DNA from: Stenotrophomonas rhizophila
GTDB taxonomy: Bacteria > Pseudomonadota > Gammaproteobacteria > Xanthomonadales > Xanthomonadaceae
Direction of reading: 5' to 3'
NCBI RefSeq assembly: GCF_000661955.1
Contig: NZ_CP007597.1
Coordinates: forward strand, 620,001 to 684,000
Length of the DNA: 64,000 nucleotides
Made by a program: the position numbers and the translations under genes. A model generated the notes under the pieces. The model ran no database searches and had not been told where the DNA came from. It worked only from the letters and a program-made list of their open reading frames with translations. Position 1 is the stretch's first letter. Each line of letters starts with the position of its first letter. Positions 1 through 64,000 of this stretch are shown here, one piece after another.

Positions 1-321
1 CGGTTTGGCCAGCCAGGCATAGGCCAGGCCAAGGTGGTGCGCCGTCGTGCTCACCAACAGCGTACTGACCACGGTCAACAGCAGCCACAGCGCCAGGAAC
101 CGTGCGAACCGCGCCCAACCGAGGCGGTGGTCGCCGTCGGCAGCGAACGTATAGCGACCGTTGAGCCAGAACCCCAGCAGCATCCCGCATACCCGGCCCA
201 GCACGTTGGCCGGCACGGTCGGCACGCCCAATGCCGTGGCACCGACGAACACCGCCCAGTCCACGACCAACTGCACCAGGCCGATCAGGATGAAGCGGCT
301 GCCTTGGCGGATCAGACTCAC
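1..321 (-). CDS. GtrA-like membrane protein (partial, C-terminus outside window)
   Basis: Reading the minus strand from a GTG at 321 gives 107 residues that run off the window edge. They contain several hydrophobic helices: [16 protein letters not shown] near residues 10-25, a segment around [19 protein letters not shown], and a third near [16 protein letters not shown]. The FWLNGRYTF pattern after helix 2 and the small size fit the GtrA/DPMS family of four-helix membrane proteins, which are thought to help move polyprenyl-linked sugars across the inner membrane. The family assignment comes from pattern recognition only. An in-frame ATG is absent upstream, so GTG is the likely start. It is divergent from glmU. 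Confidence 0.7.
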
Positions 322-370
322 GGGACGGCGATACCGGTGCGGAAACGCAGCATGTTAACTGTCCGCGTTC

Positions 371-376
371 TAGAAT
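371..376 (+). promoter_or_regulatory. Candidate -10 element of glmU
   Basis: TAGAAT lies 31 bases before the glmU ATG. The same hexamer precedes glmS, the CBS-domain gene and the Cds1-like gene in this window, which suggests it is the usual local -10 form. No convincing -35 box is visible. Confidence 0.4.
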
Positions 377-407
377 CGCAGCCACTACCGCCCACACACG
401 CTGCCCC

Positions 408-1772
408 ATGACCCAAGCCCTGCACGTCATCATCCTCGCCGCCGGCGCTGGCAAGCGCATGAAATCCGACCTGCCCAAGGTGCTGCAGCCGATTGCCGGC
501 CGCCCGATGCTGGCCCACGTGATCGATGCCGCCCGCGACCTGCAGCCCGCCGCCATCCATGTCGTGTATGGCCACGGTGGCGATGCGGTGCGCGAGGCCT
601 TCGCCAGCCAGACCGACCTGCTCTGGGCCGAACAGCGCGAACAGCTGGGCACCGGCCATGCGGTACAGCAGGCCATGCCGAACGTGCCCGACGCGGCCAC
701 CGTGCTGGTGCTGTACGGCGACGTGCCGATGATCCGTACCGACACCCTGCGCCACCTGCTGGCGCAGCCGGGCCGGCTGGCGGTGCTGGTGGCTGAAGTG
801 GCCAACCCCACCGGTTACGGCCGCATCGTGCGCAATGCCGAGGGCCGGGTCGCGGCGATCGTGGAGCAGAAGGACGCCAGCGACGAGCAGCTGGCCATCC
901 GCACCATCAACACCGGCATCATCACCGCCGAGTCCACGGCGCTGCGCACCTGGCTGTCGCAGCTGTCCAATGCCAACGCGCAGGGCGAGTACTACCTGAC
1001 CGACGTGTTCGCCGCCGCCGCGCATGACTACACCCCGGCCGACATGGCGTTCGTCGAGGACGCGCAGGAAGCCGAGGGTGCCAACGACCCGTGGCAGCTG
1101 GCGCAGCTGGAACGCGCGTGGCAGCTGCGCGCGGTCCGGGCGCTGTGCACGCAGGGCGCGCGGGTGCTGGACCCGGCGCGCCTGGACATCCGCGGCACGG
1201 TCAGCGTCGGGCGCGACGTGCAGATCGACGTCAACGTGATCCTGGAAGGTCGGGTCGAACTGGGCGACGGCGTCAGCATCGGGCCGTTCACCCGGCTCAA
1301 GGACGTGTCGCTGGCCGCGGGCACCGTGGTCAAGGCGCATTGCGACCTCGACGGCGTGGTCAGCGAAGGCGCGGCGGACATCGGGCCGTTCGCACGCCTG
1401 CGCCCGGGCACGGTGCTGGCCGCCGGCAGCCACGTGGGCAACTTCGTGGAAACCAAGAAGGTCACGCTGGGACCGGGCAGCAAGGCCAACCACCTCACCT
1501 ACCTGGGCGACGCGGTGATCGGGGCCAAGGTCAACATCGGTGCGGGCACCATCACCTGCAACTACGACGGGGTGAACAAGTCGCAGACCACCATCGGCGA
1601 CAACGCCTTCATCGGCTCCAACAGCGCGCTGGTGGCCCCGGTGGTGATCGGCGCAGGCGCCACCATTGCCGCCGGCTCGGTCATCACCCGCACCGCCCCC
1701 GACGGCAAGCTCACCCTGGCCCGCGCACGCCAGGAAACCATCGACGGCTGGAAGCGCCCCACCAAGCGCTGA
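408..1772 (+). CDS. glmU: Bifunctional GlmU: GlcNAc-1-P uridyltransferase / GlcN-1-P acetyltransferase
   Basis: GlmU acetylates glucosamine-1-phosphate and then couples it to UTP, giving UDP-GlcNAc for peptidoglycan and LPS in the cytoplasm. The 454-residue length matches the family. The N-terminal pyrophosphorylase domain starts with the nucleotide-binding motif [17 protein letters not shown], and has GTGHA near residue 80 and YGDVP near 104. From about residue 250 the protein becomes a left-handed beta helix with hexapeptide repeats, including NFVETKK and [11 protein letters not shown], which carry the acetyltransferase site. The ATG at 408 gives the standard N-terminus. It is monocistronic in this window. 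A SMAG array follows, and the convergent histidine kinase gene lies beyond it. Confidence 0.98.
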
Positions 1773-1792
1773 CACGCGCCATCGCGCACCCG

Positions 1793-1973
1793 GTAATGCC
1801 GGCCGCTGGCCGGCAACCAGGCGATCCGGGTAGTGCCGGCCGCTGGCCGGCAACCAGGCGATCCAGGTAGTGCCGGCCGCTGGCCGGCAACCAAGCGATC
1901 CCGGTAGTGCCGGCCGCTGGCCGGCAACCCGACGATGCCAACGCCCCCGTAATGCCGGGCTCTGCCCGGCAAC
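1793..1973 (+). repeat. Five-unit SMAG palindrome array
   Basis: There are five 25-bp units at 1793-1817, 1830-1854, 1867-1891, 1904-1928 and 1949-1973, the first four at a constant 37-bp step. Each begins GTAG or GTAA, followed by TGCCGGCCGCTGGCCGGCA, a GC-rich hairpin. The fifth is a variant with GGGCTCTGCCC in the stem. All point the same way. The array fills the gap between the convergent genes glmU and the histidine kinase. Confidence 0.93.
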
Positions 1974-1977
1974 CCGA

Positions 1978-3317
1978 TCAAACGGGCAAAAAAATCGCCA
2001 CGCACAACCCGCCTTCGCGGCGGTTCTGCAGCGAAATCCGACCGCCGTGCGCTTCCACGATTTCCCGGGTAAGCGCCAACCCCAACCCGGTGCCGTTGCG
2101 CTTGGTCGAGTAGAACGGCATCAACGCGTTCTGCAGCACGGCTTCATTCATGCCCTTGCCGCGGTCCAGCACTTCCAGGCGCAGCCACTGCGGCAGGCGG
2201 GTCAGGCGGACCTCGACATCATCATTGGGCGGCTCGGCATCGCCGCCCGCTTCATGTGCGTTCTTCAGCAGGTTCAGCAGCGCCTGGCCAAGCTGGGCGA
2301 TATCCACCCGGCTGTGCAGGTCGTCGCCGATGCCCTGCATGCGGAATGGAATCTGGTGCTGCAGGCTGGTCAGGAACTGAATCCACTGCACGTTCTGCAG
2401 CTGCGGCTGCGGCAGCTTGGCAAAGCGCGCATAGCCGCGGATGAAGCCTTCCAGATGGCGCGCCCGCTCCTCGATGGTGGCGAACACTTCTTCCAGCCGC
2501 TCGGTCTTGCCACGCCGCACCAGCTCGCCGCCGGAATGGGCCAGCGAAGCGATCGGCGCCAGCGAGTTGTTGAGCTCGTGGCTGATCACCCGGATCACCT
2601 TCTTCCAGGTCTGCACTTCCTGGCGGCGCAGCTCGGCGGTGAGCAGGCGGATCAGCAGCAGGTCGTGCGGGCGGCCGTTGAGATGGAAGTTGCGCCGCGA
2701 CAGGTGGTACACCTGCTCGTCTTCTTCATCGTCGCTGTCGTCCTGGCGAACCGCGAACAGGCTGTCGCCGCCGCGCACGATCGCATCGCGCAGTTCCACC
2801 GGCATCGTTTCCAGCACGTCCTGCATGCGCTGGCCTTCCAGCTTCCAGCCGTTGTGCAGCAGCTTGCGCGCGGCCAGGTTGGAGAACACCACGCGCTGGA
2901 TGCCGTCGCCGCCGTTGGCCAGCAGCAGCATCGACACCGGCGTGTTCTGCACCATGGTGTCCAGCAGCAGTTCCCGTTGCACCAGCCCCTGGCGCTGTTC
3001 GCGCAGCACGTCGCCCAGCTCGCGGTGCGCCTGCACCAGGTCACCCAGTTCGTCGTCGCCCGGCCAGTACACCGAAAAATTGTATTCGCCGTCGCGGTAG
3101 CTGCTGGTGGTGCCCGACAACGCCCGCAGCAGCGAACGCACCGGCGCGGTGGCGCGGCGCAGGCTGAACCACATCACCGACAGCAGCACGATGATCGACA
3201 CCACGCTGACCGCCCACCCATGGTCCAGCCAGAACGCCAGGTACCAGGGAAACGCAGCGGCCAGCGCCAGCACCGGCAGCAGGCGCAGGAACAGCCGGAA
3301 GGTGAAGGAGCGGCGTG

Positions 3318-3321
<4 letters not shown>
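1978..3321 (-). CDS. Sensor histidine kinase (NtrY/PilS-like architecture)
   Basis: This 447-residue kinase has two hydrophobic segments near residues 9-30 and 36-53, then a HAMP-like linker with acidic stretches. A PAS-like region lies around residues 115-230. The H-box is VISHELNNSLAP, with the phosphorylated histidine near residue 248. The N-box is LLNLLKNAHEA, and a G-box region follows with RGKGMNE and STKRNGTGLGLAL. Its start codon overlaps the stop of the upstream NtrC-type regulator by four bases (ATGA), so the two are translationally coupled and should form one two-component system. The signal it senses is not evident. The partner operon codes for an exporter, so an envelope-stress or antimicrobial cue is an inference. 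Confidence 0.93.
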
Positions 3322-4661
<1,340 letters not shown>

Positions 4662-4740
4662 GCGTCGACAGGGCACCGGGAGAAGGACAGAGAGTACCGG
4701 AGCACGGCGCCGGCGGGCAGGGCCGCCGGCGCCGTCCCGG

Positions 4741-5142
4741 CTACCGCCGCGGTGGTGGTGGCGGTGGTGGCGGTGCAGGGGCCGGCGGGGGCAGCACCCC
4801 GCGCCACGCGGCGGTGGCCACCTGCACGGTCTGTTCGCGGCCGTCGCGCTGCACGGTCACCGGCACCGAGCCCGGGCCGCTGCGGCCCAGGGCGGTGGTC
4901 AGGTCATCCACGCTGCGCACCGGCTGCGTGCCCACCCGCAGCACGCGGTCGCCGGCACGCACGCCGAAATGCCCGGCTGGCGTGGCGTTGCGCACGCGCA
5001 CCACGCTCTGTTCGGCATCCAGTGCCAGGTGATGGCCGTCTTCGCGCCAGTCCAGCCGCGATGACTCGCGGTGGGTGGCCGACAGTGCCGGGGCGCTGGC
5101 CAGCAGCAGGCACAGCGCCAGGGAAGGGGCAGGCAGGCGCAT
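4741..5142 (-). CDS. Secreted PDZ-domain protein
   Basis: The 133-residue product starts with a signal peptide (MRLPAPSLALCLLLASAPALSA). A single PDZ-like domain follows at about residues 45-110, with the ligand loop in GHFGVRAGDRVLRVG and the typical VDDLTTAL helix. The tail is a proline run ending in arginines. The gene starts one base after the stop of the permease gene at 5144, so it belongs to the exporter operon. PDZ domains bind protein C-termini, so it may be a periplasmic adaptor for the transporter or for substrate folding; this is inference. No protease domain is present. Confidence 0.8.
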   Translation of the reverse strand: MRLPAPSLALCLLLASAPALSATHRESSRLDWREDGHHLALDAEQSVVRVRNATPAGHFGVRAGDRVLRVGTQPVRSVDDLTTALGRSGPGSVPVTVQRDGREQTVQVATAAWRGVLPPPAPAPPPPPPPPRR

Positions 5143-5143
5143 G

Positions 5144-6364
5144 TCAGGCGCTCCGGGTGGCGATGGCCGGCGCCACGGCGGCGGCGCGGCGGGCCGGGCC
5201 GAACACCGCGATCTGGCCCAGCAGCCACAGCAGCACCGCGCCGATCGGCAGGTAGCTGATGGGCATGCGCGGCAGCTCGTAGGTGTTCATCAGCCACAGG
5301 TTGATGGTGTAGGCCATCAACATGCCCAGCACGATGCCCACCGTGGCCAGCAGGAAGTTCTCGGTCTGGAAGTAGCGCAGGATCTGCCCCCGCGTGGCGC
5401 CGAGTGCACGGCGGATGCCGATCTGCTTGGTGCGCTGCTGCACCCAGAAGCTGGCCAGGCCGACGATGCCCAGCGCAGTGACCACCAGCAGGGCCACGCA
5501 CACGGTGATCAACAGGCCGACCATCGCGCGGTCATTGGCGAAGTACTTGTTGCGGGTTTCCTCGTAGGTGACCTTGGCCCGCACCAGGCGGCTGGAATCC
5601 ACCCGTTCAAGTGCGGTCACGGCGGCCTTGAGCACTTCATCGCGGCGCGACGGGTCGGTAACCCGGATCAGGTAGAAGCCCATGTCGTAGGACATGCGGA
5701 TCGGCAGCACCATCGAGTGCTGCGTATTGCCCTCGACCCGGCTGGGGCGACCCAGCACCTTGACCACGCCGGTCACGCGCAGCGGCATGCGGCCGCTGTA
5801 CACCGTCTTGCCCAGTGCATCGCCGTCGGGGAAGAGCTTGTCGGCGGCGGACTTGGTCAGGATCACCGAGCTGCCCTTGGTTTCAGATTCGGGATCGTTG
5901 ACGACCTCGTCGTACTCGCGGTACTCACCCGGCTGGAAGTCGCTGCCGGCGATCAGTTCGACGCCCAGCGTGTCCAGCGTGCCCTCGCGGGCGTAGTACT
6001 GCGCGGCGCTCAACGTCGGGCGTTCCTGGTCGGGAACGCGCGACAGGCTGCTGTTCCACGAGTTGCGGCGGAACGGCAGCTGGTTGATCGCCACCGCGCT
6101 CTTCACCCCGGGAATCCCGCGCAGCGCGGCCAGGTCTTCGCGGGTGCGGGCTTCAACGTTGACCTGCTTGCCGATGCCGCCGAGACGCACTTCCACCAGC
6201 TCATTTTCGGCGATGCCGCTGGGTTGGCTGATGGTGTCGATGCGCTGCCCGATCAGGAACAGCGCGTTGCAGACGATGGCGCAGGTAAGCGCGATCTCCA
6301 GCACGATCAACGCTGCGGCGGTCTTGTGCCGGCGCAGGGTGGACAGGATGGGACGGATATCCAT
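5144..6364 (-). CDS. ABC transporter permease, MacB/FtsX type (second of pair)
   Basis: This 406-residue permease has one N-terminal membrane helix (TAAALIVLEIALTCAIVCNALFLIGQ), a large periplasmic domain from about residue 50 to 280, and three C-terminal helices. LVVTALGIVGLASFWVQQRTKQIGIRRALGATRG is the FtsX-family signature region. The start at 6364 follows a GGAG ribosome site. It is 16 bp from the preceding permease gene. Two different permease subunits made together suggest a heterodimeric MacB-like type VII exporter, a class that couples ATP hydrolysis in the cytoplasm to periplasmic movements without a transport channel of its own. Confidence 0.92.
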   Translation of the reverse strand: MDIRPILSTLRRHKTAAALIVLEIALTCAIVCNALFLIGQRIDTISQPSGIAENELVEVRLGGIGKQVNVEARTREDLAALRGIPGVKSAVAINQLPFRRNSWNSSLSRVPDQERPTLSAAQYYAREGTLDTLGVELIAGSDFQPGEYREYDEVVNDPESETKGSSVILTKSAADKLFPDGDALGKTVYSGRMPLRVTGVVKVLGRPSRVEGNTQHSMVLPIRMSYDMGFYLIRVTDPSRRDEVLKAAVTALERVDSSRLVRAKVTYEETRNKYFANDRAMVGLLITVCVALLVVTALGIVGLASFWVQQRTKQIGIRRALGATRGQILRYFQTENFLLATVGIVLGMLMAYTINLWLMNTYELPRMPISYLPIGAVLLWLLGQIAVFGPARRAAAVAPAIATRSA

Positions 6365-6380
6365 GATGTGCTCCGGTGCC

Positions 6381-7682
6381 TTACTGCGATTTGAGTTGGA
6401 TGGCGGGCGCAACCTGCATCGCGCGCAGCGCGGGCAGGAATCCGGCCAGCAGGCTGGCCACCAGGGTCAGGCCGAAGGTGAGCAACAGCATCTGCCCGTC
6501 CAGCGTGGCCAGCTTGGCGTACTCCACCGGCTGCTGGCGGACCGCATACAGGCCGACCAGGGCCAGGCCGAGCCCCAGCACACCACCGGCCAGGCCGACG
6601 GTGCCGGCTTCAACCAACGACTGCAGGAAGATCTGTCCGCGGCTGGCGCCCAGTGCACGGCGCACGCCGATCTCGCCGCTGCGGCGAAGGAACTTGGCCA
6701 GCAGCAGGCCCACGGTGTTGATCAGGCAGACCAGCAGGAAGCCCATCGCCAGCCACAGCTGCAGGCGCACATCGCTGGGCACCACCTGCTTGTAGTCCAG
6801 CCACTCCATCACGTTGCGCAGCCGCACGTTGGCCGGGCGCTCGAAACGACCGGCCGCCTTCTGCTGGGCCGAGTAGTTGTCCAGGTAAGCGCGGTAGCTG
6901 GCTGCATCGGCGGCCGAGGGCAGTTCCACCCAGTACTGCAGCCAGGTGCAGGGCGCGTTGATGGCTTCCGAGTCGCCGTTGCTGTTGCCCCAGCAGTTCA
7001 TGTTGCCGTTGCGGCCCAGCTTGAGGTCCATGGCCGTGGCGAACGGCAGGTACACGTCTTCGCTGCCGCCATAGCGGCCGGTTTCCAGGTCGTAGAAGTG
7101 CGGGTTCGGGGCCCACTCGTCGAGCACGCCGACCACGGTGAACACGTGGCCGTCCATGCGCAGCGGCTTGCCGATGCTGTCGGCACCGTCGAACAGCTTC
7201 TGGTTGAGCGTGCGCGAAATCACCGCGACCCGCGCGCGCCCTTCGTCATCGCTGGTCGGCCAGGCGCGGCCGTACAGGAACGGGGTGTCGAACATCGGGA
7301 AGAAGTCGGTGGAGGTGTAGCGTGCGTCCGTATCGAAGGGCCGCAACGAGGCCTTGTCCGATTCGACAGTCACGCCGCCACCGGTCATTACCGCCTGGTG
7401 CTTTGCGTGCTTTTCGCGCAGCAGGGCTTCACCATCGAAGCGGGTCATCTGGTCTTCCGGCTCTTCGCCGGCCTGGTAGCCCAGCATCGGCCGCGGATCG
7501 ACCTGCACGGCGAACAGGCGATCGCTCTTCTGCGGGATCGGGTCGCCAGACAGCACATGGAACACGGTGAGGGTGGTCATCGACGCACCGATGCCCAGCG
7601 CGATGGCGATCACCATCAGCGCGGTCAGCACCTTGTTGCGCCGGAAGCTGCGCAGGGCCAGTCGGAAGTAGTAGGCGAACAT
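6381..7682 (-). CDS. ABC transporter permease, MacB/FtsX type (first of pair)
   Basis: This 433-residue permease has the same plan as its downstream partner. An N-terminal helix (VLTALMVIAIALGIGASMTTLTVFHVLSG) is followed by a long periplasmic domain containing the MacB-core stretch LFDGADSIGKPLRMDG. Three C-terminal helices include LLLAKFLRRSGEIGVRRALGASRGQIFLQ. It follows the ATPase gene by 8 bp. The periplasmic domain has several cysteines and aromatic residues (MNCWGNSN, APCTWLQYW) not obvious in the partner, so the two halves probably have different roles. Confidence 0.92.
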   Translation of the reverse strand: MFAYYFRLALRSFRRNKVLTALMVIAIALGIGASMTTLTVFHVLSGDPIPQKSDRLFAVQVDPRPMLGYQAGEEPEDQMTRFDGEALLREKHAKHQAVMTGGGVTVESDKASLRPFDTDARYTSTDFFPMFDTPFLYGRAWPTSDDEGRARVAVISRTLNQKLFDGADSIGKPLRMDGHVFTVVGVLDEWAPNPHFYDLETGRYGGSEDVYLPFATAMDLKLGRNGNMNCWGNSNGDSEAINAPCTWLQYWVELPSAADAASYRAYLDNYSAQQKAAGRFERPANVRLRNVMEWLDYKQVVPSDVRLQLWLAMGFLLVCLINTVGLLLAKFLRRSGEIGVRRALGASRGQIFLQSLVEAGTVGLAGGVLGLGLALVGLYAVRQQPVEYAKLATLDGQMLLLTFGLTLVASLLAGFLPALRAMQVAPAIQLKSQ

Positions 7683-7690
7683 GGCAGGCC

Positions 7691-8410
7691 TCAGTCGTTG
7701 ACGGTGACGATGGCGGGGCGCGGGGTGGCCAGCACCGGTTCGCGCACCAGGTCGGTGGCCTGGCCGTCGACGATGTGCACGTTGCGCTGCGCGCGCGCGG
7801 CCAGTTCCGGATCATGGGTCACCATGACGATGGTGGTGCCGGCGGCGTTGATTTCCTCCAGCAGCTCCATGACGCCGCGGGCCATCTGGCTGTCCAGGTT
7901 GCCGGTCGGTTCATCGGCCAGCAACAGGCGCGGGCTGCCAGCCAGGGCGCGCGCGATCGCGGCACGCTGCTGCTGCCCGCCGGACAGTTCGGCCGGGTAA
8001 TGCTTCATGCGCGAGCCCAGGCCAACCTGGCCCAGCGCCTTTTCGATGCGCTGCTTGCGCTCGGCGGCCGGCATGCCGCGGTAGCGCAGTGGCACGTCGA
8101 CGTTGTCGAACAGGTTGAGGTCGGAGATCAGGTTGAAGCCCTGGAAGATGAAGCCGATTTTCTGGTTGCGCAGGCGGCTGCGCGCGTCATCGCCGAGCTT
8201 GCTCACGTCCTGCCCATCAAGCAGGTAGGTGCCGCTGGTGAAGGTTTCCAGCAGGCCGGCGATGTTGAGGAAGGTCGTCTTGCCCGACCCGGACGGGCCG
8301 GTGACAGCGACGAACTCGCCCTCGCGCACATGCAGGTCGAGCGACCGCAGGGCATGGGTTTCCACCTGTTCGGTACGGAACACTTTGGCGACCGAGCGCA
8401 TCTCGAGCAT
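7691..8410 (-). CDS. ABC transporter ATP-binding protein, MacB/LolD type
   Basis: The 239-residue ATPase has Walker A GPSGSGKT near residue 40, the signature LSGGQQQR, Walker B LLLADEPTGNLD and the H-loop VMVTHDPELA. The wording around the Walker B and the short length are typical of the LolD/MacB/FtsE group that pairs with FtsX-like permeases. It follows the membrane-fusion protein gene by 42 bp and precedes both permeases. It would power the exporter from the cytoplasmic side. Confidence 0.95.
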   Translation of the reverse strand: MLEMRSVAKVFRTEQVETHALRSLDLHVREGEFVAVTGPSGSGKTTFLNIAGLLETFTSGTYLLDGQDVSKLGDDARSRLRNQKIGFIFQGFNLISDLNLFDNVDVPLRYRGMPAAERKQRIEKALGQVGLGSRMKHYPAELSGGQQQRAAIARALAGSPRLLLADEPTGNLDSQMARGVMELLEEINAAGTTIVMVTHDPELAARAQRNVHIVDGQATDLVREPVLATPRPAIVTVND

Positions 8411-8452
8411 GACTGTTTTCCTTTGCAGTTCGTTCAGAAGGATGGAGAGGGA

Positions 8453-9721
8453 TCAGTTGATGGACACCTGTTCGGCATCGCCGAACAGGTCGCTGCCAGA
8501 CACCACGACGCGGTCGCCGGGCTGCAGGCCAGAGAGGATTTCCACTTCGCCCAGGCTGCTTACGCCCAGCTTCACCGGGCGACGCACGGCGGTGCTGCCG
8601 CTCATCACGTAGGCCTGGCCGTTGCCCTGTTCGACGAAGGGACCGCGCTCGATCTTGAGCACGTTGCGGCGCGTATCCAGCACCACCCGCGCCTGCATCC
8701 GCTGGCTCTGGCGCAGGCCTTGCGGCTGCTTGTCCGAGAAGCGGATGCGGGCATTCACTTCACCGGCCACCACCTCCGGGGACACCGCGCTGATTTCACC
8801 GGGGAAGGGCTGGCCGTTGCCGCTGGTCAGCTGCGCCGGGATGCCGATCGCCAGGTCGCGGGCGAAGCTCTCCGGCACCTTGATTTCGATCTCGAAGCGC
8901 GACAGGTCGACCACGCCCAGGATCGGCGCATTGGCGATCACGTTGGTGTGCTGGGTGGCCTGCACCTGGCCCACCTGGCCGTCGAACGGTGCGCGCAGGG
9001 TGAGCGCGTCCACCTGGCGCTGCACTTCGGCCACCACCGCCTTCTGGCGCTCGGCCAGCAGGTGCTTGTTGCGTGCGTCCAGGTCGGCGCCCTGGCCCTG
9101 CAGGCGCGCGTCGGTCTGTGCGTTGGCCAGCTGGATGTCGGCCTTTTTCAGGCTGTCGTTGGCCTTGGCCAGGTCGATCTGCGGCACCGCGCCGCCGTCG
9201 AAGCCGCGCTGGTAGCGCTGCAGGTCGCGCTCGGCGGCTTGGCGCTCGATGCTGGCCTGGTCGGTTTCCTTGCGCGCCTTGGCCCGGGCCAGGGTGGCAT
9301 CGAGATTGGCGCGGCTGGCTTCGGCTTCCAGGCCGGCCAGGGTGGACTGCTCCTGGGCCAGCTTGCTGCGCAGCTCGGGGCTGTCGATCACCGCCAGTTC
9401 CTGGCCCTTCTTGACCACGTCGCCGGCGACCACCTTCAGGTCCACGGTGCCGGCCGAGATGGCGTACAGGATCGGGCTGTTGGCCGCGATCACCCGGCCG
9501 TCGGCGGCGATGTCCCGCACCAGGTCGCCGCGCGTGACTTCGGCCACGCGCACCCGGGCACTATCGAAGGACCGGCTGGCGCCGAGCCAGGCACGGGCGG
9601 CAAAGCCGATGGCCAGCAGCACCACCAGCGCGGCCAGGCCCGGCCACAGCCAGCGCTTCCACGGGGCAGGGGTGCCGGCAACGGAGAGGGTCTGGTCCTG
9701 TGCGGAAGTGTCGCGGATCAT
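8453..9721 (-). CDS. Periplasmic adaptor (HlyD/MacA-type membrane-fusion protein)
   Basis: First gene of the exporter operon. The 422-residue product has one N-terminal membrane anchor (LAALVVLLAIGFAARAWL), a split lipoyl domain (GDVVKKGQELAVIDSPEL near residue 90 and LRAPFDGQVGQVQ near 250), a coiled-coil hairpin between them, and a beta-barrel region ending in LQPGDRVVVSG. This is the MacA/EmrA/AcrA plan, which links an inner-membrane pump to an outer-membrane channel. No outer-membrane factor gene is present in the operon, so a TolC-like partner would be encoded elsewhere. The start at 9721 was preferred over one at 9871 because the longer form would run through the sigma-54 type promoter. 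Confidence 0.93.
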   Translation of the reverse strand: MIRDTSAQDQTLSVAGTPAPWKRWLWPGLAALVVLLAIGFAARAWLGASRSFDSARVRVAEVTRGDLVRDIAADGRVIAANSPILYAISAGTVDLKVVAGDVVKKGQELAVIDSPELRSKLAQEQSTLAGLEAEASRANLDATLARAKARKETDQASIERQAAERDLQRYQRGFDGGAVPQIDLAKANDSLKKADIQLANAQTDARLQGQGADLDARNKHLLAERQKAVVAEVQRQVDALTLRAPFDGQVGQVQATQHTNVIANAPILGVVDLSRFEIEIKVPESFARDLAIGIPAQLTSGNGQPFPGEISAVSPEVVAGEVNARIRFSDKQPQGLRQSQRMQARVVLDTRRNVLKIERGPFVEQGNGQAYVMSGSTAVRRPVKLGVSSLGEVEILSGLQPGDRVVVSGSDLFGDAEQVSIN

Positions 9722-9750
9722 CGGGCTCGTTCGCGGTTGGGTTGCCCAGT

Positions 9751-9771
9751 ACAAAGCACACCGCGTGCCAA
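9751..9771 (-). promoter_or_regulatory. Sigma-54 (-24/-12) type promoter of the exporter operon
   Basis: On the minus strand the sequence reads TTGGCAC-GCGGT-GTGCTTTG. The invariant GG and GC doublets are separated by exactly ten bases, as sigma-54 promoters require, and the TGGCAC half is a full match to consensus. It lies about 30 bp upstream of the adaptor start. An NtrC-family activator is encoded in the same operon, which makes the assignment coherent. Confidence 0.8.
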
Positions 9772-9812
9772 CTTTTCGGCCATTGAAATCAATGGGTTGC
9801 ATGCGCCACCGG

Positions 9813-9863
9813 AGTGTCCGGGCGTCCGCGGACAGTGCCCCGGACACTTTCGTTAAGCGGACA
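9813..9863. promoter_or_regulatory. Candidate enhancer: TGTCCG/CGGACA palindromes
   Basis: A perfect 10-bp inverted repeat, AGTGTCCGGG at 9813-9822 and CCCGGACACT at 9839-9848, flanks a 16-bp centre. A second inverted pair, TGTCCG at 9815-9820 and CGGACA at 9829-9834, shares the first arm. A further CGGACA lies at 9858-9863. The cluster is roughly 50-110 bp upstream of the sigma-54 type promoter, where NtrC-type dimers usually bind. It also sits in the glmS upstream region, so it might affect glmS. Confidence 0.6.
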
Positions 9864-9890
9864 GGCGCCAAGCGTCCCCGGCCGCCACGC

Positions 9891-9896
9891 TAGAAT
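9891..9896 (+). promoter_or_regulatory. Candidate -10 element of glmS
   Basis: TAGAAT lies 29 bases before the glmS ATG. It is the same hexamer, in the CTAGAAT context, found before glmU. A -35 box is not clear. Confidence 0.4.
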
Positions 9897-9925
9897 GCAG
9901 GCATCAACGGCAGGGATCAGAAACT

Positions 9926-11767
<1,842 letters not shown>

Positions 11768-11798
11768 ACGCGCGCGCAGGCGATGCGGATGGGGAGGA

Positions 11799-11822
11799 GG
11801 GGGCCGCGAGGCCCCCTTTTTC
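11799..11822 (+). terminator. Rho-independent terminator of glmS
   Basis: A GGGGGCC stem, GCGA loop and GGCCCCC stem are followed by five T residues, 31 bp after the glmS stop. Confidence 0.9.
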
Positions 11823-12097
11823 GTGCGCGTTGGGTTGGGGGGGAGCAGCCACCCATGGGTGGCTCTACGCCCGTATTCATCGGTGGGGCCACGTCATGCG
11901 TGGCTGCCTTCTGATCCGGGTCCATGCGCAGCCACCCGTGGGGTGGCGCCACACGCGGCAGAGGGCCGTGGAACTTTAGTCGTGGGCCGCGGCTGCATTC
12001 AGCGACGGTTTTAGTCGCGGTGCCATTCTCGGGGTCGTCAGCGGTTTCGACGACGAACTGTCCCAGATTTGCAAACTCCTGGGCCAAGCCGCAGTCG
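11823..12097. other. Intergenic region with small palindromes
   Basis: No gene is supported here. A perfect palindrome AGCCACCCATGGGTGGCT at 11847-11864 is followed by CTAC, i.e. a GTAG-headed SMAG-like unit in minus orientation. Weaker relatives built on GCCAC/GTGGC lie near 11889-11905 and 11929-11953. The rest shows no recognisable signal. Confidence 0.6.
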
Positions 12098-12103
12098 TAG
12101 AAT
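12098..12103 (+). promoter_or_regulatory. Candidate -10 element of the CBS-domain gene
   Basis: TAGAAT lies 95 bp before the ATG. This would give a leader of about 90 bases. Only the -10 is recognisable. Confidence 0.3.
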
Positions 12104-12198
12104 CGAGTGACCGAGGACCGGGCAGACGCATGGCGCCGCCTCCCTCGCTGCAACCAGGCGCACCTCTCGACTTCAGTAACCTGTAACAGGAAACAAGA

Positions 12199-12630
12199 AT
12201 GAACGTCCGCGAACTCCTGCAATCCAAGAAAGATGCAATCGTCACCATCGATGTCGAGGACACCATCGGTGCCGCCGCGCACAAGATGAGCGCGCACAAG
12301 ATCGCTGCCCTGGTGGTGATGAAAGACGATGCCCCGGTGCGGATCATTTCCGAGAAGGACATCGTGCGCAGCCTGGCCGATGACGGCCCGCAGGCAGGTC
12401 GCCGGGTGATCGCCAGCTTGCCGTCGGCAGGTCTGGAAGGCATCGCCCCGGACGCAACGCTGAAGCAGGCCATGGCGCTGATGACCTACTCGCGCCACCG
12501 CCACCTGATGGTGACTGAAGATGCCAAGCTGGTCGGCATCCTGAGCCTGGGCGATATCGTCAAGAACCTGCTCAGCGAACTGGAGCTGGAGAAGGCGGTG
12601 CTGCAGGACATCTACATGGCGGCGCATTGA
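12199..12630 (+). CDS. CBS-domain protein
   Basis: The 143-residue product is two CBS motifs in tandem with little else: VTIDVEDTIGAAAHKMSAHKIAALVVMKD near residues 14-43, and the second near 80-127 with SRHRHLMVTED and VGILSLGDIVKNLL. Such free-standing Bateman modules usually bind adenine nucleotides and act as energy sensors for a partner. The partner is not evident. An AGGAAACAAG ribosome site precedes the ATG. The last codons overlap the presumed start of the next gene, so the two are probably co-transcribed. Confidence 0.93.
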   Translation: MNVRELLQSKKDAIVTIDVEDTIGAAAHKMSAHKIAALVVMKDDAPVRIISEKDIVRSLADDGPQAGRRVIASLPSAGLEGIAPDATLKQAMALMTYSRHRHLMVTEDAKLVGILSLGDIVKNLLSELELEKAVLQDIYMAAH

Positions 12631-12974
12631 CGCCAGCCCATGGCATCGCGGACAGGTGCCGACCCCGCGTCGGCACGCGTCTCCGTCGCATCGCTGTTGG
12701 ACTGCTTAACCTGCTGCTGATTCCGGCGGCATATGCCACCACCCAATGTCCCCCTGAGGCCGGCCACAAGCCCGAGTGGATCGGCTGGTTGGCGGTGGCG
12801 CTGCTGGGCGGCGGCCTGATCGCGGGCCCGCTGCTGGCATGGTGGGTGTTCGCGCGCAGCAAGGGCGCGCGGCTGGGCTGGCGCGTAGTGACCGCCTTCG
12901 CCGGGCTGCTACTGATGCTCGGCCTGTGGGCGGGCTGCGGCGCACTGGCCGGCCACCTCATCCTGAGCTGCTGA
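12627..12974 (+). CDS. Small membrane protein of unknown function
   Basis: The frame overlaps the end of the CBS gene and could start at a TTG at 12627, or at a later codon. From about residue 21 it reads as a hydrophobic leader (IAVGLLNLLLIPAAYA) that may be cleaved. Two strong membrane helices follow: WIGWLAVALLGGGLIAGPLLAWWVF and VVTAFAGLLLMLGLWAGCGALAGHLIL. Four cysteines are present. The true start is uncertain. I recognise no family. A SMAG array follows immediately. Confidence 0.6.
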   Translation: MTPAHGIADRCRPRVGTRLRRIAVGLLNLLLIPAAYATTQCPPEAGHKPEWIGWLAVALLGGGLIAGPLLAWWVFARSKGARLGWRVVTAFAGLLLMLGLWAGCGALAGHLILSC

Positions 12975-12977
12975 TCG

Positions 12978-13070
12978 GTAATGCCGGCCGCTGGCCGGCA
13001 ACCGCTAATCGGTAGTGCCGGCCGCTGGCCGGCAACCGCTAATCGGTAGTGCCGGCCGCTGGCCGGCAAC
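12978..13070 (+). repeat. Three-unit SMAG palindrome array
   Basis: There are three 25-bp units at 12978-13002, 13012-13036 and 13046-13070 with a constant 34-bp step and the identical 9-bp spacer CGCTAATCG. They lie between the membrane protein gene and the convergent udgX-like gene. Confidence 0.93.
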
Positions 13071-13116
13071 CCCTGACGCATCCAAAGCAGCGTACGCCGC
13101 GCAACGCCGCCCTGCA

Positions 13117-14589
13117 TCACCCCTCGCGCCGGTCGTCCAGCAAACGCCGCAGATCCTCCACCAGCCCCCGATACGCCGCCTCCCGCGCCTCGCCCTCGCC
13201 CTGACGCAGCACCCACGCCGGGTGCACCGTGGCGAACGCGCGGGTGCCGTCGTCCAGCGCGTGCCAACAGCCGCGCTTCTCCATCAGGTTGAAGCCCGCA
13301 CCGAACACGGCAGTAGCTGCGGTGGCTCCCAGGCACACGATCACCTGCGGGCGCACGTTCTCAATTTCGGCCATCAGCCACGGTTTGCACGCAGTGACGT
13401 GGGTCATCTGCGGCGTGCTGTGGATGCGCCGTTTACCGCGCCGCTCAAACCGGAAGTGCTTCACCGCATTGGTCATGTACAGCGTGCTGCGGTCGATATC
13501 CAGTTCGGCCAACGCGCGGTTCAACAGCTGCCCGGCCGGACCCACGAAGGGGTGCCCGCTCAGGTCTTCGCTGTCGCCGGGCTGCTCGCCCACCAGCATC
13601 ACCTTGGCGTTCTGCGGCCCTTCACCGAACACCGTCTGGGTGGCCGGTTCCCATAGTGGACAGCGGCGGCACCCCATGGCCGCCGTGCGCAGCGTATCCA
13701 GGTCATCGCCGTTGGCGGTGGCCGGCGCACGCGCGGTAATCCGGCGGTCGGGAATGCGGCGCTGCGGTGCCTGCACGTCGCGGTCATGCATCTCCTGTAC
13801 GCGATCGCCAGCGTCGCGCACCAGCATCGGCAGCAGCGTTGCTTCAGGCAGGTGTTTCCAGTACCTGGCGGGCATTTCCTGCCGCATCATGCGCGTGTTG
13901 AGCCGGGCCGGGTTGAAGATGTTGGCGTAGTACGTGCGCCACAATTCTTCGCGCGCGTCCTCGCGCGGCGCCTGCTCCTGGCTGCCGCCGGGGCCGAATG
14001 ACAGCGTGCTGCCATCCCATCGCGCGCTGCGCGTCGGGGTCAGGATCGCCCACCGCATGCCGGCGAAGCGACGCGCGAAGAAGGGCGCCACCCGGTCCAC
14101 GATGTGGTGGTCTGGCTCGAACCAGGCAATGAACGCCTCTTGCTCGCCGGGTACTTCCCGGAAGCGCACGAACGCCTTCATTTTGTGCGCATCGCGGCGT
14201 ACTGCCTGCGCCAGGGCCATAGCGCGCACCACGTCGGGGTCGGCCGGGTTGGTCAGCAGGCGCCGCTCGCCGTGGGTGATCCGCCACAGCATGCGGTACA
14301 ACAGCGCCAGCCGCTGCGGCTCACGGTGGCACAGGCAGGTGGCGGCCAGTTCGAGAAAATCACGGGGTACCGCGGCCTGCGTCGGCGTGGGCTCCACCGG
14401 TAGCGGCGCATCCAGCACCGAAGGGGCATCGAGCAGCGAGCGGTCGCCGGCATCGAGCCAGTCCAGCTGGGGCGGTGTTACCTGTCGCTGCAACGCCGCC
14501 CGCGCTACCGCGCGCCATGCCTCCACCGACCACGCCGGGTCCACCCGCGCGCTCCAGCGCTGCAGGTCCGTACGTGCCGGACCAGTCAA
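13117..14589 (-). CDS. DUF4130-UdgX fusion, UdgX-type uracil-DNA glycosylase
   Basis: The 490-residue protein joins two parts. Residues up to about 260 form a DUF4130-type domain (LCHREPQRLALLYRMLWRI, HKMKAFVRFRE, FNPARLNTRMMRQEMPARYWKHLPEA). Residues about 295-480 form a family-4-like UDG with an iron-sulfur cluster ligated by cysteines in GCRRCPLW, TACKPW and VIVCLG. The active-site motif is GEQPG (about residue 334) and the R-loop is KRRIHSTP with His near 390. KRRIH is the UdgX signature; in characterised UdgX the loop histidine forms a covalent bond with the abasic sugar after uracil release. HPAWVLR is motif 3. It overlaps the upstream radical SAM gene by four bases. Confidence 0.93.
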   Translation of the reverse strand: MTGPARTDLQRWSARVDPAWSVEAWRAVARAALQRQVTPPQLDWLDAGDRSLLDAPSVLDAPLPVEPTPTQAAVPRDFLELAATCLCHREPQRLALLYRMLWRITHGERRLLTNPADPDVVRAMALAQAVRRDAHKMKAFVRFREVPGEQEAFIAWFEPDHHIVDRVAPFFARRFAGMRWAILTPTRSARWDGSTLSFGPGGSQEQAPREDAREELWRTYYANIFNPARLNTRMMRQEMPARYWKHLPEATLLPMLVRDAGDRVQEMHDRDVQAPQRRIPDRRITARAPATANGDDLDTLRTAAMGCRRCPLWEPATQTVFGEGPQNAKVMLVGEQPGDSEDLSGHPFVGPAGQLLNRALAELDIDRSTLYMTNAVKHFRFERRGKRRIHSTPQMTHVTACKPWLMAEIENVRPQVIVCLGATAATAVFGAGFNLMEKRGCWHALDDGTRAFATVHPAWVLRQGEGEAREAAYRGLVEDLRRLLDDRREG

Positions 14590-15857
14590 AACAACGCACC
14601 CTGCTTCGGTGGCGGCGCCAATCGCGCGCGCAGGGTGGCAGGATCATCCAGCTGCTTGCGGGGATGGTGGTCGGCCAGCTGGACGAACGGCAATAGTTTG
14701 CTCATCGGCGCGCGCAGCCGGGCCACGTCGGCCACCCGCAGGCGGCCATGGCGGCGCGCCATCAATACGCGCTTGACGTTGCGCACGCCCAAGCCGGGAA
14801 TACGCAACAGCAATTCCTTCGGCGCCGTATTGACGTCCACCGGAAAACGCTCGGGGTGTCGGATCGCCCAGGCCATTTTCGGATCGATGTCCAGGTCGAG
14901 CATGCCGCCCTGGGTGGTGTCGGTAATCTCTTCCACCCCGTAGCCGTAAAAGCGCAGCAGCCAGTCGGCCTGATACAGCCGGTGCTCACGCGCCAGTGGC
15001 GGCGCTTGCAGCGGCAGCGCTTTGCTGGCATCGGGGATCGGGCTGAACGCGGAATAGTAAACCCGGCGCATGTGGTAATTGCCATACAGGTTGTCCGCCG
15101 CGCCCAGGATCTGCTGGTCGCTCGCGCCGTCGGCACCGACGATCATCTGTGTACTTTGCCCGGCCGGTGCGAAGCGCGGCGCTCGCGGTTTCCGGGTGCG
15201 CGGGGCCGGGTCGGCCAGCGGCAGGGCAGCGGTCGCCTTGCGCGCCTCCTTGGCCTCCTCGATCCGCCAGCTGAGCTCGCCCATCGCGCCACGGATGGAG
15301 GGCATCGACTTTTCCGGGGCGTAACTGGCCAGCCCGTCTTCAGTGGGCAGTTCGATGTTGATCGACAGCCGATCGGCGTAGCGCCCGGCGGCGGCCAGCA
15401 GTTCCGGCGACGCCTCGGGAATGGTCTTCAGGTGGATGTATCCGGCGAACCGATGTTCCTGGCGCAGCACCCGCGCCACTTCCACCATGCGTTCCATCGT
15501 GTAGTCGGCGTTGCGGATGATGCCGCTGGAAAGGAACAGGCCCTCGATGTAATTGCGCTTGTAGAAATCCATGGTCAGCGCGACCACCTCGTCCACGCTG
15601 AAGCGCGCCCGCTGCACGTTGCTTGAAACCCGGTTCACGCAGTAGGCGCAGTCGTAGATGCAGAGGTTGGTCAGCAGGATTTTCAGCAACGAGACGCACC
15701 GCCCATCCGGGGTATAGCTGTGACAGATCCCCGCGCCCTCGGTGCTGCCGATGCCACCGGATTTGACCGAGTTCCGCTTTCCCGCGCCGCTGGAGGCGCA
15801 GGAGGCGTCGTACTTGGCGGCATCGGCGAGGATGGCGAGCTTGCGCAGGGTGTCCAT
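14586..15857 (-). CDS. Putative DNA modification/repair radical SAM protein (UdgX-linked)
   Basis: The 423-residue protein has the radical SAM cluster motif CIYDCAYC at residues 66-73 and further barrel motifs (FLSSGI, GYIHLKTIPEA, SINIELPT). A helix-hairpin-helix region near residues 335-365 (NTAPKELLLRIPGLGVRNVKRVL) would bind DNA. It matches the uncharacterised family always found next to UdgX-type glycosylases, and here its stop overlaps the udgX-like start by four bases. The chemistry is unknown. The extreme C-terminus KQGALF contains a Q-x-x-L-F motif like those that bind the sliding clamp; this is inference. The ATG at 15857 gives the usual N-terminus of the family (KLAILADAAKYDASCASSG). 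Confidence 0.9.
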   Translation of the reverse strand: MDTLRKLAILADAAKYDASCASSGAGKRNSVKSGGIGSTEGAGICHSYTPDGRCVSLLKILLTNLCIYDCAYCVNRVSSNVQRARFSVDEVVALTMDFYKRNYIEGLFLSSGIIRNADYTMERMVEVARVLRQEHRFAGYIHLKTIPEASPELLAAAGRYADRLSINIELPTEDGLASYAPEKSMPSIRGAMGELSWRIEEAKEARKATAALPLADPAPRTRKPRAPRFAPAGQSTQMIVGADGASDQQILGAADNLYGNYHMRRVYYSAFSPIPDASKALPLQAPPLAREHRLYQADWLLRFYGYGVEEITDTTQGGMLDLDIDPKMAWAIRHPERFPVDVNTAPKELLLRIPGLGVRNVKRVLMARRHGRLRVADVARLRAPMSKLLPFVQLADHHPRKQLDDPATLRARLAPPPKQGALF

Positions 15858-16143
15858 GCGGGCACCCTAAGCAGGGGCGATCTCATCCAGTGAGATTGGC
15901 GGCGGCGCACCCTGAAGCGTTCACGGCCCGCTGCTGGAACGGTCTGTCGCCTCGCGCCGCGCGCCCATTCACGTTCTTCACATTCCCGGCTAGACTTCGC
16001 CCCGGTGCCGCAGGTGCCGGCAGGGAAGCAGACGGGCCAGGAACGGCACGGCAACACGGCATCTGTGATTGCGCGCAGTGTTTGGCCTGGTAGGTCCCCT
16101 CCGGAATCGCGTCGCCTCTCATCCAACCATCAGGGGGCAGTAC

Positions 16144-16605
16144 GTGAACAGGATTTCGTTGCTGGGGATGGCCGCGGCCATCGCCATGTTGTCTGGCTGT
16201 GCAAGCGTGCCGATGGCCGACAAGGGCATGGTCGAGACCGCAAAGACCTTCCCGACGCCCGAAGCGGGCACCGCCGGGGTGTATGTGTTCCGCAACAGCT
16301 TCGTCGGCAAGGCGCTGAGGAAGGACATCTGGATCGATGGCGAATGCCTGGGCGAAAGCGCCGACAAGGTGTTCTTCTACACCACGGTGCCGGGCGACCG
16401 TGAGCACACCTTCTCGACCGAATCGGAGTTCTCGCCGAACGACCTGAAGGTGCAGACCGAATCGGGCCGCAACTACTTCATCCAGCAGTCGATCCGGATG
16501 GGCGTGTTCGTGGGCGGTGCCAAGCTGGACGTAGTGCCCGAAGCCGACGGTCGCCGCCAGGTGGCCGGGTTGAAGATGGCGCGCAAGGGCACGTGTTCGC
16601 GCTGA
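16144..16605 (+). CDS. DUF2846-like lipoprotein
   Basis: From a GTG at 16144, placed after an AGGGGG ribosome site, the 153-residue product starts with a lipoprotein signal (ISLLGMAAAIAMLSGC) and a clear lipobox LSGC. The body contains AGVYVFRNSFVGKALRKDIWIDGECLGES and FFYTTVPGDREHTFSTESEF, the pattern of small secreted beta-rich DUF2846 proteins. The product would be anchored to a membrane facing the periplasm. The role is unknown. An in-frame upstream extension to 16069 was rejected because it would bury the signal sequence. Confidence 0.82.
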   Translation: MNRISLLGMAAAIAMLSGCASVPMADKGMVETAKTFPTPEAGTAGVYVFRNSFVGKALRKDIWIDGECLGESADKVFFYTTVPGDREHTFSTESEFSPNDLKVQTESGRNYFIQQSIRMGVFVGGAKLDVVPEADGRRQVAGLKMARKGTCSR

Positions 16606-16677
16606 TCCGCGCACGATGCTGACCGGGCGGGCGCGCATGGCGTGCCCGTCCCGGGACGGAACGACGGGCGCGGCCGT

Positions 16678-17112
16678 CTACTGCGAGAAGCTCACCTTCA
16701 CCGCATCGGCGCTGTAGTCGGCCGGACCGTGGTAGACCACTTCGATGTTGTTGCCGTCCGGATCGATCGCGAACGCGGCGTAGTAACCCGGGTGGTACGG
16801 GCGTTCGCCGGGCGCGCCGTTGTCCTTGCCACCGGCGGCCAATGCGGCCTGGTGGAACGCCTCGACGGTGGCGCGGTCGCGGGCCTGGAAGGCCAGGTGG
16901 TGGCGGCCGGTCAGCTGGCCGGCGGCGGCCTCGCTGCTGGCGGTGGAAATAAACAGTTCGTCGGCCCAGAAATAGGTGTCGCCTTCACCGGCGATGGGGA
17001 TGCCGATGCTGTCGAACACCGCCTGGTAGAAGCGGCGGCTGGCGGCCAGGTCCTTGACCACCAGTTGCAGATGGTCGATCAGGCGACCCCGGTACAGTTC
17101 CATGGTTTCCAT
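16678..17112 (-). CDS. VOC (glyoxalase/dioxygenase-fold) family protein
   Basis: The 144-residue product starts at 17112 after a GAGGAG site. It has one pair of beta-alpha-beta-beta-beta modules: LIDHLQLVVKDLAASRRFYQAVFDSIGIP at the N-terminus and HHLAFQARDRATVEAFHQAALAAGGKDNG near residue 80, then YYAAFAIDPDGNNIEVVYHG. Putative metal ligands are His near residue 11, His near 76 and Glu near 127. The substrate cannot be told from sequence. It lies next to the gloA gene in the same orientation, separated by about 150 bp. Confidence 0.88.
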   Translation of the reverse strand: METMELYRGRLIDHLQLVVKDLAASRRFYQAVFDSIGIPIAGEGDTYFWADELFISTASSEAAAGQLTGRHHLAFQARDRATVEAFHQAALAAGGKDNGAPGERPYHPGYYAAFAIDPDGNNIEVVYHGPADYSADAVKVSFSQ

Positions 17113-17263
17113 GCGCACTCCTCGGCTTGGGCAGGTGCGCAGGTATACCACCGGTGCAGCGCGGCGGCATGTCCGCCGCGTGCACGTTGCTGACCCGGTG
17201 GTGGGGTGCCGACCCTGCGACGGTGTGCCGACTACCGGTCGGCACCTACCGGAGGCAGCGCTC

Positions 17264-17791
17264 TCAGGCGATCGGGGTGTTGGAGATGATCTCCACCCAG
17301 TAGCCGTCGGGGTCCTTGATGAAGGCCAGGTGTTTCATGCGGCCGTCTTCCAGGCGCTTCTGATAGGGCACCTGCAGGTCATCGAAGCGCTTGCAGGCGG
17401 CCTGGATGTCCGGCACCGACACGCAGATGTGGCCGAAGCCGCGCGGGTCGCTGTTGCCGTCGTGGTACACCGCGCCCGGCTGGGTTTCGGTGCCGTGGTT
17501 GTGGGTCAGCTCCAGCACGCCGGGAATGCCGGCCATCCACACCCGGCGCGCGTCGTCGCCCTCGGGGATCTGGGTGCCGGCCGGCAGCAGGGCCAGGAAG
17601 TACAGGCTGAACTGGGCTTCGGCGAAGTCGCGCTGGTCGATCAGGCGGAAGCCGAGCACGCGGGTATAGAAGTCCAGCGAGGCGGCGATGTCCTTCACGC
17701 GCAGCATGGTGTGGTTGAACACGAAACCGGTGGTTTCGGCCGGCGGCTGGGCGGCAACGCCGGGCTGGGACTGCAGGGAAGCAACGCTCAT
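17264..17791 (-). CDS. gloA: Lactoylglutathione lyase (glyoxalase I)
   Basis: Glyoxalase I converts the hemithioacetal of methylglyoxal and glutathione to S-lactoylglutathione. The 175-residue form matches the longer, eukaryote-like class, with FNHTMLRVKDIAASLDFYTRVLGFRL, the metal-site region LELTHNHGTE, GFGHICVSVPDI, FIKDPDGYWVEII, and the insert typical of that class. The ATG at 17791 follows AGGA. An upstream in-frame ATG at 17842 has no ribosome site and adds a low-complexity leader. Confidence 0.93.
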   Translation of the reverse strand: MSVASLQSQPGVAAQPPAETTGFVFNHTMLRVKDIAASLDFYTRVLGFRLIDQRDFAEAQFSLYFLALLPAGTQIPEGDDARRVWMAGIPGVLELTHNHGTETQPGAVYHDGNSDPRGFGHICVSVPDIQAACKRFDDLQVPYQKRLEDGRMKHLAFIKDPDGYWVEIISNTPIA

Positions 17792-17868
17792 GGGGGAATC
17801 CTGTGGCAGCGGGGGCCGTGGGTTCACGGCCATGGCGTCCATTTTAGCGGGGGGACTGCAAGGCGACG

Positions 17869-17874
17869 TAGAAT
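17869..17874 (+). promoter_or_regulatory. Candidate -10 element of the Cds1-like gene
   Basis: TAGAAT in the context CGTAGAATGCT lies 27 bp before the ATG at 17902. It repeats the hexamer seen before glmU and glmS. Confidence 0.4.
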
Positions 17875-17901
17875 GCTGCGTCTCCTTGCACAGTCCTGGC
17901 C

Positions 17902-19014
17902 ATGTCGCAGCGTGAATGGGTGGCTGCCGCCATCCGCAAGATCGAAGCCGATTTCAACCGTTCGGCCGATACCCACCTGATCCCGATGGATCTGCCCGGG
18001 CATGCCGGCATCGACCTGTATTTCAAGGACGAGTCCAGCCACCCCACCGGCAGTCTCAAGCACCGTCTGGCGCGCTCGCTGTTCCTGTACGCGCTGGCCA
18101 ACGGCTGGCTGCGCGAGGGACGCCCGGTGATCGAGGCCTCCAGCGGCTCCACGGCGGTGTCCGAGGCGTACTTCGCGCGGCTGCTGGGCCTGCCGTTCAT
18201 CGCGGTGATGCCGGCCACTACGTCACCGGAGAAGATCGCTGCGATCGAGTTCCATGGTGGCCGTTGCCACCTGGTCGAGCGTGCCTGCGACCTGAACTGC
18301 GATTCGGAGAAGCTGGCGCGCGACACCGGCGGCCACTTCATGGACCAGTTCACCTACGCCGAGCGGGCCACCGACTGGCGCGCCAACAACAACATTGCCG
18401 AGTCCATCTTCAAGCAGATGGCCGAAGAGCCGCACCCGGTGCCGGAGTGGATCGTGTGCAGTCCGGGCACGGGCGGCACCGCGGCCACGCTGGGCCGTTA
18501 CGTCAGCTATCGCCGGCACGACACCCGCATCCTGTGCGCCGACCCGGAAGTGTCGGTGTTCTACGACGGCTACTGCGCGGCCCTGGCCGGGCAGCCGTGG
18601 CGCGAGCTGACCTGCAGTGGCGGCTCGCGCGTGGAAGGCATCGGCCGACCGCGGGTGGAATCCAGCTTCATTCCGACCAGTGTGGATGCCATGGTGAAGG
18701 TGCCCGATGCACTGAGCCTGGCCGCGATGCGGCATGTGAGCCGGCAGTTGGGCCGCCGCGTGGGCGGCTCCACCGGCACCAACTTCATCGGCGTGCTGCA
18801 GGCGGCGGAGATGATGCGCAAGGCCGGCCGCAGCGGCTCGATCGTGACCATCCTGTGCGACAGCGGCGAGCGCTACGCGCACAGCTACTACAACCCGGAC
18901 TGGTACCCGCGCCAGGGCATCGACGTGGAGCAGGCCGACGCGCTGATTGCCGCGGCGGTTGCCGGGCAGGGGCTGCCGGAACTGCCGTGTGCGTCGTTGG
19001 AAGGGTTGTACTGA
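17902..19014 (+). CDS. PLP-dependent cysteine synthase-family protein, Cds1-like
   Basis: The 370-residue enzyme has the fold-type II PLP pattern of the CysK/CBS family. The PLP lysine is in [10 protein letters not shown] near residue 53, the substrate loop is [12 protein letters not shown], and the phosphate-binding turn is [12 protein letters not shown]. Compared with CysK it has a longer C-terminus with [19 protein letters not shown]. That ending and the length resemble Cds1-type L-cysteine desulfhydrases, which release sulfide from cysteine. A synthase role cannot be excluded. It is transcribed alone. A cluster of GTAG palindromes follows. Confidence 0.85.
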
Positions 19015-19016
19015 AG

Positions 19017-19213
19017 GTAGAGCCGACCGTTGGTCGGCTGCTCCGGCCTTCACCAGGTAGAGCCGACCGTTGGTCGGCTGCTCTTGCCGTGACGCCGGAA
19101 ATCAGCCGACCAACGGTCGGCTCTACCCCGGTGCGCGCGGGACGTCAGCCGACCAACGGTCGGCTCTACCCCCTGTGCGTGCCGGACGTCAGCCGACCAG
19201 CGGTCGGCTCTAC
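19017..19213. repeat. Five GTAG-AGCCGACC palindromes, two forward and three reverse
   Basis: Units of about 24 bp with the core AGCCGACCGTTGGTCGGCT occur forward at 19017-19040 and 19057-19080, and reverse at 19103-19126, 19146-19169 and 19190-19213. The last has AGCGG in the loop. The opposed orientations allow large paired structures between the two convergent genes. The terminal CTAC at 19210-19213 is, on the minus strand, the GTAG that supplies the stop codon of the gene at 19210-19605. Confidence 0.9.
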
Positions 19214-19605
19214 GCCTGTACGCGCTGGTAGGCGTCCAGGACGGTGTCGCGCAGTACCGGCGGCAGCGTTTCATACGTTGCCGCCAGGTCGTCGAACTGC
19301 AGGGCCAGGTCCACGTCCAGGCGCTGGCCGGCCTGCACGGCCAGGATGACCAGCAGCGTGCACAGCACGAATTCGCGTTCGTGGCCCGGCGCGTAGTGCG
19401 CGGCGCCGCGTTCGATCACTTCGTAGGGAAACCAGAGCTGGTCCTCGTGCAGCCGGCCCTGCTGCGCCCCCACCACCTGCTGCAGCGCCGTGCGGTGGCG
19501 CGCCTGTTCGTCGGGGTGGCCCAGCGCGGCAATCCAGTCCAGTTCGGCGTGGCTGGCGGTGCCGATCAGCGCGAACGCCGGCAGGGTGTGGGTGACATCA
19601 TCCAT
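19210..19605 (-). CDS. Hypothetical protein, 131 residues
   Basis: From the ATG at 19605, after a GGAG site, the product is soluble, acidic and mostly helical: ALIGTASHAELDWIAALGHPDEQARHRTALQQVV, then LWFPYEVIERGAAHYAPGHEREFVLCTLLVILAVQAG. It resembles no family I can name. The pattern of His, Glu and Trp residues is compatible with a small regulatory or stress protein, but this is not evidence of function. The stop codon TAG lies inside a GTAG palindrome. It is divergent from prlC. Confidence 0.75.
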   Translation of the reverse strand: MDDVTHTLPAFALIGTASHAELDWIAALGHPDEQARHRTALQQVVGAQQGRLHEDQLWFPYEVIERGAAHYAPGHEREFVLCTLLVILAVQAGQRLDVDLALQFDDLAATYETLPPVLRDTVLDAYQRVQA

Positions 19606-19762
19606 GATCGCTCCGGACCGCCACGGTGGGGCCTTCAGCGTCGGTCCGGCGCCGTCAGCCGCGCGTGAACATCGGCGTGCCGTACCGGCGCAGGGCTTGT
19701 GCCGGGGTGGGGGCGATGCCATATCGTGGGCGAATGCCGCTGTGCGGCCCCGTTGTCTGGAG

Positions 19763-21796
19763 ATGCCTGTGACCCCCACCAACCCCCTGCTCGACTTTTC
19801 CGGCCTGCCGCGCTTCGACGCGATCCAGCCCGAGCACATCGGCCCGGCCATCGACGCGTTGCTGGCCGACGCCGAAGCCGCGGTGAAGGCCGCCGAAACC
19901 GTCAGCCCGGTCACCTGGGCCAGCTTCGTGGTGCCGCTGGACGATGCCACCGAACGCCTCTGGCGCGCTTGGGGCCAGGTGGGCCACCTGCAGGGCGTGG
20001 TCAACACGCCGGCGTTGCGCGAGGCCTACAACGCCACCCTGCCCAAGGTGACCCGCTTCGGCAGTGCGCTGGGCCAGAACCTGGCGCTGTTCGAGCAGTA
20101 CCGGCGCCTGGCGGCGGCTCCCGAAGCCGCCGGTTTTGATGAGGCCCAGCGCAAGGTGCTGGACAACGCGCTGCGCGATTTCCGCCTGGGCGGTGCCGAG
20201 CTGGACGACGATGCCAAGGCGCGCTTCAGTGCGATCAAGGAAGAGCTGTCGGCGCTGTCGGCGAAGTTCTCGCAGAACGTGCTGGACGCCACCGACGCGT
20301 GGTCGCTGCACGTTGAAGATCGCGCCGAGCTGGATGGCCTGCCCGAAGACGTGATCGCCGCTGCACGCGCGGCCGCCGAAAAGGACGGGCTGCCCGGCTG
20401 GAAGCTGACCCTGCAGATGCCGTGCTACCTGCCGGTGCTGACCTACGCCACGCATCGCCCGCTGCGCGAAACGCTGTACCGTGCCAACGCACTGCGTGCC
20501 TCGGAATTCGGCGATGCCGCGCTGGACAACAGCGCCAACATCGACCGCGTGCTGGCCCTGCGCGCGGAACTGGCCGCGCTGCTTGGCTTTGACAACTATG
20601 CCGCCTATTCCATCGCCACCAAGATGGCCGAAGACCCCAACCAGGTGCTCGGCTTCCTGCGTGACCTGGCCGCGCGCGCCAAGCCGCACGCGCAGCGCGA
20701 CCGTGCCGAACTGGATGCCTTCGCCCGCGACGAACTCGGCCTGCCCGCGCTGGAAGCGTGGGACCTCGGGTTTGCCAGCGAGAAGCTCAAGCAGGCCCGG
20801 TACAGTTATTCCGAGCAGGAGGTGAAGCAGTACTTCACCGAGCCGAAGGTGCTGGCCGGTCTGTTCGGCGTGATTGAAGGCCTGTACGGCCTGCAGGTGC
20901 AGCCCGACAGCGCGCCGGTGTGGCACCCGGACGTGCGCTTCTTCCGCCTGGTGGATGCCCAGGGCGCGCTGGTCGGCCAGTTCTACCTGGACCTGTACGC
21001 ACGCGAGGGCAAGCGCGGCGGTGCGTGGATGGATGACTGCCGGAACCGGCGTGACACCGCCCAGGGCGTGCAGACGCCGCTGGTGTACCTGGTGTGCAAC
21101 TTCGGCAAGGGCGCCGACGGCGCGCCGGCCACCTTCAGCCACAGCGACGTGACCACCCTGTTCCACGAAATGGGCCATGGCCTGCACCAGCTGCTTACCC
21201 GCATCGGTGAGCTGGGCGTGGCCGGCATCAATGGCGTGGAATGGGACGCGGTGGAGCTGCCCAGCCAGTTCATGGAGAACTTCTGCTGGGAATGGGCGCG
21301 CGTGCAGGCGATGACCGCGCACGTGGACAGCGGTGAACCGCTGCCGCGCGCGTTGTTCGACCGCATGCTGGCCGCGCGCAACTTCCAGAGCGGCATGTTC
21401 ACCGTGCGCCAGCTGGAATTCGCGCTGTTCGACATGCAGCTGCACAGCAGCTTCGACCCGGTCCAGGACACCGTGCTGCAGCTGCTGGAACGCGTGCGCG
21501 ACGAGGTGGCGGTGAACCGGCCGCCGGCCTGGAACCGCTTCCCGCATCAGTTCAGCCACATCTTCGCGGGCGGGTATGCCGCCGGTTACTACAGCTACAA
21601 GTGGGCCGAAGTGCTCAGCGCCGACGCCTACGCCGCGTTCGAAGAGGCACCGGACCAGGTGGCGGAAACCGGCAAGCGCTTCCGCGACGAAGTGCTGTCG
21701 CGCGGTGGCAGCCGCAGTGCGGCGGAGAACTTCGCGGCGTTCCGCGGGCGTGCACCGAACGTGGATGCGCTGCTGCGGCATAACGGCATGGCGTGA
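19763..21796 (+). CDS. prlC: Oligopeptidase A (M3 metallopeptidase)
   Basis: This 677-residue zinc peptidase has the HExxH motif in LFHEMGHGLHQLL near residue 468, with the third ligand in the following NGVEWDAVELPSQFMENF region. The N-terminus (NPLLDFSGLPRFDAIQPEHIGPAIDALL) and the length match PrlC/OpdA, which degrades signal peptides and other short peptides in the cytoplasm. No signal peptide is present. The ATG at 19763 was chosen; the frame is open for about 90 codons upstream, but that part has no family resemblance. Tandem repeats follow the stop. Confidence 0.95.
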   Translation: MPVTPTNPLLDFSGLPRFDAIQPEHIGPAIDALLADAEAAVKAAETVSPVTWASFVVPLDDATERLWRAWGQVGHLQGVVNTPALREAYNATLPKVTRFGSALGQNLALFEQYRRLAAAPEAAGFDEAQRKVLDNALRDFRLGGAELDDDAKARFSAIKEELSALSAKFSQNVLDATDAWSLHVEDRAELDGLPEDVIAAARAAAEKDGLPGWKLTLQMPCYLPVLTYATHRPLRETLYRANALRASEFGDAALDNSANIDRVLALRAELAALLGFDNYAAYSIATKMAEDPNQVLGFLRDLAARAKPHAQRDRAELDAFARDELGLPALEAWDLGFASEKLKQARYSYSEQEVKQYFTEPKVLAGLFGVIEGLYGLQVQPDSAPVWHPDVRFFRLVDAQGALVGQFYLDLYAREGKRGGAWMDDCRNRRDTAQGVQTPLVYLVCNFGKGADGAPATFSHSDVTTLFHEMGHGLHQLLTRIGELGVAGINGVEWDAVELPSQFMENFCWEWARVQAMTAHVDSGEPLPRALFDRMLAARNFQSGMFTVRQLEFALFDMQLHSSFDPVQDTVLQLLERVRDEVAVNRPPAWNRFPHQFSHIFAGGYAAGYYSYKWAEVLSADAYAAFEEAPDQVAETGKRFRDEVLSRGGSRSAAENFAAFRGRAPNVDALLRHNGMA

Positions 21797-21805
21797 TGCC
21801 GGTCC

Positions 21806-21977
21806 GGTGGTGCCGGCCGCTCGAAATGCATAGGGTGTGATCCCGGGCGGCGGAGCCGGCCGCTCGAAATGCACATGGCATGATCCCGGGCGGTGGAGCC
21901 GGCCGCTCGAAATGCAAAGGGCGTGATCCCGGGCGGTGGTGCCGGTCGCTCGAAATGCATAGGGTGTGATCCCGGTA
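21806..21977. repeat. Four-copy 43-bp tandem repeat carrying a half-SMAG
   Basis: Four 43-bp units start at 21806, 21849, 21892 and 21935. Each has GTGCCGGCCGCT or a close variant, the left half of a SMAG, followed by CGAAATGCA and ending GTGATCCCGGGC. The final unit runs into an intact SMAG. The units differ at only a few positions, so the array probably expanded recently by tandem duplication. Confidence 0.92.
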
Positions 21978-22061
21978 GTGCCGGCCGCTGGCCGGCTCCC
22001 CGGGATGCATGACACCGTGCGCCGGTGGGATAGCGCAGAGCCGGCCAGCGGCCGGCACTAC
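21975..22061. repeat. Head-to-head pair of SMAG palindromes
   Basis: One unit lies forward at 21975-21998 (GTAGTGCCGGCCGCTGGCCG, then GCTC) and its mirror lies reverse at 22038-22061, separated by about 39 bp. The two can pair with each other as a long stem as well as form separate hairpins. Confidence 0.88.
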
Positions 22062-22092
22062 CGGGCATCGTGACCGTGTGTCCGACGCTGAC

Positions 22093-22174
22093 GCGCACCG
22101 ACCGTTGGTCGGTGCGCACACCCGTCAATCACACGTGCATGCCACCCCGGTAGGTACCGACCGTTGGTCGGTAC
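22093..22174. repeat. Two palindromes with ACCGACCGTTGGTCGGT core
   Basis: A unit at 22093-22117 has flanks GCGC...GCGC around the core. The other, at 22150-22174, is GTAG-headed with GGTACC...GGTAC flanks. The same GTAGGTACC type recurs at 31149-31173. Both sit between the convergent prlC and SDR genes. Confidence 0.85.
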
Positions 22175-22180
22175 GCCCCG

Positions 22181-22981
22181 CTATTCGGCGTAGATCATCT
22201 TCCGGGTCATGCCGCCGTCCACCACATGGTCTTGGCCGGTGATGAAGCCGGACAGGTCCGACAGCAGGAACACCGCCAGCGCGCCGATGTCCTCCGGTTG
22301 GCCCACGCGGCCTACCGGGTGCTGGGCGTGGTCGCGGCGCGACAGCTTCGGCGTGCGCCGCCGCGCCGGAGCCTGCCAGGCGTCGGTGGTGATCCAGCCC
22401 GGGCTGATGCAGTTCACCCGCACGGCCGGGCCTTCGCTGATCGCCAGCGCATGGGTAAAGGCCACCAGCCCGCCCTTGGCCGCCGCATAGGCTTCGCTGT
22501 CCGCTTCGGACTGGCCGGCGCGGGTGGAGGCGATGTTGAGGATGCGCCCGCCGTGCTCGCGCAGTGCCGGCAGCGCGTGCTTGCTGCACAGGAACGCCCC
22601 GTGCAGGCTCGACAACCGGCGCTGCCATTCGGCCAGCGGCATCTGCGCCAACGGGGTGCCATGCGCCGCGGCAATGCCGGCATTGTTGACCAGCCCGTCG
22701 ATGCGCCCGAAACGCTTCAGTGCGGCTTTCACCAGCGCCTGCACGCTGCGCTCGCTGGCCACGTCCGCGCGCTGGAAGGCCGCCCGCTCGGGCAGCGCCC
22801 ATTCTTTCAGGCAGGCCTTGCCAGCGTCGGCATCCAGGTCGGCAATCACCACGCTGCCGCCGGCGCCCAGCACCGCCTGCGCGATGCCGCGGCCCACGCC
22901 CTGCGCACCGCCGGTGACGATCACCACGCGGTCGCGCAGCGGCTGCGCGGCCCAGTCGGTGATCGGCGGCGTCAGTGGCAT
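22181..22981 (-). CDS. SDR-family oxidoreductase
   Basis: The 266-residue protein is a classical short-chain dehydrogenase: cofactor motif VTGGAQGVGRGIAQ near residue 22, VNNAGIA near 97, a catalytic Ser in NIASTRAGQ, the YAAAKGG motif with Tyr and Lys, and SPGWITTDAW. An acidic residue after the second strand (IADLDADAG) suggests NAD rather than NADP. The substrate is unknown. Its start overlaps the end of the DUF1415 gene by ten bases, so the two are coupled. Confidence 0.93.
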   Translation of the reverse strand: MPLTPPITDWAAQPLRDRVVIVTGGAQGVGRGIAQAVLGAGGSVVIADLDADAGKACLKEWALPERAAFQRADVASERSVQALVKAALKRFGRIDGLVNNAGIAAAHGTPLAQMPLAEWQRRLSSLHGAFLCSKHALPALREHGGRILNIASTRAGQSEADSEAYAAAKGGLVAFTHALAISEGPAVRVNCISPGWITTDAWQAPARRRTPKLSRRDHAQHPVGRVGQPEDIGALAVFLLSDLSGFITGQDHVVDGGMTRKMIYAE

Positions 22982-23565
22982 CGCGAGTTGTCCTTGCGCC
23001 CTAGCAGGCGGGTCCAGCCTTCCACGCCCAGCTTGTCCAGCGTCTCGATGTTGCGCTCCACGATCACGTCCGGGTCCGGGAATGCCGCCACCGCACGTTC
23101 CACGCTGTCTTCGCGCAGCAGGTGCAGGGTGGGGTAGGGCGAGCGGTTGGTGTAGTTGCTCACGTCGTCCGGCGCCACGCCCTCGAACTGGTACTGCGGG
23201 TGGAAGCTGGCCACCTGCAGGATGCCCTGCAGGTCCAGCGCCTCGATCGCCGCGTCGGCGTTGTCGAGGAAATCGTTGTAGTCCAGGAAGTCGGTCAGCA
23301 CGTACGGGTGCACGATCAGCGTGGTGTCGGTCTCTTCCGGTGAGGTGTCGCGCAGGCGCAGCAACTCCTCGGCCAGCTCTTCCACCAGCGCTTCAGGCGT
23401 GGTGGCATCGCTGAGCACGAAACGCACCTGGTGCTTTACATACACCGCCTTGGCGAACGGGCACAGGTTCAGTCCGATCACGATCTGCTCCAGCCAGGTG
23501 CGGGTTTCGGCGATGAAGTCGGTGCCGTCCGGGGCGCTGTCGTCGGTGAAGGCGTGATCATTCAT
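22972..23565 (-). CDS. DUF1415 protein
   Basis: The 197-residue protein begins TDFIAETRTWLEQIVIGLNLCPFAKAV, the diagnostic stretch of DUF1415 with a conserved Cys-Pro-Phe. It continues with TLIVHPYVLTDFLDYNDFL, LQVASFHPQYQFEG and NRSPYPTLHLLREDSVERAV. The family is cytoplasmic and its function is not established. The ATG at 23565 was preferred over an upstream one at 23616. It is divergent from the aldehyde dehydrogenase operon and its start faces the TGTCCA palindrome. Confidence 0.9.
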   Translation of the reverse strand: MNDHAFTDDSAPDGTDFIAETRTWLEQIVIGLNLCPFAKAVYVKHQVRFVLSDATTPEALVEELAEELLRLRDTSPEETDTTLIVHPYVLTDFLDYNDFLDNADAAIEALDLQGILQVASFHPQYQFEGVAPDDVSNYTNRSPYPTLHLLREDSVERAVAAFPDPDVIVERNIETLDKLGVEGWTRLLGRKDNSRCH

Positions 23566-23639
23566 GGCGGGCGGTATCGCGGGCTGGGCAGGCGATTGTA
23601 CGGCGCATGGCCGCACGCACGCGTGGTGGCGCCGTTGGC

Positions 23640-23667
23640 ATGGACACCACTGTCCATTAACTGGACA
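23640..23667. promoter_or_regulatory. Candidate operator, TGTCCA/TGGACA palindromes
   Basis: ATGGACA-CCAC-TGTCCAT (23640-23657) is a 7-bp inverted repeat. It overlaps TGTCCA-TTAAC-TGGACA (23651-23667), a 6-bp inverted repeat. The site lies between the divergent DUF1415 and aldehyde dehydrogenase genes, 153 bp before the latter. The AcoR-like Fis-type regulator at 26541 is the natural candidate to bind it. This is inference. Confidence 0.5.
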
Positions 23668-23819
23668 CCGGGCATGCTTGAAAACCCTTTACCGGCAGGG
23701 GCTTGCGCGTTTCCCGCGCACGGCCAATAGGCAGTGCGGCGCGGCAGGTATCCAATGCCAGGGTGAACCATGTGCAGAAGACGGCCATGCGGCCGTGCTT
23801 CGTCAAAAGGAGCCAACAG

Positions 23820-25286
23820 ATGCATGCAACCTCGGAATTCCTCCCCACCGCGCTGTGGTCCGGCAAGCTGTTCGACGGCCAGTGGCAGTCCGGCGCCAGC
23901 GCCCAGGACGTGATCGAACCGGCCACCGGCACCGCCCTGGGCCAGATCGCAATGACCAACCCGGCCGGCATCGCCGCCGCCGCCAGCACCGCCGCCACCG
24001 CCCAGCGCGACTGGGCCGCCGCCCCCTACGAAACCCGCGCCCAGGTGCTGCGCCGCGCTGCGCAGCTGGCCGAGCAGTACAACGATGAGATCGTGGAATG
24101 GCTGGTCCGCGAGAGCGGTTCAACCCGGCTCAAGGCCGGCTTTGAGGCCAAGGTAAACACCAAGGCGCTGCATGAAGCTGCGGCGCTGCCGTCGCGCAGC
24201 ATCGGCGAAGTACTGCCGTCCGAGCCCGGCCGCCTGAACCTGGCCCGCCGCCGCCCGCTGGGCGTAGTGGGCGTGATCGCCCCGTTCAACTTCCCGCTGT
24301 ACCTGGCCATGCGCGCGGTTGCCCCGGCGCTGGCGCTGGGCAATGCGGTGGTGCTCAAGCCCGACCCGCGCACCGCGGTGTGCGGTGGCTTCGTGATCGC
24401 GCGGCTGTTCGAACTGGCCGGCTTGCCGGCCGGTCTGCTGCACGTGCTGCCCGGTGACGGTGCGGCCGGTGCCGCGCTGACCAGCGACCCGAACATCGCG
24501 ATGATCCAGTTCACCGGGTCCACCGGTGCCGGGCGCAAGGTGGGCGAAGCGGCCGGCAAGCACCTCAAGAAGGTGTCGCTGGAGCTGGGCGGCAAGAACT
24601 CGCTGATCATCCTGGACGACGCCGACATCGACCTGGCCATCGCCAATACCGCCTGGGGCGTGTACCTGCACCAGGGCCAGATCTGCATGGCCACCGGCCG
24701 CGTGCTGGTCCAGCGCAGCCTCTATCCGCGCTTCCTGGAGAAGCTGGTGGCCAAGGCGAAATCGCTCAAGGTCGGCAACCCGGCCACCGGCGATGTGGCC
24801 ATCGGCCCGCTGATCAATGCCCAGCAGCGCGACCATGCCGCGAAGATCGTGGCCGACGCGCAGGCGGCCGGTGCCACGCTGGCCACCGGCGGCAGCTACC
24901 AGGACCTGTTCTTCGAGCCGACCGTGCTCAGTGACGTGGGCCGCGACAATCCCGCCTTCCACGAAGAGATCTTCGCGCCGGTCGCGGTGGTGGTCCCGTT
25001 CGACACCGACGACGAGGCCGTGGAACTGGCCAACGACAGCGAGTACGGCCTGTCGATGGCGATCGTGTCCAGCAACGTGGGCCGCGCGCTGAAGCTGGGC
25101 GAACGCCTGCGTACCGGCCTGCTGCACATCAACGACCAGACCGTGAACGATGAAGTGATCAACCCGTTCGGCGGGGTGGGCGCGTCCGGCAACGGCACCA
25201 GCATCGGCGGCCCGTCCAACATCGACGAGTTCACCCAGTGGCAGTGGCTGACCGTCAAGGGCGAAGCGCCCGCCTACCCGATCTGA
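23820..25286 (+). CDS. Aldehyde dehydrogenase, benzaldehyde/vanillin dehydrogenase-like
   Basis: The 488-residue NAD(P)-dependent enzyme has the ALDH signatures: APFNFPLYLAMRAVAPALALGNAVVLKPDP, FTGSTGAGRKVGEAAGKHLKKVSLELGGKN with the general base Glu, and GQICMATGR with the catalytic Cys. The arrangement resembles aromatic aldehyde dehydrogenases such as benzaldehyde or vanillin dehydrogenase. The exact substrate is inferred. The ATG at 23820 follows AGGAG at good spacing. The next gene, an alcohol dehydrogenase, begins 14 bp later, so the pair would oxidise an alcohol through the aldehyde to the acid. Confidence 0.93.
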   Translation: MHATSEFLPTALWSGKLFDGQWQSGASAQDVIEPATGTALGQIAMTNPAGIAAAASTAATAQRDWAAAPYETRAQVLRRAAQLAEQYNDEIVEWLVRESGSTRLKAGFEAKVNTKALHEAAALPSRSIGEVLPSEPGRLNLARRRPLGVVGVIAPFNFPLYLAMRAVAPALALGNAVVLKPDPRTAVCGGFVIARLFELAGLPAGLLHVLPGDGAAGAALTSDPNIAMIQFTGSTGAGRKVGEAAGKHLKKVSLELGGKNSLIILDDADIDLAIANTAWGVYLHQGQICMATGRVLVQRSLYPRFLEKLVAKAKSLKVGNPATGDVAIGPLINAQQRDHAAKIVADAQAAGATLATGGSYQDLFFEPTVLSDVGRDNPAFHEEIFAPVAVVVPFDTDDEAVELANDSEYGLSMAIVSSNVGRALKLGERLRTGLLHINDQTVNDEVINPFGGVGASGNGTSIGGPSNIDEFTQWQWLTVKGEAPAYPI

Positions 25287-25300
25287 ACAAGGAAACGAGC

Positions 25301-26425
25301 ATGACCGCTACAGCAGAACTGCGCGACATCACCGTGGCCGTGGTGCGCGAGAAGGAACAACCCTTCACCATCGAACCGGCGCGCATCCGCGCCCCGCAGG
25401 ACGACGAAGTGCTGGTGCGCGTGATCGCCACCGGCCTGTGCCATACCGACCTGATCGTGCGTGACCAGTACTACCCGGTGCCGTTGCCGGCGGTGCTCGG
25501 GCATGAAGGCGCGGGCATCGTCGAAGCGCTCGGCCCGGGCGTGAAAGACCTCAAGGTGGGCGACCACGTGGTGCTCACCTACGGCGCCTGCGGCCACTGC
25601 AATCCGTGCAGCGGCGGGCATGGCGCGTACTGCAAGGACTTCTTCGGGCTCAATTTCGGCGGCGGCGCGCTGGACGGCAGCACCGCCATCCAGGACCCGG
25701 ACGGCAACCCGCTGCACGATCATTTCTTCGCGCAGTCCTCGTTCGCCACGTATGCGCTGAGCCGCGAGAACAACGCGATCAAGGTGCCCGATGACGCCCC
25801 GATCGAACTGCTGGGTCCGCTGGGCTGCGGCATCCAGACCGGTGCCGGTGCGGTGATCAACTCGCTCAAGGTCACTGCCGGCAGCAGCTTTGCCAGCTTC
25901 GGCGCGGGCGCGGTGGGCCTGAGCGCGGTGATGGCCGCGCGCGTGGCTGGTGCCACCACCATCATCGCCATCGATGTGGTGCCGTCGCGCCTGGAACTGG
26001 CCAAGGAGCTGGGTGCCACCCATGTCATCAACAGCCGTGAGGTTGATGTGGTCGACGCCGTGCGGGAGATCACCGGTGGCGGGGCCACCTTCGCACTGGA
26101 ATCCACCGGCCGCCCCGAGGTGCTCGCGCAGGGCATCGAAGCGTTGGGCGGGCGCGGTGTGATCGGCGTGGTGGGCGCGCCGAAGCTGGGCACCAAGGCC
26201 GAGTTCGACGTCAACAACCTGCTGCTGGGCGGGCGCAGCATCCGCGGCATCGTCGAAGGCGACAGCGTGCCGAAGGTGTTCATTCCGCAGCTGGTGCAGC
26301 TGTACCAGCAGGGCCGTTTCCCATTCGACAAACTGGTGAAGTTCTACCCGCTGGACCAGATCAACCAGGCCGCCGAAGACAGCACCCGCGGCATCACGCT
26401 CAAGCCGATCCTGACCATCGGGTAG
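25301..26425 (+). CDS. Zinc-dependent alcohol dehydrogenase, aryl-alcohol type
   Basis: The 374-residue medium-chain dehydrogenase carries catalytic zinc ligands in GLCHTD and GHEGAG, and the structural zinc cysteines in CGHCNPCSGGHGAYC. The Rossmann site is FGAGAVGLSAVMAARV, with Asp in IIAIDVV suggesting NAD. The CGIQTGAGAVIN stretch and overall length fit benzyl/aryl-alcohol dehydrogenases. It is the second gene of the operon. Its stop codon TAG at 26423-26425 is the TAG of the SMAG head that starts at 26422. Confidence 0.93.
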   Translation: MTATAELRDITVAVVREKEQPFTIEPARIRAPQDDEVLVRVIATGLCHTDLIVRDQYYPVPLPAVLGHEGAGIVEALGPGVKDLKVGDHVVLTYGACGHCNPCSGGHGAYCKDFFGLNFGGGALDGSTAIQDPDGNPLHDHFFAQSSFATYALSRENNAIKVPDDAPIELLGPLGCGIQTGAGAVINSLKVTAGSSFASFGAGAVGLSAVMAARVAGATTIIAIDVVPSRLELAKELGATHVINSREVDVVDAVREITGGGATFALESTGRPEVLAQGIEALGGRGVIGVVGAPKLGTKAEFDVNNLLLGGRSIRGIVEGDSVPKVFIPQLVQLYQQGRFPFDKLVKFYPLDQINQAAEDSTRGITLKPILTIG

Positions 26426-26445
26426 TGCCGGCCGCTGGCCGGCAG
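26422..26445 (+). repeat. Single SMAG unit overlapping a stop codon
   Basis: GTAGTGCCGGCCGCTGGCCG followed by GCAG begins one base before the alcohol dehydrogenase stop and contains it. Confidence 0.9.
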
Positions 26446-26540
26446 CACGATGAAACGCTGCGTCGCAGGCCGTGGGGCCTGCGACGGTGCAGTCAGTCAG
26501 CTTGGCGGGTGTACGCTCCAGATCCGGTTTGGAGGATCCC

Positions 26541-27641
26541 ATGGGCGGCATGCAGCTGGAGCAGCAACAGGCATTGGCAGCGGCGCGCCAGCGTTTCGCC
26601 GACGGCGGGGCCCTGGCTGAGTCGTTGCTGGCCCCGTCCGTGCAGCGCTCGTGGGAGCGCTCGCGGCTGGCCGGCGTGCAGCCGCGCCAGGAACCGCATT
26701 ACGCCCCGCTGGCCGCATCCGGGCCACGCCTGGACGACCCGGCCGACCGCCGGCTGGCGCGCTGCGTGCGCGATGACCTCGACCATCTCTGGGCCGCCTT
26801 CGGTGGCCGCCAGTGGACGCTGTTCTGCGTCAACGCCGGGGGCATGATCGTGGCCCAGCGCGAGCATGGCCTGGCCGATGTGCCGGTGTTGCGCCCGATC
26901 CAGGTGGGCCGGCGACTGCGCGAGATCGACATCGGCACCACCGCGCCGGCCTGCAGCCTGGCCGACGACGCGCCCGCGCTGGTGCGCGGCAACGAACACT
27001 ACCTGGACCGGTTCGCCGCGGTGTTCTGCCTGAGCGTGCCGCTGCATGGGCTCGATGGCGAAGTGCTCGGCGCGCTGGACATCACCGGCACCGGCGACCG
27101 CGATGCCGAACTGCTGCACGGGTATTTCCGCCAGGCGGCGCTGTCCACCGAAAACCGGCTGATGATCGAACACCGGCCCTGCCACCTGCTGGCCGTGCAG
27201 CACGATGCGCGCTGGCTGCAGTCACCGTTGCAGGGGTTGCTGGCGGTCGAGGAAGACGGCCGCGTGTGCGCGGCCAACCGGGTGGCGCGCCGCTTGTTCG
27301 GCCTGCCACGGCGCGGGCCGTTGCCGCTGCTTGCACTGGAGGGCCTGTTCGCCGGCGCCAGCGTGCACCAGCGACGGCGATTGCTGCAGGCCGGGCCTGC
27401 GCATCGGGTGCGTATCGGCGAAGACACGGCGGTGTATGTGCAGTACCTGCGCGGGCCGGTGGCGGCGCGCGCGGGCGTGCGGATTGAGGCTGCGGCGGGT
27501 CAGGCGGCTGCGCCATCGTTGCGTGCGCTCAACGCGCAGGGCGTGCGTGAGGCGGTTGCCGCGCACCACGGCAACATTGCGGCGGCGGCACGGCAGCTGG
27601 GGATTTCGCGGACGACGTTGTACCGGCACCTGCGCGGCTGA
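26541..27641 (+). CDS. AcoR-like regulator lacking the AAA+ domain
   Basis: The 366-residue protein opens with the AcoR-type N-terminus (SVQRSWERSRLAGV) and a GAF-like sensor at about residues 70-200 (VGRRLREIDIGTTAPACSL, VFCLSVPLHGLDGEVLGALDITG). A PAS-like stretch lies at about 220-290. It ends with a Fis helix-turn-helix (AAARQLGISRTTLYRHLRG). The sigma-54 activating AAA+ module found in AcoR relatives is absent, with no Walker or GAFTGA motif. It should therefore act on ordinary sigma-70 promoters or as a repressor. The GGAGG site fixes the start at 26541. It lies after the two dehydrogenase genes, so it probably controls them. Confidence 0.88.
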   Translation: MGGMQLEQQQALAAARQRFADGGALAESLLAPSVQRSWERSRLAGVQPRQEPHYAPLAASGPRLDDPADRRLARCVRDDLDHLWAAFGGRQWTLFCVNAGGMIVAQREHGLADVPVLRPIQVGRRLREIDIGTTAPACSLADDAPALVRGNEHYLDRFAAVFCLSVPLHGLDGEVLGALDITGTGDRDAELLHGYFRQAALSTENRLMIEHRPCHLLAVQHDARWLQSPLQGLLAVEEDGRVCAANRVARRLFGLPRRGPLPLLALEGLFAGASVHQRRRLLQAGPAHRVRIGEDTAVYVQYLRGPVAARAGVRIEAAAGQAAAPSLRALNAQGVREAVAAHHGNIAAAARQLGISRTTLYRHLRG

Positions 27642-27650
27642 ATCTGCGGG

Positions 27651-27821
27651 GTGCCGGCCAGCGGCCGGCACTACCTGTGCGCGTTGGGGGATTGCGTGGT
27701 TGCCGGCCAGCGGCCGGCACTACCTGTGCGCGTTGGGGGCTTGTGGGGTTGCCGGCCAGCGGCCGGCAGTACCCGTGCGCGTTGGGGGGTTGTGGGGTTG
27801 CCGGCCAGCGGCCGGCACTAC
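27651..27821 (-). repeat. Four-unit SMAG array on a 49-bp tandem step
   Basis: Units in minus orientation lie at 27651-27674, 27699-27723, 27748-27772 and 27797-27821, with near-identical spacers containing TGTGCGCGTTGGGGG. The third has CAGTAC instead of CACTAC at its head. They lie between the AcoR-like gene and the convergent yajQ. Confidence 0.93.
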
Positions 27822-27852
27822 CGCCCGGGGGCGCGCGGGCGATCGGGTGCGA

Positions 27853-28335
27853 TCAATCGCGGAAGTTGTCGAACTGCAGCGGGACCTCGAAGGTTTCCTT
27901 CTTCAGCAGCGCGATCGCATCCTGCAGGTCGTCGCGCTTCTTGCCGTTGACGCGCAGCTTGTCGCCATTGATCTGGCTGTCCACCTTCAACTTGCCTTCC
28001 TTCAATTTCGCCGCGATCTGCTTTGCGACCTTCTGTTCGATGCCCTGCTTGACGGTCACTTTCTGGCGCGCACCGGCCAGGTTGGTCTCGACGTCGCCGA
28101 ACTCCAGGCAGCGCACGTCGATGCCGCGCGCGATCAGGCGCGCACGCAGGATGTCGGTCATCTGCTGCAGCTGGAAATCGCTCGGCGCGGACTGGCTGAT
28201 CACGCTGTCTTCCAGCACGAACTTGGCCTCCACGCCCTTGAAATCGAAGCGGGTCGACAGCTCGCGGTTGGCCTGGTCGACCGCGTTGGTCAGTTCGTGG
28301 GTGTTGACTTCGGAAACGACGTCAAAGGAAGGCAT
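27853..28335 (-). CDS. yajQ: YajQ-family nucleotide-binding protein
   Basis: The 160-residue protein is a full YajQ: MPSFDVVSEVNTHELTNAVDQANRELSTRFDFKG at the start, then VETNLAGARQKVTVKQGIEQKVAKQI and KVDSQINGDKLRVNGKKRDDLQ. YajQ has two ferredoxin-like halves. In Xanthomonas campestris a YajQ protein is reported to bind cyclic di-GMP and to work with a transcription factor. The longer upstream reading (to 28497) has no family resemblance and was trimmed to the ATG at 28335. It is divergent from the EamA transporter gene. Confidence 0.97.
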   Translation of the reverse strand: MPSFDVVSEVNTHELTNAVDQANRELSTRFDFKGVEAKFVLEDSVISQSAPSDFQLQQMTDILRARLIARGIDVRCLEFGDVETNLAGARQKVTVKQGIEQKVAKQIAAKLKEGKLKVDSQINGDKLRVNGKKRDDLQDAIALLKKETFEVPLQFDNFRD

Positions 28336-28403
28336 GGGGAAACTCCAACGGGTGAATGCCGTCATTCTAACCACCCCGGCATGGACGGCCCGCCGATCGT
28401 GGC

Positions 28404-28409
28404 GATAAT
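28404..28409 (+). promoter_or_regulatory. Candidate -10 giving a near-leaderless transcript of the EamA gene
   Basis: GATAAT ends five bases before the ATG at 28415. Transcription would begin at or beside the start codon. No Shine-Dalgarno sequence is present. Confidence 0.45.
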
Positions 28410-28414
28410 GGGCA

Positions 28415-29311
28415 ATGATCACCCAGAAATCCCCCTCCCGCGCCGTCGCCTGGATGTTGATGGCCGTGGCCTGCTTCTCGCTGATGGATGCCGGCATGAA
28501 GCAGCTTGCCAGCAGCTATCCCACCCTGCAGGTGACCTTCCTGCGCGGCGCGGCCTCGCTGCCGTTCGTGCTGGTCTGGGTGCTGGCCACCGCCGGCCCG
28601 CGCTCGCTGGTGCCCAAGCGCTGGGCCCTGCACCTGCTGCGCGGGGCGCTGGGCATGGCGATGATCGGCTGCTTCGTCTACGCCCTGCGCAGCCTGCCGC
28701 TGTCCACCGCGTACACCATCTACTTCGTGGCCCCGCTGCTGATCGCCGCGTTGTCGGTGCCGCTGCTGGGCGAACACGTCGGCCCGCGGCGCTGGATCGC
28801 CATCGGCATCGGCCTGGTCGGGGTGCTGGTGGTGTTGCGGCCGGGCGTGGGGGGCTTCATCTCGGTGCCGGGCCTGATGGTGCTGCTGGCCGCCACCGCC
28901 TATGCCGTGGCTGCCATCACGGTCAGCATGCTCACCCGCACCGACACCCCGCAGTCGATGGTGGTCTGGTTCCTGGTGATCATGGCCGTGGGCGCCGGCC
29001 TGCTGGCCATCCCCGACTGGCAGCCGTTGCAGCTGGGCCACGCCGCGTTGATCGCCGGCATGGGCTTGGCCGGGGCCGGCGGGCAGGTGGCCCTGACCCG
29101 CGCGTTCCAGCTGGGCGAGGCCTCGCTGATCGCGCCGCTGGAGTACACCGGGCTGGTCTGGGTGATCGGCTGGGACCTGCTGTTCTGGGGCGCGCTGCCG
29201 GACCGCTTCACCTGGCTGGGGGCGGCGATCATCGTCGCCTCCGGCCTGTACCTGCTGCACCGGGAGCGGGTCCGCCAGGTCCAGGCACCCGCGCCGCTGG
29301 ACCATCCCTGA
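28415..29311 (+). CDS. DMT-superfamily (EamA) inner-membrane transporter
   Basis: The 298-residue protein has ten predicted membrane helices in two EamA repeats. The first starts AVAWMLMAVACFSLMDAGMKQLAS with the Pro/Arg loop TFLRGAASLPFV. The second starts near residue 150 (GLMVLLAATAYAVAAITVSML) and includes LGEASLIAPLEYTGLVWVIGWDLLFWG. Such exporters move small metabolites such as amino acids or purines. The substrate is not evident. Confidence 0.93.
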   Translation: MITQKSPSRAVAWMLMAVACFSLMDAGMKQLASSYPTLQVTFLRGAASLPFVLVWVLATAGPRSLVPKRWALHLLRGALGMAMIGCFVYALRSLPLSTAYTIYFVAPLLIAALSVPLLGEHVGPRRWIAIGIGLVGVLVVLRPGVGGFISVPGLMVLLAATAYAVAAITVSMLTRTDTPQSMVVWFLVIMAVGAGLLAIPDWQPLQLGHAALIAGMGLAGAGGQVALTRAFQLGEASLIAPLEYTGLVWVIGWDLLFWGALPDRFTWLGAAIIVASGLYLLHRERVRQVQAPAPLDHP

Positions 29312-29359
29312 GCCGGGCAGGGCCGTCCCTGGCCCCGATCACGCCGGCTTAGAACCAAA

Positions 29360-29374
29360 CGGAATATCATTCCG
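29360..29374. promoter_or_regulatory. Candidate operator upstream of metN
   Basis: CGGAAT-ATC-ATTCCG is a perfect 6-bp inverted repeat located 77 bp before the metN start. It does not match a MetJ box (AGACGTCT) or the MetR pattern TGAA-N5-TTCA. The binder is unknown. Confidence 0.4.
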
Positions 29375-29451
29375 CACAGCCGCGCGGGCCAGGGCCGCCC
29401 CGCGCTGGTAGGCTGCACGCCCCCTCCCGTCGATGCCCGGTTGACCGCGAA

Positions 29452-30459
29452 GTGATCGAGTTCCAGCGCCTGCACAAATCCTATGCCGTCGGCGGCCGCG
29501 CGATCGCCGCGCTGCAGCCGCTGGACCTGACCATCGAGGCCGGCGAGGTATTCGGCATCATCGGCCACTCCGGGGCAGGCAAGTCGACCCTGATCCGCCT
29601 GATCAACCGGCTCGAGGAACCCACCGGCGGCCGCCTGCTGATCAGCGGCGAAGACGTCACCGCGCTCGACGCCGACGGCCTGCGTACGCTGCGCCGCCGC
29701 ATCGGCATGATCTTCCAGCACTTCAACCTGCTGTCATCGCGCACGGTGGCGGCCAACGTCGCCTTCCCGCTGGAGCTGGCCGGTACGCCGCGCGCCGAGA
29801 TCGACGCGCGCGTGGACGAACTGCTGCATACCGTTGGCCTGGAAGCACACGCGACCAAGTACCCGGCGCAGTTGTCCGGCGGACAGAAGCAGCGCGTCGG
29901 TATCGCCCGCGCCCTGGCCACCCGCCCGCAGATCCTGCTGTGCGATGAAGCCACCAGCGCACTGGACCCGCAGACCACCGCTTCGGTGCTGAAGCTGCTG
30001 GGCAAGATCAACCGCGAGCTGGGCCTGACCATCGTGCTGATCACCCACGAGATGGACGTGATCCGCCGGGTCTGCGACCGCGTGGCCGTGCTCGATGCCG
30101 GCCACCTGGTGGAAACCGGCCCGGTTACCGAGGTGTTCCTGCACCCGCAGCACCCGACCACGCGCCGCTTCGTGAGCGAATCGGAGCAGGTGGACGAGGG
30201 CGAGCTGCACAAGGACTTCGAGGCGGTCGCCGGGCGCATCGTGCGCCTGACCTTCCTCGGCGCGGACACCTACGAACCGCTGCTGGGCCGCATCGCGCGC
30301 GAAACCGGCGTGGACTACAACATCCTGTCCGGCCGTATCGACCGGATCAAGGACACCCCCTACGGCCAGCTGACGGTATCGCTGGTGGGCGGCGACGTGC
30401 AGGCCGCGCAGGCCGGCTTCGTGGCCGCCGGTGTCCACCTTGAGGAGCTGCGTCGATGA
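29452..30459 (+). CDS. metN: Methionine ABC transporter ATPase
   Basis: The 335-residue ATPase begins at a GTG ([15 protein letters not shown]). It has Walker A GHSGAGKS at residues 38-45, signature LSGGQKQR, Walker [14 protein letters not shown] and H-loop LITHEMDVI. The C-terminal 90 residues form the NIL domain, which in MetN binds methionine and inhibits transport. The gene overlaps metI by four bases. No metQ substrate-binding gene follows, so the binding protein must be elsewhere. Confidence 0.95.
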
Positions 30460-31145
30460 TGCTGGGTACTGCCGGCGGGTTCTTCCGCCACCTCGACGCG
30501 GGCAAGTGGGCCGATATCGGCCAGGCCACGCTGGATACCCTGCTGATGCTCGGCGGCTCGCTGCCGCTGACGCTGGCCATCGGCCTGCCGCTGGGCGTGC
30601 TGCTGTTTCTGACCGGCTCGCCGCAGCTGCACCGCAAGCCGGTACTGTACGGCGCACTGGCGGTGCTGGTGAACCTGCTGCGCTCGGTGCCTTTCATCAT
30701 CCTGATGATCGTGCTGATTCCGCTCACCTTGTGGATGATGGGCACCTCGCTGGGCGTGCGCGGTGCGATCGTGCCGCTGGTGATCGGCGCGGCGCCGTTC
30801 TACGCACGCCTGGTGGAAACCGCGCTGCGCGAAGTGGACCGTGGCGTGATCGAAGCGAGCCAGTCGATGGGCGCCACCACCTGGCAGCTGGTCACCCGGG
30901 TGTTGCTGCCCGAAGCGCGGCCCGGCCTGATCGCCGGTGCCACGGTCACGGTGATCGCGCTGATCGGCTTCACCGCGATGGGCGGTGCCATCGGGTCCGG
31001 CGGCCTGGGCGATCTGGCGTTCCGCGACGGCTACCAGCGCTCGCACACCGACGTGGCCCTGGTCACCGTGGTGCTGCTGCTGGTACTGGTGCAGATCCTG
31101 CAGATGCTGGGCGACTGGCTGGTGTCCCACTACAGCCGGAAGTAA
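30456..31145 (+). CDS. metI: Methionine ABC transporter permease
   Basis: The 229-residue permease has five membrane helices. The EAA-type coupling loop is [25 protein letters not shown], as in MetI, followed by [39 protein letters not shown]. It is translationally coupled to metN through an ATGATG/TGA overlap. A GTAG palindrome follows three bases after the TAA stop. Confidence 0.95.
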
Positions 31146-31148
31146 CCG

Positions 31149-31173
31149 GTAGGTACCGACCGTTGGTCGGTAC
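31149..31173 (+). repeat. GTAG palindrome, GGTACCGACC type
   Basis: GTAGGTACCGACCGTTGGTC followed by GGTAC is the same subtype as the unit at 22150-22174. It lies between metI and higBA. Confidence 0.88.
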
Positions 31174-31305
31174 ACCACCTTCAGCGGCGGCTGGGCCAGG
31201 CCCCAGGTCGTGCCGCCCATTGGAATGCCAAGGCGGCAGCCTGCACAGATTCGATTGATCAGGTGCTCGACCAGCGCATCATTGCGTGACGGGCACCTGT
31301 GTTAT

Positions 31306-31336
31306 ATTCCGTTTCGCGTAATACGCTGCGCGGAAT
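31306..31336. promoter_or_regulatory. Candidate HigA operator over the higB start
   Basis: ATTCCG at 31306-31311 and CGGAAT at 31331-31336 form an inverted repeat centred on 31321. A shorter GCG-TAATA-CGC dyad at 31316-31326 shares that centre. The site covers the region between a TATATT-like -10 at 31303 and the higB ATG at 31335, where an autoregulating antitoxin would bind. Confidence 0.5.
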
Positions 31337-31609
31337 GATTCAATCCTTCCGATGCCGTCACACGCGCGCGCTGTTTGCGGGACGATGCCCTCGACAATTT
31401 CGTGCGTTCCAGTCACTGGCCGAGCGCAAACTGCAGATGCTGGATGCTGCACAGACGCTGCAGTTCCTGCGCAGCCCGCCCGGAAATCGGCTCGAAGCGC
31501 TGTACGGCGACCGACGCGGGCAGCACAGCATCCGCGTCAACGCGCAGTGGCGACTTTTGTCTGGACCGACAACGGTCCGCGTGATGTCGAGATCGTCGAT
31601 TACCACTGA
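31335..31609 (+). pseudogene. higB: HigB-type toxin, frameshifted near its C-terminus
   Basis: From the ATG at 31335 the frame reads as a RelE/HigB toxin: MIQSFRCRHTRALF, AERKLQMLDAAQTLQFLRSP and GNRLEALYGDRRGQHSIRVNAQWRL. At about 31553-31558, in the run CGACTTTTG, the expected continuation FVWTDNGPRDVEIVDYH appears in another frame and ends with a TGA at 31607-31609. One or four bases are missing there. The result lacks the conserved C-terminal strand of the mRNase. Without correction, the first frame stays open straight into higA. A sequencing error in the T run is the main alternative. Confidence 0.78.
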
Positions 31610-31619
31610 GGTGCCATCC

Positions 31620-31922
31620 ATGAGCCGCCCCACCAACAACCTCAGGGCCGTCCATCCGGGCGAAATCCTGCGCGAGGAGTTTCTGCTGCCGTTGCAGCTG
31701 AGCATCACTGCGCTGGCACGGGCGCTGGATGTGCCGCCTACGCGATTGCATGCCATCGTGCATGAAACCCGCGGCGTCACGGCGGATACCGCGGTGCGCC
31801 TGGCACGTCATTTCGGTGGGGACGCCGCGTCGTGGCTGGCCCTCCAGGCCGAGTACGATCTGAAGACGCTGCCGACCCGCGAGGAAATCGAGCGCAGGGT
31901 GCAGCCGCGCGAGGCAGCCTGA
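31620..31922 (+). CDS. higA: HigA-type antitoxin
   Basis: The 100-residue protein has the HigA opening (NNLRAVHPGEILREEFLLPLQLSITALARALDVPPTRLHAIV) with an XRE helix-turn-helix, followed by TADTAVRLARHFGGDAASWLALQAEYDL. It would neutralise HigB and repress the operon. The ATG at 31620 is ten bases after the restored toxin stop. Because of the upstream frameshift it can also be made as the C-terminal part of a 207-residue toxin-antitoxin fusion starting at 31299 or, from the toxin ATG, as 195 residues. Confidence 0.9.
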   Translation: MSRPTNNLRAVHPGEILREEFLLPLQLSITALARALDVPPTRLHAIVHETRGVTADTAVRLARHFGGDAASWLALQAEYDLKTLPTREEIERRVQPREAA

Positions 31923-31931
31923 CCGCCACGC

Positions 31932-32537
31932 TTACCGGACGTTCGGCACCTCATACCCCAGCCGGTCCACCTGCTCGGGGTGCTGCGGCACGCGCTTGAG
32001 CTTGTCGGTATTGACCCCGTACTCGTCGCGCAGGCGGGTGGCCAGTTCCTTGTAGAGCTCTTTGTCCATGTCCGGCTGGCGCGCGAAGATCCAGGCCATC
32101 TCGCGGCCGGGATAGCCCAGCATCGCCCACGAATAGTCCGGGGCCACTTCCAGCACGCGGGTGTGGGTCGGCACGATCTTGTAGAACCAGGTGCGCCAGT
32201 TGTGGTTGCCGCTTTCCTCATCCACCGAGGCGCGCACGGTCAGCTCCTGGAGCGGTTCGGAGAACCCGTTGCGGTACCGATAGGTGATGGACACCTTCTG
32301 GTCGCCGCGCAGGCTGAACTCGTTGACGCTGGCCACATGGCCGCGTTCGATCGGGTTGGGAACCCGGCCGATCACATACCAGGTGCCCATGAACTTCTGC
32401 AGGTCGATGGGGGCGCCAGTCGCTTCGGTGGCCACCGGTGCCGGGCTCGGCTTGGCCTCGTGGCGGAAGGCGCAGGCGGACAGCAGCGACAGCGTCGACA
32501 GCAACAGGACAGCGCGAAGCGGGCGGTTCAGAGACAT
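31932..32537 (-). CDS. blc: Outer-membrane lipoprotein lipocalin (Blc-like)
   Basis: The 201-residue protein starts with a lipoprotein signal (RAVLLLSTLSLLSAC, lipobox LSAC). The lipocalin signature GTWYVIGRVPN follows near residue 50, and then IERGHVASVNEFSLR, DYSWAMLGYPGREMAWIFARQPDMD and the C-terminal helix region. Bacterial lipocalins of this type bind fatty acids or lysophospholipids at the outer membrane and are often stress-induced. The start at 32537 is preferred over 32597 because it begins the signal sequence. Confidence 0.93.
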   Translation of the reverse strand: MSLNRPLRAVLLLSTLSLLSACAFRHEAKPSPAPVATEATGAPIDLQKFMGTWYVIGRVPNPIERGHVASVNEFSLRGDQKVSITYRYRNGFSEPLQELTVRASVDEESGNHNWRTWFYKIVPTHTRVLEVAPDYSWAMLGYPGREMAWIFARQPDMDKELYKELATRLRDEYGVNTDKLKRVPQHPEQVDRLGYEVPNVR

Positions 32538-32698
32538 GCGGCAGAAGGCTCCAGTGGCTGGCACGGGCATGGTGGGTGGGACAGCGGAGAACGTCAATGG
32601 TGGCGTTCATGCTTGCCGTGCCGGTTGCGGCAACAGGTCGCAGCCGGTGAGATGGTGGCACGGCAAGGTGACGCATCACTTTCGCACGGAGTCGTGTC

Positions 32699-33046
32699 AT
32701 GCCCTTGTCGTCGTCGCGTCATTCCCCGCGTTCACAGGCCGCCGCACGCCTGGCCAGCACCCCCGATCCGCAGGTACTGCGCTGGGTCCGGCAGGCCGCC
32801 CTGGCCGGACTGGCCTTGGTGCTGGTGTGGCCGGCGGCACGCGGCAGCAGCGAATGGCTGGGCTGGCTGCCCCTGTGGCTGGTGGGCATGCCGTGGCTGG
32901 CCTGGTGGAGCCTGTACCGGTTCCGCCTGCCAATGGCGCTGCTGCGCCGCCGCAGCAGTGGCCGTCGCCGTGGCCCGCAGGCCCGCCGCCGCACCCGCGT
33001 GGCGCGCCCTGACCTTCGACACGGGAGCGCCGGCCGGGCGGTGTGA
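32699..33046 (+). CDS. Small membrane protein of unknown function
   Basis: The 115-residue product has a basic N-terminus and two hydrophobic helices (AALAGLALVLVWPAARG and WLGWLPLWLVGMPWLAWWSLYRF). A very basic tail follows (LLRRRSSGRRRGPQARRRTRVARP). Xanthomonads carry similar small proteins, but I know no function. The 28-bp gap to the S9 peptidase gene may mean co-transcription. Confidence 0.6.
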   Translation: MPLSSSRHSPRSQAAARLASTPDPQVLRWVRQAALAGLALVLVWPAARGSSEWLGWLPLWLVGMPWLAWWSLYRFRLPMALLRRRSSGRRRGPQARRRTRVARPDLRHGSAGRAV

Positions 33047-33080
33047 TAGCGTCCGGGGCTTATGTCCGCTTGGAGCTGCA

Positions 33081-35174
33081 ATGTCCAAAATCGCTTCCGC
33101 CTGCCTGATGGCAGGCCTGATGACCGCCGGTGCGGTAGGTACTGCCATGGCTGCTGAGACCCCCGCCGACCCGTACGCGTGGCTCGAAGACGTGACCGGC
33201 GACAAATCGCTGGACTGGGTCAAACAGCAGAACGCCAAGTCGGAGGGCCGCCTGGCCCAGACCCCGGCGTTCAAGCAGATGGAAGCCAGCATCCGCGAGG
33301 TGCTCGATTCGGACGCCAAGATTCCCGGCGTGCAGAAGATCGGTGACTACTACTACAACTTCTGGAAGGACAAGCAGCACGAGCGCGGCCTGTGGCGTCG
33401 CACCACGCTGGCCGAGTACCGCAAGGCCTCGCCGACCTGGGAAACCGTGCTCGACCTCGATGCCCTGAACAAGGCCGAGGGTGAGAACTGGGTCTGGCAC
33501 GGCGCCGACTGCCTGCGCCCGGACTATTCGCGTTGCCTGATCGCGCTGTCGCGCGGCGGCGCCGATGCCGATGTCACCCGCGAGTTCGACCTGGCCAACA
33601 AGACCTGGATCAAGGACGGCTTCTTCCGCCCCGAATCCAAGGGCGGGCTGAACTGGGTCGACCGCGACACGGTGTTCGTCTACACCGATTTCGGCACCGG
33701 CACCATGACCACCTCCGGCTACCCGCGCGTGGCCAAGCTGTGGAAGCGCGGCACGCCGATGGCCAGCGCCAGCGTGGTGTACGAAGGCAAGCCCGATGAC
33801 ATGTACATCGCGGCCATGCACGACGACACCCCCGGTTACGAGCGCAACCTGGTCAGCCGCACGCTGGCCTTCTACAACAACGAGATCTACCTGCGCGGCG
33901 ACGATGGCACGCTGACCAAGATCGACGCGCCGAACTCGGCCGAGAAAGGCCTGCGCAAGCAGTGGCTGACCCTGGAGCTGCGCGATGCGTGGACCGTGGG
34001 CGGCAAGACCTACACCGCCGGTTCGTTGCTGGTCACCAAGCTGGACGACTACCTGGCCGGCAAGCGCGACTTTGAAGTGCTGTTCGCGCCCACCGACACC
34101 ACATCACTGGCCGGCAGCAGCTGGACGAAGAACCATCTGGTGCTCAACGTGCTGGATGACGTCAAGAGCCGCCTGAGCGTGCTCACCCCGACCGACAGCG
34201 GCTGGAAGAAGAGCGACTTCACCGGCGCGCCGTCGTTCGGCACCGTGGCCGTGGGTGCGGTGGATGCCGATGACAGCGACGCGGTGTGGATGACCGTCAC
34301 CGACTACCTGACCCCGACCACGCTGGCCATTGCCGAGATCGGCAAGCAGCCGGAAGTGCTCAAGACCATGCCGGCGTTCTTCAATGCCGAGGGCAAGGTG
34401 ATCGAACAGCACTTTGCGACCAGCAAGGACGGCACCCGCGTGCCGTACTTCGTGGTGCATGCCAAGGACATGAAGCTAGATGGTTCCAACCCGACGCTGC
34501 TGTATGGCTACGGTGGCTTCGAGATCTCGCTGACCCCGTCGTACTCGGGCGGCATGGGCCGGGCGTGGCTGGAGAAGGGCGGCGTGTACGTGGTGGCCAA
34601 CATCCGCGGCGGTGGCGAGTATGGCCCGCGCTGGCACCAGGCGGCGCTGAAGCAGAACCGCCACAAGGCCTATGAAGACATGGCCGCGGTCGCCCGCGAC
34701 CTGGTGAGCCGCAAGATCACCTCGGCCAAGCACCTGGGCGTGCAGGGCGGCAGCAACGGTGGCCTGCTCACCGGCAACATGCTCACCCAGTACCCGGAGC
34801 TGTTCGGGGCGGTGGTGGTGCAGGTGCCGCTGCTGGACATGAAGCGTTACAGCCACCTGTTGGCCGGCGCATCCTGGATGGCCGAGTACGGCAATCCGGA
34901 CACGGCCGACTGGGCGTTCATCAAGACCTTCTCGCCGTACCACCTGTTCGATGCGAAGAAGACCTACCCGCCGGTGCTGTTCACGACATCCACCCGTGAC
35001 GATCGGGTGCATCCGGGCCATGCTCGCAAGATGGCCGCGAAGATGATCGAAGCCGGCAAGGACGTGACCTACTACGAGAATATCGAGGGCGGTCACGGCG
35101 GCGCGGCCAACAATGCGCAGGCCGCGCACATGTCGGCATTGGCCTATAGCTTCCTGTGGGAGCAGTTGCGGTAG
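33081..35174 (+). CDS. Secreted prolyl oligopeptidase-family (S9) serine peptidase
   Basis: The 697-residue protein begins with a signal peptide (ASACLMAGLMTAGAVGTAMA, cut near AMA-AE). The N-terminal propeller starts DPYAWLEDVTGDKSLDWVKQQN. The C-terminal alpha/beta hydrolase domain has the nucleophile in GVQGGSNGGL near residue 558, the acid in TSTRDDRVHPGHA and the histidine in EGGHGGAAN. The product is periplasmic or secreted and would cut after proline or a similar residue in short peptides. Its stop TAG lies inside a GTAG palindrome head at 35171-35174. Confidence 0.93.
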   Translation: MSKIASACLMAGLMTAGAVGTAMAAETPADPYAWLEDVTGDKSLDWVKQQNAKSEGRLAQTPAFKQMEASIREVLDSDAKIPGVQKIGDYYYNFWKDKQHERGLWRRTTLAEYRKASPTWETVLDLDALNKAEGENWVWHGADCLRPDYSRCLIALSRGGADADVTREFDLANKTWIKDGFFRPESKGGLNWVDRDTVFVYTDFGTGTMTTSGYPRVAKLWKRGTPMASASVVYEGKPDDMYIAAMHDDTPGYERNLVSRTLAFYNNEIYLRGDDGTLTKIDAPNSAEKGLRKQWLTLELRDAWTVGGKTYTAGSLLVTKLDDYLAGKRDFEVLFAPTDTTSLAGSSWTKNHLVLNVLDDVKSRLSVLTPTDSGWKKSDFTGAPSFGTVAVGAVDADDSDAVWMTVTDYLTPTTLAIAEIGKQPEVLKTMPAFFNAEGKVIEQHFATSKDGTRVPYFVVHAKDMKLDGSNPTLLYGYGGFEISLTPSYSGGMGRAWLEKGGVYVVANIRGGGEYGPRWHQAALKQNRHKAYEDMAAVARDLVSRKITSAKHLGVQGGSNGGLLTGNMLTQYPELFGAVVVQVPLLDMKRYSHLLAGASWMAEYGNPDTADWAFIKTFSPYHLFDAKKTYPPVLFTTSTRDDRVHPGHARKMAAKMIEAGKDVTYYENIEGGHGGAANNAQAAHMSALAYSFLWEQLR

Positions 35175-35194
35175 AGTCGAGCGTTGCTCGACTG
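35171..35194 (+). repeat. GTAG palindrome, AGTCGAGCG type, overlapping a stop codon
   Basis: GTAG is followed by AGTCGAGCGTTGCTCGACT, a 19-bp palindrome. The first TAG is the stop of the S9 peptidase gene. Confidence 0.85.
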
Positions 35195-35497
35195 CTGGGA
35201 TGGCCCATCGGCCCGGTAGCCGCAGGACATCACCGAAGGCCGCTTCGGTCCGCCTCCGGGTGGTGGGGCGTCAGGTTGGCTCCACCCCATTTCGACGCCG
35301 CGCAGAGATGCGCGGCGTTTTTTTGGTTGTTGTGCCACTGGCGGGCCCAAAACAACAGCAGTTTGCGCACGGCTTTACGGGCGTCCCTGGCTTCCTGGAG
35401 GCACGGTGGCAACGGTCCCGCGCCCGACCCGCCTGTACCGCCGTGCCCCCTTCACCCGAAGAAGTCGGGAGCGTGTGCCTGATTCACGCTCTTCGCG
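35195..35497. other. Intergenic region with terminator and repeat remnant
   Basis: No gene is supported. It holds a terminator at 35295-35325 and, from about 35400, a degraded copy of the DNA found between the two lipoprotein paralogs (compare 36210-36362). That stretch marks the edge of the tandem duplication. Confidence 0.6.
35295..35325 (+). terminator. Rho-independent terminator after the S9 peptidase
   Basis: An ACGCCGCGC stem, AGAGAT loop and GCGCGGCGT stem are followed by a run of seven T. Confidence 0.9.
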
Positions 35498-36190
35498 TCA
35501 TGGCTGCGGGATCTGAAGGATCTTCAGCCCGAAGGCGGTCAGCCCAGAATGAGGCTCAATGGCAAGGTTCCCATCCGAATCGTCGGAGATGCTGAAGGGC
35601 TGTGGCACCGATGCGTCGATTTCGACGGAACTCATGGCGTCGGTGGCGATGGTGTAGATGTAAACCAGCGTGCCCCTGGGTGGCAGCCCGTCTGCCTCGG
35701 ACGCGGTCAAACCTTTCGTCGGCTCCAGTGAAGGCAGCTCGGCGTAACCGATCAAGCGGTCATCATCGAGGATGCGCCATTCGATGACGGTCGCGTCGGC
35801 GGGTGCATGCGGCCGTTTGGGTGGCCTGGCGATGTCCTTGAGTCCGTCGACGGAGGCGACCACATACGCCGCGTTGCTGAGATCGAGCAAGACCCACTGC
35901 CGATTCGGACTCGCTCGAAAGCCGAAGATCGTTCCATTGACCGGCGCCGGCCTGATCAAATGACCGCTTGCATCCACAATGCGTGCTTCCGCTGAACCCG
36001 GCGCGTGCAGCCTGAACGGCAGCGGCTCGCGCTTCCCGATTGGCGACGATGTTTGCTCCAGCGGCAGCGCAATAAGCTTGGAGTGGCCTGCTTTTTGTTC
36101 CGCTGATACCGTTGAGCAACCCGCCAACTCAGGGGTGCAGGAAAACACGAACAGCACGGCGATCAGGGTGAGATTGTGCAGCAGCTTCAT
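35498..36190 (-). CDS. Lipoprotein of unknown function, copy 2 of tandem pair
   Basis: The 230-residue product begins MKLLHNLTLIAVLFVFSC, a lipoprotein-type signal with Cys at residue 18. The body contains RQWVLLDLSNAAYVVASVDGLKDIARPPK, LDDDRLIGYAELPSLEPTKGLTASEADGLPPRGTLVYIYTIATDAMSSVEID and a C-terminus FGLKILQIPQP. It is largely identical to its neighbour at 36363-37055, most strongly in the second half. The family is not recognised. Duplicated periplasmic lipoproteins of this kind are often immunity proteins against secreted toxins, but no toxin gene is present, so that is speculation. Confidence 0.8.
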   Translation of the reverse strand: MKLLHNLTLIAVLFVFSCTPELAGCSTVSAEQKAGHSKLIALPLEQTSSPIGKREPLPFRLHAPGSAEARIVDASGHLIRPAPVNGTIFGFRASPNRQWVLLDLSNAAYVVASVDGLKDIARPPKRPHAPADATVIEWRILDDDRLIGYAELPSLEPTKGLTASEADGLPPRGTLVYIYTIATDAMSSVEIDASVPQPFSISDDSDGNLAIEPHSGLTAFGLKILQIPQP

Positions 36191-36362
36191 GAGTTGCGCC
36201 TCAGATCTTCAAGCAATGCACTGGCAACGGTCCTGCGCCCGATCCAGCTGTGCCGCCGTGCGCGACAAGGTGAAAAGTGCCATGAACTTCTTCTCGTCCA
36301 CGTCAATGGATACCTCGGATCAGCCAGGAGCGCGCGCCTGATTCATGCTCCTCGTGTCATGG

Positions 36363-37055
36363 CTAAGGGATCTGAAGGATCTTCAGCCCGAAGGCGGCCA
36401 GCCCAGAATGAGGCTCAATGGCAAGGTTCCCATACGAATCGTCGGAGATGCTGAAGGGCTGTGGCACCGACTCGTCGATCTCGACGGGACTCATGGCGTC
36501 GGTGGCGATGGTGTAGATGTAAACTAGCGTGCCCCTGGGTGGCAGCCCGTCTGCCTCGGAGGCGGTCAAACCTTTCGTCGGCTTGAGCGAAGGCAACTGT
36601 GCGTAACCGATCAGGCGATCATCATCGAGTGGGAGCCATCTGAAACCAGTGGCGTCGGCGGCTGCAGCTGGCTGTATCGGTGGCCTGGCAATGTCCTTGA
36701 GTCTGTCGACAGAGGCGACCGTATAGTCCGCATCGCCGAAGTACAGCAGGACCCATTGCTGCTTCGGGCTAACCTTCATCTCAGCAATCGATCGGCCCTT
36801 GGGCGCTCGTCTGATCTCGTTCCCGCCCTTGTCGACAATGTGTGCGCGCGATGAGTTAGGCGCAACAAGCCTGAGTGGTGGTGGCTCGCGCTTCGGAGGG
36901 TGAGGAGGCGGCTCGACCAGCGGTACCGCGACCAGCCTGTAGCGAACCACCTGCGTTTCTGGTGGCGTTGGTGCGGCACCCGCTGTAGCCAACTCAGCGG
37001 TGCAGGCAGACACAAGCATCGCGGCGACCAGGGTGAGATTGTGCAGCAGCTTCAT
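36363..37055 (-). CDS. Lipoprotein of unknown function, copy 1 of tandem pair
   Basis: Also 230 residues, with signal MKLLHNLTLVAAMLVSAC and lipobox VSAC. The N-terminal third differs from the paralog (proline-rich PPHPPKREPPPLRLVAPNSS), while the rest matches closely (VASVDRLKDIARPP, LDDDRLIGYAQLPSLKPTKGLTASEADGLPPRG, VPQPFSISDDSYGNLAIEPHSGL). Start-to-start spacing is 865 bp. The start codon overlaps by four bases the end of an open frame at 37052-37195, as if an upstream gene had been truncated. A much longer in-frame reading to 37556 runs antisense into the aminotransferase gene and was rejected. Confidence 0.8.
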   Translation of the reverse strand: MKLLHNLTLVAAMLVSACTAELATAGAAPTPPETQVVRYRLVAVPLVEPPPHPPKREPPPLRLVAPNSSRAHIVDKGGNEIRRAPKGRSIAEMKVSPKQQWVLLYFGDADYTVASVDRLKDIARPPIQPAAAADATGFRWLPLDDDRLIGYAQLPSLKPTKGLTASEADGLPPRGTLVYIYTIATDAMSPVEIDESVPQPFSISDDSYGNLAIEPHSGLAAFGLKILQIP

Positions 37056-37195
37056 GCGCTGCGCCTCATTGACGCTAATGGCTCCAATTGCGCCGCCGCA
37101 CTCGTACGCTGTAACAGTGTGGGGAGGCCATTGACCGTATTGGTGAGTGCGTTTGCAAAGCGACGGCTGAAGTAGTTGCGGGCCGTAGCGGTCAC
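37052..37195 (-). pseudogene. Possible C-terminal remnant of a lost gene
   Basis: This minus-strand frame encodes 47 residues from a GTG that abuts the aminotransferase stop: TATARNYFSRRFANALTN, then TVNGLPTLLQRTSAAAQLEPLA, ending RRSA. Its TGA overlaps the lipoprotein ATG by four bases, as in a coupled operon. It looks like the tail of a larger protein whose front was replaced by the aminotransferase gene. The family cannot be identified from 47 residues. Confidence 0.35.
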
Positions 37196-38379
37196 CTCGC
37201 CCACGTTTCCAACCCACGCCGGATCCGTGCCACGGCTTCTTCCAGGCGCGGTACTTCCTGCGTATAGGCCAGTCGCACGTGCGCGTTGGCGCGGTAGTGT
37301 CCGAAATCCAGCCCGGGCGTAAAGGCCACGTGCTGGGTTTCCAGGAAGTGCGCGCAGAACGCCTGCGCGTCATCGGTGAACGCGCTGACGTCGCAGTACA
37401 GGTAGAAGGCGCCTTCGGGCTCCACCTCGATGCGGAAGCCCAGGGCGCGCAGCGCCGGCAGCAGATAGTCGCGGCGCTCGCGGAAGGCCGCGCGGCGGTG
37501 TTCGAAGATGGCCATGCTTTCCGGGGTGAAGCAGGCCAGGGCGGCATGCTGGGCAATGCTGGAGGCGCTGATGTACAGGTTCTGCGCCAGCTTCTCCAGG
37601 TCCGGTACCGCCTGCGGTGGGGCGACCAGCCAGCCCAGCCGCCAGCCGGTCATGCCGTAGTACTTGGAGAAGCTGTTGAGCACGAAGGCCTCGTCGTCCA
37701 CCTGCAGCACGCTGGCCGCGTCCATGCCGTAGGTCAGGCCGTGGTAGATCTCATCCACCACCAGGTGGCCGCCGCGCGCCTTCAACGACTGCGACAACCC
37801 GGCCAGCTGCGGCGCCGACAGCACCGTACCGGTCGGGTTGGCCGGCGAGGCCACCAGCGCGCCCACGCTGGACGCGTTCCAGTGCTGCTCGATCAGCGCC
37901 GGGGTGAGCTGGTAGGCCGTCTGCGGGCCCACCGGCACCAGTTGCGCGGCGCCCTCGACCAGGCGCAGGAAGTGGCGGTTGCACGGATAGCCGGGGTCGG
38001 CCAGCAGCCAGTGCTTGTCCGGGTCGACGAGCAGGCTGCTGGCCAGCAGCAGCGCGCCCGAGCCGCCGGGCGTGACCAGGATGCGCTCGGGGTCGATCTG
38101 CAGCTGGTACCGCTGCTGGTAGAACCCGGCGATGGCCTCGCGCAGCGCGGGCAGCCCGCGCGCGGCGGTGTAGCGGGTGTGGCCGGCGGCCAGGGCGGCC
38201 TGGCCGGCCTGCACGATCGGCGCGGCGGTGGTGAAATCCGGCTCGCCGATTTCCAGGTGGATCACATCGTGCCCGGCCTGCTCCAGCGCCTGCGCGCGGG
38301 CCAGCAGCGACATCACGTGGAAGGGTTCGATTTCCTGGCTGCGGCGGCTGTAGCCGGCCGTGGGGGTAGGGGTGCTCAT
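37192..38379 (-). CDS. Pyridoxal-phosphate-dependent aminotransferase (class I/II)
   Basis: The 395-residue enzyme has the fold-type I pattern: HLEIGEPDFTTAAPIV near residue 40, TPGGSGALLLASSLL, SPANPTGTVL with the Asn that contacts PLP, VVDEIYHGLTYG with Asp, and the PLP lysine in NSFSKYYGMTGWRLGW. The C-terminal AHVRLAYTQEVPRLEEAVARI carries the substrate Arg. It belongs to the aspartate/alanine aminotransferase-like group. The amino-group donor is unknown. The ATG at 38379 was chosen over 38463 because it gives the usual N-terminus. It is divergent from an S9 peptidase gene. Confidence 0.93.
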   Translation of the reverse strand: MSTPTPTAGYSRRSQEIEPFHVMSLLARAQALEQAGHDVIHLEIGEPDFTTAAPIVQAGQAALAAGHTRYTAARGLPALREAIAGFYQQRYQLQIDPERILVTPGGSGALLLASSLLVDPDKHWLLADPGYPCNRHFLRLVEGAAQLVPVGPQTAYQLTPALIEQHWNASSVGALVASPANPTGTVLSAPQLAGLSQSLKARGGHLVVDEIYHGLTYGMDAASVLQVDDEAFVLNSFSKYYGMTGWRLGWLVAPPQAVPDLEKLAQNLYISASSIAQHAALACFTPESMAIFEHRRAAFRERRDYLLPALRALGFRIEVEPEGAFYLYCDVSAFTDDAQAFCAHFLETQHVAFTPGLDFGHYRANAHVRLAYTQEVPRLEEAVARIRRGLETWAR

Positions 38380-38491
38380 GCTGCCGATGATAGGTGCAGT
38401 GACCATCGGCAGGCTTGCCGCTGCCCCAACGCCCGCCCAGACTGGGCCGACCATGGACGCCATTGCATTCCCCCGTAAGGAGCCTTATCTC

Positions 38492-40609
38492 GTGAAACCC
38501 GCCCTTTGTTTACTGGTTGCCAGCCTGATGACCTCCAACGTGCATGCCGCCCCCGCGCTCACCCCGCCCGACGCCGAGAAGCAGCCGCACACGGTCAAGG
38601 CGCCGTTCGGCGCGACCCGCAACGACGACTACTACTGGCTGCGCGACGACAAGCGCGAAGATCCGAAGATACTGGCCTACCTGAATGCGGAGAACGCCTA
38701 CACCGACCAGGTGGTGGCACCGCTCAAGCCGCTCGAGGACACCCTGTACAAGGAAATCGTGGCGCGCATCAAGCAGGACGATGCCAGCGTGCCCGCGCGT
38801 GATCGCGGCTACTGGTATTACACCCGCTTCGAGACCGGCAAGGATTATCCGATCCAGGCGCGGCGCAAGGGCAGCATGGAGGCGCCCGAAGAGATCCTGC
38901 TGGACATCAACGTGATGGCCGAGGGCAAGAACTACTTCGATGTCGGCGATGCCGACGTCAGCCAGGACAACCACCTGCTGGCCTGGGCCGAAGACGATGT
39001 TGGCCGCCGCCAGTACGTGATCCGCTTCAAGGACCTGCGCACCGGCCAGGTGCTGCCGGACCGCATCGAGAACGTGTCGCCCAACGTGGTCTGGGCCGAC
39101 GACAACCGCACCCTGTTCTACGTGGAGAATGATCCGGAAACCCTGCTCACCGTGCGCGTCAAAAAGCACGTGCTGGGCACCCCGGCCAGCAGCGACGTGC
39201 TGGTGTACGAAGAAAAGGACGACAGCTTCTACATGGGCGTCGGCCGCACCCGCGACGACAAATTCCTCACCATCGAACTGCACAGCACGGTCAGCTCGGA
39301 AACCCGTTACGCCCCGGCCGCCAACCCGCAGGCATTCACCCTGCTGGCGCCGCGTGCGCGCGATGTGGAGTACGACGCCGACCACTTCAACGGCCGCTGG
39401 GTGATCCGCACCAACGATGCCGGCGCGAAGAACTTCAAGATCGTCACCGCGCCCACCGATGCCACCGCGCGCACGCAGTGGACCGACTGGGTGGCCCATG
39501 ACGATGCGGTGCTGGTGGAAGGGTTCGAGCTGTTCGACGGCTTCAGTGCGATCGCCGAGCGTTCCAATGGCCTGGAGCGCATCCGCCTGCTGTATCCCGA
39601 TGGTCGCCAGGACTACGTCAAGGCCGACGAGCCGGCCTACTCGATGGGCCTGGCCGCCAACCCCGAGCCGGACAGTCCGTGGCTGCGCTACGCCTACAAC
39701 TCGCTCACCACGCCGACCACCACCTACGAGCTCAACACCGTCACCGGTGAGCGTCGCCAGCTCAAGCAGCAGCCGGTGATCGGCTACGACCCGGGCAAGT
39801 ACACCACCGAGCGGGTCTGGGTGACCGCGCGCGACGGAGCCAAGGTGCCGGTGTCGCTGGTGTACCGCAACGGTTTCAAGAAGGACGGCACCGCCGCGCT
39901 GTACCAGTACGCCTACGGCAGCTACGGCATGTCGATGGACCCCGGTTTCAACCAGACCGTGGTGAGTCTGCTCGACCGCGGCGTGGTCTATGCCATTGCG
40001 CATATCCGCGGCGGTGAGGAAATGGGCCGTGCGTGGTACGAGGACGGCAAGCTGCTGAAGAAGCAGAACACCTTCAACGACTTCGTCGATGTCACCCGCG
40101 AACTGGTGCGCCTGGGCTATGCGTCCAAGGACCGCGTGGCCGCGTCCGGCGGCAGCGCCGGCGGCCTGTTGATGGGCGCGGTGGCCAACCAGGCCCCGCA
40201 GGATTACCGGGTGATGGTGGCGCAGGTGCCGTTCGTGGACGTGGTCACCACCATGCTCGACGCCAGCATCCCGCTGACCACCAACGAGTACGACGAGTGG
40301 GGCAACCCGGAGCAGCGCGAGTACTACGACTACATGCTCGGCTACTCGCCCTACGACAACGTCAAGAAGCAGGCCTACCCGGCGCTGTTCGTCGGCACCG
40401 GGCTGTGGGATTCGCAGGTGCAGTACTGGGAGCCGGCCAAGTGGGTGGCCAAGCTGCGCGATGACAACACCGGCACCCATCCGATCGTGTTCCGCACCAA
40501 CATGGAGGCCGGGCACGGCGGCAAGTCCGGGCGTTTCCAGCGCTACCACGAGCTGGCCGAATCGTATGCGTTCGTGCTCGACCAGCTGGGCGTGACCGCC
40601 GCCCCGTAA
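38492..40609 (+). CDS. Secreted S9 peptidase, oligopeptidase B-like
   Basis: From a GTG at 38492, after a TAAGGAG site, the 705-residue protein has a signal peptide (VKPALCLLVASLMTSNVHA). The propeller part starts PHTVKAPFGATRNDDYYWLRDDKREDPKILAYLNAEN, typical of oligopeptidase B. The catalytic domain has the nucleophile in AASGGSAGGLLMG near residue 555, the acid in GTGLWDSQVQYWEPAKWVAKLR and His in NMEAGHGGKSGR. The trypsin-like specificity of OpdB is the family expectation. The export signal is notable because classical OpdB is cytoplasmic. Confidence 0.93.
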   Translation: MKPALCLLVASLMTSNVHAAPALTPPDAEKQPHTVKAPFGATRNDDYYWLRDDKREDPKILAYLNAENAYTDQVVAPLKPLEDTLYKEIVARIKQDDASVPARDRGYWYYTRFETGKDYPIQARRKGSMEAPEEILLDINVMAEGKNYFDVGDADVSQDNHLLAWAEDDVGRRQYVIRFKDLRTGQVLPDRIENVSPNVVWADDNRTLFYVENDPETLLTVRVKKHVLGTPASSDVLVYEEKDDSFYMGVGRTRDDKFLTIELHSTVSSETRYAPAANPQAFTLLAPRARDVEYDADHFNGRWVIRTNDAGAKNFKIVTAPTDATARTQWTDWVAHDDAVLVEGFELFDGFSAIAERSNGLERIRLLYPDGRQDYVKADEPAYSMGLAANPEPDSPWLRYAYNSLTTPTTTYELNTVTGERRQLKQQPVIGYDPGKYTTERVWVTARDGAKVPVSLVYRNGFKKDGTAALYQYAYGSYGMSMDPGFNQTVVSLLDRGVVYAIAHIRGGEEMGRAWYEDGKLLKKQNTFNDFVDVTRELVRLGYASKDRVAASGGSAGGLLMGAVANQAPQDYRVMVAQVPFVDVVTTMLDASIPLTTNEYDEWGNPEQREYYDYMLGYSPYDNVKKQAYPALFVGTGLWDSQVQYWEPAKWVAKLRDDNTGTHPIVFRTNMEAGHGGKSGRFQRYHELAESYAFVLDQLGVTAAP

Positions 40610-40674
40610 GGCAGGCCTCGGGCCGGCAACCCGCCCTCCGGACGGCGACCATCGCGGTCGTCGTCCGGCCTCGC

Positions 40675-40680
40675 TATGCT
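40675..40680 (+). promoter_or_regulatory. Candidate -10 giving a leaderless DUF454 transcript
   Basis: TATGCT ends six bases before the ATG at 40687. No Shine-Dalgarno sequence precedes the start. Confidence 0.45.
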
Positions 40681-40686
40681 GGGCGC

Positions 40687-41106
40687 ATGACTGTGCCCGA
40701 ACGCCCCGACGTTGCCGATGCCCCTGCCACGCGGCCACCGGTGCGGTTCCGCTGGGCATGGTGGCTGCTGGCCTATGCCAGCCTGGCCACCGGCATCGTC
40801 GGCATCTTCGTGCCGGGCCTGCCCACCACCGTGTTCATCCTGATCTCGGCCTGGGCCGCCTCGCGCGGCTCCGAGCGTCTGCACACCTGGCTGCTGCAGC
40901 ATCCGCGCTTTGGTCCCTCCATCCGCAACTGGCAGGCCCACGGCGCGGTCAGCCGCTACGCCAAGTGGATGGCCACCCTGACCATGGCGGTCTGCGCCGG
41001 CATCATGCTCTGGTGCGTGCCGATCGCGTGGGTGAAGTGGTTCTCCATCGGCAGCATGGCGGCGGTGGCGATCTGGCTGTGGAGCCGCCCACTGCCACCC
41101 CGGTAG
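40687..41106 (+). CDS. DUF454 (YbaN-like) inner-membrane protein
   Basis: The 139-residue protein has the DUF454 pattern WWLLAYASLATGIVGIFVPGLPTTVFILISAWAASRGSERLHTWLLQHPRFGPSIRNW. Three to four membrane helices are present, the last two near residues 90-130. The family has no firm function. The stop TAG at 41104-41106 is contained in a SMAG head. Confidence 0.92.
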   Translation: MTVPERPDVADAPATRPPVRFRWAWWLLAYASLATGIVGIFVPGLPTTVFILISAWAASRGSERLHTWLLQHPRFGPSIRNWQAHGAVSRYAKWMATLTMAVCAGIMLWCVPIAWVKWFSIGSMAAVAIWLWSRPLPPR

Positions 41107-41219
41107 TGCCGGCCGCTGGCCGGCAACCACGCATGCACTGAAGGACACACGGGCTGCCGGCCGCTGGCCGGCAATCGCATGACCCTGGCATCGTGAGCAG
41201 CCGGCCCGCAGCCGGCACC
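41103..41219 (+). repeat. SMAG cluster of three units
   Basis: A full unit lies at 41103-41127, a headless one (GCTGCCGGCCGCTGGCCGGC) at 41153-41175, and a divergent CCGGCCCGCAGCCGG unit at 41197-41219. They lie between the DUF454 gene and lptM, both forward. Confidence 0.85.
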
Positions 41220-41269
41220 CCCATGGCCGCGTTCATCGAATCGATACCCTCGGTCAAAGAACCCACGGC

Positions 41270-41275
41270 TATACT
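41270..41275 (+). promoter_or_regulatory. Candidate -10 giving a leaderless lptM-dapF transcript
   Basis: TATACT ends six bases before the lptM ATG at 41282, the same spacing as at 40675 and 56832. Confidence 0.5.
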
Positions 41276-41281
41276 CGGGCC

Positions 41282-41521
41282 ATGAGCATCCCCCATCGCA
41301 ACCGAATCCTGATTCCGTTGGCAGCGGCCTCGCTGCTTCTCCTTGCCGCCTGCGGCAACAAAGGCCCGCTGGTGCTGCCGCAGAAGCCGGTGCCGGTCGA
41401 AGAAATCGCCGAGCCGGCCGTCGATGAGACCACCCCGGCGGCCGTGGATGACACCAACAACCCGCCGGTGGTGCCCGATCCGGTCGACGCGCCGCTGAAG
41501 TCCGAAAATGGTAATGACTAA
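41282..41521 (+). CDS. lptM: Small lipoprotein LptM (YifL-like)
   Basis: The 79-residue product has a lipoprotein signal ([16 protein letters not shown]), then the conserved [10 protein letters not shown] stretch directly after the lipidated Cys and a Pro/Glu-rich tail. In E. coli LptM helps mature the LptD outer-membrane translocon. The position directly before dapF is the usual one in gammaproteobacteria. It overlaps dapF by 14 bases. Confidence 0.9.
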
Positions 41522-42365
41522 GGCCGCCTCCACGGCGCTGCGCTTCAGCAAGATGCACGGCGCCGGCAATGATTTCGTCGTCCTGGACCTGCGTGACGGT
41601 ACGCCCGCACCCACCCCGGCCCTGGCGGCCCGCCTGGCCGACCGCCATACCGGCGTGGGCTGCGACCAGATCCTCACCATCGAACCACCGCGCGCGGAAG
41701 GGTCGGTGGCGTCCTACCGCATCTGGAACGCCGACGGCTCGCAGTCCGAGCAGTGCGGCAATGGCGCCCGGTGCGTGGCCGCCTGGCTGGTGCGCGATGG
41801 CGCGGCCGGTGAGGACAGCTTCGCCATCGACAGCCCGCTGGCTACCCACACCATCGAGCGGCTGGGCAACGACCAGTACGCGGTAGCGATGGGCGTGCCG
41901 CGCTTCGAGCCGGCGCAGGTGCCGCTGCTGGGCTTTGCCCGTGCGCGCGATGAATACCTGCTGCCGTTGCAGGGCGACACGGTGCGCTTCGGCGCGGTGT
42001 CGATGGGCAACCCGCATGCGGTGATCGAAGTGGGCCTGATCGATGCCGCCCCGGTCGAACGCCTGGGCAACCTGCTGCAGCAGCACGCCACTTTCCCGCA
42101 GTCGGTGAATGTCGGCTTCGTGCAGGTGATCGACCCCCGCCATGCGCGCCTGCGCGTGTACGAACGCGGCGTGGGGGAAACCCTGGCCTGCGGCAGCGGC
42201 GCCTGCGCGGCGGCGGTGGTGATGATGCAGCGTGGCCGCCTGGAGCGCGACGCCACGTTGTCGCTGCCCGGCGGCGAGCTGCGCCTGCGCTGGCCGGCCG
42301 ACGACGCCCAGGTGGTGATGTCCGGCCCGGCAGCCTTCGTCTTTGAAGGGGAGTGGCACGCATGA
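41508..42365 (+). CDS. dapF: Diaminopimelate epimerase
   Basis: DapF interconverts LL- and meso-diaminopimelate for lysine and peptidoglycan synthesis. The 285-residue protein has the two catalytic cysteines in EQCGNGARC near residue 82 and ACGSGACAA near 227, and begins [15 protein letters not shown]. Two ATG codons (41508 and 41514) could start it, both inside the end of lptM. It overlaps the next gene by four bases. Confidence 0.97.
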
Positions 42366-43039
42366 ACGAGACGGTCGAAAAGATCGGTGCGCACGAAGTC
42401 GCCGCCTGGCTGCGGCGGCATCCGGCGTTCCTCAAGCAGTTCCCGGACCTGGCACTGACCATGGTGGTGCCGCGCGATGACGGCCCCACCGCGTCGCTGG
42501 CCAGCTACCAGCTGGACGTGCTGCGCGACAAGAACCGCGAGCTGTCGCGACGGCTCGCCGACCTGGCCGCCAACGCGCAGGTCAACGAACGCCTGGCCGT
42601 GCGCACCCATCAGCTGACCCTGGCGCTGATGAAGCAGACCACGGCCGCCGATACCCTGCGCGCCATGGCCGCCTCGCTGGAAGAAGACTTCGCCGGCGAC
42701 AAGGTGCGCCTGGTGATGCTGCAGCCGGTTGCCGGGCTGGAGCAGGCGCCGTGGCTGCAGGTGATCCCGGCCAACAGCCCGCTGCTCGGGTCGTTCCGCG
42801 ATTGCCTGGCCGATGGCGAGCCGATCTGCGGCCGCCTGCAGGTCGAGAAGAACACCGTGCTGTACGGCGCGCTCGCCGACACGGTGCAGTCCAGCGCATT
42901 GCTGCCGCTGCCGGGTGTCGGCCTGATCGCCGTGGGCAGCCACGATCCCAACCGCTTCTACCCCGGCATGGGCACGCTGTTCCTGCGCATGATGGGCGAA
43001 GCGCTGGCGGTCGGCCTGGCTCGCTTCACGCACGACTGA
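42362..43039 (+). CDS. DUF484 protein
   Basis: The 225-residue protein has the DUF484 pattern: [25 protein letters not shown] at the start, [32 protein letters not shown] as a helical coiled-coil segment, and a GAF-like second half ending [24 protein letters not shown]. It sits between dapF and xerC, as yigA does in E. coli. The function is unknown. The conserved neighbourhood hints at a link to chromosome dimer resolution or the envelope. Confidence 0.93.
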
Positions 43040-43046
43040 GGCCGAC

Positions 43047-43949
43047 GTGGGCGCTGGCATGGGGGCCGCTGCGGAATTCCTCTCGCACCTGGAGGTGGAG
43101 CGGCGGATGTCGGTGCATACCCTGGATGCCTACCGCCGCGACCTGGACGCCTTGACCGCCTGGGCCAACGACCACGACGCGCGCATCGACGTGCTCGATG
43201 GCGAGCAGTTGCGCCAGTTCATCGCCGCCGAACACCGCCGCGGGCTCTCGCCCACGTCGCTGCAGCGCCGCCTGTCGGCGTGCCGTAGTTTCTATGCGTG
43301 GCTGCTCAAGCACCGCCGCATCGAAGCCAGTCCCGCCGCAGGGCTCAAGGCCCCGAAGGCGCCGCGCAAGCTGCCGCAGGTGCTCGATGCCGACGAGGCC
43401 GTGCAGCTGGTGGAACTGCCCACCGATGGGCCGCTGGGCCTGCGCGACCGCGCGCTGCTGGAACTGTTCTATTCCTCCGGGCTGCGCCTGAGCGAGCTGT
43501 GCGCGCTGATCTGGCGTGACCTGGATTTCGCCACCGGGCTGGTCAACGTGCTGGGCAAGGGCAACCGCGAGCGGCGCGTGCCGTTCGGCTCGCACGCGCG
43601 CACCGCGCTGGAAGGCTGGCGCGGCGAAAGCGGCGGCAGTGACGCCCAACCGGTGTTCCCGGGCCGCAAGGGCGGGCCGATCAGCCAGCGGGCCATCCAG
43701 ATCCGCATCCGCCAGCTGGCCCAGCGCCAGGGCCTGTTCAAGCATGTGCACCCGCACATGCTGCGGCACAGTTTTGCCAGCCACATCCTGGAATCCTCCG
43801 GCGACCTGCGCGGCGTGCAGGAACTGCTCGGGCATGCCGATATCGCCACCACGCAGATCTACACCCACCTGGATTTCCAGTACCTGGCCAAGGTCTACGA
43901 CGCCGCGCACCCGCGCGCGAAGCGGCGCAAGAGCGGCAACGAAAGCTGA
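43047..43949 (+). CDS. xerC: Tyrosine recombinase XerC
   Basis: The 300-residue recombinase has an N-terminal SAM-like domain (FLSHLEVERRMSVHTLDAYRRDLDAL) and the catalytic residues Arg in SSGLRLSELCAL, His-x-x-Arg in HMLRHSFASH, His in LGHADIATTQ and nucleophilic Tyr in QIYTHLD. XerC and XerD resolve chromosome dimers at dif. The gene starts at a GTG seven bases after the DUF484 gene, in the canonical dapF-DUF484-xerC order. Confidence 0.96.
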   Translation: MGAGMGAAAEFLSHLEVERRMSVHTLDAYRRDLDALTAWANDHDARIDVLDGEQLRQFIAAEHRRGLSPTSLQRRLSACRSFYAWLLKHRRIEASPAAGLKAPKAPRKLPQVLDADEAVQLVELPTDGPLGLRDRALLELFYSSGLRLSELCALIWRDLDFATGLVNVLGKGNRERRVPFGSHARTALEGWRGESGGSDAQPVFPGRKGGPISQRAIQIRIRQLAQRQGLFKHVHPHMLRHSFASHILESSGDLRGVQELLGHADIATTQIYTHLDFQYLAKVYDAAHPRAKRRKSGNES

Positions 43950-44040
43950 ATCGATCCACTGCGTCACCGGGCCGCAGGGCAGGGTGGGTTGAAGCCCCCG
44001 GCAACGACCCCACCTCAGTCTCTGTCACCCCGGAGGCTCC

Positions 44041-44592
44041 ATGGACCCCAGTCAGAACCCCAACGTATTTCACGCCACCACCATCATTTCGGTGCGCCGC
44101 AACGGTCATGTCGCGGTTGCCGGCGATGGCCAGGTCACCCTTGGCCACACGGTGATGAAGGGCAACGCCCGCAAGGTGCGCCGGCTGGGTCGCGAGGGCC
44201 AGGTCCTGGCCGGTTTCGCCGGTGCCGCCGCCGACGCCTTCACCCTGTTCGAACTGTTCGAGGCCAAGCTTGAGAAGCACGGCCAGCTGCAGCGCGCTGC
44301 AGTGGAGCTGGCTAAGGACTGGCGCACCGAGCGCCGCCTGGGCAAGCTCGAAGCGCTGCTGGCCGTGGCCGACAAGGACACCTCGCTGATCATCAGCGGC
44401 ACCGGCGATGTGATCGAGCCGGAAGACGGCATCATCGCGATCGGTTCCGGCGGTTCGTACGCGTTGTCGGCCGCACGCGCGCTGATGGCACACACCGAAC
44501 TGGACGCCCGCACCATCGCCACCGAGTCGATCAACATCGCCGGCGACATCTGCATCTACACCAATCGCAACGTGGTGGTCGAGGAATTGTAA
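44041..44592 (+). CDS. hslV: ATP-dependent protease subunit HslV
   Basis: HslV is the threonine-type peptidase of the HslUV protease. The 183-residue protein has the N-terminal Thr of [35 protein letters not shown]. It is preceded by a 12-residue segment ([12 protein letters not shown]) that must be removed to expose the threonine; the E. coli protein has only the initiator Met. The C-terminus has [15 protein letters not shown]. hslU follows after a SMAG unit. Confidence 0.96.
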
Positions 44593-44594
44593 GC

Positions 44595-44619
44595 GTAGTG
44601 CCGGCCGCTGGCCGGCAAC
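44595..44619 (+). repeat. SMAG unit between hslV and hslU
   Basis: A full GTAG-headed SMAG unit lies in the 48-bp gap between two genes of one operon. Its hairpin would form in the transcript and could shape the HslV to HslU ratio. Confidence 0.92.
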
Positions 44620-44640
44620 CCCGACCCACCACATTCATTC

Positions 44641-46029
44641 GTGAGCACACCCATGCCGCACAAGATTGAAGTTTCTTCCGCCACCATGACCCCGCGCGAG
44701 ATCGTGCAGGAACTGGACCGGCACATCGTGGGCCAGCACGACGCCAAGCGCGCGGTGGCCATCGCATTGCGCAACCGCTGGCGCCGCATGCAGCTGCCGG
44801 CCGAGCTGCGCAATGAAGTGATGCCCAAGAACATCCTGATGATCGGGCCGACCGGCGTCGGCAAGACCGAGATCGCGCGTCGCCTGGCCACGCTGGCCAA
44901 CGCGCCGTTCGTGAAGGTGGAAGCCACCCGTTTCACCGAGGTCGGCTATGTCGGCAAGGACGTGGAGCAGATCATCCGCGACCTGGCCGATACCGCGGTC
45001 AAGCTGTACCGCGAGCAGGCCAAGGTGCGCGTGCGCACCCAGGCCGAAGAGCGCGCCGAAGACCGTATCCTGGACGCGCTGCTGCCGCGTCGAAGCGCGG
45101 GTATCGGTTTCGATGCCGAGGCCGCGCGCAACGAGCCGTCGGCGCAGGACAACGAAACCCGCATCAAGTTCCGCCGCATGCTGCGCAACGGTGAGCTGGA
45201 CGAGCGCGAGATCGAGCTGGAAGTGTCGGCCAACGTCAGCATGGACATCATGACCCCGCCGGGCATGGAGGAAATGGGCCAGCAGCTGCGCCAGATGTTC
45301 TCGAGCATGGGCGGGGCGAAGGCGCAGAAGCGCACGCTGAGCATCAAGGCCGCGCGTCCGCTGCTGATCGAGGAAGAGGCGGGCAAGCTGGTCAACGAAG
45401 ACGATATCCGCAGCGCGGCGATCGAGGCCTGCGAGCAGCACGGCATCGTGTTCATCGACGAGATCGACAAGGTGGCCAAGCGCGGTGAGGCCGGCTCATC
45501 GGGCGGCGATGTGTCGCGCGAGGGGGTGCAGCGCGATCTGCTGCCGCTGGTGGAAGGGTCGAACGTGTCCACCAAGTACGGCACGATCAAGACCGACCAC
45601 ATTCTGTTCATTGCTTCCGGTGCGTTCCACCTGGCCAAGCCGAGCGATCTGATTCCGGAGTTGCAGGGTCGTTTCCCGATCCGGGTGGAGCTGGGCGCGC
45701 TGAGCAAGAACGATTTCGTGCGCATCCTGACCGAGCCGAAGGCGGCGCTGACCAAGCAGTACGAAGCGCTGCTGCAGACCGAGGGCGTGTCGATGAAGTT
45801 CACCGAGGACGCGGTGGACCGTCTGGCGGAGATCGCGTTCCAGGTCAACGAGCGCCAGGAAAACATCGGCGCCCGCCGCCTGCACACGGTTCTGGAGCGC
45901 CTGCTGGACACGCTCAGTTACGAAGCCCCGGACCGCGATGGCGAGACCATCAGCATCGACAAGGCTTACGTGGATGCGCACCTGGGCGAGCTGGTACAGG
46001 ACCCGGACCTGAGCCGCTACATCCTGTAA
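44641..46029 (+). CDS. hslU: HslUV protease ATPase subunit HslU
   Basis: HslU unfolds substrates and feeds them to HslV. The protein has the ClpX-like pattern [37 protein letters not shown], Walker [10 protein letters not shown], the pore motif region [10 protein letters not shown], Walker [11 protein letters not shown] and the HslV-docking C-terminus DLSRYIL. The I-domain lies between about residues 110 and 235. The start is ambiguous: GTG at 44641 (462 residues) or ATG at 44653. A terminator follows. Confidence 0.96.
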
Positions 46030-46055
46030 TGCATCACACCAGTCGGGTGGTAGGG

Positions 46056-46090
46056 AAGCGGCGGCGCGAAAGCGTCGCCGCTTTTTTTTG
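46056..46090 (+). terminator. Rho-independent terminator of hslVU
   Basis: A 12-bp stem (AAGCGGCGGCGC, with one G-T pair), a GAAA loop and eight T residues follow hslU by 27 bp. Confidence 0.93.
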
Positions 46091-46151
46091 CTGGCGCTTT
46101 GAACGCGGTGGATCAAGAGCAGTACGTGTGACGCATGCGCTGGTTGGGGCA

Positions 46152-46196
46152 GGGGCGTGGGAGTTCGCGGGACACGCCGCAAGTACGTCCGTGTAG
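46152..46196. repeat. Left part of a split large hairpin repeat
   Basis: GGGGCGTGGGAGTTCGCGGG and following AC at 46152-46173 is one arm of a repeat whose intact form lies at 47734-47832. The matching arm, GTCCCGCAAACTCCCACGCC then CC, lies at 47528-47549. The IS110 region sits between the two arms. Confidence 0.65.
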
Positions 46197-46244
46197 CAAC
46201 TGTGTTGCTGGAGGAGGCTTCGGCCCCTCCAGCAGACGGGCACG

Positions 46245-46268
46245 GTAGTGCCGGCCGCTGGCCGGCAG
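46245..46268 (+). repeat. SMAG unit beside the IS110 element
   Basis: GTAGTGCCGGCCGCTGGCCG followed by GCAG lies 26 bp from the end of the transposase gene. It is separated from hslU by the terminator and the split repeat. Confidence 0.88.
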
Positions 46269-46294
46269 CCGTTGGAGATGTGCCCGGGCGCGCT

Positions 46295-47209
46295 TCAGGC
46301 GGGGATCGGTCCGCTTTGAGCGTCGCGCACGCGGGCGTTGAGGATCACCAGCATCTTTCGCATTACCGCCACGATGGCTACTTTGGCCTCCTTGCCGCGG
46401 GCCCGTAGCGACCGGTAAAAGTCCCGTATGCGCGGTTCGTGCTGCAGGGCTGACATGCCGGCCATGTAAAGCACCTGACGGATCTCGGCTCGACCGCCGT
46501 GGATGCTTCGTTTTCCACGCATCGTCCCGCTGTCGTGGGACATCGGCGCCACGCCCACCAGGCTGGCGATGGCCTTTCCACTGATATGGCCCAGCTCAGG
46601 CAGGTAGCTGGCCAGCACCGCCTGTACCACCGGCCCCACGCCCTTCATCGACTTCAGAACCGTGAGCTGGGGCTGTTGAGCGAGCTGCTCGGCAATCTGC
46701 TTTCCCAGGCGTTTGACCAGTGTCTTCAGGTGGGTGATGTTGGCCTGCAAAAGCCGGCGCAGTTCACGATCACCCACCATTTCCTGCTGCTGTCGCGCGA
46801 CGGCCAAGGCCTGGATCATCTGTCGACGTGCCCGCACAAACTCCCGCAGTTTCTGCTGCCAAGCCTCCAACGGCTGATAGGCCGGCAGCTTCACCAGCGT
46901 GGCCATCTGTGCCAATGCATAGGCATCCAAGCGGTCGGTCTTGGCCCTCTGGCCCAGCCCCTGAGCAAGCTTCCGCGCCCGCAAGGCATTGGCCCGAACC
47001 ACCGGATGACCGGCCTTGTGCAGAAAATCCAGCACAGGCTGTTCGTAGCCACCGGTGGCCTCCAGCACGATCTGGTTACTCGGGCGCTGCCTCAGCCAGA
47101 GGTCCAATTCAGCGAAACCGGAGGGGTCATTGCTGACCTGCAGGGTTTGGCCGTCGGAGGTTCCAACATCCAGCCGGCGCTTGCTTACATCAATCCCGAT
47201 CCCGTTCAT
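46295..47209 (-). CDS. IS110-family transposase
   Basis: The 304-residue protein has an N-terminal DEDD RuvC-like domain: GIDVSKRRLDVG (first Asp), QIVLEATGGYEQPVLDFLHKAGHPV (Glu), and AKTDRLDAYALAQMA (last two Asp). The C-terminal transposase_20 domain carries a Ser-rich site region (LKSMKGVGPVVQAVLASYLPELGHISGKAIASLVGVAPMSHDSGTMRGKRSIHGGRAEIR). Unlike DDE transposases, these enzymes act as RNA-guided recombinases. The ATG at 47209 gives the usual MNGIGIDVSK start. The frame is intact. Confidence 0.95.
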   Translation of the reverse strand: MNGIGIDVSKRRLDVGTSDGQTLQVSNDPSGFAELDLWLRQRPSNQIVLEATGGYEQPVLDFLHKAGHPVVRANALRARKLAQGLGQRAKTDRLDAYALAQMATLVKLPAYQPLEAWQQKLREFVRARRQMIQALAVARQQQEMVGDRELRRLLQANITHLKTLVKRLGKQIAEQLAQQPQLTVLKSMKGVGPVVQAVLASYLPELGHISGKAIASLVGVAPMSHDSGTMRGKRSIHGGRAEIRQVLYMAGMSALQHEPRIRDFYRSLRARGKEAKVAIVAVMRKMLVILNARVRDAQSGPIPA

Positions 47210-47418
47210 CGCCCGACTCCGTATAGTCTGGAAGGGTCGAGAGCTCCCCCGCTTGCCCAGTCTTATCGCTTCGAGTGACAGCTCCAGCAACTGTTCGGGC
47301 GGATCAAGGGAGATTCCGGCGTGGGCGCCAAGCTACACGGCGATCGTCGAGATCCAGGCTCACACGGCGGCCCACGCCGGCTCTCGACACCTAAACTGCC
47401 AGATTCCGATCAGATAAG
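46295..47418 (-). mobile_element. IS110-family insertion sequence (boundaries approximate)
   Basis: The transposase is preceded, in its own direction, by about 200 bp without coding (47210-47418). IS110-group elements encode their bridge RNA in such an upstream end. The outer limit is inferred from where DNA resembling the host repeat (GGCTCGTGAGCGCC at 47418-47431) resumes. The downstream limit may extend past 46295. No terminal inverted repeats are expected for this family. Confidence 0.6.
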
Positions 47419-47437
47419 GCTCGTGAGCGCCTTGCTC

Positions 47438-47512
47438 GTTTGTGCAGTCCTGCACAAACGGCAAGACCGGGGTTGGGCGTCCTGCCCAACCCGTCCGGCG
47501 CATGCGCCGGAC
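47438..47512. repeat. Three adjacent perfect hairpins
   Basis: GTTTGTGCA-GTCC-TGCACAAAC, GGGTTGGGC-GTCCT-GCCCAACCC and the 20-bp palindrome GTCCGGCGCATGCGCCGGAC follow one another with 0-10 bp gaps. They interrupt the hairpin repeat between its GTGAGCGCC and CCATGGCGCC parts. Confidence 0.75.
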
Positions 47513-47733
47513 CCATGGCGCCCAACGGTCCCGCAAACTCCCACGCCCCCACCCTCGACACATTCCTGTCGCGCACAGAAAAGGCGACAGCTTTAGCTAC
47601 CTTTTGCCTACGTTTGCCTAAAGCAACTTCTCTTCAACCCAGTCCGGGATCTTCTGCACACACAACGTAGTGGAAGCAAGTCGATTCAAATGAAGAGCGG
47701 CTTTTCCATGGCCACCAGCCCATTGTCGAGGGT

Positions 47734-47832
47734 GGGGCGGTGTGGGTTCGCGGGACCGTTGGGCGCCATGGATGGCGCTCACGAGCCTCCAGGGATGGAT
47801 TCACGGCGTGTCCCGCGAACCCACACCGCCCC
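47734..47832. repeat. Intact about 99-bp palindromic repeat
   Basis: Two perfect 23-bp arms (47734-47756 and 47810-47832) enclose a 53-bp centre containing GGCGCCATGGATGGCGCTC and CCTCCAGGGATGG. The arms carry GTGTGGGTTCGCGGGAC and its complement. A neighbouring partial copy runs the other way at 47512-47560: CCATGGCGCCCAACGGTCCC there is the complement of the left half of this element. Confidence 0.8.
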
Positions 47833-47910
47833 GCCCAGCCATGGACAAGCGGAATCTGCCTGGCTTCGGCTTCGGCTTCGGCTTCGGCCTTACGCCTTAA
47901 ACCTCAAACC

Positions 47911-48579
47911 TCAAACCTCATCCTCAGTAGGCAACGCCGTCGGCGCCGCGCCCGGGGTGAACACACCCGGCTTCACGAACGCACTCAGAATCGCGTCCAG
48001 CGTCTGCGCGCCGTCGCGTTTGATCTCGAACAGCTCCGGCTCCAGCATCGCGCTGTACAGCACCCCGGTCAGACTCGTGCTCACGATACGAGCCACCGTG
48101 TCCACGTCCACCCCCTCGCGCAACTGCCCCAACTCGCGCGCGCGCTGGAATGCCGCCGCGAAAATACCCAGCTCCTCGCGCGATGCCTCCAGCTGCAGCT
48201 CCTGCATCGCCTGGCTCTCCACCGACAGATCGTTGCGCAGCATGATCTCCATCATGTTGCGCAACCGCTCGTCATCGGCCAGCTCCTGGAACGACACCAG
48301 CAACGCCGACCGCAGATCCAGCACCGGCGTCGTGCGCTTGGACGACGTCGTCCGCCGCAACCGCTCGATGAACGGAACGCGCTCACGGTCGATCATCGCC
48401 GTCAGCACCTCCGTCTTGTTCTTGAAGTGCCAGTACACCGCCCCCCGCGTATAGCCGGCGCGCGCACCGATCATTGCCAGGCTCGTCCCTGCCACCCCGA
48501 ATTCATGGAAACAGGCCTGGGCCGCGTCGAGGATCCCCGCACGGGTGGCCTGCGCCTCTTCTTTGGTCTTTCTGGCCAT
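47911..48579 (-). CDS. smeT: TetR-family repressor SmeT
   Basis: SmeT represses the divergent smeDEF efflux operon and its own gene. The 222-residue protein has the TetR helix-turn-helix at residues 12-60 (TRAGILDAAQACFHEFGVAGTSLAMIGARAGYTRGAVYWHFKNKTEVL) and a variable ligand-binding domain. The divergent position and the palindrome between the two genes support the assignment. Loss of this gene is a known cause of efflux-based multidrug resistance in S. maltophilia. The frame here is intact. Confidence 0.93.
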   Translation of the reverse strand: MARKTKEEAQATRAGILDAAQACFHEFGVAGTSLAMIGARAGYTRGAVYWHFKNKTEVLTAMIDRERVPFIERLRRTTSSKRTTPVLDLRSALLVSFQELADDERLRNMMEIMLRNDLSVESQAMQELQLEASREELGIFAAAFQRARELGQLREGVDVDTVARIVSTSLTGVLYSAMLEPELFEIKRDGAQTLDAILSAFVKPGVFTPGAAPTALPTEDEV

Positions 48580-48623
48580 TGCGCTTTGCAGTTGCTGGAT
48601 GAAACCGACCTGAATTGTACCGC

Positions 48624-48651
48624 TTTACAAACAAACATGCATGTATGTATA
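48624..48651. promoter_or_regulatory. SmeT operator in the smeT-smeD intergenic region
   Basis: An AT-rich pseudopalindrome with the core ACAAACATGCATGTATGT stands out in the GC-rich 232-bp gap between the divergent genes. It lies 45 bp upstream of the smeT ATG. Its position and composition match the published SmeT binding site. Confidence 0.8.
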
Positions 48652-48811
48652 TTTCCGTCCCACTGATTCCCGGTGAGGACCGCGCGTAGCCGCGCCAAAG
48701 CCGAAACCGTCAGATTTGCCGTATTTGCCGCCCTGTTGGCTGTCATTCGTCGCTTTTAAAGGCGGGGTAGTGCTGCAGGCGACCCTTTTTCGTTTCCTGT
48801 GAGCCCCCACC

Positions 48812-49987
48812 ATGTCCCGAACCCCGTACCGTCTTCTCGCGCTGTCCCTCGCGATCGCCTTGACCGTGTCCGCCTGTGGCGGCGGTGAGCAGGAGGGGCC
48901 GCAGGGCGGCCCGGGCCAGGTCACCGTTGCCACCCTCAAAGGCGAACAGGTCAGCCTCACCCGCGAACTGCCCGGCCGCACCAACGCCTTCCTGGTCGCC
49001 GAAGTGCGCCCCCAGGTCAGCGGCATCGTCGCCAAGCGCCTGTTCACCGAAGGCGGCCTGGTCACCGCCGGCCAGCCCCTGTACCAGGTGGATGACGCCA
49101 GCTACCGCGCCCAGGCCAACAGCGCCCGCGCCCAGCTAGCCCGCGCCGACGCCACCGCCAACGCCGCGCGCCTGAGCGCCAAGCGCATCACCGAACTGGC
49201 CAAGGTCGACGCGGTCAGCAAGCAGGACCTGGAAAACGCCGTGGCCGCACAGAAGCAGGCCGAGGCCGACGTGGGCGCCGCCAAGGCCTCCTTGGATGCC
49301 GCCAACGTCACCCTGGGCTACGCCCGCATTACCGCCCCGATCAGCGGCCGCATCGGCAAGTCCTCGGTCACCCAGGGCGCGCTGGTCAGCGCCGGCCAGG
49401 CCGACGCGCTTGCCACCGTGCAGCAGCTCGACCCGATCTATGTCGACCTGACCCAATCGGCCAGCGAACTGCTGCAGATGCGCCGTGAACTGGCCAGCGG
49501 CCGCCTGCAGGACAACCAGACCCTGCCGGTCACCATCCTGCTCGACGACGGCACCGAGTTCGCGCACAAGGGCACCCTGGAGTTCTCCGAAGTCAGCGTC
49601 GATCCCACCACCGGCAGCTACGCGCTGCGGGTCAAGGTCGACAACCCCGACCAGGTGCTGATGCCCGGCATGTACGTGCGCGCCCAGGTCGGCAGCGGCG
49701 TGCGCGAAAACGGCATCCTCGTGCCCATGCAGGGCATCGCCCGCGATCCCAAGGGCGACACCACCGCCATGGTGGTCGGCAAGGACAACAAGGTCGAAGT
49801 GCGCCCGGTCAAGGTCAGCCGCGCGGTCGGCAGCAAGTGGCTGGTCGAAGACGGCCTGAAGCCGGGCGACAAGGTCATCGTCGAAGGCCTGCAGAAGATC
49901 CAGCCGGGCATGCCCGTGCAGGCCACCGAGATGGGCGCCGCGCCGGCCAAGCCGGCCACGCCGGCGGCGCCGGCCGACAAGCAGTAA
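48812..49987 (+). CDS. smeD: RND efflux periplasmic adaptor SmeD
   Basis: The 391-residue membrane-fusion lipoprotein has a signal with lipobox TVSAC, the opening VSLTRELPGRTNAFLVAEVRPQVSGIVAKRLFTEGG, a coiled-coil hairpin around residues 95-170, and a beta-barrel region ending GDKVIVEGLQKIQPGMPVQ. It is the AcrA/MexA-type adaptor that joins SmeE to SmeF. It is the first gene of smeDEF; smeE follows 12 bp later. Confidence 0.95.
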   Translation: MSRTPYRLLALSLAIALTVSACGGGEQEGPQGGPGQVTVATLKGEQVSLTRELPGRTNAFLVAEVRPQVSGIVAKRLFTEGGLVTAGQPLYQVDDASYRAQANSARAQLARADATANAARLSAKRITELAKVDAVSKQDLENAVAAQKQAEADVGAAKASLDAANVTLGYARITAPISGRIGKSSVTQGALVSAGQADALATVQQLDPIYVDLTQSASELLQMRRELASGRLQDNQTLPVTILLDDGTEFAHKGTLEFSEVSVDPTTGSYALRVKVDNPDQVLMPGMYVRAQVGSGVRENGILVPMQGIARDPKGDTTAMVVGKDNKVEVRPVKVSRAVGSKWLVEDGLKPGDKVIVEGLQKIQPGMPVQATEMGAAPAKPATPAAPADKQ

Positions 49988-49999
49988 GCGGAGAATCCA

Positions 50000-52900
50000 A
50001 TGGCTCGTTATTTTATTGATCGCCCCATCTTCGCGTGGGTGATTGCGATCATCATCATGCTCGCCGGTGCGCTGGCCGTGGTGAAGCTGCCCGTGTCGAT
50101 GTACCCCGAAGTGGCCCCGCCCGCCGTTGAAATCAGCGCCACCTACCCGGGTGCGTCGGCCAAGGTGGTGGAAGACTCGGTGACCCAGATCATCGAGCAG
50201 AACATGAAGGGCATCGATGGCCTGATCTACTTCTCCTCCAACAGCTCGGCCAACGGCCAGGCCACCATCACCCTTACCTTCGAGAGCGGGACCAACCCGG
50301 ACATCGCGCAGGTGCAGGTGCAGAACAAGCTGCAGCTGGCCATGCCGCTGCTGCCGCAGGAAGTACAGCGGCAGGGCATCAACGTGGCCAAGTCGAGCAG
50401 CGGCTTCCTGCAGGTGATCGGCTTTGTGTCCAACGACGGCAGCATGGACGCCAACGACATCTCCGACTACGTCGGCTCCAATGTCGTGGACCCGCTCAGC
50501 CGCGTGCCGGGCGTGGGCAACATCCAGGTGTTCGGTGGCAAGTACGCCATGCGCATCTGGCTGGACCCCAACAAGCTGCACACCTACAAGCTGTCGGTGG
50601 ATGAAGTGACCGCGGCGATCACCGCGCAGAACGCGCAGGTCGCCATCGGCCAGCTCGGCGGCGCGCCGTCGGTGAAGGGTCAGCAGCTCAACGCCACCAT
50701 CAACGCGCAGGACCGCCTGCAGACCCCGGAACAGTTCCGCAACATCCTGGTCCGCGGCGGCACCGACGGCAGCGAGCTGCGCCTGGGCGACGTTGCCCGC
50801 GTGGAACTGGGCGCGGAAAGCTACGACTTCGTCACCCGCTACAACGGCAAGCCGTCCACCGGTATCGCCATCACCCTGGCCACCGGCGCCAACGCGCTGG
50901 ACACCGCCAACGGCGTGCGCGCCGCGCTGGAGGACATGAAGTCCAACTTCCCGGCCGGGCTGGAATCGGTGGTGCCGTATGACACCACCCCGTTCGTGCA
51001 GGTCTCGATCAAGGGCGTCATCAAGACCCTGATCGAAGCGATCGTGCTCGTGTTCGTGGTGATGTACCTGTTCCTGCAGAACTTCCGTGCCACCCTGATC
51101 CCGACCATCGCGGTACCGGTGGTGTTGCTGGGCACGTTCGGCATCCTGGCCGCGCTGGGCTTCTCGATCAACATGCTGACCATGTTCGCCATGGTGCTGG
51201 CGATCGGCCTATTGGTCGATGACGCCATCGTGGTGGTGGAGAACGTCGAACGCATCATGTCCGAAGAGGGCCTGTCACCGCTGGAGGCCACCCGCAAGTC
51301 GATGGGGCAGATCACCGGCGCGCTGGTGGGTATCGGTCTGGTGCTGTCGGCGGTGTTCGTGCCGATGGCCTTCATGAGCGGTGCCACCGGCGTCATCTAC
51401 CGGCAGTTCTCGGCCACCATCGTGTCGGCCATGGCGTTGTCGGTGCTGGTCGCCATCGTGCTCACCCCGGCGCTGTGCGCCACCATGCTCAAGCCGCTGA
51501 AGAAGGGCGAGCACCATGTGGCGCACAAGGGCTGGTCGGGCCGGTTCTTCGGCGGTTTCAACCGCGGCTTCGACCGCTCCAGCGAAACCTACCAGCGCGG
51601 CGTCAAGGGCATCCTGGCCCGGCCGTGGCGCTTCATGTCGATCTTCGCCGTGCTGGCACTGGTGATGGGCCTGCTGTTCATGCGCCTGCCCAGCTCGTTC
51701 CTGCCCAACGAAGACCAGGGCATCCTGATGGCACTGGTGCAGACCCCGGTCGGCGCTACCCAGGAACGCACCCTGGAAGCGATGTACCAGCTGGAAGAAC
51801 ACTTCCTGAAGAATGAAACCGACGCGGTCGAGTCGGTGTTCTCGGTGCAGGGCTTCAGCTTCGCCGGCATGGGCCAGAACGCGGGCATGTCCTTCATCAA
51901 GCTCAAGGACTGGAAGGAGCGCGACGCCGACCAGGGCGTGGGGCCGATCACCGGCCGCGCGATGGGCGCACTGGGCCAGATCAAGGACGCCTTCATCTTC
52001 GCCTTCCCGCCGCCGGCCATGCCGGAGCTGGGCATCGGCTCGGGCTACACCTTCTTCCTGAAGGACACCAGCGGGCAGGGCCACGAAGCACTGCTCAACG
52101 CACGCAACCAGCTTCTGGGCGGCGCAGGCGGCAGCAAGCTGCTGGCCAACGTGCGTCCCAACGGCCAGGAAGACACCCCGCAGCTGCGCATCGACGTGGA
52201 CGTGGAGAAGGCCAATGCGCTGGGCCTGTCGGTGGCCTCGATCAACAACACCCTCGCCACCGCGTGGGGCAGCAGCTACATCGATGACTTCATCGACCGT
52301 GGCCGGGTCAAGCGCGTGTATGTGCAGTCCGATGCGGATTTCCGCATGAACCCGGACGACTTCAACGTGTGGTCGGTGAAGAACAGCCAGGGCGAGATGG
52401 TGCCGTTCAGTGCCTTCGCCTCCAAGCGCTGGGACTACGGTTCGCCGCGCCTGGAGCGCTACAACGGTGTGTCGGCCATGGAAATCCAGGGCGAGCCGGC
52501 CCCGGGCGTGGCCTCCGGCGATGCCATGGTGGAAATCGAGCGTATCGCCAAGGACCTGCCGCCGGGCTTCGAGATCGAATGGACCGCGTTGTCCTACCAG
52601 GAACGCCAGGCCGGTTCGCAGACGCCGCTGCTGTACACGCTGTCGCTGCTGATCGTGTTCCTGTGCCTGGCTGCGTTGTATGAAAGCTGGAGCGTGCCGA
52701 CCTCGGTGCTGCTGGTGGCCCCGCTGGGCATCCTCGGCGCGGTGCTGGCCAACACCATGCGTGGCATGGAACGCGACATCTACTTCCAGGTGGCCATGCT
52801 CACCACGGTGGGTCTGACCAGCAAGAACGCGATCCTGATCGTGGAGTTCGCCAAGGAAAACCTGGAGAAGGGCGCTGGCCTGATCGAGGCCACCATGCAT

Positions 52901-53188
52901 GCCGTGCGCGACCGTCTGCGCCCGATCATCATGACCTCGCTGGCCTTCGGCCTGGGCGTGCTGCCGCTGGCGATCGCCTCCGGTGCCGGTTCGGGCGCGC
53001 AGCGCGCGATCGGTACCGGCGTGCTCGGCGGCATGGTGGTGGGCACCGTGCTGGGCGTGTTCTTCATCCCGCTGTTCTTCGTGGTGGTGCAGCGCCTGTT
53101 CAACCGCAAGCTGCGCGCGGCCGAGGCGTCCCCGCAGGCCGGCACGCAACACAACGGCGATACGCCGGAAGGTGGCAATCATGAGTAA
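50000..53188 (+). CDS. smeE: RND multidrug efflux transporter SmeE
   Basis: The 1062-residue proton-driven pump of the HAE1 class has 12 membrane helices. It begins [45 protein letters not shown], and has the proton-relay aspartates in [18 protein letters not shown] in helix 4. The two large periplasmic loops are present, as is [23 protein letters not shown] at the start of the second half. No frameshift is seen. It overlaps smeF by eight bases. Confidence 0.97.
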
Positions 53189-54572
53189 GGCATCCTCCCT
53201 GCTGGCCCTCGCCGTGGCCGCGGCACTGTCCGGCTGCGCCACGCTGGTGCCGTCCAGCACCGAGGTCGCGCCGGCGATCCCGGCGCAGTGGCCGGCCACC
53301 ACCAGCGGCACGTCCTCGGCCACCGTCGAGGTGGCCGACATCGGCTGGCGCGATTTCTTCGTCGACCCGCGCCTGCAGGCGGTGATCGCCCAGTCGCTGG
53401 ACAACAACCGCGACCTGCGCGTGGCCGTGCTCAACGTCGAAAAGGCGCGGGCGCAGTACCGCATCCAGCGCGCCGACCGCGTGCCTGCGGTCGGCGTGCA
53501 GGGGCAGATGACCCGCACCGGCGGCGATGCCCCGGTCACCGAGCAGTTCAGCGCGAACCTCGGTGTGGTCGAGTTCGAGCTGGACCTGTTCGGCCGCGTG
53601 CGCAACCTGAGCCAGGCGGCGTTGCAGCAGTACTTCAGCGAGGCGGCCAACCGGCGCAGCGCGCAGCTCAGCCTGGTGGCCGAAGTGGCCAATGCCTGGC
53701 TGACCCTGGGCGCGGACAACGAACAGCTGCGCATCGCCCAGGCCACCCTGGCCAGCTACGAAGACTCGCTGCGGCTGGCCGAGGCGCGTCATCAGCTGGG
53801 CGGCGCGTCGTCGCTGGAACTCAGCCAGACGCGTACGCTGGTGGAAACCGCACGCACCGACGTGGCCCGCTTTGCCGGGCAGGTGGCGCAGGACCGCAAC
53901 GCGTTGGTGCTGCTGGCCGGTGGGCCGGTCGATGACACCCTGTTGCCGGCAACCGAAGTGACCGAGATCGCGGCGGTGCGCCCGCTGCCGGCCGGCGTTC
54001 CCGGTGAGGTGCTGCTGCGCCGTCCCGACGTGATGGCCGCCGAGCACACGCTGCTGTCGGCCAATGCCAACATCGGTGCGGCCCGTGCGGCGTTCTTCCC
54101 GTCGATCAGCCTCACCGGCAGCATCGGCTCGGCGTCGTCGGAGCTGTCCAACCTGTTCGACAGCGGCACTCGTGCCTGGAGCTTCGTGCCGACGCTGAAC
54201 CTGCCGATCTTCCAGGGCGGCAAGCTGCGCGCCAATCTGGGCGTGGCCACCGCCAACCGCGATATCGCACTGGCGCAGTACGAAAAGGCCATCCAGTCGG
54301 GCTTCCGCGAGGCGGCCGATGCATTGGCGCTCAACGACAGCCTGGATGCGCAGCTGGCCTCGCAGCAGGCCCTGATGGCGGCGGCCACGCAGGCGCAGAC
54401 GCTGTCGCAGGCGCGCTACGACGCCGGGCTGGACAGCTTCGTCACCCTCCTGGATGCGCGGCGCACCGCCTATACCGCGCGCAAGTCGCTGGTCAGCACG
54501 CAGCTGGCGCAGCAGTCCAACCAGGTCGCGCTGTACAAGGTGCTGGGCGGCGGCTGGCACGAGCGCGGTTGA
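53181..54572 (+). CDS. smeF: Outer-membrane efflux channel SmeF
   Basis: The 463-residue TolC-family lipoprotein has a signal with lipobox LSGC and two OEP repeats. The first is [38 protein letters not shown]; the second contains [37 protein letters not shown]. It forms the outer-membrane duct of SmeDEF. Its start lies inside the end of smeE. Long GTAG-type inverted repeats follow the stop. Confidence 0.96.
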
Positions 54573-54584
54573 GCCGACCGGTAG

Positions 54585-54786
54585 AGCCGAGGCGTAGAAC
54601 CGACCGGTAGAGCCGACCGGTAGAGCCGACTGTTAGTCGGCTGCTCTCAGGTGGCAGGCAAGGGCAGCCGACTAACAGTCGGCTCTACCGGTCGGCTCTA
54701 CCGGTCGTGATTTCTTTTCGGTGGTCGGTAAGGGCAGCCGACTAACAGTCGGCTCTACCGGTCGGCTCTACCAGTCGGCTCTACCG
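54585..54786. repeat. GTAG-AGCCGAC repeat cluster with a 44-bp perfect inverted repeat
   Basis: Head-to-tail GTAGAGCCGACC segments lead into AGCCGACTGTTAGTCGGCT at 54624-54642. The block 54601-54644 is perfectly complementary to 54664-54707, separated by 19 bases. A further copy of the second arm, with one mismatch, lies 70 bp later at 54734-54777. The cluster separates smeF from the convergent iron-permease-like gene. Confidence 0.9.
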
Positions 54787-55233
54787 TCATGATCGGTCAT
54801 GACCTCGGTTATCCACCCGGTCATCATCCCGCCCATCGCCATGGCAGGCACGCGCACGTTCCAGCGCATCACCGGCTTCGCGTGCCATGCGCTCGTACTC
54901 GCGGCGGATCTCTTCCAGTCGCTCTTCGTCGAGCTCTTCCAGGTCCAGCAGTTCGTTGTTGGCCTCGGCGGTGGCCCGGATCAGCTCATCGAGCTTGATC
55001 TGCACCGCAGCCGCATCCGCGTTCTGGCTGTGCTGGATCAGGAACACCATCAGGAAGGTGATGATCGTGGTGCCGGTGTTGATCACCAGCTGCCACGTAT
55101 CGTTGAATTTGAAGACGGGGCCGCTGAGTGCCCACAGCGCCACGATGGACACGGCGGCAAGGAACGTCCAAGGCGTTCCTGCTGCATAGGCCGCCTTCTT
55201 GGCGACCAGGTTGAACACACTTCGAAGGCTCAT
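54787..55233 (-). CDS. Low-affinity iron permease-family membrane protein
   Basis: The 148-residue protein has the family pattern of two close membrane helices: TFLAAVSIVALWALSGPVFKFNDTWQLVINTGTTIITFLMVFLIQHSQNADAAAVQIKLDELIRA. A glutamate-rich helix follows (LLDLEELDEERLEEIRREYERMA) and then a charged tail. The family name derives from a yeast transporter. Iron transport by the bacterial members is not established. Confidence 0.88.
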   Translation of the reverse strand: MSLRSVFNLVAKKAAYAAGTPWTFLAAVSIVALWALSGPVFKFNDTWQLVINTGTTIITFLMVFLIQHSQNADAAAVQIKLDELIRATAEANNELLDLEELDEERLEEIRREYERMAREAGDALERARACHGDGRDDDRVDNRGHDRS

Positions 55234-55303
55234 GCGGCACGGCAGGGTAGCAACGGGACCCCATCATTGGCGGCGCGCCGTGTACGCGCCGTGCAGCGTG
55301 TGC

Positions 55304-55645
55304 TCAGGCGCGTGCGGCACCCAGGCGCGGGCGCGTGGCCACGTCGTGGCGGCTGGCCAGGTACACATGTTCCCAGCAGGATTCGACGAACGCGCGGGCC
55401 TGCTCTTCGGTGAGGCGCGGCATGATCTGCAGTGCGTACTGGGTCTGGAACGTTTCATCGCGCTGCTCGTCGCTCGCGCGCGGCTGGGTGATCAGCGAAT
55501 CGCAGGCGAACTTGATCCACGGCACGTAGTGGCCGAACGACCCCGAGCCCGTGCCAAGGTTGCCGTCGGCGTGGCGCTGGCGCCAGTACGCAACCTCTGC
55601 GTCTACGTCGATCACGGCAGGGATGGAAAGCTGGGCGGAAGACAT
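55304..55645 (-). CDS. Hypothetical protein, 113 residues
   Basis: From the ATG at 55645 the soluble product reads VIDVDAEVAYWRQRHADGNLGTGSGSFGHYVPWIKFACDSLITQPRASDEQRDETFQTQYALQIMPRLTEEQARAFVESCWEHVYLASR. The pattern is conserved-looking, with aromatic and acidic helices, but I recognise no family. It lies 62 bp after the gene at 55708-55998 on the same strand, so the two may be one operon. Confidence 0.72.
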   Translation of the reverse strand: MSSAQLSIPAVIDVDAEVAYWRQRHADGNLGTGSGSFGHYVPWIKFACDSLITQPRASDEQRDETFQTQYALQIMPRLTEEQARAFVESCWEHVYLASRHDVATRPRLGAARA

Positions 55646-55707
55646 GGTGGCATCGATATGCAAGGAGGGAGTTTTACAAGAGTGCGTAAAGCGCAGTGCA
55701 TGCGACG

Positions 55708-55998
55708 TCATTGTGGTGTCGACTCCGCGTGGCGGTCCTGGCTGACATGTTCAGCGCAGCGTTCGCCCAGCAACTGTGCATGGTCGACCACGCCCAGCTG
55801 TTCGGCCAACGTGGCCAGCTGGTTGCAGACATCGATGCGCCGCTCCGGATGGGCGTGGGTCAAAGCGTCCTGGATGGCCTGGTAGGCGGTCCAGAACGGA
55901 GCGGAGTTCTGGTAGGTGGCGTAATGCACCTGCAGCTGTTCCCAGGCAGTAACCAGCGCGGGGTCCATGGCGGCGGTGCGGCGTATTCGGGCATTCAT
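55708..55998 (-). CDS. Hypothetical protein, 96 residues
   Basis: The ATG at 55998 follows a strong GAGGAGA site. The product is helical and soluble (DPALVTAWEQLQVHYATYQNSAPFWTAYQAIQDALTHAHPERRIDVCNQLATLAEQLGVVDHAQLLGERCAEHV). No family is recognised. It is probably co-transcribed with the 113-residue protein downstream. Confidence 0.68.
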   Translation of the reverse strand: MNARIRRTAAMDPALVTAWEQLQVHYATYQNSAPFWTAYQAIQDALTHAHPERRIDVCNQLATLAEQLGVVDHAQLLGERCAEHVSQDRHAESTPQ

Positions 55999-56255
55999 GA
56001 CGTCTCCTCGACGCTGCTGCCCCCTGTGCATCCACCATAGGCGGTCGCTGTGCAGGGTTTGTTAGTGCAGCGTCGTCGCGCGGTGCCGCAGGTGTGGACA
56101 CTGCGGTGCGCGAGGACGGCCATACGCTGCTGGCACAGCGCGTTCACCCGGCTGACGGGAACTGAAGCGTTCAGAACCGGAGATGCTGCGATCGGGTGTC
56201 ACAGCACCTCACAGGCGCAGCGGAACGGCTCACTCCACTGCGCGAAGCATCGCGA

Positions 56256-56708
56256 TCACTCGCCGATGTCTTCGTTCCAGACCTCCGGGTGGGCCGAAAT
56301 GAAGCCGCCCAGCAGGTCGATGCAGGCCTGACTCTGCATGTCGATGACTTTGACCCCGTTTTCGCGCAGCCATTCGATGCCGCCCTGGAAGGTGACCGAC
56401 TCGCCTACCACCACGGTGCCGATGTTGAACTGGCGCACCAGCCCGCTGCAGTACCAGCACGGGGCCAGCGTGGTGACCATGATGGTGTCCTGGTAGCGGC
56501 GCTGGCGGCCGGCCTTGCGGAACGCATCGGTTTCCCCGTGCACCGACGGGTCGCCTTCCTGCACCCGGCGGTTGTGGCCGCAGCCCAGCAGGCGGCCGTC
56601 GTTGTGGTACAGGGCAGCGCCGATCGGGATGCCGCCTTCGGCCAGGCCCTGGCGGGCTTCGGCGATGGCGGTTTCAAGCAGGGCGGCGTAGTCGGGGGTG
56701 GTGATCAT
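56256..56708 (-). CDS. Cytosine/nucleoside deaminase-family protein
   Basis: The 150-residue zinc enzyme has the CDA motifs HGETDAFRKAG (zinc His and catalytic Glu near residues 58-60) and APCWYCSGLVRQF (zinc Cys pair). IPIGAALYHNDGRLLGCGHNRRVQEGDPS precedes them. The order and the short length resemble fungal-type cytosine deaminase more than tRNA adenosine deaminase. The in vivo substrate is unknown. It is divergent from ubiE. Confidence 0.9.
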   Translation of the reverse strand: MITTPDYAALLETAIAEARQGLAEGGIPIGAALYHNDGRLLGCGHNRRVQEGDPSVHGETDAFRKAGRQRRYQDTIMVTTLAPCWYCSGLVRQFNIGTVVVGESVTFQGGIEWLRENGVKVIDMQSQACIDLLGGFISAHPEVWNEDIGE

Positions 56709-56831
56709 GGGCGGTCCGTAAGCATCTGGACCGCCATGATAGTGGCCGCCAGCGGCTTCGGCACCGGCCGGCGCGGGCCCCCTGCGGCGCCCGGTCGCAG
56801 GGGGCGGGTGCCGCAGCGCGCCGAGCGGTGC

Positions 56832-56837
56832 GATAAT
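56832..56837 (+). promoter_or_regulatory. Candidate -10 giving a leaderless ubiE transcript
   Basis: GATAAT ends six bases before the ubiE ATG at 56844. No ribosome site is visible. Confidence 0.5.
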
Positions 56838-56843
56838 CCGTCC

Positions 56844-57605
56844 ATGAGCGAATCCCCCTACAAGACTGGCACCACCCATTTCGGCTTCCGCGATGTCGCA
56901 GCCAAGGACAAGCAGAAGCTGGTGGGCGAAGTGTTCACCTCGGTCGCGCGCAGCTACGACCTGATGAACGACCTGATGAGCCTGGGCATCCACCGGGCCT
57001 GGAAGCGCTACTACGTGGCCACCGCGCAGGTGAAGCCGGGTGACCGCGTGCTCGACCTGGCCGGCGGCACCGGCGACATCGCCGCGCTGATCAAGGAGCG
57101 GGTGGGTGACGAGGGTGAAGTGGTGCTGGGCGACATCAACGCCGGCATGCTGTCGGTGGGCCGCGACCGGTTGATGAACCGCGGCCTGGTCAAGGGCCTG
57201 GAGTACGTGCAGTGCAACGCCGAGGCGCTGCCGTTCCCGGACGCCAGCTTCGACCTGGTGACCATCGCCTTCGGCCTGCGCAACGTGACCGACAAGGACG
57301 CCGGCCTGCGCGAGATGTACCGCGTGCTCAAGGTGGGCGGCCAGGCGCGCGTGCTGGAGTTCTCCGAAGTCACCGCGGACTGGTTCAAGCCGATCTACGA
57401 CTTCCACTCGTTCAAGATCCTGCCCAAGCTGGGCCAGCTGTTCGCGCGTGACGGCGACAGCTACCAGTACCTGGCCGAGAGCATCCGCAAGCACCCGCCG
57501 CAGGAACAGCTCAAGACCATGATGGGCGAGGCGGGCTTCGCGCGCTGCCATTACAAGAACCTGACCGGCGGCATCGTCTCGATCCACTCCGGCTACAAGG
57601 TTTGA
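56844..57605 (+). CDS. ubiE: Ubiquinone/menaquinone C-methyltransferase
   Basis: UbiE methylates the ring of the ubiquinone precursor (and demethylmenaquinone) using SAM. The 253-residue protein opens THFGFRDVAAKDKQKLVGEVFTSVARSYDLMNDLMSLGIHRAWKR, has the SAM motif VLDLAGGTGDIA, the family signature FGLRNVTDKDAGLREMYRVLKVGG and the C-terminus NLTGGIVSIHSGYKV. It is single in this window. Confidence 0.97.
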   Translation: MSESPYKTGTTHFGFRDVAAKDKQKLVGEVFTSVARSYDLMNDLMSLGIHRAWKRYYVATAQVKPGDRVLDLAGGTGDIAALIKERVGDEGEVVLGDINAGMLSVGRDRLMNRGLVKGLEYVQCNAEALPFPDASFDLVTIAFGLRNVTDKDAGLREMYRVLKVGGQARVLEFSEVTADWFKPIYDFHSFKILPKLGQLFARDGDSYQYLAESIRKHPPQEQLKTMMGEAGFARCHYKNLTGGIVSIHSGYKV

Positions 57606-57673
57606 GACACCGGTCCAGTTCCCGCTGAGGGAGCTGGTCCACACTGCGGGCAGGCTGTCAGAGAGGGCCTGCC

Positions 57674-58537
57674 ATGCGTCTGTACCGCGGCCTGGCCCGC
57701 GTGTTTCCCCGGTCGTTCAGCGCCAAGCTGATGACCGTGGTGTTCATCGGCGTGCACGTACCGCTGCTGGGGCTGCTGCTGTGGATGGCGGTCAGCGGCC
57801 ACTACCAGCGCGACACGATGTGGACCGTGGTCGGCGTGGTGCTGGGCGCCACCCTGGTGGGCACCGCGATGGCGATGATGGCGCTGTACCGGCTGATGGC
57901 GCCGCTGCGCCAGGCCGCCGACGCGCTGGAGGCCTACTACGACGAACAGCGCCTGCCGCACCTGCCCGACCTGGGCCATGACGAGATCGGCCGGCTGCTG
58001 CGCAGCATCAACCGCAACCTGCACGGCGTCGACGCCGGCCTGCGCGACCTGCGCCGCAGCGTGCTGCTCGATCCGCTCACCCAGGCGCTGAACCGGCGTG
58101 GCTGCGAGCAGGCCCTGGCCGACTCGGCGCAGCTGGCGCAATCGCGCCGGCAGCCGTTGAGCCTGTTCGTGGTGGACCTGGACAACCTCAAGCCGATCAA
58201 TGACGCGCACGGCCACCTGGCCGGCGACCAGGTGCTGGTACGCCTGGTGGAATCGGCGCGGCAGTGGCTGCAGCCCGGCGACTGGATCGGGCGCTGGGGC
58301 GGGGATGAGTTCGTGTTGGCCGTGCACGCCAGCCACGCGGTGGCCTGCGTGCGGTTGCGCCACTGGTTGGCCGTGCTGGCCGCAGACAACGGTGAACAGA
58401 CGCCGCTCAAGGCCAGTGCCGGTGGCGCGGCGTATCGACCGGGCGAAGACCTGCGCGAGGTCTACCGCCGCGCGGACGCGGCGATGTACCGCGCCAAATA
58501 TGCCGGCGGCGCGCGGTTGCTGTGCGAACCCGACTGA
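57674..58537 (+). CDS. Membrane diguanylate cyclase (GGDEF)
   Basis: The 287-residue protein has two membrane helices (VVFIGVHVPLLGLLLWMAV and TVVGVVLGATLVGTAMAMMALY), a short HAMP-like linker and a GGDEF domain from about residue 125. The active site is RWGGDEF near residue 212 and the DxLT motif is DPLTQALNRRG. The feedback I-site, normally RxxD five residues before GGDEF, reads QPGD, so product inhibition through that site is probably lost. It would make cyclic di-GMP. The signal is unknown. Confidence 0.93.
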   Translation: MRLYRGLARVFPRSFSAKLMTVVFIGVHVPLLGLLLWMAVSGHYQRDTMWTVVGVVLGATLVGTAMAMMALYRLMAPLRQAADALEAYYDEQRLPHLPDLGHDEIGRLLRSINRNLHGVDAGLRDLRRSVLLDPLTQALNRRGCEQALADSAQLAQSRRQPLSLFVVDLDNLKPINDAHGHLAGDQVLVRLVESARQWLQPGDWIGRWGGDEFVLAVHASHAVACVRLRHWLAVLAADNGEQTPLKASAGGAAYRPGEDLREVYRRADAAMYRAKYAGGARLLCEPD

Positions 58538-58615
58538 ATGCGCAGCCCGGGGCGTCGGCGCTGCGGGGCGGGGCGGACAGGGGGTAAACTGGTCGTTTCA
58601 CCCTGATCGGTCCCG

Positions 58616-60547
58616 ATGTCCATGCGATCTCCGTTCCTGCTCATTCCCCTTGCCGTGGCGCTGGCCGCCGGCTGTTCCAAAGAAGCGGCCGCCCCGGCTG
58701 CCGCGCCCACCGCCACCGCACCGGCGAGCACTGCCATGAAAGCCGACAGCCGCAGCCACGATGAAAGCTCCTACGCCGAGCCGGACAAGGTGGTGGTCAA
58801 GGACCTGGCGCTGGACCTGAAGCTGGACTTCGACGCCAAGCAGATCGGTGGCACCGCCACCTACACCCTGGAGTGGAAGGACAAGGCGGCCAAGCAGCTG
58901 GTGCTCGACACCCGCGAGCTGACCGTGTCGAAGGTCGAGGCGATCGACGCCGACGGCAAGGCATCGCCGCTGCAGTTCGTGCTGGCCCCGGCCGACAAGG
59001 TGTTCGGCAGCAAGCTGAGCATCGAGGCGCCTGCGCAGCCGGCCAAGGTGCAGATCACCTACCACACCGCCCCGACCGCCTCGGGCCTGCAGTGGCTGGA
59101 GCCGTCGATGACCGAGGGCAAGAAGCTGCCCTTCATGTTCAGCCAGTCCCAGGCCATCCACGCCCGTTCGTGGGTGCCGTTGCAGGACACGCCGAGCGTG
59201 CGCTTCACCTACAGCGCGCATGTCACCTCGCGCGCGGACGTGATGGTGCTGATGAGCGCCGACAACGATCCCAAGGCCGCGCGTGACGGTGATTACACCT
59301 TCAAGATGCCGCAGCCGATCCCGTCCTACCTGCTGGCCATCGCCGCCGGCGACCTGGTGTTCGAGCCGATCTCCGGCCGCTCCGGCGTGTGGGCTGAACC
59401 GACCATGGTCGGCAAGGCCGCCAAGGAATTCGAAGACACCGAGAAGATGATCGGCGCCGCCGAGAAGCTGTACGGCCAGTACCGCTGGGGCCGCTACGAC
59501 ATGCTGGTGCTGCCGCCGTCGTTCCCGTTCGGTGGCATGGAAAACCCGCGCCTGACCTTCGCCACGCCCACCGTGATCGTGGGCGACAAGTCGCTGGTGT
59601 CGCTGGTGGCCCACGAACTGGCGCACAGCTGGTCGGGCAACCTGGTGACCAACGCCAGCTGGAAGGACATCTGGCTCAACGAAGGCTTCACCACCTACGT
59701 GCAGGGCCGCATCACCGAAGCGCTGTATGGCCAGGAAATGGCCGAGATGGAGCGCGAGATCGACCAGAACGACCTGCTGGCCGAAGTGAAGGACATGAGC
59801 CCGGCCGACCAGGCGCTGGCGCTGCCGCCGCTGACCGAGCGTGATCCGGACGACGCGCTGAGCCAGGTCGCCTACGTCAAGGGCGCCTGGTTCCTGCAGT
59901 TCCTGGAGCAGCGTTTTGGTCGCGAGACCTTCGACCCGTTCCTGCGCGGCTGGTTCGATGACCACGCCTTCCAGAGCGCGAACACCGACCAGTTCGTTGC
60001 GTACCTGAAGAAGAACCTGCTGTCCAAGAAGCCGGGTGCCGTGACCGACGCCGAGCTGAAGGCATGGCTGGACGAGCCGGGCATTCCGTCGTTCGCGACC
60101 AAGGCCCGCTCGCGCAACTTCTCCATCGTCGATACCGCGCGCATCGCCTGGCAGGGCAGCAACACCCTGCCGAACGTGCAGATCACCGGCGAGTGGGGCA
60201 CCCAGGAATGGGTGCACTTCATCGATGGCCTGGGCAAGACCCTGCCGCTGGACAAGCTGGCGGCGCTGGACAAGGCGTACCACTTCACCGGAACCGCCAA
60301 TGGCGAAATCGCGATGCGCTGGTACCCGCTGGCCATCCGCAGTGGTTACGCCGAAGCCAACGAACCGGCCGCGGCCTTCATCGAGCGCGTGGGCCGTCGC
60401 AAGCTGATCCTGCCGATCTACGCAGAACTGGTGAAGACCCCCGAAGGCCTGGCATTCGCCAAGGCGGCCTTCGAGAAGGCCAAGCCGGGCTACCACCCGA
60501 TCACCACCGCGTCGGTGCAGGACATGCTGGACAAGGCAAGCAAGTAG
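58616..60547 (+). CDS. M1-family zinc aminopeptidase, leukotriene A4 hydrolase-like, lipoprotein
   Basis: The 643-residue protein begins with a lipoprotein signal (FLLIPLAVALAAGC, lipobox AAGC). It has the M1 exopeptidase motif GGMENPRLTF and zinc motif HELAHSWSGN near residue 333, with Glu in WLNEGFTTYVQGR. The C-terminal helical domain resembles the leukotriene A4 hydrolase/aminopeptidase B group. It would trim N-terminal residues from peptides in the periplasm. Its TAG stop is inside a SMAG head. A terminator follows 56 bp later. Confidence 0.94.
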   Translation: MSMRSPFLLIPLAVALAAGCSKEAAAPAAAPTATAPASTAMKADSRSHDESSYAEPDKVVVKDLALDLKLDFDAKQIGGTATYTLEWKDKAAKQLVLDTRELTVSKVEAIDADGKASPLQFVLAPADKVFGSKLSIEAPAQPAKVQITYHTAPTASGLQWLEPSMTEGKKLPFMFSQSQAIHARSWVPLQDTPSVRFTYSAHVTSRADVMVLMSADNDPKAARDGDYTFKMPQPIPSYLLAIAAGDLVFEPISGRSGVWAEPTMVGKAAKEFEDTEKMIGAAEKLYGQYRWGRYDMLVLPPSFPFGGMENPRLTFATPTVIVGDKSLVSLVAHELAHSWSGNLVTNASWKDIWLNEGFTTYVQGRITEALYGQEMAEMEREIDQNDLLAEVKDMSPADQALALPPLTERDPDDALSQVAYVKGAWFLQFLEQRFGRETFDPFLRGWFDDHAFQSANTDQFVAYLKKNLLSKKPGAVTDAELKAWLDEPGIPSFATKARSRNFSIVDTARIAWQGSNTLPNVQITGEWGTQEWVHFIDGLGKTLPLDKLAALDKAYHFTGTANGEIAMRWYPLAIRSGYAEANEPAAAFIERVGRRKLILPIYAELVKTPEGLAFAKAAFEKAKPGYHPITTASVQDMLDKASK

Positions 60548-60568
60548 TGCCGGCCGCTGGCCGGCAAC
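60544..60568 (+). repeat. SMAG unit overlapping a stop codon
   Basis: A full unit whose GTAG at 60544-60547 includes the TAG stop of the aminopeptidase gene. Confidence 0.92.
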
Positions 60569-60602
60569 TCAGCCCAGCCAGCACCGCGCGACGCACTGCC
60601 TG

Positions 60603-60632
60603 AAAACGGCGGGGAAACCCGCCGTTTTTTTG
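60603..60632 (+). terminator. Rho-independent terminator of the aminopeptidase gene
   Basis: AAAACGGCGGG and CCCGCCGTTTT pair around a GAAA loop, and the T run continues to 60631. Confidence 0.92.
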
Positions 60633-61805
60633 TGCGCGACGCCATGCGCAGCGGCGCCCCGTCAGATCGACACCGCGCTACCCCGGTAGGGTCGCATCCC
60701 GATCGACCGCCATTGCATTGCCCCCGTTCGATATCGGCATGAACATCAGCGGAGAGGGCCGCGGCCCCGCCCCAGGTCACGCCACCACCGCACGCAGACC
60801 CGCCGAGGGCGGTCGATGGGGATGCGACCCTACCGACACAGGGCCCCGTCAGCTCGACGCCGAGCGTCCCCGTCACAGGGATCCGTCAGATCAACGCCGC
60901 GCTACCGAGGTAGGGTCGCATCCCAATCGACCGCCATTGCATTGCCCACGTTCGATACCGACATGGACATCAAACGAAAAGAGCCTTGGCTGCGTCCCAG
61001 GTCATGCCACCACCGCACGCGGACCCGCCGAGGGCGGTCGATAAGGATGCGACCCTACCAGCCGTCACAGGGCCCCGTCAGCTCGACGCCGAGCGTCCCC
61101 GTCACAGGGATCCGTCAGATCGACACCGCGCTACCCCGGTAGGGTCGCATCCCAATCGACCGCCATTGCATTGCCCCCGTTCGATATCGGCATGAACATC
61201 AGCGGAGAGGGCCGCGGCCCCGCCCCAATTCACGCCCCCACCGCACGCAGGCCCGCCGAGGGCGGTCGATAGGGATGCGACCCTGCCGCGTCACAGGGAC
61301 CCGTCAGATTGACGCCGAGCGTCCCCCGTCACAGCGATCCGTCAGATCGACACCGCGCTACCCCGGTAGGGTCGCATCCCAATCGACCGCCATTGCATTG
61401 CCCACGTTCGATACCGACATGGACATCAAACGAAAAGAGCCTTGGCTGCGTCCCAGGTCACGCCCCCACCGCACGCGGATCCACCGAGAGCGGTCGATAG
61501 GGATGCGACCCTACCAGCCGTCACAGGGACCCGTCAGATTGACACCGAGCGTCCCCGTCACAGGGATCCGTCAGATCGACACCGCGCTACCCCGGTAGGG
61601 TCGCATCCCAATCGACCGCCATTGCATTGCCCCCGTTCGATATCGGCATGAACATCAGCGGAGAGGGCCGCGGCCCCGCCCCAGGTCATGCCACCACCGC
61701 ACGCAGGCCCGCCGAGGGCGGTCGATGGGGATGCGACCCTACCACCTCCCCCGTTACAGTAGGCCGGTGACGCCATTGGGCGCCTTGCCAATCACGGAGT
61801 ACGCA
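60633..61805. other. 1.2-kb non-coding interval filled with repeats
   Basis: This interval between the terminator and the lipoprotein gene holds only the five-unit array and short flanks. Open frames inside it recur in each unit because the DNA is repeated. None has a family resemblance or ribosome site. Confidence 0.75.
60686..61744. repeat. Five about 227-bp repeats, each a long GTAG-bounded palindrome
   Basis: Units start at GTAGGGTCGCATCCC at 60686, 60910, 61139, 61366 and 61595 (steps 224, 229, 227 and 229). Each first 150 bp has inverted ends of about 26 bp, GTAGGGTCGCATCCC-n-ATCGACCGCC and the complement ending GGGATGCGACCCTAC. The rest is a spacer with GTCACAGGGATCCGTCAGAT or similar. 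Two internal types alternate: ATCGGCATGAACATCAGCGG in units 1, 3 and 5, and ACCGACATGGACATCAAACG in units 2 and 4. Confidence 0.92.
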
Positions 61806-62537
61806 ATGAAACGACTGATCTTGGCCGCTGCCTGTGCCTTCGCGCTGGTTGCCTGCAGCAACCCCGAGGAAGAGCGCAAGGCGCAGGAAGCCGCCGCCGC
61901 TGCCGCCAAGGCGCAGCAGGAAGAAAAGGCCGAAGGCGTGGCCAAGCAGTACGAGATGGCGGTGGCCGCGCAGGACTGGGAGCGTGCGCGCATCCATGGC
62001 GGTGCCTTGCTGGACCAGTACAAGGACACCGACGTGGCCGCGCGGATCGAGCCGGGCTTCGCCGAGGTGCAGGCCAAGGGCGATGCCGCGCGCGACCTGC
62101 GCCGCATGCAGGGCCTGTGGCAGTACAACCAGATTCCCGTGGGCAGCAAGGGCATGCAGGTCTCGGCGCAGATCTACAGCAAGCAGCGCGTTGATGTGGA
62201 CGGCAGCGGTGCCAAGCCGGTGCAGCTGGTGTTCCGCGACCACCCCGAATGGAAGCGGCATGCCTACCTGGTGCTGCAGGCCGGTGACTTCCGCTGCCCG
62301 CAGTGCAAGGTGCAGGTCAGCGTGGACGGTGGCAAGCCGATCGCGATGGCCGCCTGGCGGCCCAAGACCGACGAGGCGATCGCGATGTTCATCACCGACC
62401 AGAAGGCGCTGTGGAAGCTGGCGCGCAAGGCCAAGGTGATCAGCATCGAATTCCCGGTCAAGGCCGGCGGCACCCGTACCGCGGTGTTCGAGACCGGCGG
62501 GGTGGACCCCAACCGCATGCCGAAGTGGTGGGAATGA
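61806..62537 (+). CDS. Lipoprotein of unknown function
   Basis: The 243-residue protein has a lipoprotein signal (LILAAACAFALVAC, lipobox LVAC). An Ala/Glu/Lys-rich helix follows at residues 24-60 (EEERKAQEAAAAAAKAQQEEKAEGVAKQYEMAVAAQDWERA). A C-terminal beta-rich domain carries FRCPQCKVQVSVDGGKPIAMAAWRP, with a Cys-x-x-Cys pair. The helix may reach across the periplasm as a coiled coil. No family is named. Its stop overlaps the next start by four bases, so it is coupled to the HAD phosphatase. Confidence 0.85.
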   Translation: MKRLILAAACAFALVACSNPEEERKAQEAAAAAAKAQQEEKAEGVAKQYEMAVAAQDWERARIHGGALLDQYKDTDVAARIEPGFAEVQAKGDAARDLRRMQGLWQYNQIPVGSKGMQVSAQIYSKQRVDVDGSGAKPVQLVFRDHPEWKRHAYLVLQAGDFRCPQCKVQVSVDGGKPIAMAAWRPKTDEAIAMFITDQKALWKLARKAKVISIEFPVKAGGTRTAVFETGGVDPNRMPKWWE

Positions 62538-63157
62538 CGGCGGCGGGCGACCCGGCTGCGGCGTTGCCGCTGTCGGCGATCCGCCACTGGGTGTTCGACA
62601 TGGACGGCACCCTGACCGTGGCGGTGCACGACTTCGAGCGGATCAAACGCGAACTGGCGATCCCGGTGCAGGACGACATCCTCACCCACCTGGCCGGGTT
62701 GCCCGCGGCGGAGGCCACGGCCAAGCACGCCTGGCTGCTGGCGCATGAGCGTGCGCTGGCCGCCGAGGCCCAGCCCGCGCCGGGCGCGGTGGCGCTGGTG
62801 CGCGCGCTGCAGGGGGCGGGCTGCCGGCTGGGCATCCTGACCCGCAACGTGCGCAGCCTGGCGCAGATCACCCTGCAGGCGATCGGGCTGGACGACGTGT
62901 TTGCCGAGCAGGACATCATCGGCCGCGACGAAGCCGAGCCGAAACCCTCCCCGGCCGGGCTGCAGTACTTCGTGCAGCGCTGGCAGGTGGACCCGGCGCA
63001 GGTGGTGATGGTGGGCGACTACCGCTTCGACCTGGAATGCGGCCGTGCGGCCGGCACCCGGACGCTGCTGGTCAATGCCCCGGACAACCCGTGGCCGGGC
63101 ATGGCCTGCTGGCACCTGGCCGATTGCCGCGCGGTGCTGGCGCACTGCCAGCGCTAG
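62534..63157 (+). CDS. HAD-family hydrolase
   Basis: The 207-residue protein has the four HAD motifs: nucleophile DMDGTLT near residues 22-28, Thr in LGILTRN, Lys in EPKPSPAGL and the acid pair in VMVGDYRFDLECGRAAG. A small helical cap follows motif I. It resembles phosphoglycolate-phosphatase-like HADs. The substrate is unknown. The start at 62534 is coupled to the lipoprotein stop, and an earlier in-frame start at 62303 was rejected. Confidence 0.93.
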   Translation: MTAAGDPAAALPLSAIRHWVFDMDGTLTVAVHDFERIKRELAIPVQDDILTHLAGLPAAEATAKHAWLLAHERALAAEAQPAPGAVALVRALQGAGCRLGILTRNVRSLAQITLQAIGLDDVFAEQDIIGRDEAEPKPSPAGLQYFVQRWQVDPAQVVMVGDYRFDLECGRAAGTRTLLVNAPDNPWPGMACWHLADCRAVLAHCQR

Positions 63158-63479
63158 TGCAGGGCGGGTGGCCGGTGGAAACCGCCGCCCAACGCCGGCA
63201 AACGGGGGATCACGTTTCCGGTCGACGCAGGCGCTAATCCCTGTATTGTTCGGAACCGGCCGTGTGTCGGATGGATGACTGACGGGTCGGGCGTGGGGCG
63301 CGGTGCGGTTGGGGAACCGCCGCCGCTGACCGGTGCGGCCTGATCCAGGCGGTGGGCGTTGAACGCTGGCGGCGGCAGGTGCGCTGCGCTGGCGGGTGTG
63401 TCGGGTAACACGTGGTCGGGTGTGGCCCGCTGCCAGGGATGGGCGCGGCTGTTCGTAGTTCCCTTTCTGGATTCCTTTC
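63158..63479. other. Intergenic region without recognisable features
   Basis: These 322 bp of GC-rich DNA contain no supported gene, repeat or terminator. They presumably hold the promoter of the LTA-synthase-like gene, but no clear boxes are seen. Confidence 0.6.
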
Positions 63480-64000
63480 ATGCTCCGAGCTGTATGGGTG
63501 TCGCTGTACCGGCGTCTGTCTCCGATTGCCGCCTTCTTCCTGTTCGGCCTGGTGGCCCTGTCGGTCTCCCGGCTGGGGCTGGCGCTGTGGCATGCCGCGC
63601 GGGTCAGCGCGGCCGACGGCTGGGGCACGGTGTTCCTGCAGGGGATACGGGTGGATGTGGCCACCCTCTGCCTGCTCTATGGCATTCCCGCGGTGCTGGC
63701 GCTGCTGCTGCCGGTGGACGGGCGGCTGGGCCGCGCCTGGCGCCACCTGCTGCGCGGCTGGCTGATCGCGGCGAGCGTGCTGCTGGTGTTCATGGAGCTG
63801 GCCACGCCCAGCTTCATGGCCGAATACGGGCTGCGCCCGAACCGCCTGTTCCTGGAATACCTGATCTATCCCGAAGAAGTCGGGATGACCCTGCTGCGGG
63901 GCCACCTGCTGGCCGTGGTGATCGAGGTGACCGCGGTGATCGTGCTGTTCTGGGTGTTGCTGCGCGGCTCGCGCCGCTGGGTAGTGCCCACGCCGACGGT
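63480..64000 (+). CDS. LTA synthase/sulfatase-family membrane protein (partial, N-terminal part)
   Basis: The 173 residues present hold about four to five membrane helices: SPIAAFFLFGLVALSVSRLGLAL, DVATLCLLYGIPAVLALLLP, LLRGWLIAASVLLVFMELATP and LLAVVIEVTAVIVLFWVLL. The stretch FMAEYGLRPNRLFLEYLIYPEEV is typical of the LTA synthase/MdoB-like family in xanthomonads, whose C-terminal sulfatase-fold domain faces the periplasm and transfers phosphoglycerol or phosphoethanolamine. That domain lies beyond the window, so the assignment rests on the N-terminus. Confidence 0.82.
   Translation, partial: MLRAVWVSLYRRLSPIAAFFLFGLVALSVSRLGLALWHAARVSAADGWGTVFLQGIRVDVATLCLLYGIPAVLALLLPVDGRLGRAWRHLLRGWLIAASVLLVFMELATPSFMAEYGLRPNRLFLEYLIYPEEVGMTLLRGHLLAVVIEVTAVIVLFWVLLRGSRRWVVPTPT

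Follow-up and report, generated by a model that had tools for sequence, protein, structure and literature searches.

A radical SAM protein with a predicted sliding-clamp-binding tail and its DUF4130 partner: a candidate DNA damage-repair pair in which UdgX appears to be optional

Here, we analysed a 64,000-nucleotide stretch of the Stenotrophomonas rhizophila genome (contig NZ_CP007597.1, positions 620,001 to 684,000 of the forward strand), referred to as the window, in which two overlapping genes lie on the minus strand. The radical SAM gene (14586..15857, minus, ATG start) is an open reading frame of 423 amino acids matching TIGR03916 (rSAM_link_UDG) with 560 bits over residues 5-414, against a cut-off of 343.5, and is the only match to this family in the genome of the window. 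The second gene (13117..14589, minus, TTG start, 490 amino acids) encodes a fusion of a DUF4130 domain with a UdgX-type glycosylase, matching TIGR03915 and TIGR03914. Bases 14586..14589 (minus) are common to both reading frames, the stop codon TGA of the radical SAM gene running into the TTG start of the fusion gene, which confirms the four-base overlap given in a preliminary description of this DNA; its view of the two genes as an uncharacterised but coupled DNA-repair pair is likewise supported. In 80/80 named loci the radical SAM gene is followed, in the same orientation, by a DUF4130 gene, and the two lie within 1 kb of each other in 51 of the 53 Pseudomonadota genomes that encode the radical SAM protein, so the order is not due to chance. 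The families, their SOS control and the link to ImuB are already in print.

The cluster motif CIYDCAYC reported earlier for the first gene is found at residues 66-73 (15639..15662, minus; sequence and Pfam PF04055), and CxxxCxxC is kept in 58/58 aligned rows. Three extra cysteines, C20, C45 and C54, together with H46, lie in the N-terminal segment (15696..15800, minus) and are likewise invariant in 58/58 rows, making six invariant cysteines in all; the C20/C45/C54 pattern also occurs in 27 Verrucomicrobiota position lists and four other sequences. C20, C45 and C54 probably bind a second iron-sulphur cluster. The structure model, which is cofactor-free, reaches a pLDDT of 85 overall and drops below 50 at residues 23-45 and 47-53, where the extra cysteines lie. 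The helix-hairpin-helix region proposed previously (14748..14846, minus, residues 338-370; HHH_3 and weak ComEA/RuvA profile matches) scores weakly when the window protein is taken by itself (19 bits with Pfam HHH_3, cut-off 27) but stands across the alignment, with HHH_3 at E <= 0.1 in 56 of 58 proteins including that of the window. Structural neighbours of the model include lipoyl synthase, HydE and biotin synthase, the top structures being tied, and spore photoproduct lyase (SPL) is absent among the 50 structural matches listed. Lipoyl synthase, biotin synthase and MiaB insert groups into their substrates using an auxiliary cluster. Such neighbours, together with the three invariant N-terminal cysteines, could indicate that the enzyme modifies DNA instead of repairing it, adding sulphur or some other group to a base by means of an auxiliary cluster. 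We regard this as improbable: no preference for sulphur insertion emerges from the tied top structures, and the LexA-type boxes and imu neighbours described below suit a damage response, not a standing modification.

The radical SAM protein ends in QGALF (residues 419-423; 14589..14603, minus), a predicted sliding-clamp-binding motif that fits QxxLF, with Gly in place of Leu as its second residue. The consensus for such motifs is QL[S/D]LF or QxxLF according to the accessible part of PMC12309361. A C-terminal motif of this type, in its penta- or hexapeptide form, is carried by 79 of 81 radical SAM proteins, which were gathered by similarity and are therefore not independent, and by 0/20 sequences of an orphan paralogue. 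The pattern was missed in 4/26 Verrucomicrobiota and in two of the four proteins that come from other groups, which have QLSIF (Acetoanaerobium) and QLSFF (a faecal contig). A literature search, thin on subscription papers and excluding bioRxiv preprints, returned no match combining a radical SAM protein with a clamp-binding motif, or with the beta clamp and uracil, and to our knowledge the clamp-binding proteins include no radical SAM enzyme. The tail is predicted to hold the enzyme at replication forks.

Both halves of the second protein match the domains previously assigned to it. The N-terminal DUF4130 domain (13843..14538, minus, residues 18-249) scores 232 bits with TIGR03915 against a cut-off of 112.25 and 156 bits with Pfam DUF4130. 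Twelve of its columns are invariant in 28 diverse rows (H135, R142, F143, P159, F171, R174, W217, R229, P240, W244, L247 and E249), and the DUF4130 profile found no match among solved chains at E <= 10. The structure match lists for the fusion protein were dominated by its UDG half. This UdgX-type uracil-DNA glycosylase domain (13135..13710, minus, residues 294-485) scores 298 bits with TIGR03914 against a cut-off of 189.95, and 120 bits with Pfam UDG. Motif A, GEQPG (13576..13590, minus), occupies residues 334-338, the R-loop KRRIH (13420..13434, minus) residues 386-390, and motif B reads HPAWVLR (13204..13224, minus); the cross-linking histidine, formerly placed near residue 390, is His390 itself (13420-13422, minus). 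E and Q of motif A, the loop histidine, and H and R of motif B are kept in 46/46 fused proteins, as are the equivalents of E52, Q53, D56, F65, N91, R107, H109, H178 and R184, so the UdgX-type identity holds. The accessible parts of PMC10359453 and PMC10776899 demonstrate, for Mycobacterium smegmatis UdgX, a covalent adduct with uracil-derived abasic DNA.

But is this adduct the substrate of the radical SAM enzyme, with DUF4130 as a mere adaptor, as the preliminary description had proposed? Fusion and overlap unite all three parts in the window, and the key cross-linking residues are kept in every fused protein. The proposal fails, however, in a census of 587 genomes from two phyla, Pseudomonadota and Verrucomicrobiota. 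The radical SAM protein is present in 80 of these genomes (53 Pseudomonadota, 27 Verrucomicrobiota), and DUF4130 accompanies it in 80/80, unlinked cases included. The control genome of Caulobacter vibrioides (crescentus) gave matches to all three families, their standing against the cut-off being given for DUF4130. UdgX is absent or below its family cut-off in 33 of the 80, namely 13/53 Pseudomonadota, four of them single-contig assemblies (G046, G082, G190 and G286), and 20/27 Verrucomicrobiota. Conversely, 12 of 52 UdgX genomes are without the radical SAM gene, and three Pseudomonadota (G200, G217 and G287) have DUF4130 without it, that of G200 lying at a contig start. A radical SAM tree rooted by the paralogue contains a 16-row clade, beside all other rows, that is UdgX-less throughout (support 81, not starred). 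With UdgX missing in so many relatives, a UdgX-DNA adduct cannot be what the radical SAM enzyme requires, as an enzyme tied to it would be left without substrate over a large part of its range, and the UdgX domain of the fusion protein seems to be optional. DUF4130 is apparently the core, obligate partner. Adduct resolving as a general function is thus rejected, and we consider resolution or editing of the adduct by the radical SAM enzyme very unlikely as an account of the pair, while in fusion-carrying lineages the adduct could be a secondary substrate.

Upstream of the pair, LexA-type boxes, scanned for with box types known from the field, occur in 62/65 alphaproteobacterial loci, 7/8 Burkholderiales, 1/4 gammaproteobacterial loci and 9/27 Verrucomicrobiota, and the accessible parts of PMC3765255 and PMC8565304 report or cite SOS control of the operon in Bacteroidetes, Verrucomicrobia and Alphaproteobacteria. 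The window's own genome carries the box TTAGTAGTAATACTACTAA at its lexA gene, and upstream of the window pair no LexA box was found, the best match sharing 9/19 bases with that box, so LexA control of this pair is not supported. There is instead a palindrome, TCTCA-N5-TGAGA (15881..15895), which we predict to be an operator; it begins 38 bp ahead of the start codon of the radical SAM gene and recurs at the same place in 6/6 family members and in 0/77 loci of other lineages. Further copies within the family are found mostly away from any recognised repair gene.

In 9 of 80 named loci imuB adjoins the pair, and in 8 dnaE2 does; the pair stands head to head with imuB/dnaE2 in four loci (L110, L120, L121 and L137) and directly 3' of imuB in five (L125, L139, L145, L156 and L165). 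No imuB or dnaE2 was seen beside the pair in the window, nor within the flanks of 71/80 loci, with flanks nearly complete on either side in 59. The other largest neighbour groups in the 80 loci were scattered ABC ATPases without a fixed place and, judged by eye, LysR-type paralogues. PMC3765255, in its accessible part, labels DUF4130 a predicted mutagenesis-related enzyme and states that SplB-like radical SAM proteins occur in one operon with ImuB-C domains. The imu neighbourhood fits a role in mutagenesis as well as one in repair. Together with the SOS boxes and the clamp motif, it would suit an accessory to translesion synthesis that works with ImuA-ImuB-DnaE2 on the clamp and readies lesions or termini for error-prone bypass, not for restoration. 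We hold this to be possible, though rather unlikely: most loci are without an imu neighbour, and six invariant cysteines beside an intact radical SAM motif argue for a chemistry of the enzyme's own.

The spread of the system is patchy, with G090, a genome of the same genus, being without it, and the pair was met on 158 plasmid records and on 10 records labelled phage, which might suggest anti-phage defence or cargo that serves the mobile elements carrying it. Yet PADLOC gave no match at E <= 0.01, 142 of the 158 plasmids are typed non-mobilizable, and the one annotated phage-labelled record examined is bacterial DNA, because glyS and glyQ adjoin the pair there; for the eight faecal 'phage' records, one stretch was examined. 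A phage or defence role was therefore discarded, and we give this explanation as a whole next to no credence.

Hence, we propose, with about an even chance of being right, a damage-repair system whose radical SAM enzyme, predicted to be tethered to the clamp, would work on DNA damage with an apparently obligate DUF4130 protein, UdgX being seemingly optional. The pair would be induced upon DNA damage, as the LexA-type boxes of relatives suggest, and the clamp and the helix-hairpin-helix region may bring the enzyme to DNA sites at which translesion polymerases act as well. DUF4130 would recognise or hold the lesion, the 5'-deoxyadenosyl radical would abstract a hydrogen at the damaged nucleotide, and the lesion would thereby be reversed or made removable, while the UdgX domain, where present, may excise a nearby uracil and, through His390, capture the abasic site. 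The accessible parts of the literature examined contained neither biochemical nor genetic findings on these steps. A more specific version, which we advance tentatively and with more doubt than belief, is a repair machine of radical SAM enzyme and DUF4130 delivered to the fork by the QxxLF tail alongside ImuB-DnaE2, in which a second iron-sulphur cluster would help to reverse the lesion and UdgX is a bolt-on. If true, radical SAM enzymes would have (i) a second chemistry for DNA repair in addition to that of spore photoproduct lyase, and (ii) the first that is coupled to replication. Oxygen-sensitive radical chemistry would then serve DNA damage at the replication forks of many bacteria, and the clamp would have a further client beside the error-prone polymerases. 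These families have been catalogued so far as a putative repair pair to which no reaction is assigned; the census shifts the focus from UdgX to DUF4130 as the apparent true partner, and the clamp-type tail offers a concrete and cheap handle on the enzyme's working place.

The closest known system is the TIGR03916/TIGR03915/TIGR03914 set (COG4277 with COG1573), for which NCBIfam and the accessible parts of PMC3765255 and PMC8565304 give the same families, order and predicted repair role; those parts of the two papers contain no mention that we found of the clamp-binding tail or the extra cysteines, and no test of DUF4130 constancy or UdgX dispensability. The M. smegmatis UdgX of the solved structures (6ajo, 6l6s and related entries) stands alone, whereas the window UdgX is fused to DUF4130 and its gene overlaps the radical SAM gene. 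Spore photoproduct lyase (SplB) resembles the proposed enzyme as a radical SAM enzyme working on damaged DNA. Its hydrogen donor in B. subtilis is C141, acting with tyrosines. No conserved cysteine follows residue 73 in the 58 rows of the radical SAM protein, and the donor position varies within SPL, the clostridial enzyme using C74, which is placed elsewhere (PMC5368176, accessible part). Although DUF4130-associated radical SAM enzymes are called SplB-like in the accessible part of PMC3765255, membership of SplB was rejected for the window protein, which matched no SPL family model when scanned against NCBIfam and Pfam (E <= 0.001) and differs in its helix-hairpin-helix region, its clamp-type tail and its three extra cysteines before the cluster. 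With lipoyl synthase, which carries further conserved cysteines as well, the window enzyme shares this trait through C20, C45 and C54, whose spacing differs from that in lipoyl synthase; the sequence match to lipoyl synthase, biotin synthase and HydE is negligible (best E 0.015), and the substrate of the window enzyme would be DNA. ImuB is itself a clamp-binding protein. The pair resembles ImuA-ImuB-DnaE2 in its SOS setting and shares a locus with it in 9/80 relatives, but it is without a polymerase and mostly lies apart from imu genes. Finally, like clamp-binding repair and replication proteins such as B. subtilis PolC, which ends in QLSLF (PMC12309361, accessible part), the radical SAM enzyme carries a peptide of the QL[S/D]LF type at its C-terminus, after a variable linker.

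Both open reading frames of the pair were confirmed where the preliminary description had placed them; they lie on the reverse strand, the radical SAM gene at 14586-15857 and the DUF4130-UdgX fusion gene at 13117-14589, overlapping by four bases. The identities proposed for them also held: the first product matched the radical SAM family TIGR03916 with 560 bits, and the second matched both TIGR03915 (DUF4130, 232 bits) and TIGR03914 (UdgX, 298 bits), in each case far above cut-off. The S. rhizophila genome (4.65 Mb, a single contig) contains one match to TIGR03916 and three to the UDG superfamily. Pfam assignments of the surrounding genes (SIS/GATase, a CBS protein, a DUF2846 protein, two glyoxalase-like proteins, a PALP enzyme and one without Pfam match) revealed no functional tie between the pair and its immediate neighbours in the window. 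Just 3' of the fusion gene lies a 34-base unit in three tandem copies (12970-13071, 97% matches).

Across 587 genomes (299 Pseudomonadota and 288 Verrucomicrobiota), we found the radical SAM family over cut-off in 53 Pseudomonadota with 534-659 bits, the next matches falling below 30 bits; DUF4130 passed its cut-off in 56 and UdgX in 52 of the 299. DUF4130 was present in all 53 genomes bearing the radical SAM gene, 13 of which had no UdgX over cut-off. Twelve UdgX-bearing Pseudomonadota were devoid of the radical SAM gene, ten of them also of DUF4130, and three genomes carried DUF4130 but no radical SAM gene. In Verrucomicrobiota, the family was found over cut-off in 27 of 288 genomes, all 27 with DUF4130 and seven with UdgX over cut-off, the remaining 20 showing only weaker matches to the UdgX model. 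As the radical SAM and DUF4130 genes reside on separate contigs in five of these 27 genomes and 5.8 kb apart in one, their pairing is independent of linkage.

At the named loci, the best 80 of 587 (two from Verrucomicrobiota, the others from proteobacteria), DUF4130 is always encoded downstream of the radical SAM gene on the same strand (80/80), with overlaps of four bases in 27 and one base in 24 loci given the starts chosen. No UDG half was detected at 15 of the 80 loci, one of them truncated where its contig stops. A Parabacteroides plasmid and a contig labelled Acinetobacter phage also carry the pair, with a partner the size of DUF4130; the partner proteins in Acetoanaerobium and a faecal contig match DUF4130 alone. 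Some loci (L numbers) have their own layout: a hemerythrin-domain gene (Pfam) separates the two genes in L157, L164, L182 and L183, joined in L182 and, by eye, L183 by a gene for a right-handed beta-helix protein and one more ORF that matches no Pfam family. Two small opposite-strand ORFs, HigA/HigB toxin-antitoxin-like by eye, separate the radical SAM and DUF4130 genes at L126:7248-7892, and at L166:7212-8671 DUF4130 and UDG are two overlapping reading frames, not one fused ORF.

A quick maximum-likelihood tree of 75 radical SAM proteins was rooted on four paralogues and labelled for UdgX anywhere in the genome in Verrucomicrobiota and at the locus in all others. Sixteen rows from Bacteroidota, Bacillota, gammaproteobacteria, a faecal contig and Verrucomicrobiota, all without UdgX (SH-aLRT 81, not starred), stand beside 55 others (SH-aLRT 93, not starred) among which UdgX comes and goes; two long rows and an odd letter make-up render this deep part of the tree unsure. 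UdgX changes 13 times, seven of them forced by starred branches, compared to a shuffled mean of 23.5, with gain and loss indistinguishable. In genome G071, the C-terminal 39 residues of a DUF4130 domain (59% identity) stand before a stand-alone UdgX (L187) as the trace of a decayed fusion, which makes at least one loss likely.

Behind a variable linker, the radical SAM proteins end in QLSLF, QLELF, QMALF and similar peptides, and Q419 is invariant in both alignments (A1, A2). PMC12309361 gives the clamp-binding consensus as QL[S/D]LF or, in a looser form, QxxLF, and ranks positions 1, 4 and 5 highest in importance; QGALF, the tail of the protein in the window (419-423), is compatible with QxxLF. 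A single pattern covering penta- and hexapeptide forms matched the last 30 residues of 79 of 81 proteins (shuffled mean 4.1, maximum 10 in 500 shuffles) and 12 of 984 body stretches, the two remaining tails being the near forms QLDMF and QIELPF. The strict form of the motif matched 60 of 81 proteins versus a shuffled mean of 0.64, and 0 of 1222 body stretches. In Verrucomicrobiota, 22 of 26 proteins carry the pattern in their last 45 residues (shuffled mean 2.1), as do two of four sequences from other groups. Since QLSLW stands near the end of a distant Gemmatimonadota relative (33% identity), such a tail may not be confined to this family. A shorter radical SAM paralogue occurs alone (245-301 bits) in 42 of 288 Verrucomicrobiota genomes (L232-L254), and none of the 24 tested contains DUF4130. 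In 20 paralogue loci, the cysteine pattern is different, mostly with a CxC N-terminus, and neither a DUF4130 neighbour, a clamp-type tail (0/20) nor a widely conserved neighbour was found.

Of the 65 alphaproteobacterial loci, 62 carry an upstream box of a LexA type known in the field, where shuffling leads one to expect 0.45; so do seven of eight Burkholderiales loci (0.1 expected), one of four gammaproteobacterial loci (Spongiibacter) and nine of 27 Verrucomicrobiota (a raw count without shuffle control). In six Burkholderiales loci (L097, L106, L128, L135, L159, L162), the box overlaps the GTG start chosen for the radical SAM gene. LexA-type control of the operon is inferred in Bacteroidetes, and cited for Verrucomicrobia and Alphaproteobacteria, in PMC8565304. 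A LexA box is missing upstream of the pair in the window's family; TCTCA-N5-TGAGA begins exactly 38 bp before the radical SAM start codon in all six sequences of this family and in none of 77 loci of other lineages. The S. rhizophila genome has eight such palindromes. One copy lies about 140 bp before uvrA (L177:1501-1515, in the genome itself C1:3247374-3247388) and another before mraZ (L178), so that a small regulon is possible; one (L179) resembles a terminator stem. It is plausible that DNA damage would also control the pair in this genome.

We suggest that the radical SAM protein is an enzyme of the damage response that is brought to forks, DUF4130 being its constant partner and UdgX an add-on, a reading which accounts for all observations at once. 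The pair would be induced on damage in S. rhizophila, the tail would bind the clamp, and the enzyme would probably hold a second cluster. An action on the covalent UdgX-DNA adduct, as proposed earlier, is possible as a side activity in lineages carrying the fusion. On the best reading, the radical chemistry would restore DNA at a lesion; its closest rival is that the chemistry instead prepares DNA for error-prone bypass. imuA-imuB-dnaE2, a cassette for error-prone synthesis, is the one recurrent neighbour of fixed place found in the survey of 80 loci, of which about 59 have nearly full flanks. With L110 proteins as queries (ORFs with IMS domains, 1437 bits to an error-prone polymerase model and a weak ImuA match of 36 bits, below the cut-off of 150), imuB was found in nine, dnaE2 in eight and imuA in two of the 80. 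Cassette and pair face each other head to head in L110, L120, L121 and L137. In L125, L139, L156 and L165 the pair is flanked by imuB and dnaE2, all on the same strand; in L145, imuB lies by the pair and the sequence stops before dnaE2 could be seen. SplB-like radical SAM proteins are described in PMC3765255 as co-operonic with ImuB-C domains, and DUF4130 as associated with these SplB-like proteins.
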